The notes under the pieces were generated by a model. That model made no database searches. It was not told the DNA's origin and worked only from the letters and a program-made list of their open reading frames with translations. From Nymphaea colorata (Eukaryota; Streptophyta; Magnoliopsida; Nymphaeales; Nymphaeaceae): a DNA stretch of 64,000 nucleotides. The stretch spans positions 6,994,608 through 7,058,607 of the forward strand of contig NC_045142.1 of assembly GCF_008831285.2 (NCBI RefSeq). The letters run 5' to 3'. A program made the position numbers and the translations under genes. Below are positions 1 through 64,000 of the stretch, one piece after another (the first letter of the stretch is position 1; every line of letters begins with the position of its first letter).

Positions 1-2
1 AA

Positions 3-638
3 TCAGTTCCATCCACGAGAGAGGGGGTCCCAATGAAGGATAACATTGGATTGCGAGGAGTGAGACAAAATGATACCAACCTCCTTAGAGGGGTTACAAT
101 AGCAAAATTTGAGTTGCGACTTCAGCCTGCTTATACTCTGAAAATCTAGTTGCCGTTGAGTTTGATCGCGAATCATCTGCCACATGACTTTAATCCACTG
201 CATATTGTTAGAAAGAACCTGTACATTCTGCCCCTCAATCTGCACTATGGATAATAGATGTTCTAAGCAATAAGTTTCATGGAGTGAAGACTGTGAGTTC
301 AATATGAACAGGAAACCTGAAAGTGCTTCTTTGTGTCGAATCTGTCTTCTAGTAGATATTAGCGCCCCAACCTTGACATGGTCCTCAACTTTTAGGGTAG
401 CTATTTGGATAAGAAACTCATAGTTTTCTTTGAGAAGATTCAGGCCAGGGACAAAGTTGGTTTTCACCCAAAGGGAGATCTCCCTCCTTTGATCTTGGGG
501 CCAGTAAAAAGATTGGTAAACTAGGCAGCATTCCTTCCCGATTTTGTCAAAATTTTGTTGTGGGCAAATGGGGCGGTCATCGAAAACTATTGAATTTCTC
601 TTGACCCAAACTTTCCAGATCAAACCATTCAAATTCAA
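3..638 (-). pseudogene. decayed retroelement-like coding fragment
   Basis: An open frame of about 211 codons runs on the minus strand to a TGA at 3-5. Its start is only a TTG right after an in-frame TAG, so it is not a normal gene start. The N-terminal part (LIWKVWVKRNSIVFDDRP) resembles the Trp/Arg/Asn-rich tail that follows the reverse transcriptase of plant LINE ORF2 proteins. The rest could be a degenerate RNase H-like segment (…EALSGFLFILNS…), but no catalytic acidic set can be assigned. No poly-A tail, LTR or target duplication is visible. I read it as the 3' coding end of an old non-LTR element; a chance ORF is possible. Confidence 0.4.
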
Positions 639-640
639 CT

Positions 641-1268
641 AAACCACGAGTGAAAGCATTTGCAACCAGTATCGGAGCTACTTGTTGGTTGGGGTGGGCC
701 ATTGCCCACGCCAGTCCATCAAAAAATTCTTTATAATATGTTAACCTTACATTGTTATAACTTTAAATTTATATGCAACGCCCACATCAAAGTTGTGTCA
801 CCTATGCAAATGCCCCATTGATGAAAAATCTTAATGTTTGCAACTGAGTCCAGAGTGAGTATGGACATTCAAATGTTTGCTAGGCTAACTATCTCCAAAC
901 TGGGACCAACCAAAGTCAGTGTTGACTACTGACCTGCAAATGAACCCTAGGGTTTAGGTCAAAGGTGACGCTTACCAGAGCCCAAACAAGAATTACATGA
1001 GTCAACGAGGTAAAGCTATGTACCAGCTGCAGCCAAGGTGAGCCGAGGGCTAGCGTTGAATGGGAGACCTAGCCCGAGCCCAGACCGAGACCAAAGGGCC
1101 GATGGCGGGGGTACCCGATGGGACCATGGTCTAACGACGGGCGAGTTGGAGCCCACTGGCCACCGTCACCGTCACCGTCACCGTCACGCTCACACATGTA
1201 TGGCAAGCGGAGGCTAACTGTCCCCGTTAGATCGGACGGCGCAGCGTTATCCTCAATCGAAACCGAAT
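641..1268 (+). promoter_or_regulatory. intergenic region and promoter of the NOT4-like gene
   Basis: Non-coding. It holds three AGCCCA motifs (TGGGCT on the other strand: 979-984, 1077-1082, 1150-1155), matching the plant site II element bound by TCP factors. A palindromic telo-box pair (AACCCTAGGGTT) lies at 943-954, and another TAGGGTTT is at 1427-1434 in the leader. Site II plus telo-box is a known signature of plant growth- and translation-associated promoters. A four-copy ACCGTC repeat lies at 1162-1185. Function is inferred from motifs only. Confidence 0.5.
1162..1185 (+). repeat. (ACCGTC)4 hexanucleotide repeat in promoter
   Basis: Four perfect tandem ACCGTC units sit about 85-105 bases upstream of the TATA-like box. 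On the minus strand they give several TGACGG sequences carrying the TGACG core of TGA-type bZIP sites at 6-base spacing. Confidence 0.9.
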
Positions 1269-1276
1269 TATTTAAA
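1269..1276 (+). promoter_or_regulatory. TATA-like box of the NOT4-like gene
   Basis: TATTTAAA is followed by a GA-rich leader with many GAGA runs (about 1281-1395), a common plant 5' UTR texture. Transcription start is expected about 25-35 bases downstream. Confidence 0.55.
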
Positions 1277-1299
1277 ACCACAGAGACAGAGAGGGAGGG

Positions 1300-2616
1300 A
1301 CAGAGAGAAAGAGAGTGGAGACAGAGAGAGGTAATAAACGGACGGAAAAAGAGAGGAGAGAGAAAGAACGAACTAGAGAGAGAGAGAGAGGAAAAATCGA
1401 GCGAGTTTCCATTTCCCGGCGATATCTAGGGTTTCCCGGCATCCCGATCCTCGACTTTCGGCGTCCGATCTATTAAATGTACGGGGCTTCGAGTTCTCCT
1501 TCCTTCTCCTTGTCTTGCCTTTTCTTTTGGGGAAAATTCTCCATAGTTTGTTTTCTCTTTTACCCGATTCTTCTGCTGCCTGGTTTTTTATTTATTTTTT
1601 TCTTTTCCACACATTTATTGTTGAGGTTCTCGTTGTATTGAATCAGATTGGTTTTGTTTCATATTCTAGTGTGCATGCTTGATGGTTTGTGCCGATTAGG
1701 GTTTCTAATTTGTTGTCGGGTCGTCCGGATCTATGCTGATTGATTGATGAGTATGAGTACTCTTTAGGGGATTTATTGTGCTTAATTTTTTTGGGAATAT
1801 GTGTACGGCTTGCGTGAGATTGTGCCTTTTTCTTTTTCTTTCGCACCGCCTTTGTTTTTGTCTGTCGGTGTGTTTTTTCTGGGGTTCGAATTTGACTTAC
1901 CATTTGCGGTGGGTTTGCTTTCGATTTTGTTAAATTGGGGTGAACATGTCTGGTTGTATCCTTGAAGGTTCCTGATGTGTCCCTTTCTCTTTTCTTTTTC
2001 AGTTGGTTAACTTAGGTGTGGGTTTGACCCATTGTTCGTGATTGTGTGGTTTCTTGAATTAGGGGTTTTAGGTTTCGAATGAAGCATAAAGATGGATATG
2101 CTTTCTTGAAGTGGTGGTTGCTTACGTTGTTCTTTGTGCATCTGAACTGAGATTTTAGTTTTGTGCACTAGAATCATATTCTCTGTCCACTTTTGTTGTT
2201 CTTCTTCCTCGTTGCGATCTATTTATCATGTGGTGCTGCAGTGTGGTACACATTTTTGATATTTGTCATATTATTCTTGTATTCAATTCAGCATGTAAAC
2301 TTGGTTCGTTAAGACTATTATCATTGTACTTCTCTTTCTAATGACTCGCCTTGCATTATTTGGACATCAGTTATGGTTTTCTTTGAATGTTATGCACCTG
2401 AATAGTTGGATAACAACTTCCTATGCTCCTGAATCATCTGGTTATGGAATGATGCTTTTGATATATTTCTTCCCTGGATCAGCCATTGTTTGCTTTATTT
2501 ATGATAAATAGGCTGTCTGTTTGCATTTCGATAGCCTGATTTGAAGTAGTGCTTAAAGATAGCAATAGGGTTAGACATCTTTTCGTGTTTACTCAACTTG
2601 CTGATCTGTCCTTCAG
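1300..2616 (+). other. 5' UTR and leader intron of the NOT4-like gene
   Basis: A GA-rich leader (about 1300-1440) is followed by T-rich, intron-like DNA. The sequence ctgatctgtccttcag, ending at 2616, is a good 3' splice site 7 bases before the ATG at 2624, so a leader intron of roughly 1.1-1.3 kb is likely. Its donor is unresolved (GTAATA near 1331 and GTACGG near 1479 are candidates). Leader introns of this size often raise expression in plants. Confidence 0.5.
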
Positions 2617-2623
2617 GACCACC

Positions 2624-5600
2624 ATGAGTGAAGAGGGAGAACGATTGTGCCCCTTGTGCACAGAGGAGATGGACATGACCGATCAGCAGCTTAAGCCGTG
2701 TAAATGCGGCTATGAGGTCTGAATGTTTATCATCAATTCTGATATTGTATAATGTATATGTTGACAATGACAATTTCAGCCACTTTCTAACCTTTGAACT
2801 TGTTCGTTTATGACAACAACCAGCTTGTGTCTCTTTTCTATGTGTTCTAATGCTCCAATTTGATTTCTCTATTTCTTTTTATGAACTTGATAAAATTGAA
2901 TACATTATCGATTGCAGTATCTATATCCATGTGAAATTTTAGATGCTGTCATCATGCTATAAAGTATGAACCAATATTTCTTGTCTGGTTGTTTTTATAA
3001 CTTATCTTTGGCATGTAAGTTTTTACTTTTGACCTAATCTTGTTTATGTAAGATTTCGTTTACCACCTTCTAGGTATGTATTTTTAGCTTTACATGTCTA
3101 TTTATGTTTTCCAAGTGAGTTTTTAATTGGCTAATTGATGAAGTCTCTAAGTGGAACTTTGCTGGTCCTTGTAATTGTTTTTCTCACTTCTCTTGGTTAT
3201 GCATTTGACATTTTATTGAGAAATGTCAGGTTTATCCTTAATATCCTTAATATCCTTGCCCTTTATTTGTTTTTAACAACAGATATGCGTTTGGTGTTGG
3301 AACCATATCATGGATATGGCAGAGAAGGATGAAAGTGAAGGGAGATGTCCTGCTTGTCGAACACCTTATGACAAGGAGAAAATTGTTGGAGCGACTGTCA
3401 ACTGTGAAAGGTATATCCTGAATATGGCAGAAAATTATGTGTCTTTACATGCCTTACTTTGATCCTTTGTCTTTTCTCCTGTGCTTGGTATAGTTGATGG
3501 CTAGGAAGGAAGAATTTTCCTGCTAATGGTTCTTTGTAGCTTTAACTTTCAAAAACTTTGTCATGTCTGCATGATTCAGATGGTCTGGCCTTTTCTCCTC
3601 TACTGGATACTATTGATACTTAGTAGGAGTGGGACAAACTTTATGCAGCTGCCAGTTATAGTAATTTTTTTTCCTTTTCAAATGTTGCTTGTGATAGACT
3701 AATAGCGTGTAACTTTTGATCTTGCCTCGTGTTTGATCAGGTTGGCGGAGATGAATTGTGATAGAAGACAGAAAATGCAGAAGTCAAAGACTAAAGCATC
3801 TGAAGGCCGTAAACATCTTAGCAATGTTCGAGTGATTCAGAGAAACCTGGTGTATGTTGTTGGAATACCTCCTAATTTGGCAGATGAAGAGGTATATGTA
3901 CAAACTGACCTAGTGTTTTTTTCTTTATCCTATTGTTCAATAGCCTGTGGCTCATCTGGAGTCCCAAGTGCGCTGTTTAAGGTAGATTTTCTGGAGGTGA
4001 TCAGTGACACAGATATTATCATGATGTTGATGGATTTTATCAATTTGTCCAGGTTCTTGAGAGGAAAGAATATTTTGGTCAGTATGGGAAGGTTCTGAAG
4101 GTGTCTATTTCTCGAACTTCAGCTGGTGTTCCACATACTACTAACAATACTTTTAGTGTGTAAGTTGGTTTAGCATTATTGTGCGTCAATTCTAGTTTTT
4201 GTTGTAATTTTGCTGTCATGGGTGCTGCTTGGTGGATTAATTTGGAATCAAAATCTGAACCGAGGGAATCCATTGTCATTTCATTTCCTTTTTAATTTGT
4301 TCAAGCAGCATTGCCTCTTTTATTTTCTGTATTTGTCCTTTGATTGATGGTGTTACCAAGTTCTTTTTGATTTTTTTGTCTTCTAGATATATTACTTATA
4401 CAAAAGAAGAGGAGGCAGTTCGATGTATTCAAGCAGTAAATGGTTTTGTGTTAGAAGGAAGGCCTTTGAGGTGAACTACGCCCTCTTCATTATTTTGACC
4501 TTTAAAATGATTGGACAGAAAATGGTTTAAACGAGACATCTAATTGCTTTCTTGAATACATAATGCTTGCTTTACAGGGCACATTATGGAACTACAAAAT
4601 ATTGCCATGCATGGCTAAAGAACATGGTACGTCATGGTTGTAATTTGGAAGTCTTTGTTTCATGATTGTTAGACTGTGTTTCACTTATTCAAAGCATATT
4701 ATTCTTTCCCTTCCAGCCATGTAGCAATCCAGAATGTTTGTATTTGCATGATGTTGGAACTCAGGAAGATAGCTTTACAAAAGATGAGGTTATATCACCT
4801 TGCATCAGGTACAATGAATTTTATCCGTCTGTTTGATTGTTTCTGGCATGTCATTTTTCACAACATTCTCAATGCACAACGTAATGGTTAGAAACTGCAT
4901 AAATGCTGGATAATTTTTGAGCCATCTGAACAGAAAAATGTGTTTTGGGACTGTTTTTGTTCTTTATATTATAAACTTGCCAAAACTCATTGGGCTTTCA
5001 TGGGCTTGCCTGTTCGAGTTGGCTTGAGACCATAAAAAAGAGAGGGTGACCAAAAATTAAGCTATCTCAGCCTGATTGGTAATCAAGCCTCTTGGCCCTG
5101 GCCTGGTAACAAAATTCAACAGGCAGATGCTGGTGAAGCGGCGCAGCTCTAGCCTACTAAGGGCTGGGCCTGCATTTTTTCTGAACTTTCTATTGAAATG
5201 CATGGCTGCTTCGCCAACACCATATAAACTGATGCCTAAGTGCTTAACTTTAGAATGTGTAGAACTGTTGCACATTATAGATTTCATGTTTTACGATCAC
5301 AAATATTAATTTCTCTTGTTATACTCCCGTAGTTGTTTGCTTTGCCCTTTCCAAGTGTTTGCTTGATTTCTTCGGCATACATGTTTGATTCATTCTCTGT
5401 TTTGGCTGGAATGCGACTCTAGATATGATTTGTCATGCTGACATGTTAAGTTAGAAATACCAGGTTCTGCATCATTTCAGTTTGATACTTTGATTGAATG
5501 TTAAAAGATAATGTCAGAACTATTTGTATCACTAGAGGTTTTCATTATGTGTTTTTTATGTAAGCGCGTGTGAAAGTAGAAGCCTAGATTATTTTGTAGG

Positions 5601-8600
5601 GCTATGTTTATTGTCTAAATGTTTTAATTGATCTCAGCCATGTTGTAAATAGCATTGAGGCAAAGTGAAAAAACATAAGCACGGAGTGACTAAACCATAA
5701 GCATCATAAGTTGCTCTTTCACCATAAGAACAAAATATTAACTAGTTGTAAATAGCATTGTGCGATGAACAAAATATTAACTAGTGACGTCAAATAAATG
5801 TCATGGCATTCCTCGATCATCATATATATTTCTCAAAAATTTTCCACTAAGGGAATGGAATTTTTCTATTGTCAGAACTGTAAACAATATGTGAATAATG
5901 ATTCAAAATATGTACCTGCTTGAACAAACTGTTTGACATAAATAGTATGCATGTAATGCATCCGAAATTTCTGCACTTAGAAATATATGAATGAACATGA
6001 AAACATATAATAGTTATTCAACACTCAATTATGTGTACAATTGTATGGTAAAAAAATTCAGAAAATTACTGAACTCATAGGTCATCTAGATATAGATACT
6101 TATGGTCCCAGCATAAAACACGATAAATGAAACCTAAAAAGTAATGAAACATATTTAGTTATTCAACCATTGAACATATAATTGTTATATACACACTTTT
6201 AGACACGCATATGCAGTGCATGCACACCCTGCACACATAAATAGACAAAAATATATTCCATCTCAACAGAGAAAAAGAACAATGACTCATGAAAACACAA
6301 ATGACGGAATACAAAGCAAGAAGAAGAATATAAACATAAGAGAGAACTGAAATCGAAAAAGAAAGGAAGAGGATGAGGAGCAAGGAAGAAAGAAACAGAG
6401 GAGGAGGAAAGGAAATAACAAATAAGAAGAAAGCAGAAGAAAGGGGAAAATGACTAAGATGAATACGTGGAAAGCGAAAAAGGGAAGAGAAGAAGAAGAA
6501 GCAGAAGGAAGATGGAAGACAAGTGTAATGAGAAAAAAAGGAAGGAAATGTTGCCAGAGCTTGTGGAGCTTGCCAGAAATCACCAGAAGTCCTGGTGTGG
6601 ATGAATACTATAGGGTAGTGGAAAGTGCCTAATGGGTCGCCTCATCCCTTTAACAGTTTAACTACATTTATTTATTTATTCAGCATTAGGATGGTCAAAT
6701 GAGGGCTCTGACCTTGAAGCCCTTGTTTGGTCATCAATCATCATAGGAGCTGGGTGCATCTAATCTGGTGTGCTTTGAGGGAGGTGATGCCTTATGGCGC
6801 ACGAGATCTGTGCTCCCTATCTTTAACCCTTCAGGCCTGCAACTTCTCTCAAGGCAACTCAGGGTGCAAAATTAACAACAGTGATTCTCAACTTGCTGGG
6901 TTGGGGAACCAAATCTCCTAATTGCAATCTATAAGTTGATGATAGTTTTTATTTTTTGTGAACTTTTAAAGCAATATTCTATTTGTTAAATTGCTTTTTA
7001 GTTGCTTCTATTTGAGGTTCTTTTCAAAATATAATTTTGAATGGAACATGGAATGTTGAGGTGAGTTTTCTGTCAAAATGTTGTGCTTCAGTAAAACATG
7101 TGATGAGGCCCTTGTAGGTTTGTCAAGAATTGTGGATTTTGATGGTTATCAATTAGATATTTATTATAAGGTTCATTTTAAAAGTATGGTTCCTACTAAT
7201 AGTCTTCTTGCAAAGTTATTATCCATACGTGGTTTTCTGGTTCAATGGTTGGATGCTTTGAAGCCTCCTCAAGATATTAGAAATTACAGGGCCCTTAAAT
7301 TGCATTTCTCTTGAGGAAGATGCAATACCACTGTCAGGTGATTTGTTGTAATTAATTGTGTGCTTATAGATGTATTTTTCTTATTTATTTATTGTCTTAT
7401 ATTTCATTTTCCTGGACATCAGTTTTGAGAAACAATGAATGACATTCTATGTATGGGGAGGCTTTAATTGACCCACCCCATTTGAACAAATGCTTCTGTT
7501 TTTTGCTGACTTCACCTTTGTCAGTAAAGGACTAAAGTCCTACAGATACCTAGTGCATCCAATCATTTGCAACGGCGTTCAGGAAATGTCTTGCCACCTC
7601 CAGCTGATGAATTGTGTAATAATGGCATTCCTATTTCAGGGAAAGTGTTGCCCAAGGCACTAGCTTCTGTAAGTCATTCTTTTCACCCTTATTAGGTTTT
7701 CAAATGATAGGGCATTTTGACACATTGATTCTGTTGTATTGGAAACGTTACTGTATTCATGTTTGGCAGGTTGTACCTTGAGCCCTAATGAACATTCTTC
7801 TTCTTGCAGAATCCTTTAAACCATATAACTTCTCCTCCTAATGGTAACCCAGGAAAATCAAGTGCCCTTCCTGCAGCAGCTTCCTGGTATATAGATCAAT
7901 TTGGAGTCATTTCCTTCATAACTATTTTATCTGTTGTTAAGATTTGAATCTGTTGGCCACAGGGGTTTGCGTGCTGCAAATGGCAAAACCGCATCTCCAA
8001 ATAGTGTTCCTTCACAGGGATCTGGTGCACATAAACAAGGGTTATGTAATGGTTCAATTATTTCTCCCCCTGCAGTCTCATCTTCTGCATGTGTCAGTGA
8101 TGAGTTTGCTACAAATTTGGATAGTGGTTCCCTGCGACTAACAGCTAAGAACAATGGAAGAAGTGCCACAAATGTTCCCAGAGAGGTGCCAATAGATTCT
8201 GCAGTTGCTACTGCTTCTAGTCAGGTGCCATCTGTAGCTGCTTCTGTGAATATAGATAGCAGAGGCATCACAGCATCTGCAGAGCGTGAGGATTCATCTA
8301 GCTTGTTACTTGGCAGAGCTGCTGATGGAGCTTCTTCATTCAATGTAGTTCCACCAAGTTTATGCTATGCATCATCATCGTCAAGCTCTAATTTCCACCT
8401 TGGCAATGGTCAAGTGAGTGGTGGTAAAGGGTATGACACAAACTTTGACAAACGTCCGGTCCTTGAAGATGAGACGTCTTCTGATTCAACCCATATTAAT
8501 TGTAAGCATGAACATGATGAACCTTTGGCATATCAGACTTCAATGGAAGCTGCTGAGATGCCTGAGCGTGGAACTGGCCAAAAGGAAATGGATTGCAGTA

Positions 8601-11600
8601 GAGATTGGGAAGTGGGAACACTGGCAGATGCTGCAAGGGATAAACATTTGTCACCTGATAATAATCTGGGAGCCCAACATCTAGAATCTTCTGAGGGTCT
8701 GATAAGGCATCAGTCATCCAGTCCTCCCACGATATCAGAACACAATGTGTCTCCTTCTATGCAACATAATGATGCTGCTGGTGTGGGTGATTGGTACAGC
8801 TTGGCTGGTAAGGCAGTTTCTGATTTTCATGGTCTTAGTGGGTCATTCAACCATGAGCATAATTTTGCTCCACTGTCCTGTACATTGAGCAATTCTATGG
8901 CGCAAGACAATTTGAAGAACTTTTGCAGCCCTTCTGATGGATGTGGTTTGTCTAGTGATCATTTTGATCCTGGCAGTAAGGTTGAACATGCTAGGCTTTT
9001 GAAAGGGCTTGAAAGTGACATTTTTTCAGTAGATAACAGTGATTATTTAGCAGAACCTGGAGAAAGCAGTATCATTTCAAACATCTTGTCCATGAACCTT
9101 GATGGTGCCGATGATCCTCTAACCTCTGTAGAAAGTATTACAAAGTTGTGGTCAAGTGAAAGTTGTAAGTCCTTAGTTAAACCTACTGCTGTAAGGAAGC
9201 CAATAAACAGCAATCAGTCTCGGTTCTCATTTGCACGGCAGGAAGAATATGCAGGGCAGACTGGATATAGTGTGCCCAACAGAAGTCATGCACAGAAAAG
9301 CTTTATTATGGCAGACGCTGGGGAAGTAAGAGATCCAAGTCTGCTTAATCAAGCAAGTATTTTTCCAACTAATGATCGTGTGTTTCTTCCTTCAAATAGG
9401 ACTGGTAAGTTTCAAAGATTTCAACGTGTTTGGGTTTCTGTATACTTTAGCCAAAATGGTTTTAGAGAAAATTTCGATTCTGTTGTACAGATATTTAAGG
9501 AGCTACAATAGGAATAATAGAATAAGATCAAGAAAATTAATAATATTAATTATTTTTAGCATTCTTTTTCAAAAATTTTGATTTTATTAGCATGCAGAGA
9601 TAAGATGTCTGAAAATTTTGACAATTTTTCTTTTTAAAAAAATACACATGATTTAATAGGCTGCTAAAGAAGATTTGGTTCTCATGTTTAAAAGGGAATT
9701 TCATATTCAAAGGTAACATGACCTCTTCAAAAGGGTCACCGCATCCGAGTTGACACAACTCTGGTGTAAGTGCACAACAGGCCACTTGCTTTCTTTTTCA
9801 TTGAATCATTAATAAAATCATAGCTTATGGACAATCTTATTTCTATTGTTTGTGGACAATTATATATATATATGTGTGTGTGTGTTTATATATTATGTGT
9901 CTGTGTGTGTGTGTGTCTATGTGTTTCCTTGCTACACCTGCACCATTTTTTTTTTCCAAAAATGCTGCAGATATAGATTCAAAGTCAAAACTGTTAAGGA
10001 CATGAAAAAATTAGAGGGAGAGAATAATCAAGTAGTAAACCAGTTAAAAACCAGTAGTTATCATGTTATGCTAAACAGGTTGAGTTGGATCGTGTGCAGG
10101 CCTTCAATCATTTGAAAATTTTACTAGTGAAGGGCTATCCAAAGCCTGTCTCCAGATACGGACCAATTTCAAGACCCAGTCGTCAAGAGCCAATCTGTGT
10201 TTGGGCCCACTAAAAATTTAATTAAGCATGACCTTCACTTAAAGCACGACCTAACTAATAGTTTGGATTCATTTGCAAAGATAACCAAAAAAATCCATTT
10301 AAGACTAGAAAGATAAGAAAAATACAAGAAGAGCCTGTAAGATGCTTATTTGTATCTGAAAGAATGTTAAAGGTCAATTGGTAGCTAGCCTCTTTAAGTT
10401 CTGACACAGAAATATATTTTGTATATCAAAGAGTATTTTGTTTAAATAAACTTCTCTTAGTATTTGCTTACCTTGAAGAGTTTAAAAGTTAAAACAATAC
10501 CGTGTGCATTTTAAACAAATTCATGATTATTCAACTCATCAAAAAGTTGTTGCAGCATACACTGTTTTTAAGACAACAGTCTTTTATCCACACACGATTG
10601 TTAGGGTTCAGCCTTAACAGTAAAACATTCTGGATTGAGCTCAGTCCAGGTGTTCTGGGGCTGGCTGTTCGATAGCAAGCTCAGACAGGATTGGCCTGAG
10701 ATTAGCACATGTGCTGCTCTAACTACTACATCTGTGTTCAAAATTTTAAAAAGAAACAGCCTATAATAGAGATATTAAGATCATTCAGGGAATATACTTT
10801 GATGTTGTGCCAACTGTTTAAAAGCTACAAGCAAACAGATAAATATCTTCTTGGCTAAAGTAGGGAACGAATGTGTGCATTACACTCTTCGGGGTAACCA
10901 ATTCACCATTGCTTTCCCAGATTGAGCAGTACCTATGGTCCACTACAAACACTTCGTATCCAGCATAGTCATAAATATCGGGGTACATTAAGAATATTAA
11001 TTTCAAATGCTTTTTATTGGTAAAATTTGCGTTATTTTTAAAATGCACCAAACAAATATTTCTTACACCTTTTTGTGATGTTTTTCTTTTATGGAACAAG
11101 TGCTTTTTCAAATGTATTTTTAGCGTAGTTTCCATTTTTTTTGTTTCTTTAAAAAATTTAATTCTGTTTAAAAATCTTTGTCAATACGTTTGTACTTTGT
11201 AAGGAAATTTTAGTTATTTTTTATGTATTTCTGTTCTCTTGAACTCCAAGCGTTTCATGATAAAAGCAATTTTGTTTAAAAATATCTGATAAAAATCTTG
11301 CCTTTAAATTCTAGAGAAGGATTTTGTGACCATGATACCATGGTATTCAGTTTTCCTTGTTTCTGCTTTTAGTTGTGGCTGAAGATCATGATATTTAGGA
11401 AGTAACTCTTACAGTAATAAGTTTGGCACGGTTGCCATCACACACGCTCGAACCATTTCCGTATCAAGGAGTTGTGACTATGCCAATATGTTAAATTCTT
11501 CTGTTTTACATCGTGTCTAACAGAATGCTTTTCAAAAGCAGCATCAAGGGCTCCTGTTTCAGCTCCTCCTGGATTTGTAATGCCAACCAGACCACCACCT

Positions 11601-12320
11601 CCAGGATTTTCTTCAGTGGAGAGAATGGATCCACCTGGCTTTTCATCTCATGATCTCATGGAACGAGCTTTCAACTTTACATCCTCTAGTCAGTACCACT
11701 CCATCAATTGTTAAAAATGATAGCATTTGCTTATTAGTACCCCAAATTGACCTTAGTACCTCCTATTTACAGGATCAGGAAGTCAGCAGCTGGATAATGG
11801 CAAAGTGCAGAGTCAATACCAGATACCAGTTAATATGGATGCTCCAGCCTCCATTGATGTAGAATTGATTGATCCTGCGATAATGGCTGTTGGAAAGGGG
11901 AAACTTCCAATGGAGTTTCATCATTCAGGCTTGGATTTAAGAACTCAATGTGCTCTGCAGTCTGGCACTTTTGACGTTGATCCAAGGATCCAGTTGTTGA
12001 TGAAAAGGCCCTCTCCAGCTACCCAGAACTTGGGATTTTCAGAGCCCGTTGGCAATGGCTTTTCCCATCTCATAGATTCACTAAGCAACAATCTCTCTAT
12101 GTTTGTGCCAACATCCTATCAGCAATCTATAAGGGCTTCCCACTTTGGTAGTGGTGAGCAGGAGAGTTGGTCTGGGATCCAAGGTAACAGCGGTGTCAGC
12201 TTGCTGGAGGCTGCAGAGAGCCGAAGATTTGGCTTTGATAATCACTTCCCTGCTTATGATGATCTTAGATTTCGGACACCTAGCTCTGGTGATATCTACC
12301 ACAGAGCATTTGAGAAGTAA
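2624..12320 (+). CDS. NOT4: NOT4-like RING/RRM/C3H E3 ubiquitin ligase (CCR4-NOT subunit 4 family)
   Basis: Exons: 2624-2716, 3283-3410, 3741-3891, 4053-4159, 4387-4470, 4578-4626, 4717-4808, 7530-7668, 7810-7886, 7963-9404, 11524-11688, 11773-12320; all introns GT-AG; 3075 nt, 1024 aa. Residues 9-56 form the Cys-only (C4C4) RING of NOT4 proteins: C9, C12, C26, C28, C33, C36, C53, C56. An RRM follows (about 109-190; VYVVGI and VYITYTKEE strands), then a C3H finger (C197, C206, C211, H215). From about 216 on it is a long Ser-rich, probably disordered tail, mostly one 1442-base exon, with a conserved-looking end (APPGFVMPTRPPPPGF). NOT4 proteins are E3 ligases linked to CCR4-NOT mRNA deadenylation and co-translational quality control. 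The ATG at 2624 (accaccATGAG) is the first in its exon. The gene is complete; the exon 7/8 junction is the least certain, chosen because AG|GACTAA keeps the frame. Confidence 0.93.
4809..7529 (+). other. large intron (2.7 kb) of the NOT4-like gene
   Basis: No coding sequence is supported here. It contains local duplications (GTTGTAAATAGCATTG at 5642-5657 and 5745-5760; AACAAAATATTAACTAGT at 5729-5746 and 5768-5785) and a purine-rich stretch at about 6290-6545 that creates spurious ORFs on both strands. The 3' splice site region has two AGs (7524 and 7529); only the second keeps the frame. Confidence 0.7.
9405..11523 (+). other. large intron (2.1 kb) of the NOT4-like gene
   Basis: This AT-rich intron begins GTAAGT and ends TCTAACAG. 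It has a (TA)n(TG)n microsatellite (9861-9885, continued 9903-9916) and non-coding debris at about 10120-11400. The exon 10 frame stays open for about 100 bases past the donor, but that extension has no protein-like composition. Confidence 0.7.
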
Positions 12321-12950
12321 TGAGCATTGGATTCCGAAATAACAGAACTCCACCCTGCAATGCTGTAAGAATGGATTTGAGCAGCATCTGGATGAACTAC
12401 ATCTCCTGAGGGTTGATAGATGTGTCTACATGTCTATCATCGCTCCCTCCTAACATTTGCAGTAAGGCACCACAGTTTCTCTCCGATGGTTGAATCTTTT
12501 TTATTTGATTTGCTCATGGAGTGTTTATTTGGTAAATTTCAGGGTTATTTTTCTGGCGCGGACTTGTCTGCCTATTTTGTCTACGTGGTGAGATTGCATA
12601 GTCAGTGGCGAGCTACAATGTGGGGAGATCTCCAAATGATTTGTGTCTGCCTATCTGGAAATACATTTTGCCTGCCCAGGTAATATGTTCGATGTGCAGA
12701 GACTGGGTTCATTTTTTTATGTACAGATATTTTTCTTGTTTGTTTACTAGATTGTTGGCCTTCGAATGCCTTGTAAGCTAGAAAGGCGATGATGAAGTCC
12801 TTACTAGTGATTTAGCATCTGCAAAGTTCAAGCATCATGAATATTACTACATCATTTGCAGTTATTACAAAGATATGTTAGACGTTTTGTATCCTTTTCT
12901 CTCTTTGTTATTTTCTGTGAAAACTAAGCCAACATTTTCGTGCATTTAAT
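12321..12950 (+). other. probable 3' UTR of the NOT4-like gene
   Basis: Sequence after the TAA at 12318-12320 is T-rich with several T(G)-rich and AT-rich stretches and no convincing ORF. No classic AATAAA lies at a clear cleavage position, so the end is estimated. Confidence 0.4.
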
Positions 12951-14860
12951 GTATTGAGCTTGTAAGCAGGGCTACCTGGTTCAGAAATCAATTTACATTT
13001 TCAAGAGCTGTAAGCAACGAAAGGACGGGATAGAAATCAGGAGGAGGTCCCACTCTTATGAAAAATTGAACTCCTCCTGGAGTCATGGATGGAAAGGGAG
13101 CCGTCAATTTTGATCCATGTAGATCTTGAACTTGTGGCTGTCAAAATATGGGTGTTCTAAATTTAAAAGAATGATAGATAAATGGATCGGTTGCCTGGTA
13201 TTATTCTGGGCTTCCATGAACAAGTCTGGACCATCGTCACAAACATCAAGTTTTATGAAAGCGTCATGTATGGCGTCCCATCCATCACGGACGGCTCTCT
13301 TTCTCGACCTCACACACACTCTCTCTCTCTCGTGGGCACACACAGAAGACGGCAGTTGACATTCACCGACTGCTCTCCCATACTGCTGAATCCTTCGACT
13401 TTCTGCAAAATGAGGGTGTAATTGTAAGCCAAAATCGGATTTAACTGGTAGCAGCTTTAATGGTCTTTTGCTGTCCAGATTTGTGTCTGAAATTCAATGT
13501 CATTTGAAATTGGAATTTGTGGGTACCTGGATCTTGATTGAAGTGACGGGTTGCCTTTGTGCGGTTCTGCATGAGCACTTCCCTTGCGATGCAAGGTGCA
13601 TTGCTGGGTTTTGAACCGGAGATGGGTCCTTCAATGTGCATTTTTCTTATTGTTTTCCTTATTATTTTTACACCAACTTACCTTCCAACTATTACTTTTC
13701 TTATTTTAAACTAACTTATAAATATAAGTATATATTATGTTTATTTTTCAATTTTATGATAAATGGTTAGGGTATATTAAAAAACGATTCCACTGAACCA
13801 GAACAGCTCCACTGAATCAAGTCTTATACGTGCGATCGGTAGACTTGTGACCGCCATTCAGATAATAAGCGAGCCAAAAAAATTCATGAAAAACCCATGT
13901 TCTATCTCACGTTCGAAGTAAGGACTCCATGTTTATGAATTTGCGTCTAGAGACACAGATTGCCAATTATCGTCAAACAATAACTTCCTTTTTACTACAA
14001 ATGTTTGAAAACAGCTTCTGGTTTATCTAATGGATTTGTTTATATGACAGTAACAAAGGATGGAGCAATGCTTATACGTAAGAAAATCGTTCACAAGGAT
14101 GCTTGAAAGAAAAGAGTCATTGAAGAACGAACAAAGATAAATAATGAACAACAATTTTTGCTCGTGTCCGCATCTTCGGGTCTTAGACACGCGCCCAGGA
14201 GAGAGTGATCCTTGTGACAGAATTCAAAATAAGTTCACCAGAAAGCACCTTGGCCCTATACCGGAACAGAACAAGTTGTACGTCAAGCCTGAAAAGATGA
14301 GACAATGTGAGGGGCTGGAACTGGCGAAAATACTCTTGATAGTGAAGACCCTCCTTATAAAGACAAAAACTGAATTGGACAAAATAATCGCTTGTAAGAA
14401 AATGAAAATGCTGCTTTGGTAAAAGTAGTTAAGATATGGGTTTCTATGTTGGCTGGAAAATTAATGTAGTGTTTGGATGACACTTTAAAACAAATTTTTG
14501 AAAGCAAAACTTATTTTTTTTTGGCCTCCAAAACAATTTTTTGTAGAATGTTTGGCAAAACCACTTTTTTTCAAAAAATCTAAAAGCACGGTTTTTAAAA
14601 GGGATTGAATACCTCGGTCGTTCCATGTTATTCACAAAGCAATTTTTAAAAAATGATTAAAATTTATTTTCTCACAAAACTAATCTTTTCAAAATATTTT
14701 TCTAAAGGTGCCATCCCTAATTTTTCTTTGTTTATTTTAAGCTTTTAGAAAATAAGAAGAAAGAAAGTCCGCTTTAAAATTTCCAAAGCCAAGAAATTGC
14801 GGAGCACGTTTGTCCAGCCAAATGCCAATGGAGTAATCCAAGATTTCTATCAGATCTGGA
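12951..14860. other. intergenic region between the NOT4-like and DUF155 genes
   Basis: No gene is supported. It holds a CA/CT-rich simple stretch (about 13311-13345) and AT-rich DNA. A possible MITE lies at about 14467-14835: one end reads GTGTTTGGATGACA and the other, on the opposite strand, GCATTTGGCTGGACA, similar to terminal inverted repeats of common plant MITEs. No target duplication was found. Confidence 0.45.
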
Positions 14861-14911
14861 TTTATACGGACCGGATCCGATAGGATCTGAAAAAGCCCAA
14901 GTGCCAAGCTC

Positions 14912-14922
14912 TTATATCTATG
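14912..14922 (+). promoter_or_regulatory. TATA-like element of the DUF155 gene
   Basis: CTTATATCTAT lies about 80 bases before the upstream ORF and 140 before the main ATG, ahead of a CT-rich leader. It is the best TATA candidate in the region. Confidence 0.4.
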
Positions 14923-14991
14923 CCTTCCCCTTTCAAAATTCTCAAATTTGAGTGTGTGCGTGTTTGTGTTTGAGAGGGTCTATCCCTCGCC

Positions 14992-15048
14992 ATGGCAAAT
15001 CCTGCCGTACCACCGCTGCATCGCTTCTTCCTCCCTCTCGACTCTTGA
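14992..15048 (+). CDS. upstream ORF (18 aa) of the DUF155 gene
   Basis: ATG in strong context (cgccATGGc) opens an 18-codon frame (MANPAVPPLHRFFLPLDS) ending in TGA at 15046-15048, 12 bases before the main ATG at 15061. It is in the same frame as the main CDS, so readthrough of the TGA would give an N-terminally extended protein. The main ATG context (ggatcATGT) is weaker. If transcribed it should reduce or regulate initiation at the main start. Whether the transcript includes it is not shown. Confidence 0.45.
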   Translation: MANPAVPPLHRFFLPLDS

Positions 15049-15060
15049 TTGGAGAGGATC

Positions 15061-18000
15061 ATGTGGAGGCTCTCCTCAGCCTCCTGCTCCTCCTCTTCTT
15101 CCATCTCTGTAGCCACTAATCTCAGAGCCATGCTGTCCCCTTCATCCTTTCCCTCTCCCCCTTTCGCCCTTGTTCGTTTAAGGACCACCAGCCTCCTCCC
15201 AACTGCTTCTTATTCTTATTCATCTTCTTGTTCTTCACCTTTCGTCAATTCTCTCCTTGTGATCCGATGTCGAGCCTGCATCTCCTCCTACTCCAGAATC
15301 CTGCCCTCGTTCCGTCATTATGGCTTCTTTTCCAGCCTGAATTTCCGGCCTTTCATCGGGGGCGTTTCCCCTTCTGCTTTTTCAGGCAGCGAGGTGGAGT
15401 GGAAGGAGCACGACTCGAGCGCGGATATCGGTGGCGATGAGGATGACTACCGTCAGCTTTTGCTTGAGGTGCAGCAGGAAAAGCAGGGAAGATTTATTCC
15501 TGTGAATGCCTTCTTCCTGTGCACCAGGTTGATTATGCTTCTGTGGGCTGGTTGTTTTCCTTTTTTCCTTGCTTCTTCTTTTGGCTTATGTTTCTTTTAA
15601 AATATCGAAATTGGGTTTTAAGATTGTGGTGTTGGGACGTGCAGTGTGGATTTGAAGAGCTTGCAGTCACATAATGCGTCCAATGTGATACCACCGAGTT
15701 CTCGTGCGTCGAATTACGTGGTACTTAGATACCCAACTGCGAAGCCTAGTCCCAACGTGAGTGGTTTTTTCCTTTTCTCCTCTTCTTCGCCTTTATGCAT
15801 TAATTATCAACAAATGGTAGCTGGACATAGGAGAAAGATGGAGACCTTTCATTGTTATTATTTTTATTTTTCCGTCCATTGATTGTGTTTGCTTTGATTT
15901 CATTTTTCATTCTTTTTGTTGGCTACTATTCTGCTTTCTGCTCTATCCTATGCTTGGGGTTGGCATTTTTTTTTTCTATCAAAAAGCATTGGATATGATG
16001 ACTTTTTTGTTCTTTGGATGCCGTGATAGTCTAAGTGGTGTTATTTAAAAAAAGTTTTCCTTTGTTGATGGATTCTTGTTGCAAATGCCTTCTTAATGCA
16101 TGGATATATATGCTTGTTTAGTACATTTGACTATTTCTATGATGATCTGTATGATCTTTCTATGCTTTATTTTTTTTCCCATGTTTCTTTTCTTCTTAGG
16201 TACCATGTGTATGTGCACACTGACACATTCTTGATTGGTACATTAAACACTTTAAATGCCTTTGCATCTTATATGATCTTTCTGGTCATCTTTTTCCTTG
16301 TAATTGAACCAGGAATAAATTTTTGTTGTTGCAAATATTTTCTGTGTGCTTGCACGAGCATGCCACATGAATGTGTGCATGTCTTATGTAGAAATGTTTG
16401 CTCTCCTGAATCTTGGCCTCTTGTTGATGCACAAGGGTGCTGCCAATCCTAGCTTTGTCCAATTCAATGGTGGAGCACATTAGTCTGAGTTAAGATTGGG
16501 CTTGCATTACTTAGTTGTTAAGGTGTCGCCTACGTGACACGTAGCTGTGGACTACTCGTCAGTCCACATCTTACGCCTAAATCCATCAGTTAGGCATGGG
16601 GTGTGGGTTTGGCGCTTAGGCTGTCACCTAGTCCATTTGGAAGTTTGGGTGACTTTAGCTTCTGATACTTGATTTGTTTTGCTTACCAAGATATGTTATT
16701 CCTTGATTTTAGCTTAATTTTATTGCAGGGAGCTTGATTTGACCTAGTGGTTGCAAAATTTTATGTTGAAAACAGAGAATTTTTTTTACAAGTATCTCAG
16801 AAAATTACAATTTGTGCAGAAATTAGATTGCTTGCAAGGTCTATCTTTTACCTGAATTGATTGAGTTAGGATTGTAAGTGTGATTTGAGTTCTGCTAATG
16901 TTTGCATTAGGCAGCTTAAGTCAGAGTCGTGTAGGCGGCTTTTACAGTCTTTCAAATTTGTTCATATTCAGTTGCCATCTACCATAGATCCAGTTTTGAG
17001 AGCACATATTTCAAAGTTGGTACTAGTCTGGTTATTTTCTGGTACTAGTTTGGTTATTTTCTGGTACTAGTTTGGTTATTTTCTGTTTCATGTATATTGT
17101 TTTAGGTCAGTTTCAGTTCTACAATGAGAAGTCTATCATCTGGTTTAAATTCAATGCATTAAACATTTTATTTTGCTGTTTTATATGTTGATTTTGACTA
17201 ATCCTAACTTGCTAACATGCTAACATAACACATAAAACATAAAGCTAACAATTTAGAATTAAAAATAACTAAGCAAATTGCAACAACTTCTGGATGCCTT
17301 TTTAGGCTAGGCGGGCCTAGGCGGCGGCCTGCCGCCTTGACATCTAAGGCTTGCAATGGTGTGAGTAAAACTCACCAATTGGAATTGGGTTACCCAATGT
17401 AGCCTGAATTCCAATTAACTTGAAGGGCCTGTGTTAATGAGCTATGTGTAGCACAAATCTATATGTGTTATAAACAATGTTTTCGTAGGAAAATTCATGG
17501 CACACATCAAAACATTAGCTGGCTCCAAACACATGCCTAGCAGAGTAAAGTCAGATTGATCTTTAGGGAAGAAAATAACTTTCATTTGGAGCTCTGAGAA
17601 CTTTAATTTGAGGCCCTTGAGGGCCTCTGAGCCAGAATCTCTGCCTCTGTTGCACTGCAGCTTTCTGTCATCGCCTAGGCACACTTGCCTTTGTTCAAGG
17701 GGGACTTTTACCCTTATACAAATTGTGAGCCGACACTTAATGCTGGTGAATCTATGGTGAGAAAGAGGTAAAGAGTTATGAGGATTTGCTGAGTAGAGGA
17801 AGTATTGATAGTCGGTGTGTGTGTGTGTGTGTGAATATGCTTGTTAAGTATATTTGGCTACATTCACCAGTTATATGATCTTTCTGTAGTTAATTTACTC
17901 ACCAGTTATGTGACCTTTCCGTAGTTAATTTACCTTTTTTTATTCATCACACTGAGGATGAATTTTATCTTTGTCACCATAACTAGAATTGCACCTGTTT

Positions 18001-21000
18001 CAGGTCTCTAGTGGCTTATCTTTTCAAGAAAAACTCTCATTCGTGATATGCCATAGCATGTTGCTGGAGAGTTGGATGAGGAGGGTTGGAAGTATAAACT
18101 ATTAAGCTAGCAAATTTCATGTTTTTTCAACAACTACTACAAGCACACTATTTGTAGCTATTTGAACAAATAACATAATTTTGTATGGTAGTGCAATTAC
18201 TTGATAACTTGATTGAATGACTTCGTCCTGAATAGCTAATTTAAGAAAGCATTGTTGTACAGAAAATTTGGGCTTTTCATCAGCAAGAAATTTCTTTGGG
18301 AAGTTTGAGCGGCAGGACATAATTTTTATTGTTCTTTATTGTAACCTCTAAGATGCCATGTGGAAACAAGCATAATTTTTCTAATTTCTCAGAGGAGTAG
18401 TGTTGGTATTGTAATAGATCTGCCATGTCTACAGACCACATCTTTTCTCCTGAGCCCTTGTCTAGCAGACCTTGAAGATTTTTTTTTTTTTGATATTTTT
18501 TGCAGATCTTTTGGTTCATGAAACTGAAATCTTTGGCATGGTCATGTTAATATTGTTGTGCTTAGCATGTAGATGGTAAACAGTCCTGTATTGAGAGTTT
18601 TGCTAATCGGATGCGATTTGTTCTGAATTTTAGGGATCAGACAATGACAGTAATTACTGCTATGTGGTAGTTTTCCAATATGGATCGGTTGTCTTATTCA
18701 ATGCTGCTGATCATGAAATTGAAGGATTTCTTGGGATTGTAAAGAATCATTCTTCAGGATTGCTCACAGACATGAGGAAGGATGGTAACCATTTAACTAT
18801 ACTGGTCTGCGTCACATAGACACTTCATTACTGATGTATATCTTGTGTCAAAATGACACAACATCTGAGCATCAGATACTTCACAGACTTCACAAACAAA
18901 GTCAACACCATCATTCACCCAATTTTTTCTTTCCCTTTATGATCTTATTGTTCTACATTTCCTTGGTTCTTTATTGAGTTTATCCTTTCAAATGTATAAT
19001 CAGTTACAATACATTTCAATTCACATAATTTTCTATTTCGTCTTTCTATTAAGACGAGTATAAATGGATGATTTCTTTGACTCTTGTTCTTCAGCCTCCA
19101 AATCCTTACATCACTGCGTAGTCACAAATATAGGTGATATTGTAGAAATATCATTTTTTTTATTGCCAAAACAGCATAATCCATTTCTAAAAGGCAAAGT
19201 TCGTGATATTTACATAATCTCAAGAACAAAATATTTTTCATGATAGTGTCACAATGTTTCCTCTTTTCATGGAGAATCTTCTTAATTTTTTTTGTTTATC
19301 ATAAAATTATAAAGATTACTTTGAATATATATATATAAATAGTCAGAAATCTGGTAAAACAACTTTTGCCTGAATATATCCTAGAAGAACCATGCCGAGA
19401 AAAGCTTCGTATCTGTATGTGTGAGCAAATCATCTTTTATTCTAGGTTTGCAATTCATGCAAACGATATAATGCACATGCGGTTAGATACATGCATGGCT
19501 GTAGACACATGTATTTATATGCATCTTCTTTGACGCCAAAGGACTCTTTTTTAATTTTCGAAAATGCAGTTTGCATGGACATATCCCATACATGCATGCT
19601 ATAGCCAAAACAAAAGTATTATTTCCAGTTTTTAAGGGTGAGGTTTTTGTCGGATATTTTTGGGTAAAGTTGTTTTTCCTGGGTACACTAAAGGAAAATC
19701 TTGGCAAATTATTGAAAAATGAAGAAAATCCTAAAAATAGGTGAAAAGAGCACAAATGAGGAACTAATAAGAAAGCAAAAAAACTAAATAAAATGATGAA
19801 AATAATGTCTTAATGATGATAAGAATGATAATAACTATTTTATTTAAGTTTAAAGGTGAATCCATGATGTCACTAACCTTTAAAAAGAAGAAACCAGGAA
19901 AAAACGGGATAAATATATGTTTTACATTTTTTTCAGGTTTTTTTCGTTGTTATTGTTTGTCTCATTGATCTTACGACATTTTCAAAAATATTGCAATATT
20001 TGTGGTTATAATTCATATAAACCCATGTGTTATAGATACTGATTTAGCTTTGGGAGTTTTGAGTAACTTTTATGGTCAAAATGAGGCACTTTCTGCTCCT
20101 ACCTTTTGTATGTTGGTGTGACTATGTTTACCCATTCATTAAAGAAATGTAGGGATCATTTTTGTCAAGAAGTATGAAGGCCGCCATTTTTCCTATCAAA
20201 TTCTTCTTAGTCATTTGTCAAGTTCCCTGCTTGGATTTCTTTTCTGCTAGTCTATGTCACATGGGTGCGGGTACCGGTGCTGGATGCGAAAAGTTTCCAA
20301 AAAAATTGTGTGCAGGTGCGGTGAGAACATATATATATATATATGTTATTTGTTATATAAGTAATTTTATTTGTCTATATTTTTTAACTTTTTTTTTTAT
20401 CAAGGTTGCCTTAATTTCATACAAAAGTCAAAGTTTCATTAAATAAATTAAGGGGGGAGAGAGAGAATGGAAAAAAGAAGAAGGAAAGATAGGAGAAGGA
20501 AAAAAATGAAAAAAAAAAACAAGAGAAAAGAAGAACAAGTGCGGTCAGCAGCACCCGATTCGGTCTGACTGAGTTGGGTGTTGTGTCGGGCCACACCTGC
20601 ACCTGCACCCGCACCGGTGCGGGTGCGCCACCATAGTTGGCGCACCTGTGTCACTTAGGTGCTAGTCCTTATTCAACAAATACTTCTTCCTTGATAACTT
20701 GTAACTCTCTCTCTTTCTCTCTCTCTCATGGGCACGGTGCATCTTGTCCTATTTTAAAGGGAAAAGGAAAAAGGGACAAAAAGTAAAATAAAATGTGGAA
20801 CGTAGGTTATGATTAAAGGAGGAGAAGGAAAATAAATAAATAAAAGTGCTTTGTTTGTTGTTGAGGCGTGCATGACATTGGTTTTTTCCCCTCATTTTGT
20901 ATCTACTCCACTTTTGTATCTAATCGACTTTGTTCTTTCTGGTTTTCACAAACATTGCATGTGTCTTCCCTTGAGATTATATGGTGGAGATTAAGTTGAA

Positions 21001-21222
21001 ATAAAATGGAAACCTAGTTGTATTTTCAAGAGATTGATAGCGCTCAAAGTTAACAAAAAAATTTCAATTAAGGAAACTCATTTGTTTCTTCCCTTGAGGG
21101 GCATTTCAGTTTCTTGAAAATACAACTGAATTTCCATTTTTTTGCAATTTAATCTCCACCTTTGGATTTCCTTAGACAATTCTCATCAAATATGACATGA
21201 AGATCTGGTAGCTACTTGTTTT

Positions 21223-21289
<67 letters not shown>

Positions 21290-23562
21290 GGAGAGAGAGA
21301 GAGAGAGAGAGAGGTTGGGAAATATCAGATTACTTGGGTAAGGGAAAAATCAAACCCATTTAAATCAATTATTAAAATATTTTTTTGTAATCTAACCTTA
21401 TAGGTATATCTCAAGAGTGGTTTGGTGAGAAACATATATCTAGTCATTTTCGTATTTTAATACACCTGCGGCAATTAAGATTTGGTCATTATGTTCCTTT
21501 TTTCATTTTCTTGATTTTTATTTGAAACCACATTCTATCAAAGTTTGTCGAAATTGATATGACCTTTGTGTGGAGGTAATTTTATATATTTTTCTTTGTA
21601 CTGATAGATTATGCTGTAGTTGAGAAACCTACTTTAGAAACCTGGATGCAAGAGGGCCTTGATTACATAGTGCTAAAAACTTTAAATGTTGATGGAGTGC
21701 GTACTATTGGAAGTGTGCTTGGTCAAAGTGTGGCTCTTGATTACTATGTTCGTCAGGTACTGTGTTTTCTTTTTCTTTAATCTTCATTTTCTTTGACTCT
21801 TGCAGTATCATAAAAATGTTAATTAGTGCAGTAAAAATCATAAATGCAATTTTCTGCCTTTTAGGTTGATGGCATGGTTGCAGAATTCACTGACATAAAC
21901 CGTGAGATGGAGAAAAGTGGTACATTTACCATGCAGAGGAAAAAGTTATTTCAGCTTGTAGGAAAGGCAAATTCTAATCTTGCTGACGTGATCCTTAAAC
22001 TTAAGCTATTGGAAAGGTGATATCTTTTTCTGTATCTTGGCTTTAACCTCTCTCCCTCACACACACACACTCATTCAGGCACTTAAAGATGAACACGTTT
22101 GAAGAGTTCACACCCTTCTCTAATATAAGTACTTCTAGAAGATCAGCAATTGTCAGTCTTGTGAGATGATTCTGTTGAGTTAAAAGGAATGTATTTAGGA
22201 CTGATTGGCAGCAAGAAAACCGAAATTCTTCTTTCTCTGGATTCACCCATTTTAATTGTTGATGCAGTCTATAGTTGCCAAGAGAGTGCACAATAGTTTT
22301 ATCGTTTGGCAACAACATTGAAGGTTGAGCCCTTCAGTGCATGCAAGGGAGCATCTCATAGTTAAACCTTATTTCTTGTTATGGCATATCTCCCACTTGC
22401 ATTGACCGCCACATGAAAAGGAAAGCATAAAAGTTGTCACGAAATTGTGTAACCACCATATATGCCTTGAACAATAGGGGGACAGTTCTCGTTTGCTGAG
22501 AGGTGCCTGTTTCGAGTACATTAGCAGTTGGATTGTTGCTATTTTACATACTGTTTTTCTTCTGAGTTAATGTGATCTGCTCTGGTTCAATTTATATAAA
22601 CGATTGAGAATTATGAAATTTTTGCTGTTTCTTGGTCAATTTAGAGAAAAGCTTTGAGGCTGTTCAAAAGTGGATGGCAATGTTGCTTGTTTAGAAGGAA
22701 GTACGGCAGCTAGACTTGGATGTGAAAAGTCAGCAACAATCATGTGCACTTAAAAATCTAGTCAAAATTATTGCAAGGGGTGAAAAGGCATTCCAGAAGC
22801 CATTACCCATTGTTCTGTTATTATTATTTCAAAACTGACTGGAATAAACCAGTATGTATTTCTCAAAATGATTATAGTGCATGATACATGGTATGTTCCT
22901 CAATAGGAAAAAGATTAATGATTATATTGCAAAATATAATATTTGACTCTGAATTTTCCTAGGCAAAAAATATTTTGTTTTGTTTCATTTTTTTTTCCTT
23001 GAACACATTGTTATACAATTGGTAGCGACCTTTGCAGGAATAGCAGAAGTCGCTTAAGAGCGTTAATATGGCTCTTAGTTTTTGAATAGAAAATAAGTGG
23101 CAGTATCTTGGTATCAGCTAAATTTGACACTTTGTGACAAACATAGAAACGGTTCTTGTGTTGCTTATGCTTTTAAATATTGCATTTTTCTTCTTTCTTT
23201 CAGATCAGACATTGCTTGGAAGAGTGCCAATTATGCTCAAATATGGGAATATCTTCGAGATGAGTATGAACTGACTCAAAGATTTGGCAGTCTGGACTTC
23301 AAATTGAAATTTGTGGAGGTACCTTGTATCCTTTATCTATCATTCCGTTTTTTGGGGCAATCAAAAGGCAGCATGGTCTAATGTTTTATCTAAATCGCAA
23401 CTGCTTTTCTCCCTTGTGCAGCATAACATTCGATTTCTACAAGAAATTCTTCAAAACAGGAAATCAGATTTTTTGGAGTGGATAATCATCTTGTTGATAA
23501 GCGTGGAGATTCTTATTTCTCTGTACAATATAGTGCGGGAGCAGACAATAGCTCCCTCATGA
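15061..23562 (+). CDS. DUF155/RMND1-family mitochondrial protein (RETARDED ROOT GROWTH-like)
   Basis: Exons: 15061-15527, 15645-15756, 18634-18784, 21608-21756, 21865-22016, 23204-23318, 23422-23562; GT-AG introns; 1287 nt, 428 aa. The first ~90 residues are Ser/Arg-rich and acid-poor, as in a mitochondrial presequence. The DUF155 core follows, about residue 140 to the end, including FQYGSVVLFN, DYAVVEKP, DYIVLKTL, GSVLGQSVALDYY, KLFQLVGKANSN and DEYELTQRFGSLDFKLKFVEHN. A hydrophobic helix (WIIILLISVEILISL) near residues 402-416 is a C-terminal membrane anchor typical of the family. Relatives are yeast Sif2/Sif3, animal RMND1 (mitochondrial translation) and Arabidopsis RRG/RRL (mitochondrial, root meristem growth); which plant paralogue this is remains open. 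Introns 2 (2.9 kb) and 3 (2.8 kb) contain transposon relics. Confidence 0.92.
15757..18633 (+). other. intron 2 of the DUF155 gene (2.9 kb)
   Basis: Non-coding. It holds the 22-bp triple repeat at 17019-17084, a (GT)n tract at 17815-17833, and two patches rich in GCCTAGGCG-like words (about 16515-16640 and 17300-17350) of the sort found in degenerate plant hAT-type repeats. Confidence 0.6.
17019..17084 (+). repeat. 22-bp tandem repeat, three copies
   Basis: Three near-identical units of GGTACTAGTTTGGTTATTTT plus CT occupy 17019-17040, 17041-17062 and 17063-17084 inside an intron. The first copy differs by one base. Confidence 0.92.
20253..20659. mobile_element. hAT-like MITE inserted in DUF155 intron 3
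   Basis: A 407-bp insertion is flanked by a perfect 8-bp duplication TGCTAGTC (20245-20252 and 20660-20667). The ends are imperfect inverted repeats: TATGTCACATGGGTGCG on the left and, on the other strand, TAAGTGACACAGGTGCG at the right, with two extra bases there. The body has a (TA)n run, a purine-rich stretch and a GGTGCGGGTGC-rich right arm. No transposase is encoded, so it is a non-autonomous element; the 8-bp duplication fits the hAT superfamily. Confidence 0.78.
21225..21313 (+). repeat. compound (TA)31-GGGG-(GA)n microsatellite
   Basis: TA units run 21225-21286, then GGGG and GA units to 21313, in intron 3 of the DUF155 gene. The downstream sequence (ttacttgggtaagggaaaaatca) resembles that after the compound repeat at 33397-33490. 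Confidence 0.95.
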
Positions 23563-24435
23563 CAGAGTAAACTGTACAGGATACCAACATCCGAATATGT
23601 TGCAGTATCTCATACTGTCTTACATATTCGTCATGTAAAAGGGCAAGCCCCTTGTATGTACCATTTTAGATCATCAATGGCTAATATCCCGGGCCATCTT
23701 GTAGATTTGTCTAAGTTGCCTGGTTTAGTTTCTCTGATCTTGTATATTTAGATCTTCTGTGGAATTACTGGAAAATGCTTTTGGAAGCTGCTCTAAGTGT
23801 TAATGAATTGGTCTTCTTTATTGGATCATGTATCTTATCATCCTTTAGCTGATAAAGAGATGACAGAGGATTTATCAATGTGCGTAAGGTAGAAGCTAGA
23901 AAAGAGACGAGGGACAACATTTGAAACTCCAAATGCTGCAAGTGAAAAAAGTCCCTCATCATTATGTTTTTCTCCTTGTTATAAACTTAACCTGAAACTC
24001 TCATTGAAACATTGTGTCCAGTATGTACTCTATTTCTAGGTGACCTTGAATGCTGCCCAGATGGCCAGGGTGTTGCTGGGCCTGATGAGGTCATGGTGCA
24101 CCATCAACTTGGTGAAGTGCATTGACCTCCCCCATAAGCCCGAGAAACATGGCACCCATGAGAATCAAATTGGTGACTTGTTTCTTTGGCATTGCGAGGT
24201 CGACCAACTAAGGCTATTTTCCTCAAGGCCAATCTATAGTTTATTTTAGTCAGTTTGTATCGGTCACTTTACTCTATGAAGGCTCCTTGGGCCCTGGCTG
24301 GAACCTAGTGCCCTTCCTTTTTACACTGAAAAAACCACAATTTATATTGAAACGGCCTCTCTTGCTTGGGTGCGTAAAGCCTCTTGCTGTGGCTTTGTGG
24401 TACAGACATCCGGAGGGGCTTAGGAGAGATTGCCG

Positions 24436-24540
24436 GCCCTTTTCACCAAGCCGCGCCCCGTTTCCACCGGCCCTTTTTGCCAAGCCGCGCCGTTTCCACT
24501 GGCTCTTTCGCCAAGCCGCACCGTTTCCACCAGCCCACGC
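24436..24540 (+). repeat. ~30-bp GC-rich tandem repeat, about 3.5 copies
   Basis: Units built on GGCCCTTTT-nCCAAGCCGCGCC-GTTTCCACC repeat three times with small indels and a truncated fourth. The GC-rich block contrasts with AT-rich surroundings and generates overlapping ORFs on both strands. Confidence 0.85.
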
Positions 24541-25263
24541 CTATTGGGGGTTGACATCCATGGGGGTAGCACCCTGCTGAGAGAACCTAGGTGATATTGT
24601 GAAAGCAATTAGCATGGTCGTGCCCCTGAAATTTCTAAGCAAGATATACGGAGCTTTTTCTTCCAGCGTTTGTTGAGGTGAAACTCTAGCCTCACTGATC
24701 TGTTTAAGACGACGTTTTATCCTTGCACTCCAAAATCCAAGCATGCAAATGGGGATCTCATGAATTTGAAATACGTTTACGTTCTTCAGTGCTGCAATTA
24801 ACATGTGAAAAGTAGAAGCATTATGGCTTTTTTTCGGCTCCCAGCTTCATGAAACTGTCAACGGGACACCTTAACTCCTCTGACCTATTCTGCCCAATGA
24901 ATGTTGAGAAAATTTGGTCTTGGTTCTTGACAATTTAGAATATGAAACGTAGTTTACTGTAAATCTTTTAAGCAGCTAGTGGTGCTGGATATGTTGTTGT
25001 AACTCTTAATATAGGATTCAAAGCTCCGTGCAATCACCAGTGGCCAACACCTCCTGGGTTTTGGTGAATGTTTTACCTTAAGATAACACTTGGTAGCTGG
25101 AACTTTTGTTGCCAAAGGACTGTAGGTTCTTGTCCAAGAGAAATAGGTGTGATAAGGTGCAGCTTTGGATGATGTGTGTGTGTGTGTGGGAGAGCGAGAG
25201 AGAGATTACACCCATGAGAATTGAGTTGATCATTTATCTACCCCTCAACTTGACCATGTCTCT

Positions 25264-25265
<2 letters not shown>

Positions 25266-25317
<52 letters not shown>
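25266..25317 (+). repeat. compound (AT)n(GA)n microsatellite
   Basis: AT units 25266-25298 run directly into GA units to 25317. A (TG)n tract followed by GAGA lies just upstream at about 25167-25205. Confidence 0.95.
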
Positions 25318-26699
25318 GGCGACGCAGGTGGGGGGCAAGCTCTCAATAGGCTACCAATAAAATAACAGTGTTGGGTCAATGCTCTTATTGCCGCCATGGC
25401 CAATGATGAACCATTTAATTGTTAAGAACAAGACCCTCTCCCACTTTTGAGACAAAGAAAAAGAAAAACACACAAGGATTTTATGTGGTCTGAAGAGACC
25501 AAAGTCTTCGAACGTCCATGGCAGCACTGGTTTTTTTCCCCATCTCAGAACACAAATACAAGAGATGCCGGCTCTCTTAAGTTGGAGTTTAGGGCAGCAA
25601 ACAACGTTGCAAAAACAGCAAATTACAACGGATACCTTAGAAAATTAGAATCAAGCTCCACACTCGGATGGCAATGATGGAACGTCAGCTGCAAAAAAAT
25701 TGAACATTTAATTCATAGAGAGCCTTCTCCGATATGCCATCTTTGGAGATGACGACACCCGAGAAATTTCAGGGGAGATAGAGAGAGCAAGCAGTTGCAG
25801 GGAGGAGGATGAAGGCTCAATGGGGCAATAGCAGTCCGCGTTAGGAAGGACTAAGGAGGCGGTAGTGAGAGGACTCTCCCACTCGGCCGTGGATATTTGT
25901 TCCACGGGTGGAGAGGTTTCATGAAAGAACGTGAAATTTTTTGTTCTCTAAAAAAGTAGAGACAAATTGTTCTCTGTTGGTTTTCTTTTTCTGCTTTGTC
26001 TGGTGTTTGGTGCACCTCGTTCTTGATTAAACACTATTCCTTAACATAAAGTTTATGCTACCAAATGCCCTCTAAGGGGCTGGTTGGCAATGAAAAGTTT
26101 GTTACTGTTCTTATTCATGAACGCACGAAGGCTGGAGCACCATGTTCTATGATCTTTGAAGCAAATTCATGAAACACTAACAAACTATTATTATTATCAT
26201 ACACTTCATGCCTTTCTGCATTCAGGTGCGGCTTGCTTGCCTTAAAACTCATTCCTATGCAGCTTACTTGCCTTGAAAGCTTGGCTACGTAGCAACATGA
26301 AACTGCAAGGTACTGATCCCCTAACTGGCTGCCCGAAGAAAGGCCAAATCTCTCCCTCCTTTCTTTAACTCCGGGTTCCAGAACTAGTTATTGATTTCCT
26401 CTTATTTTATGATCTGCAAAATAAAATCATGTTGAATAACGGTAAGTTTTAGATGATAATTAGATACCATGTCCATGATTCAGAAAGAGCGACTCAAATG
26501 AAAATCTGCAGATTACGCTTGAGTGGCATCCTCTGTATGAGAAAAGGGAAGCCCAAAATTTATATTGAAGAAAGTCCAGACGAGTTGGAAAGGAAACCAA
26601 ACCTAAACCCTCTTAAATGCAGCGGTAAAAGTTAGAACCCTTTGGTTGTACTTTTACAAAGCCCAGCTTGTCCGCTAGCTTGTAGCGGTTCAACCTACA

Positions 26700-26775
26700 C
26701 AAGAAATGACAACAGTGGGAATTGAACCATGAAACAGTCGAAGCCTGCACCATTAGACTGACCCATCATGCCCTT
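26700..26775 (-). mobile_element. possible tRNA-derived SINE head
   Basis: On the minus strand an A-box-like CAGTCTAATGG (26760-26750) is followed by a good B box, GGTTCAATTCC (26728-26718), at a spacing compatible with an RNA polymerase III promoter. No full tRNA cloverleaf can be folded, so this is a tRNA-derived repeat rather than a tRNA gene. The 3' limit is not clear. Confidence 0.4.
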
Positions 26776-27267
26776 GTCGCCTTCTTTGCTGAATATTTGA
26801 TTCTTATATCGTCAAAATTCAGCTTTCATCCCATAAGGAATTTTGCGCACCAAAGTTGGTAAACGTAGAAGCATGGTTGCGTTCTTTGTGTGATGAATTT
26901 CTTTATGCACAATTGCAATTTCCTTTGTGTGCGTGTGCGTGCACACACACACACATATATATTTTTATATAATAACAAAAAGATACTATCAAAAATCAAA
27001 TTAATTTTTTTTTGTCAAGAACAGGTCAACCACACATTTTTCATTTAACTTGACACAATTGACAGGTAAGGCCATTTAAAGATTATTTATGTATATAACA
27101 CAGACAAATACACACGCATGAATATAACACATGAAAAAACCATAAAAAATGAAAAATTATTTATGTTACCAAGGACAACTCAACCACACATTTTTCATTA
27201 ACAGTTGGAAGTTGGTCGACACAATTGACATAAATAAAGACAAATAAAAAAAATATCAGCTCCTGAT

Positions 27268-27325
27268 CTTTTCCAGATCAATCGTTGAGAGAAAAACTTT
27301 TCCAGATCAATCGTTGAGAGAAAAA
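27268..27325 (+). repeat. 29-bp tandem duplication
   Basis: CTTTTCCAGATCAATCGTTG plus AGAGAAAAA occurs at 27268-27296 and again, identical, at 27297-27325. The perfect match suggests a recent duplication. Confidence 0.93.
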
Positions 27326-27450
27326 CAAAGAGAAAAAAATGTGAACTAAATTACCAAACTCTTTATTCTTCTTTTGACCACCTATCTTTTGACCACCTAT
27401 AGATCAAAGCTGATATTGCTCCTTATTTATCTAGTATTGCGTGTCTATCT

Positions 27451-27474
27451 CCTCTCTCTCTCTCTCTCTATCTC

Positions 27475-27521
<47 letters not shown>
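27451..27521 (+). repeat. (CT)n then (AT)n microsatellite
   Basis: CT units at about 27451-27469 are followed after a short spacer by AT units 27477-27521. This is the mirror arrangement of the (TA)n(GA)n loci elsewhere in the window. Confidence 0.95.
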
Positions 27522-27523
<2 letters not shown>

Positions 27524-28886
27524 AGAATTTGGCAAATCTTTCTTGAAGCATACAACTGTGTCCTAGTGATTTATAGTCACATCGATTTGATTCTCAACTA
27601 TAAATCGCCATGCATAGAAGACATTTGTATGTTCCAAGAAAGACTTGCCAAATTCCCATACCTACTGCAATATCCATGCAAGTTATGAAGGAACTGAATC
27701 CACCTGAAAATCTTATTTTTGCCTTTATTTTTTCCTTTTCTTTTCCATTTCCAACTACAGGCGAATACCGCCTTAGTTACTTGCAATTTCATCTACGTAT
27801 TATCCACAGCTTCCATTTGGAGTCAAATCAAATGTAAATAACAAAAAGGCGATCCACTGAAATCTTCTTCTATCTTGGGTATTCGTATAAATGCAAATTT
27901 AGTATACATTTGTAGCATAAATAAATATATAGTAATGTTTAAATATATAGTAATGTTTACAAGCTTATTGTGCCTGCCTTCGTGATTGCGTGGCTCCTGT
28001 TGTTTCAGAAACTTGCTATGTGGACAAAAAGGGAATCTGGTCACGTCGCTTTAATTAACTTGTCCTCAAGTTCAGGAGAAAATGATATCCAGAAAAGGAA
28101 AAGACAAATTGCAGGAACAATTATCACTATCCATTACAACTTTGTTTACTTTTAAACCCCACCTCTGCATTTCTGATCCTCCGGCAGCACCTGCAACACC
28201 ATTGGGGTGTGAATTTGCTGGTGCAGTATAATAAAATTTAAGGAGCATTTTGAAAGTTTGGGGTATCAGAATTTGAAAAATGGACGACGCTTCAACTGAT
28301 AAACATGAAAGCTGCTTATGAAGCATTAGTAATGTGAAATTTCCCAACTATCGTTGGCAGCTGCACAATCCCCATAACGTGCGCATAGAGAGGTTGTCTG
28401 AATCATAACCATCATAAGAACAGTGGACCAGTAACTAACAAGACTGAAGACGGTTTGTCTGCATATGAAGAATGGTCATCATCAAGCAGACAAACTGTCA
28501 CAATCTGTCCTTACTTTTGGTACAACAAACTTCAAACACTGCAGGAACAAACATAAAGAATCACATATCTTTTGTGGATTTCTTTGTATTGTCCAAATCA
28601 TACAAAAATAACATGCAATTGATATTCACTCATAAAAATCCAAAAAACCTTTACATGCACTAATTATTAGCTACATGGACTGTGCAATCTAGAATATGCT
28701 CCGCTGGGCATGCATATGTACATCTCATATTGACATTCTCTTTATTGGACAAAAATTCCAAGGCAGACTTATCAAAGAAAATCATGTTGACCGTCCACAG
28801 AACCGGCCACAACGTGCCACTGTTTCTGGAATGAGGAAGTAAATTGGTCAGCGATGTGATCTGTGCATGTTTCTCTTAATACTTGG

Positions 28887-31059
28887 CTAGTCACAAAGAG
28901 ATGTATAATGGAACTCGATCTGCAGACGACGATGCAACATGTCTTCCCTGACTAATCCCTTTTTCATGTCAACTTGCAGTTCCCTCAGAGGCAAGGCTGC
29001 CAAAAACTTCTTGATAAATGCTTTGCAGGAAGTCCGTCCTTGGCTTATGATCTCCCTAACTAAATCTGCATCTTTTTCTGCCTTGGCTTGGTCTGAGGCA
29101 CTGTCACTTGTGTCCTGCAACTCCCTGTCAGGATTGCCTGGCTGCAATCCATAGACTGTTGTATCCTTGTCAAACTTCAACATGAAAGCTTGGTTGCAGC
29201 CCTCGTGTAGTCTTTCCCCAAGTGTGTCAATCAAGTAAATAGTCTCCATTTCCACTTTCAGGAGGAAAAAATGATCATTCCAGCTAACAATGTAAACACT
29301 CCCTTCAGGTCCAACGTTATTGACAAGTTCTTCCCATATACTGTCAAAGCTCATTGCCCCCTCCAGAAAATCGAAGGTCTCTGTCATGTCATCTGGCACA
29401 AAGAATCCAATATATGACATTTCTGAAACAACTGAGAGCGGGCGCACTTTTGCTTCAAGGACAGTGTCAATATCGAAGTGCTTGTCCGAGAACCTCTCCA
29501 TGTGAGTCTCATTTTCACAGAGCTTTCTCCACTCCAATGATCCTTCTCTTATCAACTGGTCAAATTGGCATTTCAGAGGCAGAGTCTCTTTGTTCCTGTG
29601 AAGCCAATCAGCTATAACAGCAACAAGAACAGCACAGGCACCATCTCCGGCTACCTTCTCGCTGCACTGATCGACTGATGCGAAGAAGGTACTCGTGAAC
29701 AGTTCCGACTGCCCATCCCTGCTAACCAGTAGTTTCTTTTCCCAAGATCCAACCTCAAAGGAATTATCATCATCAAATCCTGATGTTGGGGAAGGGATTT
29801 TACTTGGGCTTGATGATGCTGATTGCTGATTTGGTTGATTACGCCGATCATCGTCGATATCATCACCGCCATGTTCGCAGTCCTTCTTAAGTAATGGTAT
29901 ACCTTTGTGTCGGTAAGACCCTCTGAAACTTGCGGTTTTCCATGAAAGGAGGTTGAAGAGCGTAGCCCTTGGAGCAGTTTGACAATCAGAGGCTGATGTA
30001 GGACCTTCCCGGCTTTCGATCCTGTCGCCTTCCTGATTTCTGATTTGTATTCCGACCAAAAGATTTGTTTCGGCTATGTTGCCATAACCAAATTCAGGCT
30101 CCTCTTCGGATGAAGAAGAAGATGACGATTCAGTACCTGTAAGTTCCTTCGACTGCTCCGGGGTGAATCTGCAGTCGCTGGTCCCATCATACTCTGAAGA
30201 ATTTTGTTTCTCTGCTTCACGTTCAATTGCTTTAGCCATTTCCTTCCCCCGTGAAATCACAAATTGAGACCCATCGTCGATTTGGGAAAGACCTTTGCAC
30301 GATCCGCCGGAGGAGAAAAGAGATTTTGCACGGGTGATCATGGTTCTCCTCTTAGTTTTGATCTCAGACAAAGCAAGCGTCATCTGGAAATTTTGGAGGC
30401 GGCAGATATGTATGAGATCATTTAGAAGGAGAAGGTTACACAAAATGAGAGTGAAGGGAGAGAGAGAGAGAGAGAGAGAGAACTTACCGTCAATTCGGTT
30501 TCCATGGTAGATCCTCCAACATTGCAACAAACTGGAATCTGAATGGTCCTTTTCGAACAATCCAGAGTGACAAACTCTGCCAGGTCCAACATAACTTTGC
30601 CGAGAACTGATGTCCTGCTATCTGAATCTTGAGCCAAACCCTGTCCAATGTGAATATACCAAATTTAAATAATTGCGCAGATTCGGCATAACTCATGAAA
30701 TCACTTTGTTCTCGAATAGCCTTAAAAGATTTACTCACATGAACCTCGAGATGAATGTCCCAACTTGATGAGCATCTCGTGTTCAGAAACTTCAGCTTGC
30801 ATATATGATCAAATGATTCGTTCCAATTAACAGAGCCATCACCTTGAACGCATTGCGTGGCCGTCGTATTTCTAACCGATTTTGACCGGTACCCAGCTCG
30901 ATTTCGCCGTCCTTTCCATTGGATCTGCAATATGATGCTGTAATTCTCCCGTTTCTCGCCGTCGCCGATCGTCAGACCTTTGATGCCATGAACCAAGAGA
31001 TTGAGCTCGAAGCTCCTGTAATTTGCAGATCCAGACCAAGCCTTCAACTTCCTCCCCAT
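28887..31059 (-). CDS. plant NT-C2 (EEIG1/EHBP1 N-terminal C2) domain protein
   Basis: Exons on the minus strand: 31059-30739, 30640-30488, 30383-28887; GT-AG; 1971 nt, 656 aa. Residues about 12-165 form the NT-C2 domain (FELNLLVHGIKGL, VNWNESFDHICKLK, GKVMLDLAEFV, IQIPVCC), a C2 variant linked to membrane or cytoskeletal attachment. Residues about 170-370 are Ser/acidic and probably disordered. A conserved-looking C-terminal domain follows (about 375-650): GDGACAVLVAVIADWL, EWRKLCENE, AMSFDSIWEEL, YIVSWNDHFFLLKVE, IYLIDTLGERL. Plant proteins with this arrangement are annotated as EEIG1/EHBP1 N-terminal-domain proteins of unknown role. The start at 31059 (gtcATGGGG) has good context; an upstream in-frame stretch lacks an ATG. 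C408, H529 and D544 are discussed in the findings. Confidence 0.88.
30458..30480 (-). repeat. (CT)n tract just inside the second intron of the NT-C2 gene
   Basis: On the coding strand the donor GTAAGTT is followed at once by a CT repeat, a pyrimidine tract in an unusual place, at the 5' end of a short (104-base) intron. Confidence 0.9.
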
Positions 31060-32585
31060 GACAATCCTCTGATACAACCTACGAAAACGCCACCGGAAAC
31101 ATAGAATTCTCCTACCACTCTATCTGGTCAAAAGGCAGAGAAGATTGTTCGCCTCCCGGAACTAGAAATCATGGATTTTTCATGTTGGTATCCTCTGTTA
31201 AGACTCCCCTGCGCGAGGAAAAGTCATGGCGTCACCTTGTGAAAGCCGTTGGGGGTCAATTTCCAACTCAGGAAGCAATCCGGAAATTTCTACCCTACTT
31301 CTCGAACCGAAGGAAAATTTCCTGGATAATTGACCTGTTCAAAGAGGTGAAACGGGATTGGTTCCTTACCCTCATATATATCTGCATTCAATGGCAGATC
31401 CTTCCACCTTTTCTTCTATCATCTCCAACAAAATTTCAAAGAGATTAGTGTCTCCCTGTCGTCTAGATTCTGGACAAGGAAGCTGATCATCAATGATGAA
31501 TTGGGTTGTCGAGTTCACCCTCATTTAGAGCCAAATTTGAACCGTTACAGAAAATGGGTCCGACCGCTACAGTAGTCTTTTGCTTTCTTATGGATCACCC
31601 TTGCCCCTGGTTTGGACATTGCCCATTGTTGAGTTCATCATGAGAAAATTTATGATGTTGCCCAGACGTTTGATCTTGCCAATCCGCGTTTCAAGAGCAA
31701 TAATATATTGCACCAACTTGGCTGCCAACTTTTAGAATCACACCTGTCAAGAAACCCCAGAAAAAATTATGATGTTTGGCTTTATATCTCCAGACCGTTG
31801 ATCTCACAGAATTTATGTTCATGATTACCGCATTCATATGATATGCTCAACTTTTAGCAAGAATTTTTCTTTCTAATCTAGAGAGAGATAAAGGGGACAA
31901 CTCATGACAACGTGGATATTTTTGCATGCTTTTCTGTCTTTGACCGGGTATATCAAGTGGGGATAATATTGTGTGTATTTGGTGCAACCAGAATGACTCA
32001 AAGAGTGCTTTTCTTTCAAGAAACTGAGGTTGCTTTCTGAGAAGATTTGGTAATCTAGCTCTTGTTTTCTGCCCTTTTCATTATCATTTATCATCATAGT
32101 TGTTGTTATTGTTATTATTTCTGCATGCTTTTGTGAAAGCGTGGACTTTAGGTTTCCCTTTGCACGTTGAGAGAGGAACCGATCTCTTTCCTCGTCTTTC
32201 TGCAATTTTTTATATTTTCCTGAGAAAGCTCATTCCTGTGGGATGGAAGGCGTTGACCTGAGAAAGGGAATCTGGTGAGAGCAACTTTCGTAGGAAACCG
32301 GCCTTCTGTGATCTTCCGGATTATTTCCTTTATATTTAATTTGATTTTTTTTTTTTGGTGCTGAATGGTTCAAATGATGAGGGTGTCCGTTCCACGGTCT
32401 CCGTGTTGGTTTTCTGATTAGAAACGGTCAAGTTCCTGAGTGGCGTTTGGGGGGAGATGCAGAAGAATAGGAAATTTATTTCGATCCCTTTTTAATATAT
32501 CTTTTGCTCCCTTTTTTTATCGTTTAACGCTGATGGGACAGAGAAAATTACGCATTTTTTTATGTTTTATCTTTCTCAAGCCTCA

Positions 32586-32588
<3 letters not shown>

Positions 32589-32641
<53 letters not shown>
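32589..32641 (+). repeat. (TA)n microsatellite
   Basis: About 26 uninterrupted TA units; another shorter run is at 32981-33001. Confidence 0.95.
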
Positions 32642-32644
<3 letters not shown>

Positions 32645-33389
32645 TCGTTTCCATTTTAAACCAAGATTTAGGTAAAAAGGAGTTTTTTTAATATCGATTG
32701 AAGCATACCGGCCGATCCGTATCATGTGATCAGGATACTTATATATTTGTTTTACATTTTTAAATCAAGTTAAAATTGGTTAAAACATTTTTAAATTACA
32801 AAAAGTTGGCACAGACCAATATGGTCGTCAAAGTTATATTTTTCTTTTTAGTGAGCGGGGAGAGCCGTTGACTAGAGTCAAAGCACTCTATCTAATTTTT
32901 TGTCTTTAGAGCTGGACATAGCCTTGGGCCGGCCCGGAGCTCATTTTGGCAGCCCGGTTTGTCTTGGGCTCGGTTTATTTAATATATATATATATATATA
33001 TAAAGATTATGGCCCGGCCCAAAAGCCGGAGGCTCGCTCTTACTTGTCTTCCTAGTAGGATAGACTCTTTAGTTACGTAAAGTTCTATTTTCTTTAAAGC
33101 AACTCTTCATGGATCAAGGCAACGGATACATTAGCGAAATACGTATGTGTATGTTGAGTCTTTGACCTTCTTAAATATCTTAAGTCTATTCAACCTGCTA
33201 CGTAGTAGATGAACTTTTTTTCATGGCATTGTTTACAAGTTTATCATAAACAAGTGCTCATAGTTGAGAGCCGTTTTGAGCGGATTATAGCGATGCACAT
33301 GTCACATCTACGAGGATGGTTTCATTAAGAGATCTTAATCGGCAGAACGTGCCACATCTTGGACTTGCTGCTACAGTTTATAGGCAACT

Positions 33390-33396
<7 letters not shown>

Positions 33397-33487
<91 letters not shown>

Positions 33488-33490
33488 GAG
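33397..33490 (+). repeat. compound (AT)n(AG)n microsatellite
   Basis: AT units to 33451 run into AG units to about 33490. The following sequence (cacttaggtaagagacaaaaatcag) resembles that after the 21225-21313 repeat. Confidence 0.95.
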
Positions 33491-33956
33491 AATAGCACTT
33501 AGGTAAGAGACAAAAATCAGACTTAACAAAAAATATTTTAAACAAAATGTGAACAACTTAATGTGCTTATAAACATTTAGCTTTAAAGTTTTAGTTCAAG
33601 TTATTTTTGTGAAATACTATCAAAATTTCATGTTATTTGAGCCGTCCAATTTTTATTATTAAAAAAATTATTAAAGTAAAAAAATAGTTAACTTAATGCA
33701 TGTTTCTCATCAAATCGCTCTTAAGACCACATTTATAAAGTGATGGATGGCTAAGATAAAAACAAGGGAAAAAAAAAAGATGATGAACATTTTCATCATT
33801 TGGTATTAGCTCGCACCTTTTTTTTCATATTTTTATCTCAACCATTCATTTGCATCAAATAGACGGACCTGGTTAGATGACTGGGTAACTCTGAATGGCG
33901 AGAGATAGTTGAAGCAAGGTAAAATCTATTAGGTTGCGTCTTCAAAATGGTATTTA

Positions 33957-34132
33957 AGGCGTATTTAGGTGACAGTCAAAATTGAGTTTGTGAAATGCCC
34001 AAGTTATAAATAACCTGACTCTTCCCCATGTTACTTGTCTTGTCCACCAAACACAAACACACAGACCAAGTTGCCACAAAACATGTTTTTCACAAACAGC
34101 CGCTTTACAAAGTGTCAACCAAACACGACCTG
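33957..34132. mobile_element. short MITE-like element
   Basis: The left end GCGTATTTAGGTGACA matches the opposite strand of the right end (TCGTGTTTGGTTGACA) at 12 of 16 positions. Length is about 176 bp and no ORF is present. No clean target duplication was found, so the limits are approximate. Confidence 0.4.
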
Positions 34133-34734
34133 AATATATTTTTCCAATCTGGAGATTCCAAGTCCAACTTTTTTAAAAGATGAAGACACACAAGAAAATT
34201 TCTGACATAATCTCAAAATTCCAAAGAATAATAATGGTATTAAAAAAAGTTCTATCTCTTCATTATTATTGCAATAATTGGATGACATTTTTCACCAATT
34301 TGTCCGCAATAATTACAATAAAACTTGTACAGCGGCTGCCAATTATGGGTGTTCAATATAACATCCAAATCCAATTAATTAGTGTTTTCAAAAATCAAGT
34401 TGTGGTCTTCCCCACATGGAAGACAATGGATCATTGGTTTGGTAAGAAAATGAAAACTTATAGTTGTTCTAACTTCTGTATGAAGGAAACCAATGGCGCC
34501 TCACATTTGCAAATGTACTCAAAATGCAACCCTCATTATAAACTTACCTACTTTCTACCCCATTTGCTGTTGATAAATTTCTTCATTCTCTTGACCGCTT
34601 TTGCACAAATTGTTGGGTTTTGTCATTTTTCTGGTGTACTAGTTTGATTCTGGCGCGACCTATCCTGCATTATTGATTATCTTCTGGTGGGGTGTTTTTA
34701 GAAATTGGATTACAAATCTACAACGTTTCGAATT

Positions 34735-34965
34735 TAGTTTTGAATTCGATTTTAGATAAAATATCCAACCAGATTCAAATTTAAATGTAAAGTTAGTTTT
34801 AGATAAATATTCTATATGTAATATTCATACATTTGGAACGTCTGTTTTTGAAATGTAGTATGCATTTTGGATTCGATTGTGTATTTAAAGCCTGATTCAG
34901 ATTCTGTTTTAAGTTTAAAAGTTTGATTCGGATTTTGAATTCAAAATTCTTGGATACGGCGTACA
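34735..34965. mobile_element. degenerate third copy of the 40233/48378 MITE family
   Basis: It shares the AGATAAATATTCTATATGTA-type core and GATTCGGAT/GAATTC-rich composition with the two better copies. Ends and target duplications are not visible. Confidence 0.45.
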
Positions 34966-35257
34966 CTTTTCTTCATTTGCATTTGTATGTTAATTCAAAT
35001 CTGATCTATGAACGTTCCTGTTTAGAACAGGATATCGGTGTATTTCACTTTGTCGTTTAAAAGTAAAGTGTAAAAAAATGACTAAATTAATGTCATTGAT
35101 ACTTAGTCTAGTGTGTGTTTGCAATAGTATAAGAACCAAATGTCTCACTAATACACTTGAGCACTTTATCGAAGCAATAAACACCAAGAAATTTTTTAAG
35201 ATATTTTGTTCAGGTGACAAAATGTTGTTGTGAACGTAAAAAACACAAGATTGGCCC

Positions 35258-35325
35258 ATAGTTTTTTCCTTTTCAATTATTTTTAAACATTATAGTTTTT
35301 TCCTTTTCAATTATTTTTAAACATT
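35258..35325 (+). repeat. 34-bp tandem duplication
   Basis: Two identical 34-bp units, ATAGTTTTTTCCTTTTCAAT plus TATTTTTAAACATT, at 35258-35291 and 35292-35325. Confidence 0.93.
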
Positions 35326-38300
35326 AGGTAAGGAAGAAGATGGACCAAGATTGGCGCTGTGGCATTTATTGATGCATTTATCAAATTTAGACCACAATGT
35401 GTATCTTTTTGTTTACCATAGTCATTCTAAGGAGATACTATTACTTGCTTGTGATCCACCATTGTTGTTAAATCCACTTTTTTTTTTTTTTTTGCATCAA
35501 ATGGTTTCAGAACTTCAGAGATTCGGTCAAATCAAATTGAATGGCAATTATTTTCTGCGAACAGAAATTTTTATTAGAGTAGCTCATTAGATAATCGAAC
35601 ACTTGTTAAAAAATTATGGAAATGAAACAAGTGCATGTGAATGTATTTAAGACCAGCAGAAGGGAAATCAACCATCCCAGTAAAAGGCGGAAGCCTCTCC
35701 TCCTTTTCTCCGCCGATCGGGGCTCAAAGACGTGTCGGCGCTTGAGCGGTACTTCATTAATCTTGAAAATAATGTAGAAACAACAGAAAGAGGGAAATAG
35801 TTGACTGGAACAGTTACTATGAATCCCTTTATGATATTTTTACCTAAAAATGCTCCCCCCATTACTTTAGCTTCAAGGTGAAGAGAACCAAATAGAAATA
35901 ATGCCAAAGACCAAGAAAGAAGAAAACTAGGCCAAACGTGCAACAAACACTAGGTATTCTTCTTGGTGTCAATGAAGTTGGAGTTTACTTATATAGCTTA
36001 AGTACCAGTCTTGGCACTGTATCGGTAGCATGGTTGGCAAACTCGTCCGGGGAATCGCTTGAGTCAGCTCAGGTTGCCAACAAATCTGGCCATGGGTCAA
36101 GGCTTGGCCCGACTCCTCCGAAATTGTAGTAAAAATACATTATGGTTATTTGAATACTCGATCGAGTTGACCAACTCTCACTAAGTTGATGAGTAAACTC
36201 GTTGACCCAGTAATCCAGTCATATGCCGATCCGAATCCAAATCATATGATCAGTCGAGATTTGGATTGTTATTGGTAGGAAAGAAAGTTGAACCTTACCC
36301 TCATGTTGTAAACATTTGTATCGGTACACAGTATTGGCAAATATGCATCACTGCGTATCGGCCCATGTCATGCACCTTATTTTTCTCTTTTTTGGAGCAA
36401 AAAAATAATGTAAATATTTTCAATTGATTTAGAAATGGAAAATTATAAATCCTCACTGTCCCTGCATTGTATCGGCGAGAGGCGTACATAATGTGTATCG
36501 GCCGACATGGGCCGATTCGTTAATAAAAGTGCACCCAAAAAAAATATCCTAATAAAATTTTTAAAACTAGTTGCAGAAACTACTTAATTATATAAAAACT
36601 TCTGTATCTCTCTATGTGGCTTGTACTAGAAACTTGTGACTTGTCCTTTATCTTCTTGGATATGGGGAGCTTTCTTTTTTTTTTTAAATTCCATAGAATT
36701 GGCTGTCTCTAGGCATGATTGTCCATTGTTGGTATATGGCAGATAGCTCTACCCAAGCAACATAAAGCATATTCTTTGTACTTGCTTGACAGAAACTCAT
36801 GGACAAGGAGAAAGGTTGATCCGTGAGGATATAACACAGCAGGCAGTTGCCTACCCTGAATCCTACTTCCGTCAACTATCAGACACTATCACTTGTTTCT
36901 AACTGCGGCAACCTATCGTTTGGCACCATCTAAATAGTTTCTCTTTATTCCTAAAGAGGTTGGTGTAATGGACATGGCGAGGGCCAATAGGCGACCAATT
37001 TTTGTTTCAACTCTCATAACCTCAATTCTTTGTAAGGAAGTGGGGGTGGCACCGATATGCAAGCTTAAGCATGGTGTTTTGTCACCTCTAGCCACTGAAA
37101 GCAATCCTAGGCGCTTGCGTCTTGCCTGGGCCGGTGAGACTAGCGTCTTGCTCACCCCAATAATTTTTTCTTTCAAAAAATTGCTTACATGATCAGCTAC
37201 CCATCAAAACCAAATATTTCTTTTTGACATCCTTTGGACAATCACAAAGATCTTATCTTATCAACCAAGTACAGCATATTATATATATATATATGACCTG
37301 TCTCATAGAAATAATGACTTGATTTTTCAAGTTCTTAACAAACTCATAATCATGTATCGATGGCATAACTTAATAGTTGCTTTCCGCTAAGAAATGTACT
37401 TTGATCATGTTGATAAAGATAGGTGAACAAACATGAATATGATTAGCTCAGAATAAAGTCTTATTTGTTGGGTGTAGCTGCACATGGGGCGTGTATATAG
37501 AAACCATTTAAGTCACGGATAAAAACCAGACCTTGTAAGTTTTGGTTAAAAAATTATTTTTAAATAAAATATATACGTCTTAATATATCTATAGAAACTA
37601 TTTTGATATAAAACATGCTTTGATTCAAGTTGTTTATGTGAAAACTATGGATTTTTTTATTAATGTTGATGCTATCTAGTATCTAGGCCACGGCCCCTTT
37701 GAGATTTCAAAAAAAAAAGTTTCAGAAGCTGTTAAATTTTTTTCACAATGTTAATTTGGCCTTTATAAAAATTTTGAACATTTTGTAAGGGATCCAGGGT
37801 TTCTAGTTCCTGTCTTTTGGTCTATGGATCTGAATCTTCTGTCTCATATTCAAGTTTGTTGGTCTGGGCCTCGATTTTGTGGTATGGATCTAGATCTCGT
37901 GCATGTATGTCTTCCGTGCTAGGTATGATCCGTTCTCATGAATCTTTAACCTTCTATTACTTGAATCGACAGTTCGCATACATCTCTATGAATCCGGATC
38001 TACCATTTTCAGTTCTGAATTTGCTTGATATGGAGCTTCATTCCTATGCTTGGTTGTTTTCAATCCGGATTTTATGTTATATTACCGGGTCTGTGGTACT
38101 TGCACCCAACCTGATTTATCCAGAACAGAGCCTGTTACCTAATTCTAGCGGATATCATTCTGATCCAGTTCAACCCAGTTGATATCTCTTGGCTGGTTGA
38201 TTCAGTTTGTGGGCTTGCTCATAGGGATTCTGAACCAGTTCACTGGTTTCTGGGACCGGTTTATTGGTTCCTAGATCCGTTTTCTAGTTCTTGAAACTAG

Positions 38301-38648
38301 TTCAGATGATTTTTGGACTGGTTCAGTGTTGAAACATGGATTTCTTCATTGGCTCTTGTATTATATTCATGAACGAAAATATTTCTTATTATAATTATGT
38401 GGTGCATTTAATTGGTGTTATAGATATGAATTATGGTTCAACGATTTTCAAGGAAGTTGTTGAGAGTAATAAATTCATGCATTAAATGGACGTAATGAAA
38501 AAGTGCCACTCTATAACAAAAACTTAAGTGTGAGAAAATATGACCTTTCTTGTGGTTAATTTTGGCCTTTCCTTTTTGGAAAAATATGATAGTTGAATAC
38601 GCGTACCTTAATATTGTGATTTATGTTGTTGATTCCTTATTTATAACC

Positions 38649-38857
38649 AAAGATTTGAATCTATTAAATGAGACGAAAGTTTTTTCTTTGCACTTGTTTG
38701 AAATGAAAAATTACGTGGGATCACATATATTTTTGGCATTGAGATCCACTCAACAAAGATTTGAATCTATTAAATGAAACAAAAAATTTTTCTTTGCACT
38801 TGTTTGAAATGAAAAATTACCTGAGATCACATATATTCTTGACATTCAGATCCACTC
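38649..38857 (+). repeat. 106-bp tandem duplication
   Basis: Copy 1 (38649-38754) and copy 2 (38755-38857) share AAAGATTTGAATCTATTAAA, CTTTGCACTTGTTTGAAATG and GATCCACTC in order, with scattered substitutions. A short (TG)n/(TA)n tract follows at 38858-38893. Confidence 0.9.
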
Positions 38858-38939
38858 GTGTGTGTGTATATATATATATGTGTGTGTGTGTGTGGTGTCC
38901 GCTCACAGGATGCTCTTACTAGTTTTTAAAAAATAAATA

Positions 38940-39370
38940 GAGAACAATGAGCGTCGGCCACGGAGGCAGTGGTCGCACCCCCAACGCCGCCGGCGACGCC
39001 TCAGCACGGTCCCCGGCAGCCTAGAACCGCCGACGACGCCTCGTCGGACTTGGCGGCATGGGGCAGTGGCGACCGCCTTCCTCTTCCTGAAAAATGGATG
39101 AGGCGGTAGCATCCCCCGCCGCAAAAAAAATTTGCCCCAATGCAACTTTTTTTGGCACAGCCGCCGGAGACCCAGGTTACCGGCAACGCCCCGCCGGGTA
39201 GTCTCCGGAGCTGCGCCCAAAAAAAATTGCATTGAATGCAATTTTTTTTTGCAGCGAGGAGGACTTCTCCTCCCCCTGCAGAGACACTGCCGGGGCCACG
39301 CAGGGGGATCCCGCTGCAAGGTTCAACGGCGTCGTGTAATGACGCCTCGTACTCCATACACCAAACCACA
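38940..39370. repeat. GC-rich island with A/T hairpins
   Basis: About 430 bases of CG-rich sequence (CCGCCGG, GACGCC words) interrupted by two A8/T8 hairpin cores. The second is a perfect inverted repeat with 15-base arms (39219-39233 and 39235-39249) around one G; the first, at about 39122-39158, is a looser version. Several overlapping ORFs on both strands come from composition. It looks like a transposable-element piece, but no family is identifiable. Confidence 0.55.
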
Positions 39371-39383
39371 GGCGTAAGAAGAA

Positions 39384-39389
<6 letters not shown>

Positions 39390-39430
<41 letters not shown>
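39390..39430 (+). repeat. (AT)n microsatellite followed by GAGA
   Basis: AT units 39390-39430, then GTAAGAGACAGAGAGAGAGG, another case of the (TA)n next to (GA)n arrangement. Confidence 0.93.
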
Positions 39431-39433
<3 letters not shown>

Positions 39434-40232
39434 AGAGACAGAGAGAGAGGGCTGGGGCTCCTAGTCTCTCCTACAAATGTTATGTTAATAAGATTCCATT
39501 TGGTAAATCATAATTCTAATTTGGTGCCCATAACAAAAGAAAAAATATATCAATCTTCAAAAATTTTCAGAATTAAACCTAAAAATGACATAAATTTCGT
39601 ACAATGGTAGAGCGCGTGTAGGCTTCTGTCATCTATTCTCTTTGGATGGCCTGCCCTTGAACCAGAAATTTATACCTAAGCCACTGCTTTGATATAACTT
39701 TGGCAGTTGGCCGCTTGTTATTTGTGCTCCGGCCCCTCGCACATGGCCGATGCATTGCATTGGGTTACGTGTGAAAGACCTGAGTATCTAGAAAGCCAGA
39801 GCACATCTGTTTTGTATTTCATTCTTTCATCCTTGCTCTAGCTTTCCCGCTTTGCCAGAAACATGAAGTTAGTGAACAATGCATGGTGAGTTTCAAGCAA
39901 TTGATAAACAAGTACATCGTTCGTTAATTTATAATGAGGATATGAATAGTAATTGACCTTAGCTACCAATATGACGAGAGCAGGTAATTAGTTCGGAGGG
40001 CACACACAACCTGCTCTGGATACAAAAAGCATTTTGGTTGCACCACCATTTTAAAAAGACATTCAAACTTTTCTTGTGATCCATTAAAATAGCACGCATC
40101 AATGAATTCATATTAGACACAAGACACCACATTTGCGGTGCTGCAAATGCTTCTCGGAGAACAAATATTCGATTGAATATCATATGCTATCCTGCAATAC
40201 ATTTACATGTCATCCCTCCCTCTAGGGACAAC

Positions 40233-40683
40233 TAAGGATGTCAATAACTCTAATTTGCATTGGATATCCGACCAAATTGTTCAAAAAAAAAAAGTCAAAT
40301 ATAAAAGAAATTTTAAATCCAATTAGGAAAGCAGATCTGATTCACATGCAAAATCCGATCTAAGAAATAGCATCTAATCATATTCAAATTCAGATATACA
40401 TAAATATCCGATCAAGTTCAGACATAAATTCAAATCAGATTTATTTTTAAATAAATATTTTATATTTAATGCTCTTACATTCCAAAATTGGCTAAATTCA
40501 ATTCAAAATTCAAATTCGGTTATAAATGTAAAAATCAGTTCAGATTGGATTTATTTGAATCGTGAAATCAAATTTCAGATTTGGATTCAGATATGACTTT
40601 TCTTTGTTTACATTTGAACCCAAATAGGTGAAAAATGGCTACCATTAAGGGAATATCAAATTCCAATCTGATCCACATCCCTA
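40233..40683. mobile_element. hAT-like MITE, older copy of the 48378 family
   Basis: This 451-bp element starts TAAGGATGTCAATA and ends CCACATCCCTA, inverted relative to each other. The flanks GGGACAAC (40225-40232) and GAGACAGC (40684-40691) match at 6 of 8 bases, a decayed 8-bp target duplication. The interior is rich in GATTC/GAATC words and shares TTCAGATATACATAAATATC with the copy at 48378-48773, in the same orientation. No ORF. Confidence 0.7.
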
Positions 40684-41047
40684 GAGACAGCTGCCACTCA
40701 AGTCTGTAAGCAGATCAGCATCATCGTACTCATCTGATTCCCATAAATGGACTAAAAGGCAAACAAGCAAACCTAGCGACAGGCATTAACTCAACTATTA
40801 ATGTACACAGAAGTGGCTCTCTATCACAGAAATCATACATGGAAATGAGGCTGGGGACAATATTGAGACATCACATAAATCATCAGGTTAACTTTGATAA
40901 GAGTACCTGCTCGGATTTTACGAGAGCAGGTCCACCTCAAAGCAAGGAGAAATTACCATGAAAATAAGCTACTGTTTGCAACACTAAATTATTTAGCTGA
41001 TGTTTATGCCGAGAGCAATAAAAGTGGCAAAAGATTCATCAATGTGG

Positions 41048-44000
41048 CTATATGAGAGGTGGGTATTGCTTGGTCTGCTGCTTAACTCGTTTTTTGTATT
41101 CTGCCAGATTCTGCAGTAATTGTGGAAATATCTCCATGTCAGAGCTTTCCATGAGAATTAACAAAATGAAACCAACATGTGCTAAACAATGGATGTGATC
41201 CAACAACCCAAATGTAGACCTGAATGAAAAGATGGTAGCCTTCTGTCTGAGCAGGATCAGATGGATTTGGCTGATCAAGTAAATCTTGTATGCCAACAAG
41301 TATTTGGCTGACTGTGATGGCCGGCCTCCACCCCTGGTAAAAACAAAACCATGTTAGTAAATTTGTGGAGCCAAGCCTTCCACCCTAAATTCCATACGGG
41401 TTGAGGCTACAACTCTTAACAACGTGCTTAATTGATGAACTCCAGATATCAGATTGAATCCATCAGCTTCACATCACTACACATCAAATGATTCTATACT
41501 CAGGATCATGATTATAAAACCAACCCACCTAAGCCCAATTCAAGTCCTAGACCACACTTTTGAAGAAATAGATTCTCTGGAATGCATATCAAATTCAAGA
41601 CCTGAAAGAACATTGTTCAACTTACACTGTCCTCGTTGAGGATGGAGAGGCATACAGTTCCAGAAGGGTACACATTGGGATGGAAGAAACCTTGAGGAAA
41701 CTTGCATTTAGGCGGTTTGCTTGGATAGTCTTCACTAAAGTTGAGCGTGATAGGGAAGTATCCCCCCTCCCAGTCAGTCTGTAACATGAAACAAACAGTT
41801 TGTCATCTGAACATTTGAATTTTTCTTAGTTCATGCATGAAATTTTGCTAAGAGAAGAAAGGACTGATTCTAAAACAAAGTAATAAACATCTTCTGCACG
41901 TCATGAGTGGCATAAGTCATACTCCAGTTATCCGAGAATGCATTGGGGTTTTGGCATTTCTAAAGAACACCCCTGGTCATTATTTGTAACATATGAGGAT
42001 GCAACAGACAATGAAGCTTTCAGTTGACAGTGGAAAAATTGATTATTCTAGTTCGGTTATAATATCAGTCCCCTAACTGAAGGAGTAAATTTTTAGACTT
42101 AAAAGAGAAGTTCAAGTTAAAAAAACATTATTCCAAAAGAGACTTTCTAGAGAAACCAACAAATGAGGATATCTTTCAAGGTGTCAAAATTTATCCAGGA
42201 ATGATGCAGTAGGAACACCAAGGTTGGGAGTTCAAAATTATTATAAATAACTTTTCCCCTAATAGATGGCATGTTTACCACATATATAAAAACTTCCTGA
42301 GTTACCCAGTTATAGTTTATATCAAATTAAGGTTGTCGTGTTTGAGGACTTCATGTGTCCAAGTTTGTCTGCACCTGTTTATTGTGGAAGGGCATACAAA
42401 GTCGACCTTTAATTATCCCACATTTCTTTTCAAACTTTAAGAACATGGCAACATGCAAATAAAGGTCATCCCCAAACATTCTAATATCGTTTATCCCACA
42501 ACGTTCAACTTCAAAGGCTAAAGCTCTCCCTTCAATCACTTTTTGGCATACAAAATATGTGCATTATTAACCTTACATTCTATTGGAGCTTGGTAGCGAA
42601 TAAAAGTATCATAACAGAAACAACTCGTTACAGAATAAGGAAAGGAAGGATAAAAGGGCCACACAACCAACTAAATATACTCATCAGAGACAAAGCATTG
42701 AATCAAAAGCCATCATAGTCGAGAGAACACAAGAAACTACACATGCATTTACCATCAATCAGTATGAAGTTAGGAACACAAGATGTAAGCAGAAAACTTA
42801 CAGGAAAAACACCATTTTTCATGCATTCATTACATTTCCTGGAACCAGGAGTAGATTCAAAAAGAGGTAGTAGCACCTTCCTGAGTATTCTTTTATACAA
42901 AGAAAGAATTAGGAACTAACTACTCAAGTAGCTGATTGACGCGGCTATATCAGACCCCCTAAGACACCATTCAGTGTACTAAGGAACTATTTGGTTGAAT
43001 GAAAACCTGAAACTAGTCTCTAAAATGGATTTATCGTAAAATACTCTCATGCAATGTAATAATCAGAAAGTCACAAACAACTGCTTCACCTCCTTCACCA
43101 TATATACATTGTTGATGTAAATTAGACCAATATATTTTGAGAGTTTGTTGGTGTTAGCTTAAAACTGCTCTTCATATGATTACCAAAGTATAAATGTGTA
43201 GGTGAAACCTCATTTTAGCACTAGATAATCAGATAACAGGCAAGGTGGTTTTTTGATTGCTAGGATAGAAGCATTGTGCTACTGTCAATCAAATCCTCCC
43301 AACTGCATTCACTCATATTGTAAGCAATAAGCCCTCACAAGTAAAACCCAGCTTGTAAATTTTCTGATCATTATAAACTTCCTCACTGCATGTGCAAAAT
43401 TATCACATCAAACCAAACTGACACTTGGTTGTCGGAAGCAACAACTTGAATATCATATTCTTTTTCCAACATAACATGACTTGTTCCATATATGTAGTTT
43501 AATTACTTTGTTGAAACATGTTCAATCGAACGGAATGCAGAATCATATAGCATATGACTGAAACTTAAAATTATAAAGCAGGAAGACAGGAAAAGTAATG
43601 TAAGTCAAAGAAAGTAAACCATTTGCTTCTCACTTAGAAAATGAAAATTGTATGGATTAAAGGAGATTGCCCACAATATTTTTACTTGGACGGTATTGAG
43701 TGTACATGAGAAAGGTAGACTCACTGAAAAAAAGATACGGCAAACGCTGAACTCGCATTTTCCCACAACTTAAACCAGAGAATGGTATCCAAGCATGTAT
43801 GTGGTTGATCACCAAACTATCCTGAGTTCACCTTGAAATGCACAACAGAAAAATTTATTCTGTTGAGCGGACCACAGAACTCATGCATATCCATCGTCCC
43901 AACAGCTCTCGTAATGCAGGAGAATGCTAATTGCAACATCATGTATTAGCCACCATTTTTTTATATGGTTTTGGTGGCATTCTCCATGTAGCTTTAATTC

Positions 44001-44651
44001 GTGAAACGATATACGTAGTCAAGTCATCATTAATCAACTTAAAGAAATATACCAACGCAATCAAGAAAAACTAATCACTTCCCGCAGAAGATAGAACATA
44101 ACGGAATAAAAAGAGAATATAAAAATTGCAGCCGAAGGACACCAAGCTGCTGAAATAACAACACATGAACACATGATACAGATCGCAAATAAGAAGTCGT
44201 ATGCATTTATATCCAGTGAATCATGAATTATCCAACAGAAAATAGACTCGCATGCCCAAATTAAATTACCATTTGAAACAGAAGCACGAATAGGAATAGC
44301 TAGAAGCACCACACATTGATCTGCCCCCAACCCCGGCCTGGTCTCAACAACCAGTAAACAAATAGAAACAGGAAACTACGAGAAGGTCTTTCGTTGGGCT
44401 CCAGAAAATTTACTCACCCCCACTTTTCCAGGGATGGTACAGTGCCACACCATCAGATTCACGGTGCCATCTGGTTGCGTCTCTGGCCTCGCCACAAAGC
44501 CCTGAACAGGCAACACGAGAAACTGAGGAAGAGAACCGAAAGAACCCAAATGAGAGAGGGAGAGAAAAAGAGAGAGACGGACGTGAGGGTGATTCTTACG
44601 CCATGCTTTCCGCTCCTCGGCGAGTCGGCCACGAGCTATACCCCCTGACAT
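41048..44651 (-). CDS. SCE1: SUMO-conjugating enzyme E2 (SCE1/UBC9)
   Basis: Exons on the minus strand: 44651-44583, 44501-44418, 41778-41626, 41333-41220, 41110-41048; 483 nt, 160 aa, the usual length. It forms a thioester with SUMO passed from the SAE1/SAE2 E1 and transfers it to substrate lysines. Seen directly: [20 protein letters not shown] start with the basic N-terminal helix, HPN motif at 84-86, catalytic Cys94 in [10 protein letters not shown], and the C-terminal [16 protein letters not shown]. The last exon starts N-L-A-E, where many relatives have D-P-x-E. Intron 2 is 2.6 kb, the others short. The first donor is weak (CAC|GTCCGT) while a strong GTAAGA lies 17 bases inside exon 1. 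Complete and probably functional. Confidence 0.96.
41779..44417 (-). other. intron 2 of SCE1 (2.6 kb)
   Basis: AT-rich and non-coding, with donor GTGAGTAAA and acceptor TGTTACAG on the coding strand. No repeat or transposon was recognised; ORFs are short and random. Confidence 0.75.
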
Positions 44652-45022
44652 TTCCTCGCTGCTCTTCAAATCCAAAGAACAGGAAAAGAAGACGAGAGAA
44701 TGAGGTAACAGACGCCCCACTTCTTTAAATCTCTTCTTCTTTATTCAAACCGCCCCGGGAAGAGGAGATCCGGGCTTCGCTCCGAGGCGTTTTGCGGATC
44801 CTGCCCATGATACAAAAGGAAATTGCAAATGATGCTTCTTTTGGGGACTATTTTCTTCAACATGCTCTTTCATAGTGTTATGATGGAGGACAGAAAATCT
44901 TTCCTTATAATAAAATTTTAAATTTACATAATAAAGAAAAAAAATTTGTGTTCCTGATTTAATCAACTTTTTCGGTAGTACATGCCCTAAGGAGTTTGGA
45001 ATGGTTTGGATCAGCAACTACT

Positions 45023-45082
45023 AGCATACAATTGAGTCCTCGATCTTTATATAGCATACAATTGAGTCCTCGATTTTTATAT
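45023..45082 (+). repeat. 30-bp tandem duplication
   Basis: AGCATACAATTGAGTCCTCG plus ATCTTTATAT occurs at 45023-45052 and again, with one change, at 45053-45082. Confidence 0.93.
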
Positions 45083-45094
45083 ATCTACAAGTTG

Positions 45095-45300
45095 ATACAA
45101 TCCTAAACCCTAGAGACAGTCCTAAACCCTAGAGACAAGGAGAAGAGGGAGCCTTTACAAAACCCAGAAGGAGTCTTGGTACAACCCTAAACCTTAGAGA
45201 CAAGGAGATGAAACAAGGAGATGAAGGTGCCTTGACACAACGTAGAAATGGGCGACACAATACGACTTTAGACCCTAGAGACAGAGAAGAGAAAGCCTTA
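45095..45300 (+). repeat. degenerate tandem repeats around CCTAAACCCTAGAGACA
   Basis: The word (C)CTAAACCCTAGAGACA and variants recur about four times, each followed by AAGGAGA-type purine stretches; unit length is about 75 bp. A related block sits at about 46345-46385. CCCTAAA-like words recall plant telomere repeats, but the array is not a telomere array. Confidence 0.7.
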
Positions 45301-45914
45301 GCTACTACCTAATTTTTTCTAGTACACCACATATTGTATTTTTTTTTTCTTTGATAACAACCCAATTGAAGTGACTCTAGTGCATATGAGTGTTTGAAGA
45401 GTTTAGTCGTCATAATACTCTAACCTCTCATATTTATTTGAAAGCAAATGTCACTAAAGTAGAAAACATGTTATAGATTAGGCCCCTAACATGAGACCCT
45501 GTGTTAGGGCTAAAACAGCCAAAAAAAAAATACAAGGTAAACTAAAAAATCCCTCCCAATAAAGGCAAAAGTTAAATTTAAAAAAATGACTCCTAGTAAA
45601 AAATAAAATACCCATCTGGTGAAACAGTGGTAAAGAGGTTGGCCGCACATTGTAACCGGCCTCATTAAATTTGGATGACAATTCAAAATGCAAATGTCGT
45701 GAGGTTGCTTTAATTATTTACAATCATAAGTCCCGCCTTAGTAATATGGTAAACTTTCGGTTTACGTAGCGTTGAAGCTACGCGGTGCTTTGTATAGGGA
45801 TAAGAAAGTGACGCATGCATATTCAACTTTGGTGACATGAACGGATGCACGCTCAATAAATTGAAAGAAGTTATCACCTTTGATAAATATTCAAAACCTG
45901 AGCCTGTTTTTTAC

Positions 45915-46260
45915 TACGGGTGTTCAACGGATCGAACTAACTTCAGTTTGACTCAAACTCGCCCGATAAACTTGACTCAAACTCGACATATTTATTGAGT
46001 AATTTGATTTGTTTATTAAACGAGTCGAGTTCGAGTTAAGAAATGAACTCAACAACCTAAACAAGTCAAACTCGAGTTAAATGTGCTCGGCTCAAGCCAA
46101 TCTTTGGCTCGAGCTTAATCAAGCCGAGTTCGAGTTTTAGAAACTCGACCTGAGTCGAACTGGAACTCCAGCTCGAGCCGAGTTCGAGTTTCTTTCAAGA
46201 CACTCATGCAGAGTTCGAGCTGGCTCAACTTTACTCGAACCCGCTCATAAACACCCTATT
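45915..46260. mobile_element. hAT-like MITE rich in GAGTTCGAG
   Basis: The left end TACGGGTGTT and right end AACACCCTATT are near-inverted. TTTTTTAC flanks both sides (45907-45914 and 46261-46268), a perfect but T-rich and therefore weak 8-bp duplication. The interior repeats GAGTTCGAG/CTCGAACTC words many times. No coding capacity. Confidence 0.6.
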
Positions 46261-47510
46261 TTTTTTACAAAACTTTCTTTCTTTGTTCACTTTATTAAGT
46301 TGAGCGCAAAACCAAGCTGAAAGTACCCCACATTCGGGTCTAGACATAGCTTTAGACCCTGAAGACAGGAAAAGGAAGAGAGTGGAAAAGAACAATCCTC
46401 ATAGTGGCTTAAACAAATGCACAAGGTCCGACACAGAACAGCAGGAACAAGACCGAGGCGGAACACGCAGACACATCAGAACATTGCCACAACTTTGTTT
46501 GGGGCCTAAATAGCCACTAGCTCATTTTGATCACTCTTAAATTCAAATTTTGCTGAAAAATACAAAATTGATCTTGGTTAAACATTGCTTTTAAGAAATA
46601 GAACTCTATAATGGATCAGCTTTACCTTTGGTAGAGTATCACGAGGTAATTTGGTTAAAATCTAGGTGGGGCGATGAGCTTCCTTGTAGGTCCAACACCA
46701 CAGTCAATCTCATATTGCAAACTAAATTTGCCTCTCATCATTTTCATAAATTGCAATATAGCATCCCAAATTTATTACAGCATTTTACAAAGCACTATCA
46801 AATATTAATCAAATTATGATGACTCGATACTTGATAGTATCTTAGCTCATGCCTGATCATCAAATTCTAACAATTCTTTAAACCAGAAGGCACAAACCAT
46901 GAGTTTTCTAGAACATAAGAATTATACCCACTTCTAGTTATGAGTGATTTTTATTCTTTCAAGCTCATTTTTGCCTGCACATGTACCATGTTCGTCTTGG
47001 AGTCTAAAATTGACCTTGATCCAAAGCCTATTCCAGCTCAAGAACCCAAAAAGTAGCTATAAAATCAATAAATCCCTGAGAAAAAATATGGGTTCACGCC
47101 GCAGATTTTGTGGACTGAATATCTAAAATGATTGATCAACGTACGCATTCATCTTCTCAGCTATTTATATGATTTATTTTTCTATGCTAACTTTGAAAAG
47201 ATATATAAACAGATGAAACGGTAGACATAAGGTAAACTGTCATTAATTCGGAAATGAGTTCTTGATCACGTTTCCTTATATGCAGATTTGGGACTGAAAT
47301 AATCAATTTATGTATGTTATTTTTCCTGTTCTGTAAAAGTTTGTTGTCTAAAATTATCATTTTCCTGTCACAAAACATTCGAGCAGTACACGGTACTATT
47401 CGTAAAAATCCTTTCGGTTTTTTGTAAACTCGCAACAATTACTCTTCACTTGAATGAAATATTGCGGTTTTCTTTCTTTTTCTGTTTTTTTTTAGTAAGT
47501 GAGAGAAATG

Positions 47511-47513
<3 letters not shown>

Positions 47514-47591
<78 letters not shown>
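47514..47591 (+). repeat. long (AT)n microsatellite
   Basis: About 39 uninterrupted AT units, the longest in the window. Confidence 0.97.
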
Positions 47592-47593
<2 letters not shown>

Positions 47594-48304
47594 GATATAA
47601 AGAAAACATGCAGCTACTAGGCTTTCATGTGTCAAACTTTCATGGAAGTCGTCTAAACTATCAATTTTCAGGAGATTGGTGCATGAAAATTGTTGTAAAT
47701 ATGTAGAAGCCGACCTATTTTTTCAAGAGTCCAAAGTGTCATTCAACGGAAGCGAGAAAGAGAGAGGAAAATGAGTTTTCTGAAACAAAATATTCGAAGG
47801 GTATTGCAGACTTTCAAGAAAACAACTTAATTTATAATTTGCAGCTTAATTTCCTTTGTCTGGTCTCATAAAGATAAAAGGCCTAGATGATTCTCAGACT
47901 TGATCAAGTCTGATACATATATATACTCTGTGTGTGTCACGTATGAGAGAGAGAGAGAGAGAGAGAAGAGTGAGACGGGAGGGACAAATCCAAACAAAGA
48001 AATGTTGTCCAAGAGTTCCATCACTTTGTTGATTTTCAGACAGACATGACCGCGTTTAGGTAGTTTTCTTGTCACCTACAAAAATATGCGTGACATCACA
48101 CATTCTTTAGTTCTCGTACGCGTGGCATTTGAAAACCTAATCAAGGGCAAGTTCACGCAAACACCACATCAAATTCTTCGCTTCGCCCATCCACAGGATT
48201 TTTGTGTGCGTGTGCGTGTGTCTGGGCATAAACGGCTAACCTTGAACAAAATCAACAAAATAAAAAAGTAACGTTCCAAAAAATAAGCAATAGCAAACAA
48301 TTTG

Positions 48305-48343
<39 letters not shown>

Positions 48344-48377
48344 TAACAGTCATACACTGATTAAAAGTAGTCATAGT

Positions 48378-48773
48378 TAGGGATGTTAATATATCTGTTT
48401 TGAATCGGATATCTGATCGATTTGATTCGAACAAATCGAATATGGATAAAAATTTAATATCTGATTAAGAAATCAGATCGAAATTCAGATTTAATAAATG
48501 ACATTCGATCGAATTTGGATTCAGATATACATAAATATCGGATCAAATTGGAATACAAATTCAAACTGAATTCATTTTTAGACAAATATCTTCTATCTAC
48601 TACTTGAAAAATGGCAAAATACATGTCAAAATTCGGATTCGAATATAAATATAAAAATCGAATTGAGATTGTAAAATCAAATTTTGGATTCGGATATGAC
48701 TTTACTTTATTCGAATTCGAATATCCGAAAAAACAGTTATAATTAAAGATATATCCGATCATTGACATCCCTA
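48378..48773. mobile_element. intact hAT-like MITE with perfect 8-bp target duplication
   Basis: A 396-bp element with terminal inverted repeats TAGGGATGTTAAT (48378-48390) and ATTGACATCCCTA (48761-48773), 12 of 13 matching. It is flanked by GTCATAGT on both sides (48370-48377 and 48774-48781). The body is AT-rich with many GATTCGAAT-type words and no ORF. The 8-bp duplication and short TIRs fit a non-autonomous hAT element. Confidence 0.88.
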
Positions 48774-49463
48774 GTCATAGTGGCTTAAGAAATTCTCATG
48801 TTTCAAAAACTGGGCCTCCAGGCTCACGGACGAATCTGTAAAAGTCCGATCAACACTTTTTAAACTACAAGCAATAGATAAGCAATAGATATGTGACGCT
48901 CTAATTAACAAATATCCTACTTACCACCTAAATTCCCAAACAACCCTACAAGCTTTAATCCCTTAAAAGGTAACTCCATAACGTGAGAAATGTTCTAATA
49001 TTGCAATCTATGATTCTTGTAATTCAACATCTAAACCATCTAACGCATTGGTTTCAAAACAAAATTTTCATAAACATATTTTAGGCATAAACTACCAGCC
49101 CTTTTTCCCAAACTTAGCTCACCCATCTGTTCTCGATAACGTGTCTATGCTTGGGTTAACAGAAAAATAGAGCACAGATTTTATCGATAAGCCTCAGAAA
49201 GTTCCATATTCAGCTGCCAGGTTCAGATTCCATAAGATTTTCAGAGGAATTGTTCACGAAAGTTGACCAAAAACTTACTTCCCACACGAACCACTCTGGA
49301 TTTTATTAGGGAAAGGAGGAAAACATTATCAATGCAATGAGAATACATATTGCTTTTCCTGAAGAATGATTATAATGCCAATACAACGGACAAAATTTTA
49401 GGATACCACTGCTCAAAATGGAAAATTAAATTTGATTACGCCATTTCTCACCGATGTTTGACA

Positions 49464-52400
49464 CTATTCTAATCTCTGCCGTGTTCTCTTCTTTTGCTTG
49501 TCCTCCTCCCTGTACCGCTCTCGTCGCTCCTCGCGCTGCCGCTTTTTGGCAATGTTCTCTAATTTAGCCTTCTCTGCTTCATACTTCTTCCTCTTCTCTG
49601 CATCCTTGAGCTTCTGCTTCTTCATCTGTAGAAAATAACCAAGGCAAGAAAAAAAAAAACTGCCTCTTAGAAAATGGGAAAATTATTGCTTGTCTTTCTA
49701 TTTCAGGAAAAGTTAGATCTGTAGATTCTATACAAGAGAATCCACAAGAAAAATTACAACTGTCAGAAGGCCCAGAGTCAATATCTGGTGTAGATCCTTC
49801 CAATGCAAGGCTGCTGGGGAGTAGGGTCCCCCCTTCCCGTTTATTATCTAGTGTATAGATCCTTGTTTGCATGATCCAGCCGTCTGCCTAGACCTAGCTC
49901 GCCTATCAAAAAGAGACCAATAAGTATACCTTGTCAGATCTGATTAACCGCAGATGTTGAATGAGTGCATGAGCTCTTCTCTCATGTGGCTCCATGACGA
50001 CTGCCCTCTTCCTTTCAAGAGATGAACGTTTTGGTTGAAGCTTTGGCTTAGTACGGAAAGGAAGTGCCTCTTGAAGTGCCTTGGAAATCCTCAACGGATT
50101 AAACTTCTTTGACTTTCGTTCAATAGGCTGGACAAGTAGCCAAAACATATTAAGATACGCAATACAAAACTAATTTGCTTAATGCAATAAAGGATACATT
50201 CAAACGTCAAACCCAATCAACTTCCATCAACTAGAAAGCGGGGTCTACAAAGCAGAACCTATAACTGATTGCTATTTGGCGAATGCAAGTGCCATATCTA
50301 TGATATTTGCAAAATTGTAAAATTCAAACATTTTGGTCACGACAACCAATTACTTTATATATACAAATTTATTTTCATACAAATTACATGCTGAAACGGA
50401 CCCCAGTTCATGCGCAAACAAGAACCCTAGGTCACAACTGTTAGTTTCATCTCTCGGTTTCTATACAAGAAACAAATTAAATAAAGAAGCTCATTCAATT
50501 GTTAGACATCATACAATCAATAATCCTACGAGATAACAGGAACTTTTCTTGGTCTGAGCTATAACAGAACAAAGACGCAGTACTACTGCAAGTTAGCCCA
50601 GAAATTCGAAGACCTAAAAGCTAGAGATTCATGTTCTAACAAAATCAACTGAGTATTCTCGTCCAAGAGAAAGTACCTTGTAAACTGAATCTTTATTTAA
50701 AGGAACTGGAAGATTGTGATCTCTGCGAAGCTCTGAAACTGTTTTCATACCCCTCCAGGTCTCATCACGTGACTGCAGAGCTGTAGTCACTGGATTGAAG
50801 AAGCATGGGACATCCACTTGAGTCCATGCACGCAAGAAAACAATGTCGCTCATAAGCAGTTTGTCCTCAAATGTGCACCTTGCACACCCTTCTGGAGCAG
50901 GTACTGGTTGGTTATTTTTGTTCCCTTTCTTTGGTACTAGTTTTACAGCCTACAGAGCAGAAAAAGAAAAAAAAAATATTACTGGAAAAGCTAAATAAGA
51001 TTGCTTAAATCAGCCCAAAAAAACAGAGTGGCATGCACATCTAACTCTTCTAGGTGCAATTTTGAACAAAAAGTACGAGAAGCATCAAAAGATGCAGACA
51101 CTGAAAAAGTAAAACTGGAAGAAAGGACTTGATGAAGATCAGAAGGCTAAATACATTTGAAAGACAAGATTGAGAATGGATGTGGAAAGAGAGGGGACAC
51201 GGAGAAAGAAAGGAGACATACTGAAGTTCAAATTTTCATGATTGTTTCTGACAAGAAAATAGCACTGTTATTTTGATAGACAGAGAAAAGAAAGTACCAA
51301 AAGGAAATATGCAGCATCTCACAAACAACTCCTAGGACAAATTCCCAATGTACCTTCTTAACTTGTCCCCTGATGCCACTCACGGTTCTGATGGCTGCAC
51401 CTTCAAACCTAGCTACTTCAAGTGCAGATGTGAACATATCTTTAATAAGCGCCGTCTTCTTAAAAATTTTGAAGGGATAACCAACCAGCTTGATTTTCTT
51501 CATTATGCGGACTGCATGATTAAATTCCAAAACAACTGCTGTTGCAGTAATACGGAAAGATGCCTGCTCATATCATTAGAGTGAACCAAATATAAGCACA
51601 AAAAACGATGCATTAAATATTTTGTCAAGGAAAAAGAGGTGACTGCTTAAAAAATAAATTAAATGAGTCCGGCCAATGGTATTGAGAAGATTCACTAGCC
51701 CTGGAGACCATATATGCAGACCATATTCCACTCTTATTTAACAATTTCAAGCAAGGTGACCAACCATTACAGGCTTAGAGGGTCTTAGGTTTCAGAAGAT
51801 GTACTGAAGAAATAAGCGCTGCAACTTTCCTGTTTACGTATCTTAAAACCTTTTTGTGCTAGAAAGCTTGCATGAAAGAAGTTGTAAACGCTAAAGAATT
51901 GTGGGCAGTGCAAAGCATGCCCTCAGTATCAGCACTGGTGGCAATGATAAGCTAGAGCATTGTCCTTCCTTCACCAAGCATCTTCCCGTCCTAAATCATA
52001 CTTCACCTCTTTAGGAAGATGCACCTCTAACATTTTCAACATGTTTTATTTGATATGGGGGAGCGGGGGACTAGAAGGAAACTGCCAGACCTGACTATTT
52101 GCTACATTTTGGACTGCTACCACTCCAGTATTTGGTGGAGCCAGAGGTCCCCAAAACATTGCCAGACAATGCATATGTTCTGGAGTATACTTCAACATAC
52201 GGTGTCGCCCATTTTGGTCTTCAATGGCATATATGGGCATTGTCTGATAACGTCTCCAACCAACTGAAACGATGATTGGATCTCTTGTTTTCAATATTTT
52301 CTTGTGCCACCTATGCCGCTTCAGTCGAACCTGGATGAAGGAAGAAGTAAACAAAGCTAAGTTTTATATCAGATGGATAGATGCATAGTTCACAAAGGGT

Positions 52401-55400
52401 AAGTAAAATACAAAAGTTTAAATGCAGATCTGCTAAATGCTCCAAACATATCTGAGCAAGACATATTCAAAACTCCAGGCAGCTAAAAGTATCCAAGTGC
52501 AGCAAGCTATTTGTGGAATATAATAGAATTAAGACTTTGCAATTTAGTGTTGCAGATGTAAATCATCGTTCCAGCAGACCAATTTTGTATCTAGCTGGTC
52601 CCTTGTGGTTGTATACTCAAACATCTCAAAGAAAAGGCACATATACAACCATCACCTAGTGATTTATGAATTTTTCTATAAGGCAACTTGATGATTCCAA
52701 ACACTCGTACCTACCAAAAAGGGAAAGAAGGAGAAGAAAAACTTTCAACAACTGAATAGCAGATTCGTAGATGGTCTGCCAGTTGCTCAAGAGTATAAAT
52801 GGCTAAAACCGGTTTGTAAAAATAATGGGCACGTTTGTTTAGATCTTTGTTCACCTTTGCCTCACAGAAGATCACACAACTCAGTTCACGTTTCAGAGTC
52901 TAGGATATGAACACATGTAACTGTAGTAGTGTGGGAAAATAACCTTTTGAATAACAAATACCCATACATGTTGCAACCAAAAAAGAATAAAAAACACTAA
53001 AAAAGAAAAGTTGCATGATGACACAAAGCACATTGGATGAAACACCATTTTCTTTGAGAAACAATAAGTAATTTGGTGCAAAAAAAAAAGCCTTGATCTG
53101 CATTATTTCGACTTAGTTCTGCTTCCTCACTTTTCATAATTTTGGTTTTCCACCTCCCACCTAGAACATCACAGATTGAAGCTCACAAACAGTTAAGTTA
53201 CAAGATCAATTAACTGAAGCAGGAAAATGGTTGACAATTTATAGACACATATTTGATAGGAACAAATATACAGTTTCCTGACCATCAAAAGTAATCATTC
53301 TTACGATATAATTTTCATAATTATCAACAGTATCTGGGAGAAAGTGCTGTAATAAAGATCCATTAGGAAAAATAACTAAAACAAAACTAAAACAAAATAG
53401 ACACCACAAAACTATAAAATGATAATAAAGATATAAAAGAAAACTGTAAAACTTATGGAATTGACCTGCATGTATCCAACACTTTCTTCACCAAGACCAA
53501 GCCCTCCAACTAGGAATGGGTGCCTAGGATCAAAATGATCAACCATCTCAAATGGAACATCATGGATCTCCAACCTTAGGTATGATCCTGTTCTGAAGCC
53601 CTCAATCTCAATACGAGTCAACTCATCCAGATCATTGAGTTCTGCAACATTCATTTGTTTCCGAAGTTCCATCTCCTTTTTCAACTGTGAAACAAGATTC
53701 TTAAAAGTTAAAACTTACATAAACATGAAAGAGACGAGTGACAATCTCAATTTGGATAAGCAAAACTCACCTTGTCAAAATAGCCATCATGTGCTTGGCT
53801 CTGATGGTACTTTAACTTTTTTTTATCGTCCTCATCTTCCGATAGTCCAGAATCATCATATGTAGTTGGACGTTAAGGTACCAAAGGGTAAGTAGAATCG
53901 AGAGCCAATACACAGAACCTTTCACATAGAGTATCAACTTGCAAAGATTCCAACCAGAAAAAGAAGTTGCATCATTCTAATTTCCCATAAAATATTGGCA
54001 ACATGTAAAATTTTCCAGAAAATGACCTAACGTTTAACATAATTATGTAGCTACTATGCAAATTTACAAATTATAACATGTCAATGCAACACAGAGATCA
54101 AGCATAAAGGATGTAAAAAAAATCCTGCTTTCTATGTACCACAGAGTGATAATCAGAAGCAGACTAATTCTAGATAGAGGATATTTGGCATCAAACTGTG
54201 CACGAAGAGCAAGCTTTTTAAGACGGCGTTCTTCTGCCTGGGGGTCAACTTGTTTTGAGTCATCTACATCTTTATCCTCCTTAGGTGGTTCTTCACCTTT
54301 GTACTGTTCACCAGTCTCCAAATCCTCAAAGTCACCATAAACAGAGCCCTCACTGCCTTCATCATCTTGCATCTCCTGACCTCTATGAGAAGCCTTCGAC
54401 CAATCTCCCGTGACAAAGCGATCACGAATGCTTTTAATAGCCTCGTCATTTGACCAATCCGTCAATCGTATGTGAGCAGACCCCCATTTGGAGCAATCTT
54501 CACCATTAACACTGTCAATGTCCAGCTCCGCACCCAGTTTCTGTAGTGAACAAACAGTGACATCTAATCCACAGCTGTTTCCATAAACAGCACCAAAAAA
54601 ATGACAGCAACAGGAATAAAATATGGGATCCAGAAAGAAAGTAATACAATGATATCTGTCTTTCTCACCTTCGTACGTTCACCTTTGGGCCTGAAGAAAT
54701 CTTCATCATCTTCACTTCCTTCACTTTCACTACTTCCAAGTGATTCATTAATAGAAGACCTTGATTTTGCGAGAGGTTGCCCATATACAAGCTGCATTAG
54801 AGTGACATGTTTATTTACAATAGATTTAGAGGCTGATAGATCTTCATGGTCCAAGCCCTCCCCCTTCTCATCTGCCATACAAATCAAAAAGCACCTAAGA
54901 GCTTGACAGGGAATAGCATTCTTAGAATGGCTAATTTTTCATTGAAACAACCAGCAAGATTAGTCCTAAAACAAATACTTAAAAAACACAAACAACAGTA
55001 GACCAGTAAAAGTTCCCTCGTCAGCCTTCACAACCTATTGAGCATCCTCCAATCTAACACCACAAAGTAACTGCACTAATCAGGCACAACCTTAACATCT
55101 AAGTCACATGGGTACAAGTAAGGGGATGTGGGTACGAGTACCGTGATTCTAGAAAATTTGGGTACATGGGTATGGCAGAGCTTATATGTAAATATATATT
55201 TAATAATCCACAAAAATTCTCAAAATTAAAGAAAATGACAGGAAAATATAGAATCTTGGTGGAAGGGAAACACAAAAGGAGGGAAAAAACAAAATTAAAG
55301 AAAAAATTAAGATTGAAAATATAATTTTATATGTTTTAAACTGCAGCCACACCCATGTACCCATGTCGCCGTACCCACTCACCGACAAATCACACATACC

Positions 55401-58400
55401 TGTGTTGACTTATCTTCACAGTATTAACTAACTTGACAGCCTGCCAGTATATGCTAAAAATAGACAATAGAATGGTGACGTACCTTCTGAACTCATCTCT
55501 TCATTGCTTTCTCCAGAAATATCATCATCTGTTGAGGATACATCATCCATGATTTCTTCCTCAGAATCCTGTCACCAACAAAATGTGCTGGGTGTGTTTC
55601 AAGATCTTAAGCAAAACAGACATATATACAGCAGCAAAGCAAAAAAGAAAAGAAAACTGACAGCCTAAATCGCAAACAAGATTATGGATAAAAGACATTT
55701 ACTATGGAGAGCCATGTAACAGCTATATTTCACCAACTGGCTACGGCAGAACCAAGATGATTCTTTGCATGCCATTTCTGCATATGTACTACAAAAACTT
55801 GAAGGCACCTCATGCAGTTTATCAAAAGATGGAGACATCTATGAGAGCTTACCTGCATTTTCAATTTTAAGCAGCCCTATTATCAACGTTTCAAATGAGG
55901 TGAACTGTGTCGCAACTTGCAACAGGAAATTTAACTAAGGACTAACTAAAGACTTAAGCACGCCCAAACTAGTTTGAAACTTTGAATACCAAAACAGTCT
56001 CACCTTGCATTCGCAAAGCTTCACTGACACTATTCAGATAAGCAGAGTCTTTTAAAGCAAAAATTACTCAATTTGCCATCATTACTTTATGAGTCTTGAC
56101 AAGTTTTTATCCTATCGTAAAGGAAGAACAAGATAGTCTACTGTAGAAGCCATACACAAAATTGAACAGTAAACAAGCTTGAGAATTGCTTTGGCAATTT
56201 GCATACAGCCAGATTCTAATTTCAGCATGCTAAATGCAATGTATTCCCCTTTGGTATCTGATATAACAGCATATGGAAATATGCATATGCAATTTGGGCA
56301 TGTGCAGAATTTACCGCACAATTATACCTCATAAAACTTCTGGATGTATGGCATTGAGCATGGCCCACAGCCCCACTATCCTTCCAGGTAGACAGAAGGT
56401 CCACAATATAGGCATTAAATACAACAAAGCAAAATTTTGAAAGACACTAGTACATCTGTACCTTCATCTACAAGACGAACCATAGCTTTCAAGAGCATTT
56501 TTGATAGGGAAGAACTCAACAGATACCTCAGTCTGTGTCGCTCCACATGTTTGATGGTTTACCATGGAATGCATGGCAACACCAAACAGGTGCCCAAGTG
56601 ATTAAATTTTACACAGGCCCCACCACGCTCTCCTGTGCACTGTTTGCATGAGTCTGTAGACACCATCATGGCATTATGCTTTCTCTGTCATGAGAGAAAG
56701 CTAATCAAACAAGCTTTAGACGTACGACCCTTGGCTTTTCCACCACACCATATCCTTTTAATGATATTTTAACCTTAATATTTCTCCCTTTTTCTTTTTG
56801 CTGAGATTCCATGGTTTATACCTTATATCATCGTTCACACCAGTCAGTTCAAAAAAAAAATATCCCAACACAATAATATTACAAAACTGGCATTATCACA
56901 GGAATTTTGTCTCCCTTCATTACCTGAGTATCATTTGCAAACACAACTCTTCTTCTTAATCTTCCATCTTGTATATCAGCTTCCTCTCTGAAATTAGGTG
57001 ATGGTGGCACATGTATCCCATTTTCTTCAGATTCATCCTCACTTTCCTCATCTGAAACATCAAGGTTTTCTTCAATATGTCTCTCCATGTTTGTACCCTC
57101 TCCCTGCCCAGAGGGTTTTGCAGCACCATCCTTGTTCCCCATACCGCCCTCAGTAAAAGCTTGTGAATCACTTGGCAAAGGTGTACTCTCAATTGGTCCT
57201 TTTCCAGCATTACCATCAGAACTGACATTCGGTTTATATGCGGAAGGCCTCGTACCAAAAAGATTAATGAAGCTCTGCTCCAACTTCTCATTAACTGAGT
57301 ACTTTGTATTTTGAAGTGTCTTTACCATCAGTTCACCAACATCATGGTCCCTTGCTGGAAATGGAGACAAACAAAAAATAGGAAACTATCAAAACAGACA
57401 AATTTAATGAAAAAGAAAAAAGAAAAAAAGAAAAAGAAGATACATGGCAGAAGATTTATGCATGTGTTTACCATGGTCCTTGATTGGAATGTCTTTCTCC
57501 CTCTGTATGTGTGTTTGTGTGTGGAGAGAGAAAAAGAGAGCACTAAAATATTTATCAAGTAAAATAGTTATGTGAATGGCTCATCTAATTATGTGAATAG
57601 CTCATCTAATGCATTTTCAAAGAATTGTGTACTACCTTTATCTGTTGTTGAGCTATTTTGCTGATCCATTTTAGAAAACTGTACCATATGATCATTGATG
57701 TTTATGTAAATAGCATCCTTATCATACAGAAGATCCCCAAGATCAGACATAGGTGCATAAAAAAGTTTTTCCCTGTCTCGCAGGCCCTTCTTCTTGGCAG
57801 CGGAAGGCAAAGGACAGGGATCCGCCAAGCACGTAATACTAGCCAAATGGTAATCGCCAACACCAGCAACATGGACCTACATCAAGATGCCAATCAGCCG
57901 TGATAAAATATGAAAGTGTGTGCAAAAGAATCGGACTTACAGCCATTTGACTAAAATTGTTGAGCAGGATAGGAAACGTAGTAAACTTTTAAAATAAATT
58001 GTCACGCAGAGGAAAATCATCTTCATACGAATGCAGAACACCTTATGAGCAACACAATCAATAACATCATAATGCACCAATAATGGGACAGAAAAGATGA
58101 TGTTTTCACTCATTACAATTGAAACAAAAAAGAATTATTTCCCAGAAAAACTCTCATATTATTTAAGTACCATAGTTGATAGTCTCATAATTGGAAGAGC
58201 ACAACCAACATGATTAAAATTTAAACAGCTGTTTCAGCTCCCAGACACTTCTTCCAACTTTTTAGTTTCTCACATACTTCCGTTCAGTAACTAGAAGCAA
58301 AACATGGAGTTAAAAATGAACATAAAAAATTAATCGCCAGGTTTAAGGGCAGAAAATAGCATACCTTTGTTCCCTTCTTCATGTTGCAACCACGCAGGTA

Positions 58401-61400
58401 TCCATATAACGTAATATTTCTATCACATTTTTTATTTGACTGTACTTTTTCTGGAGGAGTCACATCTTCAAAACGGTCGACTAACACATAAGGATGAGTA
58501 GTTCTCCAAGACAAAGGAGGAAATTTCATCACAGAAATAAATCTTGCAAGGTTGTGAATTTCACGTTTCGAATACCTGATAGTAACATTGAATATGCAAT
58601 ATGGTCATGTGAAACACCAGCATTTAAAGATAAAAGAAAGACGAAGACATAAAATCAACTACAAAAAATTCATATGCAACAAAGGTAAGATAAAGTGAAA
58701 GCAACCTACTTTCCATGAATTAGCCCTGATAAATAGAATAACTTTGCTCCATCATATATTTCAGTCCAAAACCGATGCTTTAACTGCTGCTTTGTCTTCC
58801 TTAGTTTCTTCACATCTTTAAATTTATCAAGATGAGTAAGCACTCCCATAACTCTTGGGAAACCATGAACTTGCAAAATGTTAAGAAACTCAAAAGTTTC
58901 CTGCATAAGATGGTTGTCAAAACATTATCAGCTCAACATTGTAAAGCTTCTTAACATTTGATTGGGCAAATAACATATCGAACCAGAACAGCAGGAAACA
59001 ACTCCCAGGAACAAGTAATGTAACCAGAATTTGTTGGAAGCAACAGGTTAACATTGTAAAGCTTCTTAGCATTTGATTGGGCAAATAACATATCAAACCA
59101 GAACAGCAGGAAAAAACTCCCAGGAACAAGTAATGAAACCAGAATTTGTTGGAACCAACAGGTTTCTCCAATTTGAAAAAATTGACAACCTGAGATTTTT
59201 TTTCAACCACTCATTTCCTGTTTCAGCTACATGTATTGTATCAAAGAAGCTTCCAAATGATGGGAATTAAGGATAAGAAACCACAGAAAAATGGCAACAA
59301 GTTGACTGCCTGCTTTCCACTGTCCATACAAAGCAGCAACTCATTGAACATGCTATCAAAAGAAAAGGTCTTCAAGTTCTTGCAGCTAGATGAACCATTT
59401 TCCCTATTTGTCGGCTGTCGCAGAACCTCTTCTTTTAAATAAAACGTACACACATATATAGCTATCTCTATGAACTCAATTTAACCTAAAAAATTCATAG
59501 TTTGAACGCAGACCTGGTTTTCTTTGAAGTTATACAAATCGATAACCAGAAGACCAGCCATAGTAATTAATAACTAATGAATGATTATATCAAAACTTAC
59601 CCAAATTAACCTTAAACCTCTTCAGATAAAAGGTGGAGAGAGAAAACAATTGTATAGTATGCCACAATCACCAATCCACTGTTTATTAAGCATCGTCAAA
59701 CTTATGATACTTTTCTATTTCATTGTCATGGTAGCACGGTTGTGTGTTTGTGCTCTTTTTACTTTTCCTTTCTATTTTTCCCCATGAGGGAGAGGAAGGG
59801 TAGTGGTGTTCACGTTTGTATAGCCAAAAAGATATTCACTGGAACACGTGGTTGAATCATTAATAAAAACAAAGAGATGCATTTCTGAGTAACCAAAGAA
59901 ATTCACATCTTAGTATATAATCATTCAAATGTAGAGGATAAAATGGGGTAAGCCAATCTGGCTCATAATCAGCAGAATGTGGTATTAATGGACTTGTCAT
60001 GAACAAGGTGCATGAGCAGTCTAGTCTCTCCAGATTTAAGGTACTTAGAGTTCATTTTATTAGAAATCAGGTCACCACTAATCACCATCCACCATCTTTA
60101 TAATTACTGAAAAAAATGGAAAAAAGAAACATGTTTTTTCAAAAAATGAAAAAAAAAACCTTTTTTCATTTTTTGAGATTTTTTTCATGTTGTTTAGAGT
60201 TTTGTAATTACCAGATTTTATTTGCACATTTTTTGCATTTCATTTTTAATAATATTTTCGCCACCTTTCTCTTTCTCACCGAAATATTAATTGTCATAAA
60301 GTTAGTCGAATTCTTTCCAAATTTCTCTCCAAAAAAACAACTCTGCCGTTTTAAACCTGAGAAAAACCTCACTGTTTAAAACCCGAAAATGACATTTGTG
60401 GCTATAATTCTTACCATCTCAAACCCATAACTTCCATCGATCAGAAGAAGAGCAACATCAGCAAACTTTGCAGCATCAATCATGCCATTAATATCATTTG
60501 GGCATTCAACAAACTGCAACCGCCTTTGTTTACCTACAGGTGCAAAGGAATTTAGGTTTAATTGCAACCGCTTTCCAAATATCACAATGCATGATAATTA
60601 ATACCCAAGAACAATAGCTAGTCATATAAAAATTCTTAAAAGACCCAAAAGAACAAAAGAACATGCATCCTAACAGAGATTAGAAAGCAATGCTAAGGCA
60701 CCTGACACAATGGTTATCGGACCACGAACATCAGATAAGTTTTGCCTAGTGTAATGTTTTACGAGTGATTTTATCAACAATGACTTGCCAACCTGCAATC
60801 AAACCCATGAAATTTGTTCAGAACTCTACATCATTTAAAGCAAAGCACAAAATAGACCAAACTTCTCAAATACAAATTCATAACCATTTCAAAATCTACA
60901 AAAAGTCACCTACCTTTGGAGGACCATGAACTACAACAACAAATGGTGCTGGTTCACCAGTTGAACGATCAATTGTTGGGACATGGAGCCTTTTCTGTTC
61001 CTTTTCAGATGCACGAGACTGCAGACGTCTAGCTTTAACTGTTGATTTGAAAGCAAATGCCTTCCAAACAAAAGAACAACAGAAAACCAAATAAGCAGCC
61101 ATATCCAGAACCAAATACAGGCTGACCAAAACAAATGCAAGGGAAAATGCAAGGAAAGGCAATATGAGCACCCAGCAGAAAAAAATTCTCTCTGATATAT
61201 CTGGAATTCAACAATAAGGTGCCTTCAGATGGACATGCAATATACAGCTGCAAATTGAAACACTTGTCCAACCCAGTTTTGTACATTTAGTTGCAGCATA
61301 ATTGATACATTGCCTAAATAACTTGGCATTCTCATATATTTTTCTAACTAAGAATGCTGAGTGCTCCTAGCAGACAGAAATTCTGCAATTAAATGAACAT

Positions 61401-62412
61401 GTCATGTCGATTGACTGAAATTGGAACTTTTCATAAACAATTTATTGAAGATATTAGTTTATTGAACACACTTTATTTCAAATTTCCATGATTTTATGGT
61501 GATAGTATTAACAATCATCAACATAGTGATCGCCTGCGCCATCATCATCTTGACCATTATCATGTACTGAAATAAAGGGAAACTATGAAATGTCTTCCAC
61601 CATGTGTGAATCTCCATAAAGGGACAGGGCCATCGTATTGGTGTGATTCCACAAAGCAACTGAAACTACGTGAGAATCAAATGCAAACTTCAGCCATTGT
61701 ATAAATCATATATGCATCAAGAAGATTACCAAAAATGCCAGTGAGAATTAATACAAAGAAGTGCAGAGGGATTAATTTTCTTCAGCCGTCAGCCAAAAAA
61801 AAACTAAAATCTTTGACCGACACTTGCTTCTCCAAATAATAACGAAGAATGCTTGGTTTGAAGGACACCAGACCTCTATCGATGCCCAAAGTAACCATAC
61901 AATCCCAAACAGTGAATGAGTTACAAATAAAATGTGACAGTGATTGAGGCCCACATTTCTTTGAACGCAGTGTGGTCGCAAATTAGCTAATATACATTTC
62001 TGCTCGTATAACTAGAAGTCTCTTCACAATTTTAACAGAAATAAAATGCAATAGAGGTGTTCTCTCACTTGCAATTCAACCGAAAGTTGTAAAATTATCA
62101 ACCTCAGAATCACACTAAGAACAAAAACCATAGCAGGTAGCCGAATTCAATAAACATCCTAAACATGCTCCAATAATTCTCTTTAACACAATTCATGCAC
62201 CAAACATTAAAAGTGGACCCTCCCAACTCTGATCGTAACAAAAGGAAAGCACACAAAAAAAAAAACACACAATAAGGATAACAAACCTTAGGATTTTGCT
62301 TCTCCTCTGATATGCCCCGCTTCTTCTTGTCTGCCTTGTCCTTCTTCTTGGCAGATGGACCCGACTGTCTACTTCTATGAGCCCTATGAGTCTGCTCTGC
62401 TGTAACCCCCAT
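49464..62412 (-). CDS. BMS1: ribosome-biogenesis GTPase BMS1
   Basis: Exons on the minus strand: 62412-62287, 61060-60914, 60792-60702, 60533-60415, 58900-58710, 58575-58365, 57876-57636, 57354-56924, 55568-55484, 54871-54669, 54540-54185, 53861-53771, 53684-53466, 52330-52091, 51563-51354, 50949-50677, 50127-49930, 49625-49464; 3594 nt, 1197 aa, normal for the family. BMS1 is a nucleolar GTPase of the SSU processome that works with Rcl1 in 18S rRNA and 40S assembly. Seen: basic N-terminus ([12 protein letters not shown]), P-loop GPPKVGKS (88-95) split by intron 2, THLD (183-186) in the G4 position, an AARP2CN-type region (about 220-310), long acidic Ser/Glu/Asp segments (about 377-730), the conserved C-terminal domain (about 765-1080: [41 protein letters not shown]), and a Lys/Arg/Glu-rich tail. 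Intron 11 is U12-type AT-AC; the others are GT-AG. Complete. Confidence 0.95.
53862..54184 (-). other. BMS1: U12-type AT-AC intron (BMS1 intron 11)
   Basis: On the coding strand the intron starts ATATCCTC (54184-54177) and ends CAACTAC (last base 53862); length 323 bases. A branch-site match TACCTTAAC lies 10 bases before the 3' end, as the U12 spliceosome requires. The consensus is ATATCCTT and TTCCTTAAC. Removing it joins …GATGCCAA to ATATGATGAT and gives …[13 protein letters not shown]… in frame. No GT-AG pair nearby joins these exons in frame. Confidence 0.88.
55100..55412. mobile_element. MITE relic in BMS1 intron 9
   Basis: The left end TAAGTCACATGGGTAC and, on the other strand, the right end TAAGTCAACACAGGTATG are imperfect inverted repeats, and GGGTAC-rich arms follow on both sides. 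The termini resemble those of the element at 20253-20659, suggesting one family. The flanks (TTAACATC and TCTTCACA) show no target duplication. Confidence 0.55.
58935..59164 (+). repeat. 115-bp tandem duplication in BMS1 intron 4
   Basis: Copy 1 (58935-59049) and copy 2 (59050-59164) are the same length and differ at only a few positions. Both start AACATTGTAAAGCTTCTTA and end CAACAGGTT. Confidence 0.94.
60139..60176. repeat. A/T inverted repeat in BMS1 intron 4
   Basis: TCAAAAAATGAAAAAA (60139-60154) and its exact complement TTTTTTCATTTTTTGA (60161-60176) surround a 6-base loop, a potential intronic hairpin. Confidence 0.85.
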
Positions 62413-63110
62413 CTTGCAGAAACTTGACCACCACTTTCCTCGTTAACCCCTGAAACAAATACTACATAGAACCCCAATTAGCCGAAAACATCAATGTGGA
62501 CAAACGGCGGTGCATCTAGACAGGTACCACCTTGCCAAAAGCACCAGAGACCAAGGAACAAGTCACTTGCGAGCTATTGGTGCATTAAAATAGAGAGAGT
62601 CGGGTATCAACATTCGCTACCTAAAACTGGCCGACAATGTCCGGCATCGGTTTTCCTTCTTGAGAGATCCCCGTCAAAGACTCAAACCTCTAACCCTAGA
62701 ACTAGGTGGGTCAAGTGGAAGGGGAACATACACCCTAATGACACGGTTATCTTGATGGGGAAGGCCTCACGAGCGCCGGTTATCTGCAAGATGTTGTCGG
62801 AGTCGGTCAAGCTCCTTCTTAGAGGATAAAAGGAGTCACCTTCGGAATTCGAGGAGGCGAGCGGAAGGAGAAACAGGAAGAGGGTGCAGATCGCCAACCC
62901 ACCACCCGGACTCCAACAGAGAACGGAAAGTCCAGAAAACGGACTTAGAACAGCAAGAAGGAGTCCTGGAAAGGCCGACGCGAGGAAGAGCCAGAGCGCG
63001 ACAGTGCGAACAGACGACGGCTGCCGGCAGCAAGAGGAAAAGGCGGTAGTATTACGATTTCGAGGGAAAGAGCCGAGAGAGAGGGAGAGAGCTTAACGGG
63101 CAAAACCATT
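62413..63110 (-). promoter_or_regulatory. BMS1 5' leader with predicted leader intron
   Basis: On the coding strand TTTGTTTCAG followed by GGGTTAACG gives a good acceptor (exon from 62449), 37 bases before the ATG at 62412. A matching donor AAG|GTGACT would end a leader exon at 62840, making a 390-base intron 62839-62450. The upstream sequence to about 63110 is GC-richer and ends in a GAGAGAGGGAGAGAG stretch. An AACCCTAG telo-box-like word lies near 62690. The transcript start is not defined. Confidence 0.45.
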
Positions 63111-64000
63111 TGCCCTGGATTTTGGTCGCATCCCTCGTGGTGCGACACGATCACGGGATCAGAGATTCAGAATCCCGCTGGATTCATCCGGCGTTTTTGT
63201 TTTCCATGTTTGCTGAACGCTGCAATTTCGTGATTAAAAAGGGATTTGAATCCCACTTCAACCGTCTAATCCCATCCAATCAAACGCGCCATTAGAAGAA
63301 AACCAAATGTGCTATAACGCGTCCGTGGGTCGTTTAAGAAAGGAACCGAAGTTGATCTTACCGCGACACCCATTTGTTCTCAACGTTCTTCTGTCCACTG
63401 CTTGGTAATCCTTGTTTGTGATTAGAACACCAAGTTCCAACACCCATATTTATAATCATATTCTAAAACCCTCAAGGCGTGTTTGGTTTACATCATAATA
63501 GGGTTTGACAAAACTCATTTTTGTTTGGTGGCTCTTTTTTCAAGGGTCATTTGATCCATTGGAAATATGAAGTTGGGAATAAGTATCCAAATTTTTTTTA
63601 GGAATTGAAGAAATAAAAACAAAATTCAAATTTTCAAAGCCCCTCTGTGTTTGCTGAACTTGGGTTTATGTTACAGGAAATAAATTTTTCAGTTTCATAA
63701 GAAATGAAAGATGAAAAAAAAAGAATCGTTTGATTAACGAATGCTTTTTGAACCCAAAGGAGGCTGCTACATGACCTCTAATTTTTAACAAAGAATAAAT
63801 TCAAATTTTCTTAAGTAGTAAAATTTTATTTTTGAAAAGCTTATGGCTGGTGGTGGCCCTTGCTAGATTCCCCTTGGCTCTGTCTGCATGATTTAGCCAT
63901 AGAACAATTAATGCTACAAATACAAAAATATCAATACTTATAAAATGGTTGCCTCTTAACTTCACAACATATTTTAGCAGCCTCAAATCCAACCATAATG
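63111..64000. other. distal intergenic region upstream of BMS1
   Basis: No gene is supported. From about 63475 the words GTGTTTGGTTT and TTTGTTTGGTGG recall ends of common plant MITEs, but the other end would lie outside the window. Confidence 0.5.

Follow-up and report, generated by a model that had tools for sequence, protein, structure and literature searches.

The question raised by this locus is how exons 11 and 12 of a BMS1 gene of Nymphaea colorata are joined, for which a minor-class AT-AC intron had been proposed in a first-pass annotation of the window (the whole stretch of 64,000 nt analysed here, to which all coordinates refer). The coding part of the gene was modelled as follows:

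49464..62412, minus strand: coding part of BMS1, 18 exons, CDS of 3594 nt including the stop codon, 1197 amino acids

With the exception of intron 11, the exon borders in this model are predicted GT-AG sites, picked by hand from the sequence to hold the frame, and the sole stop of the model is the terminal one, leaving the 1197-residue protein unbroken. The best match of the encoded protein in the PDB is human BMS1 (7mq8, E-value 3.3e-293), followed by the Bms1 proteins of Chaetomium and yeast. Pfam analysis found RIBIOP_C (E-value 1.5e-88, residues 713–1033) and AARP2CN (E-value 7.3e-28), and the GTPase models GTP_EFTU (25.1 versus 26.5) and Tsr1_G-like stayed below the cut-off. At the level of sequence, the homology along the length of the solved BMS1 proteins and the RIBIOP_C and AARP2CN domains identify the gene as BMS1; compared at the protein level with the human and fungal BMS1 structures (PDB 7mq8, 5oql and 5jpq), the product is a clear homologue. 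Queries with the BMS1 protein and exon 14 in non-eukaryotic collections gave pattern matches (2 and 6 in viral_contigs, 40 in genome_contigs), none of which was confirmed by tblastn. In addition, intron 4 carries a tandem duplication at 58929-59158, made of two adjoining 115-nt copies that are 94% identical.

Sixteen of the 17 introns of BMS1 are GT-AG, and intron 11 is AT-AC. The features at and around it are:

54185..54540, minus strand: exon 11, 356 nt, ends GCC AA (gene model)
53862..54184, minus strand: intron 11, AT-AC, predicted U12-type, 323 nt, phase 2, 66.6% A+T
54177..54184, minus strand: putative U12-type 5' splice site ATATCCTC (motif and matrix score)
53872..53880, minus strand: putative U12-type branch site TACCTTAAC, one mismatch to TTCCTTRAC, 10 nt before the intron end
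53862..53863, minus strand: terminal AC, the favoured 3' end (gene model, junction scan)
53865..53866, minus strand: proximal AC, an alternative 3' end 3 nt upstream, in frame, yields FDANTYDD
53771..53861, minus strand: exon 12, 91 nt, begins A TAT GAT (gene model)
54181..54184, minus strand: ATAT repeat, copy 1, at the start of intron 11; makes five junction registers equivalent
53858..53861, minus strand: ATAT repeat, copy 2, the first bases of exon 12
54064..54066, minus strand: in-frame stop upon retention of intron 11, giving a 773-residue product

The coordinates and strand of intron 11, its donor, its branch motif 10 nt from the end and its terminal AC are all as the first-pass annotation had given them, and the frame that it had read across the junction, GCC AA/A TAT GAT, is restored in the unbroken 18-exon model.

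From its sequence, intron 11 of BMS1 is very probably a U12-type (minor-class) AT-AC intron. The available part of PMC2426677 describes the U12 signals as the donor ATATCCTT directly at the junction and TCCTTAAC 10–15 bases before the acceptor, and that of PMC5932401 gives the plant U12 branch site as TTCCTTRAY. The donor of intron 11 has no mismatch to RTATCCTY and differs from [AG]TATCCTT in its last base (C, not the commoner T), and the 3' portion of the intron reads TACCTTAAC-GTCCAACTAC, where the candidate branch A residues stand 11 and 12 nt from the 3' end and thus inside the branch-to-acceptor optimum of 11–13 nt given for U12-type introns in the excerpt of PMC3584512. Scored with consensus-type U12 matrices, the donor reaches 8.7 of a maximum of 12.0 and the branch 10.1 of a maximum of 14.2, and none of the other 16 introns combines a high donor score with a high branch score. 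The runner-up branch, that of intron 3 (8.3), goes with a donor of -2.9. Phase 0 is found in 12 of the 16 GT-AG introns and phase 2 in intron 11, the latter fitting the bias of U12-type introns against phase 0 that is reported in the accessible sections of PMC7367187. U12-type introns lack a distinct polypyrimidine tract; the pyrimidine content at -25..-4 is 64% in intron 11, inside the range of the other 16 introns (50–91%), and does not set it apart. From knowledge of the class, we infer that ATATCCTC would be recognised by the U11 snRNP with U11-48K and that U12 would base-pair with TACCTTAAC, and U6atac/U4atac.U5 would then carry out both steps, by which GCC AA is joined to A TAT GAT.

Intron 17 (49929-49626) was considered as a second U12 intron and rejected. 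Its donor GTATACTT is the most U12-like among the 16 GT-AG introns (7.9) and has the central C changed, its branch is weak (the best, TTTCTTGCC, scores only 6.8), and it is a phase 0 intron with AAG before it. An Rfam scan of the window gave nothing reaching the gathering score.

Since ATAT opens both intron 11 and exon 12, one and the same mRNA can be written in five equivalent registers, namely AT-AC, TA-CA, AT-AT, TC-TA and CC-AT, which RNA mapping alone cannot separate. None of them is GT-AG or GC-AG, and only one has AT...AC, the register favoured here by its U12 signals as read from the sequence.

Frame-keeping junctions between exons 11 and 12 number 242, comprising 63 AT-AC, 59 AT-AG, 47 GT-AC, 41 GT-AG and 32 GC-AG pairs, where the GT-AG pairs come from 449 scanned and the GC-AG pairs from 285. 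Only two of the 242, the intron at 54184..53862 and its version with the proximal AC 3 nt away, have a donor and a branch that each deviate from the U12 consensus at no more than one position. And only one, the proposed AT-AC junction, produces the motif FDA[KE]YD[DE], in the form of FDAKYDD, for which the human counterpart is FDAEYDE, a pairing made by eye, as the two motifs are not matched up in the phmmer alignment. Another AT-AC pair, 54182..53791, meets the looser FDA[KE]YD, but it was rejected with four mismatches at the donor and four at the branch. In whole-segment alignment against human and Chaetomium BMS1, the proposed junction scored second of the 242, behind an AT-AG pair, and against the human protein only, several GT-AG and GC-AG pairs scored above it. 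The acidic linker shows little conservation, and candidates with shorter products do as well or better in this alignment, which was therefore dropped as a judge of the junction in favour of the strict motif and the splice signals. The claim in the first-pass annotation that there is no usable GT-AG pair is too strong as worded, since 41 such pairs hold the frame; it stands in so far as neither these nor the frame-keeping GC-AG pairs give FDA[KE]YD[DE]. As the best GT-AG pair has a poor acceptor and loses 46 residues, the claim is better read as no good GT-AG pair keeping the conserved residues.

This best pair, with the donor AAG/GTGAAG at 54296 and the acceptor CTATCGGAAG at 53836, would define a U2-type intron of 461 nt (54296..53836) by trimming both exons. 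It keeps the frame open, its donor scores 7.5 where the median is 7.0, and its summed site score of 8.0 comes near the 8.4 of the lowest real intron (leave-one-out), with matrices trained on the 16 GT-AG introns of BMS1 only. However, the acceptor scores 0.5 while the minimum of the 16 real acceptors is 1.8, the 46 residues lost beyond the AT-AC junction include an 11-residue stretch, and the U12 signals would have to be a coincidence, so that we consider this reading very improbable. Just as improbable in our view is a U12-type intron that ends at the proximal AC (53865), alone or as a tandem-acceptor variant, by which one residue would be added (FDANTYDD). The frame would be open here too with donor and branch unchanged, but the branch A residues would come to lie 8-9 nt from the 3' end, which is below the optimum in the cited excerpt of PMC3584512, and the conserved spacing would be lost. 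Least probable of all is the removal of the AT-AC intron by the major (U2) spliceosome, for although U2-type AT-AC introns are known (making up 0-0.05% of the U2 type across four plants, Table 2 in the accessible part of PMC7367187), the donor of intron 11 has no match to the U2 site (score -3.5) and stands together with a near-complete U12 donor and branch.

How often the signals of the preferred U12-type intron occur by chance was counted on both strands of the window. An exact RTATCCTY in any of the five registers was found at 70 of 127,760 positions, and a branch motif with at most one mismatch to TTCCTTRAC, 7-20 nt before the junction, at 476 of 127,760. Assuming independence, and with tolerances chosen after the site was seen, the joint chance is about 2e-6 per junction, or 3.5e-5 over 17 introns; a first-order Markov null from intron 11 itself gave about 8e-7 for a single register. 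RTATCCTY by itself was observed 14 times in the window versus 8.07 expected, a number reached by one of 100 shuffles, and the exact TCCTTAAC twice versus 2.06 expected, neither of them inside intron 11, where ACCTTAAC stands. The single motifs are unremarkable in 64 kb; the unusual feature is that both stand together at the junction.

The type of intron predicted here is already known, as AT-AC introns make up 13-26% of the U12-type introns of four plants (Arabidopsis 26%, soybean 23%, rice 22%, maize 13%) in the sections available of PMC7367187; a figure of 4.8% from another study is quoted in the excerpt of PMC5932401. The latter, in the same excerpt, describes intron 4 of CBP20, which has in common with BMS1 intron 11 the AT-AC ends, a TTCCTTRAY-type branch, a similar A+T content (about 65% and 66.6%, respectively) and the position as a single minor intron in a conserved nuclear gene whose other introns are GT-AG. 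According to this excerpt, the CBP20 intron has been studied comparatively in ten plants and experimentally in transgenic plants, whereas that of BMS1, a different gene, is predicted from its sequence. How far U12 positions are conserved between animals and plants is disputed, with 20 shared in 133 human-Arabidopsis gene pairs in the excerpt of PMC2426677 and an opposing count of 8 of 93 in that of PMC7367187. A literature search for BMS1 together with U12 or U12-type intron found no paper; U12 databases and supplements lay outside this search and may already list the intron. The matches to BMS1 with 'minor spliceosome' were irrelevant, BMS1 being in the passages retrieved a reagent catalogue number or part of pseudogene names, and the combination of 'U12 introns', 'rRNA processing' and 'plant' returned none. 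A partial text of PMC6865273 mentions minor-intron genes with ribosome-biogenesis roles in mouse retina, thus this class of minor-intron genes is not new, and BMS1 would join the candidates for genes that need the minor spliceosome to make their mRNA. The junction would also settle the exon structure of BMS1, a gene essential for ribosome assembly, in which a prediction limited to GT-AG sites would probably err. The remark in the first-pass annotation that gene callers would go wrong here agrees with the statement in PMC5716242 that non-canonical splice sites are not satisfactorily handled by ab initio prediction.

If the minor spliceosome failed, intron 11 would be retained and the reading frame truncated. 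With the intron retained, the frame runs for 40 residues from the split codon and stops at 54066, and the resulting 773-residue product is without most of RIBIOP_C (713-1033). Given this stop and the six introns still downstream, the mRNA would probably be degraded or kept in the nucleus. The first-pass annotation had suggested a possible link between small-subunit production and minor-spliceosome activity. In its stronger form, the minor intron of BMS1 would be an old conserved control point, where the capacity of the minor spliceosome determines how much full-length BMS1 is made and hence how fast small subunits are assembled, with the retained transcript truncated and decaying; we regard this as improbable. 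Evidence that the excision of U12-type introns is too fast to affect expression much, presented in the accessible part of PMC7367187, counts against a simple rate-limiting switch. Were the intron both conserved and rate-limiting, ribosome production would be tied to minor splicing.

Other candidate genes were noted in the window. On the plus strand, exons at 3300-4170 presumably belong to a gene for the CCR4-NOT subunit CNOT4, which their products resemble (RCPACRTPYDKEKIVG and NVRVIQRNLVYVVG). In the intron upstream of these CNOT4-like exons, two copies of ATATCCTT stand 9 nt apart (3241 and 3250); no role was seen for them, and the pair looks like chance and was set aside. Furthermore, an open frame on the minus strand (30490-31119) has a weak match to the Pfam family NT-C2 below the cut-off (E-value 5.8e-4, 20.0 versus 25.2 bits).
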